Source of the DNA: a virus
IMG/VR virus record: IMGVR_UViG_3300035182_000245
Location: 1 to 28,100 of that record
Reading direction: 5' to 3' (one strand)
DNA: 28,100 bases
Shown: one piece after another, positions 1 through 28,100 of the stretch
Numbering within the stretch: the stretch's first letter is position 1
Layout of the letters: every line of letters starts with the position of its first letter
Program-made: the position numbers and the translations under genes
The notes under the pieces: model-generated
The model's database searches: none
What the model was told of the DNA's origin: nothing
The model's input: the letters and a program-made list of their open reading frames with translations, nothing else

Positions 1-1878
1 ATCTTGAGTTGCTTGCTGGTTTTCTTTATAGCGTTGGTTAAGTTCACGCTCATAAATACGGGTTGTATCGCTTGCGTTGTCCTGATTTGCAAGGTGTCCA
101 AGACTTTCCATAATGGCTGCTGTGCTTGCTTTACGCGCCTGTTCTTGCAACGACTCAACAGCGTGTCTATCCATGCTGTAGGTGTAGCCTTCATCGTCAA
201 CGTGTGGCGTATATCCAAGCGCTGCCCTTTGCTCCACCGTAGCATCAAGCGCCTCTTGAATGGCTGTCTTATGCTTCGAGTCTGGCATTGAAGCGACTTT
301 CTCTCGAACACCGGGTAGCTGCTCGTCGGATATTCTCGACAATGCTTGCAATGCTTCTGGCGTGAGCTGGTTTGCTTGCTGTGATTGTGTGGCCGCGTTT
401 TGGTTAGCAGAGTTTTGTGTAGCAGCGTTTTGGTTGGATGCGTTTTGGGTAGCAGCGTTTTGGGTGGATGCGTTTTGGGTAGCAGCGTTTTGGGTGGATG
501 CGTTTTGGGTGGCAGCGTTTTGGGTGGATGCGTTTTGGGTAGCGTTTGGTAGAGAATTTGGTGGAGAATTTGGTGGAGCTGCATTTGGCGTGGCTGCACC
601 CGATGAGGTATCTTGCTGCTCGAATGGAGCTTTAATGGCCTGTGCTGCCTTCTGTCCGGTAAAGATAAGCCCAGACTGACCAAGGGACATAAGCGCCTCA
701 AACGCGGATTCCTTAGTGTCCCAGTTTCCACGGCCAAGACCTTCACCGACATACTCGCCTGTAAACTCGCCAAGCGGCTCAAGGCCAAACGCTGCCGTAT
801 CTCGAGCTACTGCACCAATACCCGTTTTAGATGCTTGGTAAGCTGCATCGTTTGCAACAAGTTTGCCAATTGCTTCGCGCTGCGTATTCCGTGCTGCAGA
901 TACGGCTGCATTGTCCGCTGTATCAACGCCAAGTGAGGTCATTGCGCGTTGCTCTGCCGCGCGTCCTGGTGCGGTCAATAGGTTGTGTGCCATCCCAATT
1001 GTTGCACGGTCAACTGCACCTATAACAGCTCCCTTGATTCCAGCTTGCTCTAGGATTTTATCCCCATGATCTTTGAGGTAGGCGACTGTTGCCTCTTTAT
1101 CGCCCGGTTTAATTCCTGCCTTTTGCAAGTCTTGCTCGATCATGCCTCCGCCTTCGACGAGTGCATTACCTACACCAGAACCCGCTGATCCGCCTATGTA
1201 CGAACCAACTGCCGCGCCAGTTGCTCCTCCTGCCGCTGCTCCTACCGGACCACCTGCTGAGCCTATCGCCGCGCCTGTTGGCGCACCAGCTTCCGCTCCG
1301 CCAACTGATCCTATACCCATACCAACAAGTCCTGGAACCATGTTTGGTATTTGCTCACCAAGAACTGATACAACGCCGCCAGCCGTATCAAGTGCCGAAC
1401 GCGCCTTGGGGATAAATCCTTGTGCCTTGTTGTAGTTGTTGGCCGCAACATCGACCATGCGTCCTACGCCTGCCTTGAAGTTCTCGAAACCTCCCGCAGC
1501 AGACTGGTCGTTATTCCCCTCGGCACGAAATGCGTCTGTTAACTCATTGGCGCTCTTGGTTCCAGGGTTCATTGCCCGGTAGTTAGCATTATCTGCCTGA
1601 ATGTCGGCAATGCCTTCATAGTCCTTTGTCGCCAGCTTTGCCGTTGCATCAACAGAATTAGCCATGCTGTGCCAGCCACGTTGCAGGGCGTTTTCTTGGT
1701 GCGACTCCTTTTCAGCCTGCCATTCGGAATCCGTCATCGGGGCTTTCTTTTTTGATGCAATGAGCTGATCTACCTGCTTGTCGTAATCTACATTAGCAGG
1801 CTTGGCAGCGGGATCGACATTAGCAGGCTTGGCAGCGGTAGCGCCGATTAGCTTGTCAACTTCTGCTTCATAGTTCAT
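1..1878 (-). CDS. Large injected internal virion protein, 3' end beyond window
   Basis: An uninterrupted leftward reading frame of 626 codons starts at the ATG at 1878 and is still open at base 1, so the C-terminus lies outside the window. AAGGGTG, a usable ribosome-binding site, lies just upstream, and the gene starts 10 bases after the stop of the upstream gene. Residues 12-31 contain a short duplication (AAKPANVD twice). Residues about 184-238 form a long Gly/Ala glycine-zipper tract (GMGIG, GAAIGSAGG, GAAVGS), a type of segment that inserts into membranes. Residues 447-496 are a low-complexity Gln-Asn-Ala repeat, followed by a helical Q/E-rich region. Size, position at the end of the late operon and glycine zippers suggest a protein ejected with the DNA to form a conduit through the host envelope. 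This is inference; no catalytic domain is visible in the part present. Confidence 0.8.
   Translation of the reverse strand, partial: MNYEAEVDKLIGATAAKPANVDPAAKPANVDYDKQVDQLIASKKKAPMTDSEWQAEKESHQENALQRGWHSMANSVDATAKLATKDYEGIADIQADNANYRAMNPGTKSANELTDAFRAEGNNDQSAAGGFENFKAGVGRMVDVAANNYNKAQGFIPKARSALDTAGGVVSVLGEQIPNMVPGLVGMGIGSVGGAEAGAPTGAAIGSAGGPVGAAAGGATGAAVGSYIGGSAGSGVGNALVEGGGMIEQDLQKAGIKPGDKEATVAYLKDHGDKILEQAGIKGAVIGAVDRATIGMAHNLLTAPGRAAEQRAMTSLGVDTADNAAVSAARNTQREAIGKLVANDAAYQASKTGIGAVARDTAAFGLEPLGEFTGEYVGEGLGRGNWDTKESAFEALMSLGQSGLIFTGQKAAQAIKAPFEQQDTSSGAATPNAAPPNSPPNSLPNATQNASTQNAATQNASTQNAATQNASTQNAATQNASNQNAATQNSANQNAATQSQQANQLTPEALQALSRISDEQLPGVREKVASMPDSKHKTAIQEALDATVEQRAALGYTPHVDDEGYTYSMDRHAVESLQEQARKASTAAIMESLGHLANQDNASDTTRIYERELNQRYKENQQATQD
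391..540. repeat. 15/30-bp minisatellite inside the virion gene
   Basis: Four near-identical 30-bp units occupy 421-540, with a more diverged fifth unit at 391-420. Each unit is two 15-bp halves of the type AGCAGCGTTTTGGGT and GGATGCGTTTTGGGT. In the leftward frame they encode repeated Thr-Gln-Asn-Ala-Ser/Ala pentapeptides, so changes in copy number keep the frame. A second short repeat, two copies of a 12-bp GAGAATTTGGTG unit, lies next to it (about 553-576) and encodes a Pro-Asn-Ser linker. Confidence 0.9.
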
Positions 1879-1888
1879 TAGCGCACCC

Positions 1889-3856
1889 TTACTGTGTGTT
1901 GGCGTTGATTACGTCGATCAATTTTCGAATTTCATCTGCTGGAATGTTGCGCTTCATTAACACATCTTTCATTCCTTGTGCTGTTTTTTGGTCGTATTTC
2001 GGCTGTGCCTGGCCTTGTTCGTCAGTATTCATTACTTTGCCTGTAACCTTGTTGTAGACAAGATTCTGGAGTTTAATAACGTTCCCAGCTGCGTCTACCG
2101 TATTTCCGCCTGGAAGTCCTGCGAAAACCTCTTGCGGGTTTTTTCCTTGCAATGCTTGCAATTTATCCGATGCCGATCTGAGCTCTTCGGGTGTTTTTGC
2201 GTTGTTGACGGCATTTAGTGCGTTTTGCATTCTCATGGTGTCGGCCAAAGCGAATCCATGAGTTTCTTGCGCCCTATTATCGGCATTCTTGGCAAGCCAA
2301 TTGGTTGCGTCGAACTGTGATCCACGCTGCGCAAGCTCTGCTCCTCTTGCCTCTGCGTTTGATGCAATCTCGGCTTGTCGTGTTGCGTTATTCATGCCAG
2401 TGGTCGCCATATTGTCGTAGGACTGCATCTTGTTGGTTTCTGCCTCAAGCATTTTGGGCGTATATTGGGAAATGCCAGCTCGGCCTGCGGCCATTTCAGC
2501 GTTTCTTTGAATTGCATCAGCTCGCGCGATTGCCGGGTCTTTCGGCTCGAATCCAAATCCGACACTTTCAACATGATTGATTTGATTGCCGGGGGCGAAC
2601 CCTTGGGCTTGTTGTGTGGGTTGCGCAACGGGCAATGGCTTAGTCGGGTCGTACATGCCGTAGGTGTTCGCTGGAACAACGGTCATATTGCCGCCCTTAT
2701 TTCGGTCTTCGGGGCGAATGTTGCTGAATGCCCGCTCGCCGTGATCGCCCTTATATTCAACAACATCCAAGTTAGCGAGTGGTTTATATATCTCATCGCT
2801 GGAGGTAGCTGGTTTAGGCGTAGCTTGCGCCAGCACTGGATTAGCAGCACTAGCTCCTTGACTCGTATCGTTGACAACGCTTTGTCCTGGGGATTGTGGT
2901 TTAGTACCTTGGGGTGTTGAATCGCCAATCCGTGGTGTTGCATCACCTGTAACGGCTGTGTTAACAGTGTTTGCAAAAGGTATAGCATCCCTGATTAACG
3001 GCTTGGCAAAAACGTCTTCGGATAATGCCTGTACTGTTGGAGCAACCCTATTAATGGCATAGCCTACCGCTCCTGGAAACCCACCCACATTGAATGCTTC
3101 AGGCATTCCTTTAATTGTATTGCCCAATTCATTACGAGTATTTCCCAAGAATCCGCTTGGCTGTACTTTGCTAGGCTGAACAACAGGAGCAGGAGCATTC
3201 ATCTTCGCTTCTGTATCAATTGCAGATTGAAACTCTTTGGCATTGCTTGCGGCCATATCCGGCACGGCTGCGTTGGCTTTTGCTCGCTGAACAAATGAAG
3301 CACCTTGTCCTTGCGGGGTGAATCCCTCGCTTGACTTAGGCTTTCCGGTCTGCGTATCAGTGTTCGCATCGGTGAAAACATTTTTTCTCTTATCGTCAAC
3401 AACACCACCATCTGCAAGCATCTGCAGCTTGGCTGACTTTTCATTTACTGGCGTATGCGTAGCAACCTTCATAGCCTCAACCACTTGTGCACCAATGGCT
3501 TGCAATTCTTTCGGCGAAAACACGCGCTCGCCGTTGCTTACTCGAACCGGCACTTTTTCTTCATTCATCTTGCGCGTGCTATCGGCAGGTAGTACATAGC
3601 TTCCTTTGCGAAGCTCCATAGGGATGGAGTCCGATGTCCCAGTTCCCTTTCCACGAACCATGCCGCCATTAGCTAGTCCTACTTCTTTCTCGCGCCGCTG
3701 CATTGCGCTCATGCCAGCGTAGCCAGTAATGGCAGCTTGGAGTGATTGGGGTGATTGTGATGATTGTCCACTTGCCTTTTGCTCGGCGGCTGCTTTTTCA
3801 GCGGAGGACTTCTTAGCGGCTTCATCGTTGTTGTTAAATCCAAAAAAACCGCCCAT
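1889..3856 (-). CDS. Virion structural protein with repeated SDSIP...YVLP-type motif (655 aa)
   Basis: The start has a strong site (GGAGG four bases before ATG). The N-terminus is Lys/Glu/Ala/Ser rich and probably helical. Residues about 64-97 contain GGMVRGKGTGTSDSIP followed by GSYVLPADS, a motif common in phage tail and virion proteins. A second, shortened version follows (VRVSNGERVFSPKEL), then a third glycine pair (ADGGVV). The rest is Gln/Asn/Ala rich with proline linkers and a helical C-terminal part (residues about 430-640). No enzyme domain is recognised. It lies between two other very large late genes, so I infer a minor virion or injection protein. Exact role unknown. Confidence 0.7.
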   Translation of the reverse strand: MGGFFGFNNNDEAAKKSSAEKAAAEQKASGQSSQSPQSLQAAITGYAGMSAMQRREKEVGLANGGMVRGKGTGTSDSIPMELRKGSYVLPADSTRKMNEEKVPVRVSNGERVFSPKELQAIGAQVVEAMKVATHTPVNEKSAKLQMLADGGVVDDKRKNVFTDANTDTQTGKPKSSEGFTPQGQGASFVQRAKANAAVPDMAASNAKEFQSAIDTEAKMNAPAPVVQPSKVQPSGFLGNTRNELGNTIKGMPEAFNVGGFPGAVGYAINRVAPTVQALSEDVFAKPLIRDAIPFANTVNTAVTGDATPRIGDSTPQGTKPQSPGQSVVNDTSQGASAANPVLAQATPKPATSSDEIYKPLANLDVVEYKGDHGERAFSNIRPEDRNKGGNMTVVPANTYGMYDPTKPLPVAQPTQQAQGFAPGNQINHVESVGFGFEPKDPAIARADAIQRNAEMAAGRAGISQYTPKMLEAETNKMQSYDNMATTGMNNATRQAEIASNAEARGAELAQRGSQFDATNWLAKNADNRAQETHGFALADTMRMQNALNAVNNAKTPEELRSASDKLQALQGKNPQEVFAGLPGGNTVDAAGNVIKLQNLVYNKVTGKVMNTDEQGQAQPKYDQKTAQGMKDVLMKRNIPADEIRKLIDVINANTQ

Positions 3857-3929
3857 GTGAGCCTCCGATTGTGTTATTGGTTAGTGATAGAGCTTTTCAA
3901 TGCTAATGCTAGATTTTGTGGGTAGTTTA

Positions 3930-6605
3930 TCACGGGCGTGGCCAGTCTTCTTTTATAAGCTCTTTTGGGATAACACAGATGCTTACATCATAAAACCTAC
4001 CGAAGCAGTACTGAGGATATTTATCTAATGAGTAAATCATATTTGTATTTTTAAGACCGCAAACTGCCAATATGTCAATTACGTCTCCATTGTCGCCATC
4101 GACTATACATGCTGATTGATAGTCATCTAATCCAGCCGGGGTTATGCTTTTCGCTTCGAATGTTCTTCCGTAGCTAATACATACCGTAGACCGTGCGCTA
4201 TGCTCATGAATATATCCGCAGTATGTTGAACGCGGATAGCTGTCAAGCGCTGAGCTTTCTGACCAGTGGTGCGGGGGCATGGTTTCTGCCTTAACGATGG
4301 ATACAGGTGTTGCGTTCGCGTGATATTTAACTTCAAGTAAATGAAGCCGTATATTATCTTCTTTTTGTTGTAACTCTTTTGTATACCCGGAGAACATTCG
4401 CTCTACAACACCAAGCATTGGGTCAAATATACCTACTGCTGAATCAAGTCCATATACTCCATCGTTTACCCAATCATCATGCAATAGCCCTGTAGAGTTA
4501 GTGACCAAATTAAACCCAGCGCGCAAGTTTAGTTTTTTCTTTTTCTGTGTTGGCGTTGGTGGATGTGAAAGTAGCAAGCCGACTTTAACGTCGATGATGT
4601 TGCCGTATGTGTCGTCGCACCCACTCGCCATAAGCACACTTTCTGTTGATGATGTAGTTTCGCACTCATAAGTCGATACCGGCACGCCACCTACAGCGTC
4701 GGAAGCCGCATGTGCAGCCTGCGTATATGCAGCAATTTTGCTCTCAGCATAACCTGCAAATACTGCTTCTTCGGGTGCAGCCATTGAAAATGTTATGGTT
4801 GTTATTAAATACTTTGGCGTAGGTTCTATAATCCCATATTCTGGAGCCGTAGACATCCCGATATACGATACGATAATTTCAACTTGGTCAGAAAATCCAT
4901 CGTCTTCACATGGGGTGCCCTGCACTGCTCCGCTACCACGCAACGTTTTTATTGTTAAATCATACGATGACCACGCGTCATTGAATTTAACATTGCTCGA
5001 CTGGTCGTATGCGTAGGATGATCCTTCAAAGCTGCCAGGGGAAAAGTATTGCCCTAGCACCTTAACCGTGCGCTCCCCCACTGGGTCAGTTGAAAATGCT
5101 ACATGGTCTTTTCCTTCACAATATGCCACGAGCGGGCCTATTTGGTCAGACCTTATATTGTATTCTGCTGGCCCAGCACCTGCGTATTTTGCTGAAACAC
5201 TTCGGTACTTGGCTATTGTTGTGTATGTGCTATTCACATATTCAGACACTAAAGAATCACCGCGATATGCAAACAATCTTCCTGAGAACTCAAGCGTTGA
5301 TTCCGCATCGGATGAATAGCTGTCCACTGTCGCTTCGTTAGACACATCTGCTTCAATGTTGCATTTTATTGATGTTGACTCATGATTCGACACAGTGAGA
5401 GTCCCATCCTCACTAACAGATATACTCATATTTATGATTACAGGTGTGTTCGAGTATCCATAAAATTTACCACTGTTTAATGACCATGCCCTTGCCGCCT
5501 TTGCTCGGTAAAAAGACGTCATCTCATTGTCTCCATATCCGGCGCTGTTGTAGCAATCAGTGCCTTCTTCATAGTATCGCTTGATGAAGTCTCTTGATGT
5601 GTCTAATGGAGGATATATTGGAAAAGTAATCATCGTTCCAGATGTATTAACGCTTATTATACCTGCATCAACATTGCTACTTCCTTTCCACCACAACATG
5701 GCTAAGTTTTGCGCACCATCAACATACAAAAACTCTCCAATCTCATAGAGTGGAGAAGCAGAAAATATAACTGCTTGTTTTTTGTTAACAGAAAACCGCT
5801 GTATATTAGATGCGTGCAGGTGTTCTCCATATACCTTTAACCACAATGCCGATAATCTACTAAAAAATTCTTTTTCTCCTTCGATTATTTCTGGAGATAA
5901 AGGTTTTCCATTGATGGTTCGTACAAAATCATTTTGCGTATAGATACTATATCTGCTATTGAATTGTGTAACTGTCGTATGATGAATTGCAGCGCTGTAC
6001 TGCCCAGCGCATCCGTATATTAATTCAGGGTAGTAAAAGTTAAGCTGTTGAGGGTCTATATCTCCGCATCGTACATCAATGTCATAGGTGTTTGTTGAGA
6101 ACGAGCAGTCGTGCGCATACAGTTCTCCTTTTTTGTTTGCCCATCCACGCATACCAGTTGGTGGAATATCAAACGGCTTTTTATGATCATTATCTTCGGT
6201 AAACTTGCCTATGACCTTCCATCCACCATTTATAGGCTGGATTTTATTTGCATTAGTATGTCCTCTAATGTTTCCTTGAACTTTGGCTACAAAGTAGTAT
6301 TCCGTTAAAACGTATTTCGGGTTTGTATCGTCTACAACTTTCACTAAAAAGCAGTATCTGTCTGCAGTTTCGTCTTTAGCATTATCATGGTTTGCCTGAG
6401 CATCAATCGCAATACTATGCGCCCCATCCTCCTGCGCCCGCACTGACATGACGCTGCCATCCGATGACCGAACTCGGTGCGAATATGACTGGATTCCTAG
6501 AAGCTCTTGAATAAGCGCAGCATTAAGCAGCGCACCTCGTGCCCGCGATATTTTTGTATGGGCAAATTCGCCAATAAGCCGTATTTTGGGGCTAGATGTG
6601 AGCAT
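3930..6605 (-). CDS. Large unrecognised late protein (891 aa)
   Basis: The frame is open upstream to 6674, but the ATG at 6605 is preferred. It lies one base after the stop of the preceding gene, and the extra 23 residues would only overlap that gene. Neither start has a clear ribosome-binding site, so translation is probably coupled. The protein starts MLTSSPKIRLIGEF, and mixed, largely beta-like sequence with several cysteines follows. There are no obvious membrane segments or enzyme motifs. By eye the gene is more AT-rich than its neighbours. A 73-bp gap separates it from the next gene. Its place among appendage and virion genes suggests a host-range or tail component, but I do not recognise the family. 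Confidence 0.65.
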   Translation of the reverse strand: MLTSSPKIRLIGEFAHTKISRARGALLNAALIQELLGIQSYSHRVRSSDGSVMSVRAQEDGAHSIAIDAQANHDNAKDETADRYCFLVKVVDDTNPKYVLTEYYFVAKVQGNIRGHTNANKIQPINGGWKVIGKFTEDNDHKKPFDIPPTGMRGWANKKGELYAHDCSFSTNTYDIDVRCGDIDPQQLNFYYPELIYGCAGQYSAAIHHTTVTQFNSRYSIYTQNDFVRTINGKPLSPEIIEGEKEFFSRLSALWLKVYGEHLHASNIQRFSVNKKQAVIFSASPLYEIGEFLYVDGAQNLAMLWWKGSSNVDAGIISVNTSGTMITFPIYPPLDTSRDFIKRYYEEGTDCYNSAGYGDNEMTSFYRAKAARAWSLNSGKFYGYSNTPVIINMSISVSEDGTLTVSNHESTSIKCNIEADVSNEATVDSYSSDAESTLEFSGRLFAYRGDSLVSEYVNSTYTTIAKYRSVSAKYAGAGPAEYNIRSDQIGPLVAYCEGKDHVAFSTDPVGERTVKVLGQYFSPGSFEGSSYAYDQSSNVKFNDAWSSYDLTIKTLRGSGAVQGTPCEDDGFSDQVEIIVSYIGMSTAPEYGIIEPTPKYLITTITFSMAAPEEAVFAGYAESKIAAYTQAAHAASDAVGGVPVSTYECETTSSTESVLMASGCDDTYGNIIDVKVGLLLSHPPTPTQKKKKLNLRAGFNLVTNSTGLLHDDWVNDGVYGLDSAVGIFDPMLGVVERMFSGYTKELQQKEDNIRLHLLEVKYHANATPVSIVKAETMPPHHWSESSALDSYPRSTYCGYIHEHSARSTVCISYGRTFEAKSITPAGLDDYQSACIVDGDNGDVIDILAVCGLKNTNMIYSLDKYPQYCFGRFYDVSICVIPKELIKEDWPRP

Positions 6606-6606
6606 G

Positions 6607-8472
6607 TTAGTAGCTGTACGATGTTGAACAGCTTGTGCCGTTAGACACAGAATCACTAATGCCAGCGCTGACATTCATGGCATTGATGGCTGAGGCTGAA
6701 ATAGCTGCCGAGTTCTTCGCCGCACCGTCGATGGCTGCAACTGCCATTTGAGTTGCCCGAAGCGAAGCATCGAGTTCAATCTGTACACCTTTCACACCTT
6801 GTTCAAATACTGCAATGCGCTGGCTCATTTCAGCCTGATACCGGCTTACTAATGCCTGCGTTTCTGCGCTGTACCCTGCAATTTCTGCGCGGTACGCCTC
6901 GGCTGTCGCCGTGATATTTGTCGCGTAAGCCTTCATGCGCTCGGATTCGGCCATGACCCGGGAGCGGTATGAATCAACGAGAATGCCAAAGCTCTTCTGG
7001 TTTAGCTCTTGAATGCTTGTTTCAGCATTGATGCGTGACGATTCAGCGGTAGTCTCGGCTGCATAGGCTTGAATAGCTGCTTGGTATGCAGAAACATCGA
7101 CACGGTACATATCCACCTTGGACATTTCAGCATTGATCTGTGAGGCATACGCATCGAACTGTGACTTGTTCGCCAGGACTAGCGATTGAAACGCATCCAC
7201 TTCGGCCTTGTACGCTTCAATCTTGGTTTTTTCTACGTCCATTGCTATAGATGCGCCTTGCATGAGAGACTTGTACAAGTCAGCTTGTACCTGCAACGCT
7301 TGGAATTGCGCCGTATAGATTGCAATGTTGTCTTTATTGATTTCGCCTATCAGCTTTTGAGCTTCAATCTCTGAACGGAATGATTCAAGCTTCAACCCCT
7401 CGGCTTCGATGCGTGTCTTGTAAACAACGGACTGTATTTGGTATGCACTCACGTCCGCGTTGTACAGTGAAATAGCAGCGGAAAATGCTGTGAACTTCGC
7501 GTTGAATGCAAGGCTTGCAGCCTCAAATGCGCGGCGGGCATAGTCGCCCATGTAGGACATGATTTTGCCTTCAAGGTCTATACCTGACGTAATGGCAAAC
7601 TGCATGTTGTTCTGCGCAAGGCGGGCTTGCTCAACCATGACTTCACGCGAAAGCTCTATGCTTTTACTAAGTGCCGCCTGCTCAATATCCATGAGGCGCT
7701 GCGCTGTTGCACCTGTCGGGTAGCTAAACCCACGCGCCGCACCTTCATTCATTGCATCTGCCTTGGACTGTCGGATAGCACTTGCTTCACGCTCTGCACC
7801 ACGCGCCCAGAGAGCATATTCAGCCGCAGGGCTTAAACCCGTCGTGCCGTTTTGAATGTCGTTCTTGAGCTTGAAAATTACCGCTTGCAGCAACGCAGAA
7901 TCGTATGGGTTTTCTGTGTACTCGAAAATCGCATCAGGGACAGTCAATCCGTGAGGGTTAAGCACTGCATCAAATTCGGCATAGATGATCGTAGGGGAAT
8001 CAGGAACAACCATGGAGAGCAACTTAGGAACTGGGATTGACGTATCAAGAATTGGCGCTTCGGGGATTGCTACTGTGCCTATGCCTGGTGATACTGGAGC
8101 TACTCCGCTAAAAGGGGCTGGTGCATTCGGCAGCGATATTGACGGACGATATGCTGTGTTGTTTGGTACGGTAGGAAATTTTGGGTCTATTTCTGTAATA
8201 GCTGGTGGCGCTGCTGGTGCAGAAGGAAACGTAGGTTCCGGCATGTTTATAAAATTAGGATATGCGGGAGGTGCTGAAATAACAGGAATTGTACCGACTG
8301 CCGGGACGCTCGGCATAGGCGTAATGACAAGGCCAGCCATAGCATCAGCCATGCGGGCTAATGATTCGTTGGTCGCTGCAATCTGGGTTGATGCTACGCC
8401 TTCTGCAAAGCCCATTGTGCTATTTACAAGTGCGGGGATGCCCGTTCCAATTAACCCACAATTGCCTGCCAT
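6607..8472 (-). CDS. Long coiled-coil virion appendage protein (621 aa)
   Basis: A good site (AAGGAGA, seven bases before ATG) supports the start, two bases after the previous stop. Residues 1-45 are Gly/Ala rich. Residues about 50-160 are proline-rich and extended (many P-A-P and I-P steps). From about 190 to 590 the protein is almost continuous helix with recurring Tyr-x-Ala-Glu-Val and Ala-Tyr steps, as in long coiled-coil stalks. The C-terminus is a Ser/Asn/Gly tail ending SYSY. Similar Y.AEV.AY stalk proteins occur in podovirus tail modules. I infer a fibre-like or internal rod structure, not an enzyme. Function unproven. Confidence 0.65.
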   Translation of the reverse strand: MAGNCGLIGTGIPALVNSTMGFAEGVASTQIAATNESLARMADAMAGLVITPMPSVPAVGTIPVISAPPAYPNFINMPEPTFPSAPAAPPAITEIDPKFPTVPNNTAYRPSISLPNAPAPFSGVAPVSPGIGTVAIPEAPILDTSIPVPKLLSMVVPDSPTIIYAEFDAVLNPHGLTVPDAIFEYTENPYDSALLQAVIFKLKNDIQNGTTGLSPAAEYALWARGAEREASAIRQSKADAMNEGAARGFSYPTGATAQRLMDIEQAALSKSIELSREVMVEQARLAQNNMQFAITSGIDLEGKIMSYMGDYARRAFEAASLAFNAKFTAFSAAISLYNADVSAYQIQSVVYKTRIEAEGLKLESFRSEIEAQKLIGEINKDNIAIYTAQFQALQVQADLYKSLMQGASIAMDVEKTKIEAYKAEVDAFQSLVLANKSQFDAYASQINAEMSKVDMYRVDVSAYQAAIQAYAAETTAESSRINAETSIQELNQKSFGILVDSYRSRVMAESERMKAYATNITATAEAYRAEIAGYSAETQALVSRYQAEMSQRIAVFEQGVKGVQIELDASLRATQMAVAAIDGAAKNSAAISASAINAMNVSAGISDSVSNGTSCSTSYSY

Positions 8473-8473
8473 G

Positions 8474-10372
8474 CTAGATTCTCCTTGTTAAGACGACTGG
8501 CAAGAACTCGATCTTGTCGAACTCGAAAGCCTCGCCGTTGGTATTTTCGATTGTGAATTGCCAGTATCTAGCGCGAACGCCGCGCCCAAACAGAACACGG
8601 CTTACATCAGGGGATGATTTTCCATGCTTCACAAGCGCATAGTCATTGCTTGATACGGCGCCTCCGTTTGATGTAGTCACGCGCAAGACAAGGTTGCCTG
8701 ACGACGTGTAGCCAACATACGCATCAGAAACGGTTTTCTGCTTCGATCCTTCAATAACTCCATCAATCGCCAAGTCACTCAGGTTTGTTTTAAGGACTGC
8801 ATCAATACTAAGTCCATTATCAGAAGCACCCTGTAGCAAGAACAGCCCTTTGTTATTTGCTCCATAACACGCCGTGTCTGTGGCCGCGAATGAATTGAAC
8901 CCATAGTTCCCGTATCGCGTGCCGGCGTTGAGTATCGTATTCAGCGTGTATGTAAACTGTGATCTGTTGGCCGAGTTGACTGAAGCAAGGTCTCGAATCT
9001 GTTCAAGAATCGTGGCAAGGCCAATGACATGCGGGTCAATGCTTGACTCTTCGCCTGTTTGGTCGATAGCTTCAACGGTGACGACAAGCGTCTTGAGCCA
9101 TGTGTCGATGCTTGCGGCTTGGTCAACAACGCTTGCATGGCCGAATGCTTGTCCTTTTGCTGTGTCAGTTGATGTTGATGAGTCAACAATGACGGCAGTG
9201 CCCCACGGTGTAACAGTATCTACCGAGTGTTCTAACGTCGTTACCGTCGACGTAATGAACGCCGTGCCAACTACGCTTGCTATGTCCTTAGCCGAATCTG
9301 AAACCGTATATCTACCAATAGCCTTGCTTGATACTGTATCAACTGCTTTTTCTGTGGCTATTAGCATTGCTTTATCAATGAAAGTAGCGAGGTCAATCGC
9401 TTGCGCTGTACCGATTAGATTTATGATGCTTGTGCCAAACGCACTTATTGATAGCATGTCACTTGCTGAATCAGTGATTGAAACGTGCCCAGTTGACGCA
9501 ACAATGGATGCAGACGATGTATCGCTAGATGATGTTGAAACTGCTATGAATAACGGAATATATGCGGCAACAGATGCTACTGCATCATCTGTCGTGGCAT
9601 CTAGCGTGAATACGTATGTAGTCGATCCAATAAAACTAGCTACTGCATTAGATGTTGAAGCGTTTAATGCTGCGACTGATGCTGAAAATGCTGAAAAATT
9701 AGAAGTCGCATCCTCTGTCGCTACGCTAAGCACGCCACGGGATTGCATGTAACCCACAACTGATGCTACTGATGCGTCGGTTGTATTAAAAAGCACGCCA
9801 ATGTTTGGTATGTAACCAAAAACTGAGGCTACTGCTGCGCCTGTTGTTGCGCTAACGATTCCTCGCGCCGGAGTATATCCAGAGAACCTAGCCACTGCGG
9901 ATGATGTTGTCGCTGTTATTGTGCCGGATGCAGGGGTTACAACAGCTGGTATCGGGTGGTCTGTATGCGCTCCGTCTGCACTACTCGGCCTAGTCATCGT
10001 GTTACTAGAAGTAGCTCCACCCGTGTGCGTGGCTGTTACAACCACGCCTTGCACGTATTCGCTATTGCTTCCAGACGTAGCATTTATTATGCGAACACTT
10101 GCAACATCTTGGGCTGTGGAAAAATCAAAATAGGCGTATACAGGTAGGGAAGAACCACTACTTGACCATGACCCAGTGCTGTAATCAGTATTCCCATCAA
10201 GCATTCGCGCAGGATCCCAGCCCAAGTATGTGCTAGATGCTGTGGCAGTTATTCCTGAATTACTTAGAAGCGTTCCAGATGAGTTGCGAAATTCAACTTC
10301 ACCTATATTTGCATAGGAAGCACCAAACGTAGAGTTAACGCGTATTACTACGCGGGTGACTGAGTTAGCCAC
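8474..10372 (-). CDS. Repeat-rich appendage protein with discoidin-like N-terminus (632 aa)
   Basis: The start is GTG at 10372, with AAGGA seven bases upstream. Residues 1-140 resemble an F5/8-type or discoidin beta-sandwich (IGEVEFRN near the start, then MLDGNTDYSTGSW, then a VRI strand), a fold that often binds sugars. Residues about 154-468 are some 14 degenerate repeats of about 21 residues with the pattern A-T-x-x-A-V-A-S-V-x-G-Y, suggesting a beta-solenoid or stacked shaft. Residues about 469-632 form a separate C-terminal domain (GRGVRARYWQFTIEN...FEFDKIEFLP) of a type I associate with podovirus tail proteins. Likely role: receptor-contacting tail appendage. The family call is from pattern recognition only. 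Confidence 0.65.
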   Translation of the reverse strand: MANSVTRVVIRVNSTFGASYANIGEVEFRNSSGTLLSNSGITATASSTYLGWDPARMLDGNTDYSTGSWSSSGSSLPVYAYFDFSTAQDVASVRIINATSGSNSEYVQGVVVTATHTGGATSSNTMTRPSSADGAHTDHPIPAVVTPASGTITATTSSAVARFSGYTPARGIVSATTGAAVASVFGYIPNIGVLFNTTDASVASVVGYMQSRGVLSVATEDATSNFSAFSASVAALNASTSNAVASFIGSTTYVFTLDATTDDAVASVAAYIPLFIAVSTSSSDTSSASIVASTGHVSITDSASDMLSISAFGTSIINLIGTAQAIDLATFIDKAMLIATEKAVDTVSSKAIGRYTVSDSAKDIASVVGTAFITSTVTTLEHSVDTVTPWGTAVIVDSSTSTDTAKGQAFGHASVVDQAASIDTWLKTLVVTVEAIDQTGEESSIDPHVIGLATILEQIRDLASVNSANRSQFTYTLNTILNAGTRYGNYGFNSFAATDTACYGANNKGLFLLQGASDNGLSIDAVLKTNLSDLAIDGVIEGSKQKTVSDAYVGYTSSGNLVLRVTTSNGGAVSSNDYALVKHGKSSPDVSRVLFGRGVRARYWQFTIENTNGEAFEFDKIEFLPVVLTRRI

Positions 10373-10381
10373 TTGGATTCC

Positions 10382-10777
10382 TTATGCGTTGCCTTCGGTG
10401 ATCGTAGCGCTGGATATTCCAACTGGATAACCGATAACAAAATCAGCGTTGTTGAAGATGACCTCAGCACCACTTCCCGCAATCCCAGCCGACATATCAG
10501 CAACAAACGTTCCTGACGAGTCTGTTATCCTAACCCATGTGCATGTTCCGGTAGCATCTGCTGCTGTATCGCTTGCGATTGTGTTGAACGTAAGCACGCC
10601 ATTTGTGGCTGTTCCGGCGGGTGCTCCACCCGTCAGCGTTGCCAATAGGGTAGTCGCCGTGCCGCCCGTTGCTGGGCGTGTACCGTCGTAGCATTTGAAC
10701 AGGCAGGCGTTTCCTAGCGTGGTTACGATGGCCTGCGCGCGCGCTGTGCGTAGAGTTGTACTAAATCCCATTGCCAT
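10382..10777 (-). CDS. Small conserved phage structural protein (131 aa)
   Basis: The start at 10777 has AAGAGGG seven bases upstream; a second ATG two codons later is less well placed. The sequence (GFSTTLRTARAQAI, then YDGTRPATGG, and a C-terminus ending ATITEGNA) matches a small beta-rich protein seen in the tail regions of many podoviruses and siphoviruses. It has no assigned function that I can name. It lies in the tail module between a 168-aa structural protein and the repeat-rich appendage protein, so a virion role is likely. Confidence 0.7.
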   Translation of the reverse strand: MAMGFSTTLRTARAQAIVTTLGNACLFKCYDGTRPATGGTATTLLATLTGGAPAGTATNGVLTFNTIASDTAADATGTCTWVRITDSSGTFVADMSAGIAGSGAEVIFNNADFVIGYPVGISSATITEGNA

Positions 10778-10789
10778 GATGTAGCCCTC

Positions 10790-11296
10790 TTAGTTTGTGA
10801 TCTTGTTCTTGTACACGACTTGGAACACGTCACCAGCTTCATAAGAACGCGCAGATTGTAGGGTCGCCGTCGATGCAAGGATACCCGTTGTACCATTACG
10901 GGTGCTGGTAGATACCAGAAACACGTTGCGAATGATTACCGCATCTGTGAGTGTGAATGCCGCTGGGGACGCAGCATTGCTGATAGACATATCTGCCGGG
11001 TCAGTAAGCGCAACCCACTGAACTCGGTTAGCTGGTGTGTAGGTTGTGATTTCGCCACACAATGCCGCAATGGTTGCTGCTGTGTCGGTTTCGGATGCTA
11101 CGCGATCAGTTGTGCCGAGGCCAACATACCAGGTTGACGTTGCGGATAGGCCAAGGAACTTGGTCTTATATCCATACTCAACGCCTTCTCGTGTTTGCCC
11201 ATTCTTAACATCGAATGAATCAAACAGCTTACCGTCACGGAAAACTTGAAAAGAGAACACGCCTTCAACGGCTTCTTGGCTAACTAATTTGCTCAT
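10790..11296 (-). CDS. Probable structural tail protein (168 aa)
   Basis: The ATG overlaps the stop of the upstream gene (ATGA), so translation is probably coupled. The protein is beta-rich, with Ser/Thr/Ala-rich stretches, an aromatic core (FLGLSATSTWYVGLG) and a C-terminal strand ending FQVVYKNKITN. Small proteins of this kind occur beside the 131-aa family in other phage tail modules. No enzymatic motif. Exact role unknown. Confidence 0.65.
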   Translation of the reverse strand: MSKLVSQEAVEGVFSFQVFRDGKLFDSFDVKNGQTREGVEYGYKTKFLGLSATSTWYVGLGTTDRVASETDTAATIAALCGEITTYTPANRVQWVALTDPADMSISNAASPAAFTLTDAVIIRNVFLVSTSTRNGTTGILASTATLQSARSYEAGDVFQVVYKNKITN

Positions 11297-12591
11297 ACTG
11301 GAACACCTCCACGGGATATAAGGGTAATTTCTGCCGAGTCGAGTGACTTGGATTTGAACTCGCTGTTGTTTGCTACGCCTTCATCAGCAGACAAGGATGT
11401 GACGTACTGTGTTGCACCATGCTGCTTGCGTAGCATGGCCGCACCTGTTTCTGCTTGGGGGATGGTGAAGTCGTTGCTGGTAATATCGGTAAGATTTCCC
11501 ATGTCATCTCCGCTCACAATGCTTCTATTCGTTGTCCAGATTGCTTCGATTGTACCTGCTATCGGGTCTTGTCTCGTATCTGAAACAGATAGCATCACAT
11601 CGGTTCCAATGACTGCTCTATCGAACGATAATAAGCGAAGTTGTGCTGTTGTTATATTATCGCCTTGCAAGAAATACGTGCCAACAGCATCAGACACATA
11701 CACACCGCCATTAACGGGAACACACAAAGTAATATCGCCAGACATACGCACAAATCCATTGCGGAAGTCGAACCACTGGTACGCGAATGAATCACTCTGG
11801 TAAATAGTGTCACCCGCCACACATAAAATGTGCCCCTTAAAATAGCGAACAATGGTTGCATTCGGTGGCGGTGACTTGAACAATGACTTGAGCGTTTCGC
11901 CGTACTCCATCAGCGTGACTTCTGTAGAAGCTGCCCCGTTGATGACTTCGCCAATCTTTAGAAACTCTGTTCCATTGGGGCGAGTCGCATAGATATTTAT
12001 CTTGATAACTTCGGGGTCAGTGCTGGAAATGAGTCCGTCAATGCGAACTCCTCCACCAGAAGTAAGGTCAATCACACCAACGTTACTTGCGCCTGATTCT
12101 TCACCGTTTCCACGAACATACGTCAGGCGAATCTGGTATGTTCCACGGGGTAACGACCCGCCAACAACTGAGAGCATCGCACCGCCATTCGGCGCTTGAA
12201 TTCCCCATAATGCTGGGGTAATTCCATTGCGAAGGATTCCTCGCTGTAAACCGTTTGACCAGTACACATCATTATTTACAAGCGCATAGCTCACGGCTTC
12301 GCTACGCATTCCTGTAGCTATAACAACTGGTGTGTCTGCGAGACGATATAACGTCCCTTGGCTCACAAAGTAGATTCCAAGGTGGCAAGACCACAAGCTA
12401 TGGCACGCTTGGTTGAACACTTTCACGAAGCCTTCACGACTGCGGACGCTTCCAGTGTTGGTAATATCCACGTTATAAGCTTCTGCCATTGCGCCGTTTG
12501 GCATGCGCTCAGGACGATTGACATTGTTGTAACCGGATGGAAATCCGGCATGTTCAATCAGTGGGCTTACGCGTGGCGGCTTATTGATCAT
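11293..12591 (-). CDS. Beta-propeller-like tail hub or stabilisation protein (432 aa)
   Basis: The start overlaps the stop of the upstream adaptor gene (ATGA). The N-terminus reads NVNRPERMPNGAMAEAYNVDI, then GSVRSREGFVKVF. This opening is typical of beta-rich phage tail proteins related in layout to P22 gp10-type stabilisation or hub proteins. Residues about 60-360 contain repeated short beta blades (LYRLAD..., VYWSNG..., GVYVSDAVGTYFLQGD), as in propellers. Its place after the head-tail adaptor gene supports a role in closing the portal channel or attaching the tail. Equivalence to gp10 is inferred from position and texture, not shown. Confidence 0.65.
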   Translation of the reverse strand: MINKPPRVSPLIEHAGFPSGYNNVNRPERMPNGAMAEAYNVDITNTGSVRSREGFVKVFNQACHSLWSCHLGIYFVSQGTLYRLADTPVVIATGMRSEAVSYALVNNDVYWSNGLQRGILRNGITPALWGIQAPNGGAMLSVVGGSLPRGTYQIRLTYVRGNGEESGASNVGVIDLTSGGGVRIDGLISSTDPEVIKINIYATRPNGTEFLKIGEVINGAASTEVTLMEYGETLKSLFKSPPPNATIVRYFKGHILCVAGDTIYQSDSFAYQWFDFRNGFVRMSGDITLCVPVNGGVYVSDAVGTYFLQGDNITTAQLRLLSFDRAVIGTDVMLSVSDTRQDPIAGTIEAIWTTNRSIVSGDDMGNLTDITSNDFTIPQAETGAAMLRKQHGATQYVTSLSADEGVANNSEFKSKSLDSAEITLISRGGVPV

Positions 12592-13301
12592 GCCCAGAAT
12601 ACCTCAACATGATGAGGCACGTCATGGCGCGTAATCCTTCTCAGGTCTGAATCTGGGCGAATGCCAAAATACTTCTCGAAGCTGTCTAATGCGCGGTCGG
12701 CGCGTGACGGGTCAAACAAGTCATGGTCTGGTACGTTGAAAACTTTATGCAAAACCCATTGCACGAGTTTGACGTGGTGAGCCACATTGAGTTCTGGAAC
12801 ATCGTCCATCGCAGAAAGCTGCTGCAGTGGAAACCGATAGCCTTCGAGAATAATCATACCGAATGAACTTGGTGTTGGAACAAGGCGTAGTCCATTATCA
12901 GTTTGAATCACATACAGTGGAAGGCCATAAGCATCTCGCCATGTGTCAATCATTGAGCCATAAGAATCAACCCATCCTTGGTTTTCAGTCTGATCTAGCT
13001 TGTCCAGGTATTCAGCGGACACGATGCCAAGATTGTTTCGCATCGTTTCGCCGTCAACGATGAAGCTACAATGTGAAAGCTCGAACAGTGCTTGGTGAAG
13101 CGGATAGCTTGCCTGTCCTTCTGTTGAAGTTATGCGGCATACTGCGCTATCAGTGTTCTCATGAATCAGCCGTCCACGCAACGCAGCCTCTTCTTGTGCC
13201 TCATTTAACAGCATTATGACCTGAGCATCAGAGACAAGGTAGGGAACTACGCTGTCAAACGCCTCAAAGCGATAACGGTTAATCAGGTCTTGAAGATTCA
13301 T
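12588..13301 (-). CDS. Head-tail adaptor / connector protein (237 aa)
   Basis: The protein begins MNLQDLINRYRFEAFD and continues with VSDAQVIMLLNEAQEEAALRGRLI, a helical opening typical of podovirus head-tail adaptors (DUF6682-like; P22 gp4 and T7 gp11 are functional analogues). A central mixed domain (residues about 50-150) and a C-terminal helical part follow, with the sequence VLHKVFNVPDHDLFDPSRADRA. It probably forms the ring under the portal. The start overlaps the previous stop by ATGA and its own stop overlaps the next start the same way, showing tight coupling in the connector block. Confidence 0.7.
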   Translation of the reverse strand: MNLQDLINRYRFEAFDSVVPYLVSDAQVIMLLNEAQEEAALRGRLIHENTDSAVCRITSTEGQASYPLHQALFELSHCSFIVDGETMRNNLGIVSAEYLDKLDQTENQGWVDSYGSMIDTWRDAYGLPLYVIQTDNGLRLVPTPSSFGMIILEGYRFPLQQLSAMDDVPELNVAHHVKLVQWVLHKVFNVPDHDLFDPSRADRALDSFEKYFGIRPDSDLRRITRHDVPHHVEVFWA

Positions 13302-13687
13302 ACGACACCAAACTGATTGATGAGCATAATTGCGTGTTCGCGCATCTTCTCAATGCTTTGGCGCTTGTCCATCTTCTCGCGGTAGTTGTGCAACACATAG
13401 TCATGAACTGAATCTTTGTCCATCTGCTCAATGCGCATTTGTGTTTCAAGAAGCTGCTCAAGCACTTCATCGCGCTGCTTTTCTTTATCTAAGCTTTGCT
13501 CAAGAATGAGTGCCGTATCATCATCAACGGATTCATCGGACTTTTCAAAAATGTCATAGTGACGCAGGAATTTGTTTGCCAAGTGTGACGGCACATTACG
13601 AGACTGACCTTTCTCGAAAACTAGCCAGCTTCCGTAAATCGCGTCTTCCCATGTTGCGCGCTTACCAATGTACCGGACTCCAGACAT
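13298..13687 (-). CDS. Small head/connector-module protein (129 aa)
   Basis: The opening (VRYIGKRATWEDAIYGSWLVFEKGQ, then VPSHLANKFLRHYDIFE) matches a short N-terminal domain that recurs in phage head modules. Residues about 55-115 are a charged coiled coil (KEKQRDEVLEQLLETQMRIEQ). The upstream sequence CTGAGGTGTTTGT carries a GAGGT ribosome-binding site. Location between the small head protein and the adaptor suggests a head-completion role. Function not established. Confidence 0.65.
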   Translation of the reverse strand: MSGVRYIGKRATWEDAIYGSWLVFEKGQSRNVPSHLANKFLRHYDIFEKSDESVDDDTALILEQSLDKEKQRDEVLEQLLETQMRIEQMDKDSVHDYVLHNYREKMDKRQSIEKMREHAIMLINQFGVV

Positions 13688-13707
13688 ACAAACACCTCAG
13701 AATAATT

Positions 13708-13728
13708 GGTGCGCAGGTTATGCGCACC
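13708..13728 (-). other. Perfect 8-bp hairpin between head genes
   Basis: In the leftward transcript GGTGCGCA pairs with TGCGCACC around a five-base loop, just after the stop of the 158-aa head gene. No run of U follows, so it is not a classic terminator. It could instead mark an mRNA processing or stability point between head and connector genes. Confidence 0.6.
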
Positions 13729-13736
13729 GGCGGGGA

Positions 13737-14213
13737 TTACGCCCCGGTAAGAACGCCAGATACGAGAACCGTGATACTAGAAGCCTTGACGTTGGTCGCG
13801 CCTGCTGCGGTAGCAATCAAGCGCGCATTCTTCGGTAGGACGACATTCTTTGATCCAGTAGCACGGATGCGGCCAACGGTATTGACGGCAGCTGCCGAAG
13901 CGGTGAAATAAGACGCATCTTGAGGAACGTCAATCGAATCGACACCATCCTCGTACTTAAATCCAAGCGTCCACGTAGTCAATGCGGTTTGTGCCGTGGT
14001 GACGATGATTTGAGCATCGTCCAAGCGCATACCGGACGGAAGCTGGCCAAGGTCAATCACGTCGCCAATCGCAACAGCAGTTGCTACGGTATTGGAGTCG
14101 GTAATGTAACCGTTGTAATCCGTTACAAGTGGGAACTTGAGAGTAGTAGCGTTACCAAAGGGGGACGCTCCGCCGAATTGGTTAACGATTCGTTTGCATA
14201 CAATAGTAGCCAT
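13737..14213 (-). CDS. Small head protein, possible decoration protein (158 aa)
   Basis: GAGG lies about eight bases before ATG. The protein is small, beta-rich and Ala/Thr/Val rich (FPLVTDYNGYITDSNTVATA, a central TTAQTALTTWTLGFKYEDG, a C-terminal ASSITVLVSGVLTGA). It sits directly after the major capsid gene, where phages often encode capsid cement or decoration proteins. I do not recognise the family, so the role is inferred from position and composition. Confidence 0.65.
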   Translation of the reverse strand: MATIVCKRIVNQFGGASPFGNATTLKFPLVTDYNGYITDSNTVATAVAIGDVIDLGQLPSGMRLDDAQIIVTTAQTALTTWTLGFKYEDGVDSIDVPQDASYFTASAAAVNTVGRIRATGSKNVVLPKNARLIATAAGATNVKASSITVLVSGVLTGA

Positions 14214-14229
14214 GTGTGTTTACCTCATT

Positions 14230-14243
14230 GGGGCTTTCGCCCC
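14230..14243 (-). other. GNRA-tetraloop hairpin after the capsid gene
   Basis: In the leftward RNA GGGGC-GAAA-GCCCC forms a 5-bp GC stem with a GAAA tetraloop, in the 38-bp gap between the capsid gene and the 158-aa gene. No U run follows, so it is probably not a terminator. Such a compact hairpin at the 3' end of a capsid message could protect it from exonucleases. Confidence 0.6.
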
Positions 14244-14251
14244 GTTAGATT

Positions 14252-15544
14252 TTAGTTGCGTGTGCCAATGGTAGAAACAGCGGTGTCAACTGCAATAATG
14301 CCGTTGTCCGTGAACTCTTTGCCCAGGCCGGTATCGACTTCAAATTTGATCTTACTTACGCCACGAATCGCGCCAATCAGCAATTCAATCTTGTCGGCGT
14401 GGTCAAGCTCCTTCTCGCTCCAAAAGAACGGAATGCCAGACTTGTCGGACGCTGCAAAGGCTTCTGCAATTGCTTGTCCGCCGAGAATGAGCGAGCGGTC
14501 AACTGCAAACCCAGTGCCGAACGACGCAGGTACAACGCAAGATGACTCGGTTTCGCTGGTGTTCGATGCGCAATAATTGATGGTATCGCCCGAGTAGAAG
14601 CGAATCGGACGCGGCATCTTGATAAGCAAGAACCCGTTCCACAAGCCAGCCTCTCCCAAGAACAATGGATGCTGATTAGCCTGGCTTGCACGCGCCATTG
14701 AACTTGCTTGCAGCGAACGGAATGAGCTATCCGATGCAAACTTGTTGTACTGCGCTGGACTCATCATCCATACGCGAAGTGGTGAATCAGATGCCGCTTT
14801 ATCGCCCTCGAACATGACGATCGGGGGAGGCAATGGAATCTGATCAAGCACGGTGCGCATTGAATCCACAACGTCCATTTTGAAAATGTCAGTTGATTGC
14901 AAGTCGACTTCACCAGCCGCCACAGTGAATGGCTTAACCGCAGAACCATCGGCAATGTAGTGACGGTTTTTTGATGGCGCTTTGACCTGGTTCACCATGA
15001 TGCTATTGAAGTCGGCATCTGCGTTGGTTGGGATAACCCACTCAACGTTGTTATGGAAGCCGCGAGCGCCCGCCATGTGAACGAGCAGGGTTTGATCAAC
15101 ATAGCGATCCATAAGGTTTTGCGCGACTGGACGGCCAAGGGCGCGGAAATCAACAGGTGAACGGATAGTTGTCATCACGTCGCCCAAGTCGATTGGGAAG
15201 CGCGCTTGGTCAACACGAAGTTCGGCTTGCGTGATAGACATGCCAGTACCGCGACCTTCGGCATAGGACTTGCCCATGATCGGTTTCGCGTTGGTTGGAT
15301 TCAACAGGTGGAAAGTCACGTCAGCGCCGCGACCTTTAGAAAGGTCGGTACAGCGCACAATGGGCATGTGTTGGGTAGTTTGTTTACGCAATGTAGCTTC
15401 TGCGCCAGCCGTGCCCTTGGGCATGGGACCGGTGAGTCGAGCTATTGAAGAGTTGCGCTGCATGTGAGTTGCGAACAGGCCGACGGCCTGGTCGATCATG
15501 TTCGTTTTATCACCATACGCAGCAAATGTTTTTTCGCCTGCCAT
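14252..15544 (-). CDS. Major capsid protein, N4-gp56/DUF4043-like (430 aa)
   Basis: AGAGGAC lies seven bases before the ATG. Features of the N4-gp56/DUF4043 capsid group are visible. The N-terminus includes QAVGLFATHMQRNSS; next comes the segment with DVTFHLLNPTNAKPIMGK, then a helix with GRPVAQNLMDRYVDQTLLVHMAGARG at about residue 138, and a later MMSPAQYNKFASD. The C-terminal part contains VDRSLILGGQAIAEAF. Length is usual for this group. It is flanked by scaffold and small head genes, the standard order. Probably strongly expressed from the promoter ahead of the scaffold gene. Confidence 0.88.
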   Translation of the reverse strand: MAGEKTFAAYGDKTNMIDQAVGLFATHMQRNSSIARLTGPMPKGTAGAEATLRKQTTQHMPIVRCTDLSKGRGADVTFHLLNPTNAKPIMGKSYAEGRGTGMSITQAELRVDQARFPIDLGDVMTTIRSPVDFRALGRPVAQNLMDRYVDQTLLVHMAGARGFHNNVEWVIPTNADADFNSIMVNQVKAPSKNRHYIADGSAVKPFTVAAGEVDLQSTDIFKMDVVDSMRTVLDQIPLPPPIVMFEGDKAASDSPLRVWMMSPAQYNKFASDSSFRSLQASSMARASQANQHPLFLGEAGLWNGFLLIKMPRPIRFYSGDTINYCASNTSETESSCVVPASFGTGFAVDRSLILGGQAIAEAFAASDKSGIPFFWSEKELDHADKIELLIGAIRGVSKIKFEVDTGLGKEFTDNGIIAVDTAVSTIGTRN

Positions 15545-15556
15545 TTTTTAAGTCCT

Positions 15557-16507
15557 CTAAACTTGATTGTTCATGTACGCCTCACGCTGCTCTGGCGAAA
15601 GTGCCATTACCGCGTCGATCTGCGCTTGGGGTGTCATGCGGCGGATTGCTTCAAGCCGACCCGCATTGTCTGCAACTCGTCCGCCCGGAATATCGGAAAG
15701 ACTCATTGGTGTTGATGGTTTTGCCTTGGATACGATTTCTTTCGCTTTTGCCTTATCTTGATTGGCTGTTGATACGGGCTTAGTTGTTTCGGGCTTAGCT
15801 GTTTCGGCCTTGTACTGGCCGAACACCTCAATAATGTCCTTAGCAGCTCCCGCTGTAAGAGCATTAGTCAGTGCCTTCTGCATGAAGCCCGGCTTACTTG
15901 CCATCCAGTTCTGAAACTCTCCGCTCTCGAAAATAGAATCAGCGTCAGGGTGCGCACTGTAGATTTCTCTGTAGTGTGCATCTGCTTCCGATTGCATCTT
16001 CTGAGCTTTGATTGGCTCTAGCAGCTTCTCTACTTTCCTTGACACTTCCGCATCAACAAGCTTAAGAATGCCCTTCTTCAAGTCTTCCTCGGAGAAGTCG
16101 CCAAAGAGTTCTGGATCAACTCCCGCATCAATCGCAGCCTCTGCAACCGCCATTTGCTTTTCTACTGCCTTGCTTTGCCCTTCTGCACGGAGTCGTTCCA
16201 ACTCTGCGCGTGCGGATTCGGCTTCAGCCTTCCAAGTATTTGCGTTGTTACGGGCTTCGGTTAGTTTTTCGTAGGGGATGGTGTGGATTCCATCCTTCGC
16301 CACGATGACGCTATCTGCGGACTCAACAGGCTCAACAGTCTCAACAGGATCAACAGGCTCAACATCATCATCGGCCACGCCATCAACTTGAGGTTCTGGC
16401 GCTTCCTCAATTTCCACCGCAGTGGTATCGCCATAAAGAAGCTGGGCAGCTTGCTCTGGTGTGGGTGTTCCGCCGAATGATTCGATAAGTGCAGCTTGGT
16501 CAGTCAT
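15557..16507 (-). CDS. Scaffold-like capsid assembly protein (316 aa)
   Basis: AAAGGA lies before the ATG. Residues 1-65 are acidic and Pro/Val rich (a run of VDPVETVEPVESADS). Residues about 70-125 are a charged coiled coil (AESARAELERLRAEGQ). Residues 125-190 are helical, and the C-terminus is basic and helical, ending ALSPEQREAYMNNQV. Composition, size and position between portal and capsid are those of phage scaffolding proteins. No protease triad is visible, so I do not propose a fused protease. Confidence 0.75.
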   Translation of the reverse strand: MTDQAALIESFGGTPTPEQAAQLLYGDTTAVEIEEAPEPQVDGVADDDVEPVDPVETVEPVESADSVIVAKDGIHTIPYEKLTEARNNANTWKAEAESARAELERLRAEGQSKAVEKQMAVAEAAIDAGVDPELFGDFSEEDLKKGILKLVDAEVSRKVEKLLEPIKAQKMQSEADAHYREIYSAHPDADSIFESGEFQNWMASKPGFMQKALTNALTAGAAKDIIEVFGQYKAETAKPETTKPVSTANQDKAKAKEIVSKAKPSTPMSLSDIPGGRVADNAGRLEAIRRMTPQAQIDAVMALSPEQREAYMNNQV

Positions 16508-16549
16508 TGTTTTTTCCTTTGCGCATATCGCTGCGCGTGCTTACGACGA

Positions 16550-16578
16550 TATATAAACTAGCTATTAACAGAAGTCAA
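16550..16578 (-). promoter_or_regulatory. Internal sigma70-type promoter for scaffold/capsid
   Basis: On the minus strand TTGACT (16573-16578) and TATATA (16550-16555) are separated by exactly 17 bp, 42 bases upstream of the scaffold start. The 147-bp gap between portal and scaffold also has a 7-bp inverted repeat overlapping the portal stop (16630-16636 with 16648-16654) and a weak ATGCT/AGCAT hairpin. It would let capsid genes be expressed more strongly than portal and terminase. Confidence 0.65.
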
Positions 16579-16654
16579 CCAATAGAAAAACGCTATGCTT
16601 TTTAGCATTGGATTTCTTGAATGACATGGCTATCAAATTGATATGACTTGATAG

Positions 16655-19060
16655 TTAAATGTTGTCTGTTGGCGTGCTTGTCTCAATGCCAGTACCGCCA
16701 TCCCCAGGATTGATTGGCTTGGCCGGAAACTGCGGGCTAGTGTTTTGGCGCTGCATAACTGGTTGAGCTTGTGGCTGTGGCTGAACAACTGGTTGAGCTT
16801 GTGGCTGCGGGAAATTTGGGTCAATGCCAATAGGATTCGGCACTTGATAACCCGCTCCCTGCATTACAACGTCGGCAATGGGCGCGATGCCTGGTTGCTG
16901 GACAATCTGTGCGCCAGCTTGCATTGCCGCAAACGCTGCTTGAACGCCGACTTGCACTGCTGTTGCATCAATCTTCTTAACTTCGCTGTCTGCCAGCTTG
17001 CTCTTAATATCAAGCTCTTTAGTCTTCAGATCAATCATGCCTCGAATACGCTCTTGCTCTACCGCTTGCTTGATTTGTTCTTTTATCTGCTCGGGTGATT
17101 GCTGCTGATCTACGGCTCGAATAGCCTCAACAACATCGCGCTTAAACGGCACATCCATCAAACTCACGAGGAATGGCAATACTGCTTTTTGATACTCTGC
17201 TGGCATTGACTTCAGCGCCTCGCTCATTGCACCTAACTGTTGCGATCGGTAGCTGTTTGAGCTTGGCACATCTTCCAATGCAACCTTTAAGCGCGTGCGC
17301 TGTATGTCGTTGCTCATATATGCGCGCCCAGTCATTGGGTCTACATCAGTCTTGTTGAGTACAACGGTACGGTCTTCGCGAACTGCGTCGCCTTCGATGA
17401 TTACGGTCGTTTCATTTTCGCCCATTTCTTCGATAATCAGCGCCATAAGCAACTCACCTACCATTGAGCGTGCTGACCGGAAATTATCCATCATCCAAGC
17501 CAATCCTTGATTGGACTGCTCGACTTGCGTTGACTCTTGCAATCCGCTTGTCGCATTGCTTTTTTTACCCATGAAACTCGCGGTTACGCCGCTAACGCGC
17601 TCGATAGCTGATCTGTTGTCCTGGATCATTTGATGTTGCTGATCGTTGAGCTGGTAATCGCGGTGAACCTCAAACCGTGATCCGGGCTTTGCCAGGTGGT
17701 CGGCGTTGAGAACAATATCGCTGTCGTTACGGGCGATCTGCCGACGAAGCTGCGCATCATTCATCTCTACCGCGCCTTTCGTGCGCTCAACGCGCACAAC
17801 AGACAAGCCCCATCGAAGCTTGCTGATGCCCGAATTGAGGGCATCTTGCTGATATAACATCCCACGCACAAAGCCGTAGGGGATGTTAGTCATGTCTTCG
17901 CGGTAGCCCCAGAATGGGACATAAGGGAAGTAGTTATGTGGATAAGGTGAAGGCTCATCACTGAGTTGACGAGGTCCGAGCCAGAAGCAACGGCGCACAC
18001 GGGATATGACGGCTTGTCGTGGCGTGGCTTGGCCGCTGATAACTGCCTCGACATGGCGCGGATTGTTAATATCAAACTCTTCAACTCGGCCATCGACAAA
18101 CCGAATAACAGTCGCATCAACGTAGCGCCTATACCAGATTTCGCTGATGCAGACCTCAAGCGACATGATGTTGAACCAATGCTCTTCCTGCATCGTCCAC
18201 GCTCGCCCGTCTGCGTGTGCGTTCTGCAATCCGGTCGATGCGCCACCGTCGGTCGAACTAAACGAGTGATACCCGAATGCGTCAGTGGCCAGGCCACCCG
18301 ACATAATCAGATCTCTATGCTCGGGGAATGCTGCCGCTGCACGCTCTTTGCTCATCCACTTTTGCCTGCGTAGCCAACGAGCGTCATACAAATCATCTTC
18401 AACGGCCTTCATGTCGTAGTGAATTTCGTTTCTGTGGATAGCATTGCAGCGAAACGGGAACTTAAACGGATCGGTTTCTTTCGTGACTTCGACCCAGCCA
18501 ATGCCGACGGCGATTTGAGACTTGAAAGCTTTGGCGCATGCGCGGTCGGCTTTACTATGGCGCTCGGCTTGATTGAGTTTGAAATTGATGGCGTCGGCCA
18601 CATCATCGCTTCCAGTATCGCCGTTTGCGGTTACACGCCAATCGGTGCGGCTTGATGCTTCGTATCCTTGGATTGAGTGCAGCGTCGGGCTAATCAAGTC
18701 CTCGATTGCCGGGGGTATGCCGTTCTCGCGCTGCAATCGTAGCAGGTCGCTATCGAGTTGATTGCCATCAGCATATTCTGCCTCACGGTCAGCCTTGCTG
18801 CGCCAAACGGGTTGCTGGTCGATCTCCATAATGAGGCGGTGATATTCCTCAAACGTCAGTTCAAGATCATCTTCACCATCGCCATCGCCATCCATGTCGG
18901 TATCAGATTCACCGTCGCAATCCATGTCATCGTCCATGCCCATGTCCTCGTCCATGTCCTCATCTTCACCAATCTCAACGTCAGCGACTGGAAAATCAGC
19001 TTCATTCCTCTTTAGCCGGTTTTTTTCGTCAGCATCATTAAACCCAATAATCATCATCAT
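16655..19060 (-). CDS. Portal protein, P22/933W-like size (801 aa)
   Basis: GAGG overlaps the terminase stop and lies just before ATG-ATG-ATG. Residues 32-67 are an extraordinary acidic run (mostly Asp/Glu with Met/Gly). The body then resembles large portals of the P22/933W kind: DLISPTLHSIQGYEASSRTDW near residue 125, a stem region with VSGVTASFMGKKSNATSG, and a helical C-terminal part. Residues about 640-720 are a charged helix (QQSPEQIKEQIKQAVEQERI), a likely barrel. The C-terminus is Pro/Gln rich with a duplicated QPQAQPV segment. It forms the dodecameric DNA channel at the capsid vertex. Its neighbours are terminase and scaffold genes, as expected. Confidence 0.85.
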   Translation of the reverse strand: MMMIIGFNDADEKNRLKRNEADFPVADVEIGEDEDMDEDMGMDDDMDCDGESDTDMDGDGDGEDDLELTFEEYHRLIMEIDQQPVWRSKADREAEYADGNQLDSDLLRLQRENGIPPAIEDLISPTLHSIQGYEASSRTDWRVTANGDTGSDDVADAINFKLNQAERHSKADRACAKAFKSQIAVGIGWVEVTKETDPFKFPFRCNAIHRNEIHYDMKAVEDDLYDARWLRRQKWMSKERAAAAFPEHRDLIMSGGLATDAFGYHSFSSTDGGASTGLQNAHADGRAWTMQEEHWFNIMSLEVCISEIWYRRYVDATVIRFVDGRVEEFDINNPRHVEAVISGQATPRQAVISRVRRCFWLGPRQLSDEPSPYPHNYFPYVPFWGYREDMTNIPYGFVRGMLYQQDALNSGISKLRWGLSVVRVERTKGAVEMNDAQLRRQIARNDSDIVLNADHLAKPGSRFEVHRDYQLNDQQHQMIQDNRSAIERVSGVTASFMGKKSNATSGLQESTQVEQSNQGLAWMMDNFRSARSMVGELLMALIIEEMGENETTVIIEGDAVREDRTVVLNKTDVDPMTGRAYMSNDIQRTRLKVALEDVPSSNSYRSQQLGAMSEALKSMPAEYQKAVLPFLVSLMDVPFKRDVVEAIRAVDQQQSPEQIKEQIKQAVEQERIRGMIDLKTKELDIKSKLADSEVKKIDATAVQVGVQAAFAAMQAGAQIVQQPGIAPIADVVMQGAGYQVPNPIGIDPNFPQPQAQPVVQPQPQAQPVMQRQNTSPQFPAKPINPGDGGTGIETSTPTDNI

Positions 19061-19067
19061 TTAATCC

Positions 19068-20636
19068 TCATGTTCGCCAATCGGGTGGTGGTGCTTCTTC
19101 GTAAATGTATCCTGCATTTGATGCGAGTATTCCTATCTCTTTGGCCTGCGCCCATTGCCTGAGCGCGTCCGCGCCTTCGCTGCATCCGTTGGACTTATCA
19201 GGCGTGTCATCGCGGAATCGGGCATCTTTTTGATTCCAACTCTTGCGGTAGCCTTCTAGCCGTGCAATCCCTTCCTTGCATTCAACCGCATCAAAATATG
19301 CGCCCTTTAGATGCTTTCGCACTTGGTGGATGCCATCCATAATCCGGCCAATGACTGGCACGGTGACAAAAACATCGCGCGGCATAAGCTCTTCCAACAT
19401 CTCGCGTGTTGTACGGTTAACCATTCCAAGCCGGCGGTGATCCGCGTCGTGCGGTAAAAAATGCGTATCGAACAAGTAGCCCGTTTTACGCAGCTCGGTA
19501 ACGTAGTGCTGCAAATCCTCGTTATGCGCCTCATAGTAGGCTATAAACCTATCCTCGCCGTTTGAGTGTTGGTGAAACCAGATCGCGCAGCCGTCCGAGT
19601 TTCCAATATCCCAAAACGTATTCACCGGCAAATCAAGGATTGGCACGCGCATAATACCGCCACGCTTGCGCAGCTCAGTTAAATCTTTTGCGTAATAAGC
19701 TCCGTCCGCCGATCTCTGCCATGCCTCGACCGTGGAGGAGGGATATTCCTGCCACATCTTCTCTTCTTTGCCGGAAAAGTCCGCATCGCGTGTCGCGACG
19801 TACCAAGCCCGCTGGTCTATATCAATCCTTGCTCCAGTAACACACTCAACTTCATCGAAGTATTCGTGGTCTTTTACCGATATGGCGACGGTACTATTGG
19901 GCATACGGTACTTTGGCTCTTGCCACCAAGCGTAAAAATGGAAGCGATAATCTTTAGGTGTTAGCGGTGCCTTGCTGTTGTATAGGGATTCTGCGCGCTG
20001 GCATATATCGTAAAAATCGCCTTCTGCGCCTTCGGACGTAGATTCGATGACCAATATGCCATTTGCTGGGACTGCTGGGATTGAACCCGTGCTAATTTCA
20101 CGGGCTTTGCCTTGGTCTTTTGCGCATATTTTTCCGTACTCTGATATAAGCAGGCGGTGAATCGTGCCGGATCGCATCGACGTGGCCACGCGGATAGAGC
20201 TATTGTTGTGTGCAAATAATAGTTCGCTCTCGCTATTTTTGACGAGAGGCATTGCATCGCGCAACACTTGTGGCAAGTTGTCGTATGCAAATTTAACTTT
20301 ATCGCGGAAGATGACCGTGGCTGCGGGAAGGTCTTGGGCAATAATCCCGCACCGCTGATTGGACGTGAAAAGCGCATGATCAAGCCAAAGGATGGCAACA
20401 AGCGTCGTCATACCAAGCTGGCGCGCTTTTAATGTTACGTTACGGTGCCATATACGATCAATAAATCGACGCTGTGCGAGGTTGGGGACGAATGGAATGA
20501 CAGTCCCATCTTCGTCGCCATCGCCTTTGATCATGATTTTGTAAAGTAAACCGCTGAAAATGCGCCAATGCGGGTCTGCTAGACACTCGGCAAGTTGTTC
20601 GGGTGTTTGCGGCACAACGCCGATCATATTACTCAT
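19068..20636 (-). CDS. terL: Terminase large subunit (522 aa)
   Basis: This is the packaging motor ATPase and nuclease. Residues 71-78 (ARQLGMTT) are a terminase Walker A variant. Residues 161-169 (RLLISEYGK) are Walker B, with E166 as the likely catalytic acid. Residues 199-203 (STSEG) are the coupling motif. The RNase H-like nuclease contributes D343 (FWDIGNSDG), D397 (HDAD) and D490 (GADALRQW), the usual acidic triad. The ATG overlaps the end of the small-subunit gene by 8 bp. All motifs are intact, so it should be functional. Confidence 0.92.
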   Translation of the reverse strand: MSNMIGVVPQTPEQLAECLADPHWRIFSGLLYKIMIKGDGDEDGTVIPFVPNLAQRRFIDRIWHRNVTLKARQLGMTTLVAILWLDHALFTSNQRCGIIAQDLPAATVIFRDKVKFAYDNLPQVLRDAMPLVKNSESELLFAHNNSSIRVATSMRSGTIHRLLISEYGKICAKDQGKAREISTGSIPAVPANGILVIESTSEGAEGDFYDICQRAESLYNSKAPLTPKDYRFHFYAWWQEPKYRMPNSTVAISVKDHEYFDEVECVTGARIDIDQRAWYVATRDADFSGKEEKMWQEYPSSTVEAWQRSADGAYYAKDLTELRKRGGIMRVPILDLPVNTFWDIGNSDGCAIWFHQHSNGEDRFIAYYEAHNEDLQHYVTELRKTGYLFDTHFLPHDADHRRLGMVNRTTREMLEELMPRDVFVTVPVIGRIMDGIHQVRKHLKGAYFDAVECKEGIARLEGYRKSWNQKDARFRDDTPDKSNGCSEGADALRQWAQAKEIGILASNAGYIYEEAPPPDWRT

Positions 20637-21300
20637 GTTCTATATCCAGCGACACGGGGGAAATCGTCAGCGGGCGCGCTGAATTGCTGATGTTGATGAG
20701 TAGATTGTTGATGATGTCGCCTGCGGATTGGCTCGCATCTTTGATGCCGTAGGCCTGGCGCTCCAAGTCGATCAGCGTTTTTAACGCATCAATCAGCGTT
20801 TTTGCTGTTTTAGATCGCTCGGGCAACTTAATGACCGACATATAAAAGTCATTCAGCTTGTCTCGTCCATTATTGTCCTCGCTGCGCATGATCTGCCCAA
20901 TGCTTTCGAGCATATCGAGCGCACCTTCACCGGTTTGTATATCCAGCTCGGCAAACATCCTTTCAACAATGCTACTTGCTTTATCAATCCGTTTTTGATG
21001 CCTGATTTTCACATCAGCAACATGACTTGCTACGGCTTCAACGATCTGTTTTTCTGTTTTGGTAGCCAACCCAGTCTTGGCTACCATTGATCTGGCAACC
21101 TGTTTGGCGACCATATCATCCGCCCGAGCTTGCACGCGGGCTAATATGTCTCTCGTCCACTCCTCTTTTGCAGCCCGTTTTTGTATTGCTGCATGTGTTA
21201 TCCCTGCATCCTTGGCAATTTCCCTAATCGGCTTTGTCCCTGCTCGATATTCAAGCTCAATCGTCGTCCAATCAATTACGCGCTTAATCTGTACATTCAT
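20629..21300 (-). CDS. terS: Terminase small subunit (223 aa)
   Basis: Residues about 20-48 form a DNA-binding helix-turn-helix (TKPIREIAKDAGITHAAIQKRAAKEEW), as in terminase small subunits that recognise packaging sites. A long helical central region (residues 50-150) and a C-terminal tail follow. It is the first gene of the late operon, overlapping terL. The only reasonable start is the ATG at 21300, because an in-frame TAG lies eight codons upstream with no other start between. It has no ribosome-binding site. A TATACT box lies seven bases ahead of the ATG, so the mRNA may be leaderless. Confidence 0.85.
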   Translation of the reverse strand: MNVQIKRVIDWTTIELEYRAGTKPIREIAKDAGITHAAIQKRAAKEEWTRDILARVQARADDMVAKQVARSMVAKTGLATKTEKQIVEAVASHVADVKIRHQKRIDKASSIVERMFAELDIQTGEGALDMLESIGQIMRSEDNNGRDKLNDFYMSVIKLPERSKTAKTLIDALKTLIDLERQAYGIKDASQSAGDIINNLLINISNSARPLTISPVSLDIEHE

Positions 21301-21307
21301 GCACGAG

Positions 21308-21337
21308 AGTATAGCTTTTAACTATAAAACTTATCCA
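21308..21337 (-). promoter_or_regulatory. Candidate leftward promoter for the late operon
   Basis: On the minus strand TATACT (21308-21313) is preceded, 18 bp upstream, by TGGATA (21332-21337). The predicted start of transcription falls on or within a few bases of the terS ATG, explaining the missing ribosome-binding site. The -35 box is weak (4/6) and directly abuts the palindrome at 21338-21357, as if the promoter needs or is blocked by a regulator there. Confidence 0.45.
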
Positions 21338-21357
21338 GTACAGCAATTTTGCTGTAC
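21338..21357. promoter_or_regulatory. Perfect palindromic operator candidate
   Basis: GTACAGCAA and TTGCTGTAC are perfect 9-bp inverted arms separated by two bases. The site sits between the leftward terminase promoter and the rightward control region, adjacent to the -35 box. Dyads like this bind dimeric regulators. No regulator gene that would obviously recognise it is in the window. It could also be a short hairpin. Confidence 0.55.
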
Positions 21358-21444
21358 AAACGCAGTGCATGTGCGCATACTTATTTTGTCGATGTTGGTA
21401 ACTTAGACTTTTTGCCGTCCTCAATCAGCAGTTTGCACATATCC

Positions 21445-21477
21445 GCCCGGAAGCATTAACACCTTCCGGGCTTTTTT
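21445..21477 (+). terminator. Rho-independent terminator, rightward
   Basis: GCCCGGAAG pairs perfectly with CTTCCGGGC across a nine-base loop and is followed by six Ts. There is no rightward gene between the terS start (21300) and this site, so it would stop a short transcript of unknown origin or shield the downstream promoter. It lacks a T run on the other strand and therefore points rightward only. Confidence 0.8.
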
Positions 21478-21551
21478 GCGCCTTGTGCTTGGTATTTCTC
21501 GGGTGAGCGCTCACCGACTGAAAAATAAATTGTGAAAACACAAAAAAAGTG

Positions 21552-21580
21552 TTGACTTCATTGTGATAAAAGCATATACT
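21552..21580 (+). promoter_or_regulatory. Strong sigma70-type promoter for the early genes
   Basis: TTGACT (21552-21557) and TATACT (21575-21580) are spaced by 17 bp, each 5/6 to consensus. Transcription would start near 21587, about 43 bases before the first gene. The 14-bp string from 21574 to 21587 (ATATACTTTATTCA) recurs exactly on the minus strand at 28083-28096, ahead of the right-end operon. Confidence 0.75.
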
Positions 21581-21629
21581 TTATTCAAGGTTAGGGAATG
21601 GACTTAACCACAAACACAGAGAGACAAAA

Positions 21630-21926
21630 ATGAAATTTGAAGTTGAAATGTTCCAAAAACTAGAAAAGTTTTTGGTGCCTGAATGGGACGAATGCGCCTA
21701 TATGGAAGGCGTGCCTCTCAAGCACCGAATTTTTGAAAGCATCGAAATTCTCCCCCCGGATATGCAGGCGGAAATCCTCGAAGATGAGCCGATGACCGAG
21801 CTGATCGAAATCAGCGCATTCACCATCAAGGGTGAAAAATCCATTATGGTTCGTCCCACGGATGGAGACTGGGACTGTAAACCATTAATCGTCCAGGTGG
21901 TGTTTGATACCATCACCCAGGAATGA
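21630..21926 (+). CDS. Small acidic early protein (98 aa), unrecognised
   Basis: It is the first gene after a consensus promoter. The leader ends AGAGAGACAAAAATG, giving a GA-rich ribosome-binding site. The protein is acidic (many Glu/Asp, few Arg) and soluble, with no signal peptide or membrane segment. It contains DMQAEILEDEPMTELIEISAF in the middle and ends in a beta-like IVQVVFDTITQE. I do not recognise the family. Small acidic early phage proteins often bind host enzymes, but nothing specific is visible. Confidence 0.7.
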   Translation: MKFEVEMFQKLEKFLVPEWDECAYMEGVPLKHRIFESIEILPPDMQAEILEDEPMTELIEISAFTIKGEKSIMVRPTDGDWDCKPLIVQVVFDTITQE

Positions 21927-21955
21927 CCTGAACCACAAAAACGAAGGAGACAAAA

Positions 21956-22321
21956 ATGAACAACATGACCCGCGCAGAATCCATCCTCGAAAAAAACAAG
22001 GATGTGTTGATCGAATTTTTTGTGGGATTCGCGTCCTGCGAGTATTACAACGGTACGAGCTACCAGCTCTACCTAGACCTGCACGATGACACTATGTTCA
22101 TCCACCAAGAGGCCAGTGACCAATCATGGTTGCAACGAGATGACGGTTCAATTATTCAGATTGACCGCGTAAGCGGTTATTGCGACATCCCTGAGGATGA
22201 GCAGTATCAAGATGGTGACGACATCAATGATTTTGGCTATGACGCGTTTATAAAAAACGTGGCCTCCCTCATTGCCGATGCCCTCCTAGCCTGGACGGAA
22301 GATGACTGGGAACTAATCTGA
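21956..22321 (+). CDS. Small acidic early protein (121 aa), unrecognised
   Basis: A strong GAAGGAG lies seven bases before the ATG. The region before it is a near copy of the leader of the previous gene. The protein is very acidic, has a helical opening (TRAESILEKNKDVLIEFFVG), a Tyr/Asp-rich middle (DIPEDEQYQDGDDINDFGYD) and ends WTEDDWELI. No known domain. It could be a DNA-mimic type protein from its charge, but this is speculation. Confidence 0.7.
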   Translation: MNNMTRAESILEKNKDVLIEFFVGFASCEYYNGTSYQLYLDLHDDTMFIHQEASDQSWLQRDDGSIIQIDRVSGYCDIPEDEQYQDGDDINDFGYDAFIKNVASLIADALLAWTEDDWELI

Positions 22322-22358
22322 TTCCCACCGGCCAGCACCCACAAATAGAGAGAAAATT

Positions 22359-22880
22359 ATGTATACCACCCTAAACAAGATACGACAATGCGGACCATGC
22401 GCAACCGGTTGGGAAAAACTGTTAAAAAATTTAGGTAAGGTAAAAGCGGATGACGAGGAGCTACCACTCTTAACTGTGCTTGATAGCAACGGAATTGATG
22501 ATGCCATATGGTGTTTTCGTGCCATCGACGGTAACGATACTGATATGCGACGGTATGCTATTTGTTGTATACGCCAAGTGCTGCACCAGATTACAGACCC
22601 ACGCAGCATTGCAGCCATTGAAATAGCAGAACGCCACCTCGACGGCCAAGCGACGGATGAGGAGCTAAGGGAATCGCGCATGTCTGCTTATATTGCATAT
22701 ACAGAATCAAAATCCATGCCGGACTATATCGCATATACCGCAGCTTCTGTTCCTATCACACGATATGTTGCCACTACTATCGAATATGTTATATCTGCCG
22801 CGTCTACGCTCATGGATGAGCGCACAGTGCAAGAGACAGAATTACGCCGGATGCTATCGCTAGGTAAAAGCTCCAGTTAG
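22359..22880 (+). CDS. Conserved phage protein with CGPC motif (173 aa)
   Basis: The opening has Cys-Gly-Pro-Cys at residues 11-14, followed by TGWEKLLKNLGKVKADDEELPLL, LDSNGIDDAIWCFRA, and TDPRSIAAIEIAERHLDGQATDEEL. This is a recurrent but functionally unassigned family in phages and prophages; other members end in Ala-rich repeats, which here are replaced by two IAYT segments. The CGPC pair looks like a redox or metal site, but there is no thioredoxin fold that I can see. It closes the first rightward operon. Confidence 0.75.
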   Translation: MYTTLNKIRQCGPCATGWEKLLKNLGKVKADDEELPLLTVLDSNGIDDAIWCFRAIDGNDTDMRRYAICCIRQVLHQITDPRSIAAIEIAERHLDGQATDEELRESRMSAYIAYTESKSMPDYIAYTAASVPITRYVATTIEYVISAASTLMDERTVQETELRRMLSLGKSSS

Positions 22881-23035
22881 CCCCAACATTCATACAAGAC
22901 TCGCAAGAGAAAATCAGCCAGCCGTGTTACGCCGGCTCTGAGCATCCTAGCCGCCCATGCTTTGTGGGTAGTCCATTTTTCAGGAGCACTTGTGACGCTT
23001 TATGCTGCTTAAATAAAAAAAACTTATGGGTTAAT
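22881..23035. other. Gene-free stretch upstream of the terminator
   Basis: I see no gene here. The RNA could fold into two weak hairpins: AGCCG with CGGCT near 22920-22936, and CCCA with TGGG near 22954-22968. A short frame of six codons behind AGGAG (GTG at about 22992) is too small to call. The stretch may be the 3' untranslated region of the 173-aa gene. Confidence 0.4.
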
Positions 23036-23058
23036 AAAGAGGCTTATGCCTCTTTTTT
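23036..23058 (+). terminator. Rho-independent terminator after the first early operon
   Basis: AAAGAGGC pairs with GCCTCTTT around a TTAT loop, and the T tract continues for three more bases. It lies 155 bases after the stop of the 173-aa gene, and separates that operon from the AT-rich region and the methyltransferase promoter. Confidence 0.75.
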
Positions 23059-23161
23059 GCTTTCATGACCATCGCAAAAATGATTATACATGTGAAATAC
23101 AAGCTATTTACGAGGATAAGTTGTTGATTTTTATGTTATTACTTGTTTTACGGTTTTACGC

Positions 23162-23250
23162 ATATATAGATAGATAAATAGAGAGAGAAAAATAGATAGA
23201 TAGATATAGATATAGATATATATATGTATAATTGTATAATTGTATTATAC
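23162..23250. repeat. AT-rich GATA/TA microsatellite tract
   Basis: Runs of GATA, GA and TA are followed by tandem TGTATAAT-like units (three overlapping TATAAT-type boxes). No gene covers the 600 bases between the terminator and the methyltransferase promoter. The tract would melt easily and could serve as a replication or transcription control region. Nothing identifies an initiator here. Confidence 0.7.
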
Positions 23251-23546
23251 AACAAAAATCAATGACTTAGCTTCTTAAAACTTCTGCATAACCACTGTAA
23301 AATCAAAAATGACCATCAACGCCCCCCAGTTCTGGGTTTTGTAGGCGATCTTGGATGTTGGTTGGCGTAGTTGGTTTTTTCTGCGCGGGTGTTAACGCCA
23401 CATGCCAATTAAACTTAATTAGACGGATTCTAAGGCGAAAATAATCGTTATGAATGCCGATGTAGCGGTAAGCTGTAAAAATGGCTTACGCAGCCTATGC
23501 GTTTGTTGGCATTGGTTGTGGTCGGGGGGGCGCCTGGCTTTTTTCA

Positions 23547-23575
23547 TTGCTGGCTTATTTGAACTTTGGTACAAT
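23547..23575 (+). promoter_or_regulatory. Promoter for the methyltransferase operon
   Basis: TTGCTG (23547-23552) and TACAAT (23570-23575) are separated by 17 bp. Transcription would begin near 23582, giving a leader of about 90 bases that is mostly the hairpin described next. Confidence 0.55.
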
Positions 23576-23598
23576 CCTCATCAACAGGCCGCACCCTT

Positions 23599-23671
23599 AA
23601 CCTCTTGTTTTTTTGTGAAGTGCCACGCCGTGCGGGTCGTGGTGCTTCACAAAACGCCAAGAGGTTTTTTT
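23599..23671 (+). promoter_or_regulatory. Long two-part leader hairpin with T run, covering the RBS
   Basis: The outer arms AACCTCTTG (23599-23607) and CAAGAGGTT (23658-23666) pair perfectly. A three-by-three internal loop follows, then a 17-bp stem (23611-23627 with 23638-23654; all pairs Watson-Crick except two G-U) closed by a ten-base loop. Seven Ts (23665-23671) end at the start codon. The outer right arm contains AAGAGG, the ribosome-binding site of the gene starting at 23672. The structure can therefore act as a terminator or attenuator, as an RBS-blocking switch, or, as DNA, be bound by the ParB-like product. Confidence 0.75.
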
Positions 23672-24859
23672 ATGCCTATCAAAATCACAATTGACACCGA
23701 ATTTAAGTCGCTCATTCCACCATTAAGCCGCGAAGAGTATGCGCAGCTTGAGGCAAACATCATTGCCGAAGGTTGCCGTGATCCGCTTGTGGTTTGGGGC
23801 AACACACTTGTTGATGGGCACAATCGTTATGAGATTTGCACCCGGCTTGGGATTACGTTTACTACGGTGGCTAAAGAGTTTGAAGACCGAGATTCTGCAA
23901 TGGATTGGATGGATGCAAATCAACTCGGACGGCGAAACATTACGCCAGATCAATTTACTTTGCTGCTTGGGCGCAGATACAACCGGGCAAAGAAGGCTCA
24001 GAATGATGGCGGCATTGGCGTATCGAAGGCAACCGGTGATCAAATTGAGCACCGGTTACGCACCGCAGACAAACTAGCCGCAGAACACGGTGTAAGCCAG
24101 CCCACTGTTAGGCGCGCAGGCAAGTATGCCGAAGCTATTGCAGTTGTAGAAAAGGCCATTCCTGGATATACCCCGGTGGTAACAGTACCAAGACAGGCAG
24201 TTATCAAGGCCGCTGCGTTAATCGAAAAATCACCCAATCGTGCTTATGAAATTATTTCTGGTGAAAAGTCGATGGCGGATGTTAAGCGCGAAGAGCGCAG
24301 GGAAGAAATTATTGACAAGCTTGAAAGCGTTTCAGCAATGGAGGTTAAAGCGGCACAAGGTCTTTATGACGTTATTGTTTTAGACCCGCCATGGGCAATG
24401 CAGAAGATCGAACGTGACGCTAGGCCAAACCAAGTTGAGTTTGATTATCCTACTATGTCCGAGGATGAATTGAGGCTACTTGAAATACCGGCTGCTGATG
24501 ATTGCCATGTTTGGGTATGGACAACGCACAAGTTCCTACCAATGGCGTTGAGGTTAATTGAAGCATGGGGGATGAAGTATGTTTGCACATTCACATGGCA
24601 TAAACCCGGTGGTTTCCAGCCAATCGGATTGCCTCAATACAACTGTGAATTTGCCATTTATGCTAGAAAAGGCACGCCAGAATTTATCGACACCAAGGCG
24701 TTTCCAGTTTGCTTTAATGCGCCGCGTGGTGCGCACAGTGAAAAGCCAGAGGAATTCTATGAAGTTGTGCGCCGCGTTACCGCAGGACGCAGATTAGATA
24801 TGTTCAACCGACGGTCAATCGAAGGGTTTGATACATGGGGCAATGAAAGTGGCGATTAA
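23672..24859 (+). CDS. ParB-like domain fused to MT-A70 adenine methyltransferase (395 aa)
   Basis: The start at 23672 has AAGAGG seven bases upstream; an in-frame upstream extension to 23450 would encode a non-conserved cysteine- and tryptophan-rich stretch across the promoter and hairpin. Residues 10-75 are a ParB/Srx-like domain with the box VDGHNR at 47-52. A helix-turn-helix-like segment is at about 131-156 (AAEHGVSQPTVRRAGKYA). The C-terminal MT-A70 domain carries the catalytic DPPW at 238-241, with TTHKFLPMALRLIEAWG and FTWHKPGGF following. It should methylate adenine N6 in DNA, either to protect the phage genome or to regulate. No cognate restriction enzyme is evident. Confidence 0.88.
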   Translation: MPIKITIDTEFKSLIPPLSREEYAQLEANIIAEGCRDPLVVWGNTLVDGHNRYEICTRLGITFTTVAKEFEDRDSAMDWMDANQLGRRNITPDQFTLLLGRRYNRAKKAQNDGGIGVSKATGDQIEHRLRTADKLAAEHGVSQPTVRRAGKYAEAIAVVEKAIPGYTPVVTVPRQAVIKAAALIEKSPNRAYEIISGEKSMADVKREERREEIIDKLESVSAMEVKAAQGLYDVIVLDPPWAMQKIERDARPNQVEFDYPTMSEDELRLLEIPAADDCHVWVWTTHKFLPMALRLIEAWGMKYVCTFTWHKPGGFQPIGLPQYNCEFAIYARKGTPEFIDTKAFPVCFNAPRGAHSEKPEEFYEVVRRVTAGRRLDMFNRRSIEGFDTWGNESGD

Positions 24860-25355
24860 GGGCGACTGGAAAGCAGATAAACGATGGTCTGATCGGTTTT
24901 TGACAGAAATAAAGTCTATCCTTGGCATTTACCTCATTAGCGAACCACCTCATGAAGAAGACGCTGAAAGGAATACCGATCTAATGGTTTTAAGACTCGA
25001 CGCTGTGCGAATTGGTTGCCGAGTTAGGAAGCACCAATACGCGAGCAAATATGGCGACGAGTTTACGATCAGAGCAGGAAGGCCAAGCGGAACAAAAACA
25101 GAACTAACAAAAATTATTGAAGGTTGGGGCGATTATTTTTTCTACGGATTTTCTGACGCAGAAGAAACAAACTTGCATTCGTGGATTTTATGCGACTTAA
25201 AGGTTTTCAGAATATGGTACATGCGCAAGTTAGCAGCATTACCCGCTGGGCATGTGCCTGGGATTGGCAAGAAAAACACGGACGCTTCAAGCACGTTTGT
25301 AGCATTTAACATAAATGATTTTCCTGAAAACTTTGTAATCGCAAAAAAGAGATAG
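24843..25355 (+). CDS. Conserved phage protein, possible nuclease-like fold (170 aa)
   Basis: The ATG at 24843 overlaps the methyltransferase end, pointing to coupled translation; a TTG start at 24828 is possible but poorly placed. Residues 8-20 (DWKADKRWSDRFL), 40-50 (DAERNTDLMVL), 54-64 (AVRIGCRVRKH) and 72-100 (DEFTIRAGRPSGTKTELTKI, then WGDYFFYGF) match a family widespread in phages and having no function that I know. Conserved acidic residues (D40, D46, E73) and basic residues between beta-like stretches recall restriction-endonuclease-type folds, but this is weak inference. Confidence 0.75.
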   Translation: MKVAIKGDWKADKRWSDRFLTEIKSILGIYLISEPPHEEDAERNTDLMVLRLDAVRIGCRVRKHQYASKYGDEFTIRAGRPSGTKTELTKIIEGWGDYFFYGFSDAEETNLHSWILCDLKVFRIWYMRKLAALPAGHVPGIGKKNTDASSTFVAFNINDFPENFVIAKKR

Positions 25356-25363
25356 TGTTAACC

Positions 25364-25720
25364 ATGAATAACATCATGGCCGAACTATACAGAATGGGAG
25401 TATCTATTATTCATGATGGGAATGCAGTTAGATTTCGCGGGAAGCTAGCCAGTGTAGCTACCCGTCGGTTTAAGACGCACAAACAGCACATTGTTGACGA
25501 AGTTGGCAAGTACCACGAATCAAAAACCAACGGCGCGGCACAAGAACTTATTGATATGGCACGAGCCGTTGCGTCGGCATGGGACTGGAGCAAGGATGAT
25601 TGGGCGTTGTATTGGAATAGCAATTATGCAAACCAAGAAGTAAAAAAGCTCTTCTTGGCAGAGATTGAAATTTCACCATGGCGCTATAAGTGCGATACGG
25701 CATCGTGTGATTTTCATTAG
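25364..25720 (+). CDS. Small protein with TubC_N-like docking domain (118 aa)
   Basis: The start ATG at 25364 is preceded by AAAGAGA; a GTG at 25355 is an alternative. Residues 1-50 (IMAELYRMGVSIIHDGNAVRFRG, then KTHKQHIVDEVGKY) look like the TubC N-terminal docking fold, known from non-ribosomal peptide synthases and also found alone in phages and mobile elements. Residues about 55-118 are helical and aromatic (AWDWSKDDWALYWNSNYANQE). It may pair with another operon product; the partner is unknown. Confidence 0.7.
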   Translation: MNNIMAELYRMGVSIIHDGNAVRFRGKLASVATRRFKTHKQHIVDEVGKYHESKTNGAAQELIDMARAVASAWDWSKDDWALYWNSNYANQEVKKLFLAEIEISPWRYKCDTASCDFH

Positions 25721-25731
25721 AGTAAAAAGTT

Positions 25732-26202
25732 ATGCCCCTTGACTTCATAAAATCAGCTTCTGGAGTGCTAGTCCCTGGTTCTGATTCAACGGTCGATGCG
25801 ATGCGCAGCTACAAGATTGGAACTCCATTGTTTGTGGATATTAAGCGCATCCGAAATTATAAGTTTCACCGCAAAGCATTTGCATTGTTCAAGCTGGCAT
25901 TCGATCACTGGGAAATCCCTAGTATCGAGTACAAGGGTCAGCCAGTTGAAAAGGACTTTGAACGCTTCCGTAAGGATATGATCATTTTAGCTGGGTTCTA
26001 TCGCCCAGTGTACAACGCCCGAGGCGATGTGCAACTTGAAGCCGAAAGCCTTCCATTTTCAAACATGAGTGAAGAGCGATTTAACTTTGTGTATCGCGCA
26101 GTCACGAGCGTGGTGTGGGAAAGGATTTTGCGGCACTCTGGGTATGCAAGTGAGTCTGATGTTGACAACGTTATTAATCATCTTATGAGCTTCGATCAAT
26201 GA
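25732..26202 (+). CDS. DUF1367 family phage protein (156 aa)
   Basis: The body reads KIGTPLFVDIKRIRNYKFHRKAFALFKLAFDHW, then FERFRKDMIILAGFYRP, and later VYRAVTSVVWERIL. This is the DUF1367 pattern, a phage protein often encoded among replication and recombination genes. Its biochemical role is not established. It follows the TubC_N-like gene by 11 bp, and its stop overlaps (ATGA) a 16-codon ORF. Confidence 0.8.
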   Translation: MPLDFIKSASGVLVPGSDSTVDAMRSYKIGTPLFVDIKRIRNYKFHRKAFALFKLAFDHWEIPSIEYKGQPVEKDFERFRKDMIILAGFYRPVYNARGDVQLEAESLPFSNMSEERFNFVYRAVTSVVWERILRHSGYASESDVDNVINHLMSFDQ

Positions 26203-26249
26203 AAAAGAATCCACAACCCGCCTTGTCGCCATCAACGCAGTATCAATGA
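26199..26249 (+). pseudogene. 16-codon ORF, possible truncated gene remnant
   Basis: The ATG overlaps the DUF1367 stop by ATGA, a hallmark of a real coupled downstream gene. The frame encodes MKKNPQPALSPSTQYQ and then meets TGA, after which the leftward 170-aa gene begins to converge (stop at 26264). I suspect the beginning of a lost gene cut by a deletion or insertion boundary, although a chance short ORF is equally possible. Confidence 0.35.
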
Positions 26250-26263
26250 ATGCGGCTTCGGTG

Positions 26264-26776
26264 TTAAAATACGGCTTGGCCTATGTCGTGGGCTTGCTCG
26301 AAGCGTTCAAGCTCTTCGCGCGTGACAATGAGGCGTTCAATTTTGATGGTGTTGTCAACCTTTCTATCTGGGCAATACATATCAAACCCGGGCAATGTGT
26401 ACACCACGCTGGATTCACCGTCGTTGTACGTTAAGACAGTATCGGGCAATACAGAATCTGGCGTGAAAACATCCCCCTTAGCAACTCTTCCAATATCTAT
26501 GGCGCTTAATCCGAATGGCCCTTTCTCCGGTAGTCCTCGCCTAGATTGATACCGTAATCCTGATTCTGTTCGCACGGCCTCGATAAATGTAGGTATTGCA
26601 AACGAATAGTTGTAGCTAATCCTCAAAAGTCCTTCCGCGCCATAATGCAGAACATCTTCAACGCTTACCGCCTGCCCCGTCATGCCCTTCCAGCGTGTCG
26701 CAACCTCATCAAGCGTGAACCACTTCTTTTCAGGTAGCCCATTGCGGGCGGTTTGGGGTATTGTGTTGTTAGCCAT
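26264..26776 (-). CDS. Conserved hypothetical, winged-helix-like opening (170 aa)
   Basis: The strong site GGAGGTG lies five bases before ATG. Residues about 18-52 (WFTLDEVATRWKGMTGQAVSVEDVLHYGAEGLL) resemble a MerR/excisionase-type helix-turn-helix entry segment. The C-terminal end (LIVTREELERFEQAHDI) is shared with a group of hypothetical proteins in phage and island genomes. The middle is beta-rich. It is converging with the DUF1367 operon. It could be a DNA-binding regulator, but I do not have enough to say so firmly. Confidence 0.65.
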   Translation of the reverse strand: MANNTIPQTARNGLPEKKWFTLDEVATRWKGMTGQAVSVEDVLHYGAEGLLRISYNYSFAIPTFIEAVRTESGLRYQSRRGLPEKGPFGLSAIDIGRVAKGDVFTPDSVLPDTVLTYNDGESSVVYTLPGFDMYCPDRKVDNTIKIERLIVTREELERFEQAHDIGQAVF

Positions 26777-26809
26777 GCTTGCACCTCCATTCGTGCATCG
26801 TTGGTTAGA

Positions 26810-26849
26810 AGCCTGCCGTGGATTGCGCCACCGGCGGGCTTTGTTGTTT
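26810..26849 (+). terminator. GC-rich hairpin in the leader of the 170-aa gene
   Basis: AGCCTGCCGTGG pairs with CCACCGGCGGGCT (one bulged C, one G-U) around a six-base loop, followed on the plus strand by TTTGTTGTTT. The plus-strand T run suggests a rightward terminator, yet both neighbouring genes run left. As a leftward RNA hairpin it would lie between the DUF4116 gene stop and the 170-aa gene, where it could terminate weakly or alter expression. Confidence 0.45.
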
Positions 26850-26877
26850 ATGCGACTTTGCGCATGGTTGTGGCGTT

Positions 26878-27306
26878 TTATTCTGTTTCGATGCCAAGTA
26901 CATCAGCCACGCGGTCGAACATTGCTCTATCTAGCACGTGCCTTAGCGCGTAGCGGTCTTTCCGTACAGCAGCAAGTGCTACGGACTCATTTATTTTAGA
27001 TTCTGGGACGTGCCGAAGTGCTTCGCCGTTTTGTTTTACGGCAGCCAGCACAACAGATTCTGACATTTTTGATTCAGGCACTCGCCGTAGCGCGTAGCCG
27101 TTTTGACTTACAGCTACAAGTGCCACCTCCTCGGTAATTTTCGATTCAGGCACACACTGTAGAGCGTCATCATCTTGTTTTACGGCAGCAAGAACCATGT
27201 CATCCGTCATTAGCGACTCAGGCACGTAATTGAGCATGAAGCCATTTTTCCGCACGGCATCCATAATTTTGTCTGGGTCGGTTATTGCCGAGAATTTAAT
27301 TTTCAT
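26878..27306 (-). CDS. DUF4116 repeat protein, copy B (142 aa)
   Basis: It opens MKIKFSAITDP and carries four full 24-residue DUF4116 units (AVxxNGxALxxVPESxMxxxxVLA) plus a partial fifth, then a cap ending VLDRAMFDRVADVLGIETE. Opening and end are shared with the adjacent 27345-27845 gene, so the two are paralogues from a duplication, now diverged in the repeats. DUF4116 is a repeat of unknown function in diverse bacteria and viruses. The ribosome-binding site is weak. Stop is 100 bases before the next gene of the operon. Confidence 0.8.
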   Translation of the reverse strand: MKIKFSAITDPDKIMDAVRKNGFMLNYVPESLMTDDMVLAAVKQDDDALQCVPESKITEEVALVAVSQNGYALRRVPESKMSESVVLAAVKQNGEALRHVPESKINESVALAAVRKDRYALRHVLDRAMFDRVADVLGIETE

Positions 27307-27344
27307 TTTGTTTCGCTTCGTTTTTGGTGGGTAAATTTGTGCTG

Positions 27345-27845
27345 TTATTCGGTTTCGATGCCTAATTTATTTGCGATAAGATCGAACATTGCCCGGTCAA
27401 GAACGAACTTGAGCGCGTATCCATTTTTCTGCACGGCAGCAAGTACCACGGACTCAGTCATGAGATAAGCTGGAACGTACTCCAGTGCGTAGCCATTTTG
27501 CAGCACAGCAGCAAGTGCCACGGCATCAGTCATTATAAATTTGGGCACGTACTGGAGTGCGTATCCATTTTGCCTGACCGCAGCAAGTACCACGGACTCA
27601 GTCATGAGACCCTCGGGTACGTACCGGAGCGCGTAGGAGTCTTGCTGCACGGCAGAAAGCGCCACGGGATCAGTCATTAGTGCCTCGGGCACGTACTGGA
27701 GTGCGTATCCATTTTGCCTGACCGCAGCAAGTACCACGGACTCAGTCATGAGACCCTCGGGTACGTACCGGAGCGCACACCCGTCTTGGTTGATAGCAGA
27801 CATAATTTCTTTTGGATCAGTGATCGCTGCGAACTTAATTTTCAT
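27345..27845 (-). CDS. DUF4116 repeat protein, copy A (166 aa)
   Basis: It opens MKIKFAAITDPKEIM and has five full 24-residue repeats (AVRQNGYALQYVPEALMTDPVALS pattern) plus a partial sixth, ending LDRAMFDLIANKLGIETE. Repeats two by two are nearly identical, reflecting a recent duplication (90 identical bases at 27543-27632 and 27687-27776). The start overlaps the RHH gene by 11 bp. Helical repeat proteins like this may act as protein-binding scaffolds. Function unknown. Confidence 0.82.
   Translation of the reverse strand: MKIKFAAITDPKEIMSAINQDGCALRYVPEGLMTESVVLAAVRQNGYALQYVPEALMTDPVALSAVQQDSYALRYVPEGLMTESVVLAAVRQNGYALQYVPKFIMTDAVALAAVLQNGYALEYVPAYLMTESVVLAAVQKNGYALKFVLDRAMFDLIANKLGIETE
27543..27776. 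repeat. 144-bp spaced 90-bp direct repeat in DUF4116 gene
   Basis: The 90 bases at 27543-27632 recur without change at 27687-27776. The 144-bp offset equals two 24-codon units, so the repeat number can change by recombination without a frameshift. Other 72-bp units in the same gene are diverged, showing that this duplication is the youngest. Confidence 0.9.
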
Positions 27846-28041
27846 TTTTTTTCTCTGCCTGTTTTGGTGGGGTCAATTTGTGCTTCTTTTGCAGCGCGTT
27901 TTCGATCAACACGGCGCGGCTTTCAGGCTGCGTTCTCATCCAATCAAGAAGCCATCTAGGCAGCTTGATCAATACCGGAATCTTTAGTAGTTCTGGCGGC
28001 AATGGCTTTCGCCCCGCCCCTGCTCTCTTTCCGCCGATCAT
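27835..28041 (-). CDS. Small ribbon-helix-helix-like protein (68 aa)
   Basis: The ATG at 28041 has CTGGAG nine bases upstream and lies about 40 bases after a likely transcription start; a longer frame from 28083 would begin at that transcription start. The protein reads GGKRAGAGRKPLPPELLK, then VLIKLPRWLLDWMRTQP and SRAVLIENALQKK, the basic GRKP stretch plus strand-helix-helix pattern of phage and plasmid RHH proteins. These usually bind DNA as dimers and autoregulate. It heads the DUF4116 operon. Confidence 0.72.
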   Translation of the reverse strand: MIGGKRAGAGRKPLPPELLKIPVLIKLPRWLLDWMRTQPESRAVLIENALQKKHKLTPPKQAEKKNEN

Positions 28042-28089
28042 ATTTATTTCTCCAGGTTGTGGTTCGATCCAATCCCGAACCATGAATAA

Positions 28090-28100
28090 AGTATATTCAT
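28090..28100 (-). promoter_or_regulatory. Leftward promoter -10 box for the RHH/DUF4116 operon
   Basis: Minus-strand TATACT (28090-28095) lies in the same 14-bp context (ATATACTTTATTCA) as the rightward early promoter at 21574-21587. The -35 box would be outside the window. The match suggests that the two operons share timing or a regulator, but one short string is limited evidence. Confidence 0.5.

Follow-up and report, generated by a model that had tools for sequence, protein, structure and literature searches.

The methylase leader of the analysed viral DNA is a structured region at 23547-23671 on the + strand, in which a mini-hairpin (H1) is followed by a large terminator-like hairpin (H2) whose loop holds the exact complement of the H1 loop, and then by a T run. 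The analysed DNA (the window) is the whole stretch of 28,100 nucleotides, positions 1-28,100 of the IMG/VR record IMGVR_UViG_3300035182_000245. The same fold and loop complementarity were found in the leaders of replication and modification operons of other phages, together with covariation and a coupling to the T run. We infer that the element is probably a conditional intrinsic terminator, which would release an RNA of ~90 nt and gate the replication or modification operon behind it.

The features of the window leader are listed in Table 1. The sequence-only reading had described a two-part hairpin, a ribosome-binding site in its outer arm and a T run that ends at the methylase ATG; the geometry matches exactly, and both the Shine-Dalgarno-like sequence and the T run are found at these places. 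The mini-hairpin H1 and its match to the H2 loop had been overlooked. The H1 stem has 3 bp only and begins ~4 nt past the predicted transcription start. The MFE of the window leader is -53.4, compared with a mean of -31.6 for shuffled sequences (z -5.7); the isolated 91-nt leader has an MFE of -42.9 (z -6.0), in which H1 is also present. H2 combines a stable GC-containing stem with a U run that follows at once, which is the sequence pattern of an intrinsic (Rho-independent) terminator; the consensus terminator scan, which accepts loops of 3-8 nt, did not list H2 because of its 10-nt loop. The promoter proposed by the same reading is plausible in its 17-nt spacing and extended -10 element, but the -35 element is poor, and the site was not listed by a strict sigma-70 consensus scan.

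Table 1. Coordinates of the features in the window leader and the downstream gene.
Feature	Position	Strand	Basis
Promoter-like sequence: TTGCTG (23547-23552), 17-nt spacer, extended -10 TGG-TACAAT (23567-23575)	23547-23575	+	Sequence
Mini-hairpin H1: stem AGG/CCT, loop CCGCAC = k (23589-23594)	23586-23597	+	In leader MFE; k complementary to 23630-23635
Terminator-like hairpin H2	23599-23666	+	Folding and sequence
H2 outer stem (9 bp)	23599-23607/23658-23666	+	
H2 internal loop (3x3), TTT/CGC	23608-23610/23655-23657	+	
H2 inner stem (17 bp)	23611-23627/23638-23654	+	
H2 loop (10 nt), CCGTGCGGGT	23628-23637	+	
Kissing partner k' GTGCGG in H2 loop	23630-23635	+	Exact complement of k
Shine-Dalgarno-like AGAGG in 3' outer arm of H2	23660-23664	+	Sequence; not general to the element
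T run (T7), ends at ATG 23672; if H2 acts as a terminator, the predicted 3' end of the transcript	23665-23671	+	Sequence
ParB-like N-terminal region and MT-A70 methyltransferase, 395 aa	23672-24859	+	Pfam, PHROG, structure comparison

The downstream protein matches the Pfam family MT-A70 (E 3e-20, residues 232-392); its PHROG match is a DNA methyltransferase, and the closest solved chains are those of MT-A70/METTL3. A longer ORF from 23450 across the hairpin was rejected, since the protein homology starts at 23672 and the sequence 5' of it is unconserved. Separate terminator-like hairpins with T tails are located on the + strand at 23036-23055 and 23520-23539, the second of which adjoins the leader promoter on its 5' side. 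The intergenic region of ~790 nt located 5' of the leader also includes, at 23162-23245, AT-rich units of the TAGATA/TATA type arrayed with a period of 4-14; they might form an origin-like or unwinding region.

Shuffling of the 5' segment puts the chance probability of the k/k' complementarity in the window at 1.1%, and shuffling of both segments puts it at 0.36%; because such a match arises in ~1% of cases by chance alone, relatives are needed as support. The same figure favours the explanation that H2 simply serves the upstream region as a common intrinsic terminator, placed beside the methylase start, with a loop match due to chance. This explanation is quite unlikely, as a promoter-like sequence separates the hairpin from the upstream gene, a terminator-like site of its own is present at 23520-23539, and the plan recurs with compensatory changes in many lineages.

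The window's own leader sequence has a sole relative, a 100% identical contig (L002), which was also the only match of an exact hairpin pattern search in viral contigs. No second copy of the leader was found in the window's own record, and the nearest distinct methylase homologue (L003, 73%) lacks the element. The comparison was therefore made with 132 unique leaders of more distant ParB/MT-A70 homologues. Many of these have no arm sequence in common with the window, yet repeat its plan: promoter, H1, linker, H2 with a sequence complementary to the H1 loop, T run and ATG. The order of outer stem, internal loop, inner stem and loop in H2 is also present in 11 other elements. The loop sequence k differs widely among the relatives: TGTGAGAA in L015, L020 and L033; TCAGAAA in L016; TGAAAAA in L053 and L062; CGACTCC in L018; GAAGAAG in L077; GCAACCAC in L297; CATCCTAC in L282; GCTTCAAC in L375; CATCTCAC in L388; AATGCAG in L357; and GTTGCAT in L398. 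Their promoters include TTGACA-17-TAACAT/TAAATT (L016, L015) and the Bacteroidetes TAnnTTTG directly 5' of H1, and in every group H1 is placed at the predicted 5' end or close to it. The window appears to belong to this wider kissing-loop architecture by the common plan, which has a chance probability of ~1% when the window is taken alone, and not by close homologues.

A mechanical detector that requires the T run gave scores of at least 30 in 24 of the 132 methylase leaders and in 2 of 1320 dinucleotide shuffles. The shuffle comparison is the fair test here, rather than the diagonal of a permutation matrix, because the detector itself selects for complementarity. When the T run was not required, it was present in 24/31 kissing leaders, compared with 3/55 in shuffles, so the kissing is coupled to the terminator features; the matches without a T run (L008, L009, L012, L080, L202, L225 and L260), whose rate is near that of shuffles, were left out of the counts. 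At L065:2880-3007, a leader without a T run contains two hairpins with exactly complementary loops (TTCGAG/CTCGAA); it might be a non-terminator variant. A strong hairpin with a GGCGGC(A)TTGGCCGA motif lies 5' of the methylase ATG in L022 and L025; a kissing partner was looked for in these two hairpins and was not found. In L025, a further hairpin located upstream shares sequence with the 5' arm of H2 and might serve as an antiterminator.

Covariation was present in the Bacteroidetes-type subfamily. In seven aligned elements, all 119 cells (100%) of the gap-free segments were paired, a count that leans towards structure, as the segments were trimmed because MAFFT misaligned the outer stems; slid-partner controls on the same elements gave 31-39% paired. 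Compensatory changes on both sides were found in 15 of the 17 pairs overall and in 6 of the 8 pairs of the kissing helix. Every H1 loop of this subfamily consists of an 8-nt k and then AUUAUA, and the complement of k was found downstream of ACATTATA sites in 15/75 cases, compared with 22/1500 with permuted k. The proteobacterial-type L016 and L053 differ by double changes in two k/k' pairs and one outer-stem pair. The complementarity between the H1 and H2 loops thus covaries in the family, while the window itself provides complementarity only. The sequence-only reading had proposed a check for covariation in the arms of homologues; compensatory changes are indeed present among relatives, but these share no arm sequence with the window.

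As regards the conserved ligand-pocket nucleotides and exclusive folds of a metabolite riboswitch, no nucleotides are conserved across the whole class, the internal loops are conserved only within subfamilies, and the H1 and H2 folds do not exclude each other. The Bacteroidetes-type internal loop is purine-rich, for example UGAA/GGAG or GAGUA/GAAAG; the window has UUU/CGC, which places it in the wider architecture and outside this subfamily. No mutually exclusive antiterminator fold was visible, and H1 and H2 coexist. The CM of the first (Bacteroidetes-type) subfamily revealed second copies in L284 and L357. A CM search (R1, covering one subfamily) of 395 Bacteroidota genomes gave no match, which is a weak test.

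The genes behind the element are not limited to methylases. The same element is located 5' of DUF6291 genes, ~1.7 kb downstream of the methylase. One strong element was found 5' of the replication genes in Cellulophaga phi13:2, Flavobacterium 11b, tooticki6-1, lillamy9-1 and elemoC (elemoD), and Olleya Harreka_1, among named phages that were sampled only by the presence of DUF6291. It was not found in the DUF6291 phages of Riemerella, Leeuwenhoekiella, Vibrio and Shewanella; the named phages without it are RAP44, CRP19, Arctus_1, Vibrio 1.265 and 1.029, and Shewanella ZP9. In the proteobacterial-type L053 and L077, the leader is followed by an operon with the methylase, a replication-initiation protein and the DnaB helicase; in L016 the operon consists of the methylase and the initiator. 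The distance from the U run to the first ATG ranges from a few to ~45 nt. Three contigs contain two elements each, whose k/k' pairs do not cross-pair (2-3 nt). A possible second element of Flavobacterium phage tooticki6-1 (L411:11589-11690, k GTCGTCG, with a UGAC/UGAC-type internal loop) lies directly 5' of the HNH endonuclease gene gp32. An element-like match at L407:5339 (k GAGCGAC) is located 5' of a 260-aa ORF in a contig assigned to a Bacteroidetes MAG, and it might be a prophage copy.

These contexts bear on the function proposed by the sequence-only reading, in which the hairpin masks the ribosome site or terminates transcription and the methylase, acting through its ParB-like domain, keeps its own production in check. 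The Shine-Dalgarno sequence in the 3' arm of the window and of L016/L053/L062 agrees with such a model, and phage Mu mom/Com provides a precedent for a hairpin that hides the start signals of a modification gene (PMC6483171). Nevertheless, a methylase-specific switch is very unlikely, because the element also precedes DUF6291 replication genes in phages and operons that lack this methylase, and because it is separated from the methylase of L021 by an 82-aa ORF. Hiding of the ribosome site is not the shared function either: only the window and the L016/L053/L062 group have a reasonable Shine-Dalgarno sequence within the arm, most members have none there, and the Bacteroidetes-type ATG lies ~10-22 nt beyond the hairpin in A-rich sequence. 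The proposed DNA site for the ParB-like domain also disagrees with the data, as the arms are wholly different among relatives and the part that covaries is a loop-loop pairing of the RNA type. What stands is the compact leader of promoter, hairpin and T run directly 5' of the methylase ATG, an architecture that is kept with compensatory changes in relatives. Since the element extends from the predicted start to a U run near the ATG, with the A-rich start region of the Bacteroidetes-type members 3' of it, the common feature is a loop-locked terminator-like hairpin.

In the conditional terminator proposed here, transcription would start just 5' of H1, which would fold first, with H2 next. The H2 loop would then kiss the H1 loop, giving a compact pseudoknotted RNA of ~90 nt with a terminal U run. 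By default, RNA polymerase might halt at the U run and the small RNA be released; the methylase and replication genes would be made only through read-through, once a signal alters the kissing terminator. The candidate signals include a phage or host protein, the state of the RNA polymerase, or another RNA that meets the exposed loops. RCd22/AbiF provides a prophage precedent for a gene read through from a promoter, an ncRNA and a terminator (PMC12373285).

The chief alternative is a small RNA of the phage that stands alone: after termination, the RNA of ~90 nt would itself be the product and act in trans, possibly via its loops, and the downstream genes would be expressed by ordinary read-through. 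Between the predicted start and the U run, nearly all of the RNA is structured, as in stable small RNAs; the loops vary more than any other part and yet are self-complementary in every case; and the non-cross-pairing k/k' sets of two elements in one genome would fit specificity loops (compare the RNAI/SLI kissing, PMC10724649). However, the element is tied to the head of an operon, a second promoter has no room in the few to ~45 nt before the ATG, and k' is already taken by k in cis. This rival is rather unlikely. A 5'-end mRNA stabiliser, in which the 5'-terminal hairpin and the kissing fold shield the mRNA from decay and the T run is secondary, would suit the position of H1 in all groups; it leaves the strong coupling to the T run right after H2 unexplained and is highly improbable. 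The loops might also be identity tags: each element has its own k/k', which would be diversified against cross-pairing even within one genome, and the released RNA would recognise, in trans, matching leaders as they are being transcribed. This idea is doubtful; if true, one sense RNA would provide phage replication operons with a brake like plasmid incompatibility, dependent on copy number, or a control of superinfection.

The element would add a widespread class of regulatory RNA to phage biology, located where phages with Proteobacteria-type and Bacteroidetes hosts switch their DNA replication and modification. Several carriers are in culture (Olleya Harreka_1, Flavobacterium 11b, tooticki6-1, elemoC and Cellulophaga phi13:2), so the proposal is directly testable, and terminators with self-complementary, mutually non-pairing loops might be of interest to builders of RNA circuits. 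A structured leader RNA heading phage replication and DNA-modification operons is apparently new to the literature; no description of a kissing-terminator leader in phages was found in full-text sources, and an earlier one is possible among the many subscription papers outside their reach. The window and 15 related loci gave no match to Rfam at gathering thresholds (including C4 antisense, PK-repBA and abiF), and a relaxed search returned only miRNA-hairpin noise and PK-repBA (RF01089) on the wrong strand, with 19.5 bits against a threshold of 45. The arms and loops change so fast that sequence-based RNA searches miss the element.

Some known systems are similar in part. The put RNAs of phage HK022 are likewise structured, located just past the early promoters and linked to termination. 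They act on RNA polymerase for read-through of later terminators; whereas the second hairpin of the kissing leader itself looks terminator-like, a contrast drawn from their descriptions. The AbiF-associated ncRNA (RF03085) is phage-encoded with the same order of promoter, ncRNA, terminator and gene; in RCd22/AbiF of the C. difficile prophage phi027, a structured ncRNA and an intrinsic terminator follow the promoter, and the gene is expressed by read-through (PMC12373285). It differs in its repeated abiF motifs and Abi protein; whereas the kissing leader has no Rfam match, bears the kissing loop on the terminator hairpin itself, and precedes replication and modification genes. In the mom leader of phage Mu, a hairpin at the start of a DNA-modification gene can mask the start signals (PMC6483171), and a small hairpin also lies beside a larger one. 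However, Mu depends on the Com protein and translation; whereas the kissing leader conserves a terminator-like hairpin with a loop-loop pseudoknot, occurs also on non-methylase genes, and holds start signals in the hairpin only in the window and L016/L053/L062, not family-wide. The replication control of I-complex plasmids, which includes RNAI/SLI loop kissing (PMC10724649), is similar to the kissing leader in its loop pairing in a replication-gene leader (RF01089, PK-repBA); whereas these plasmids use translational control with an antisense RNA.
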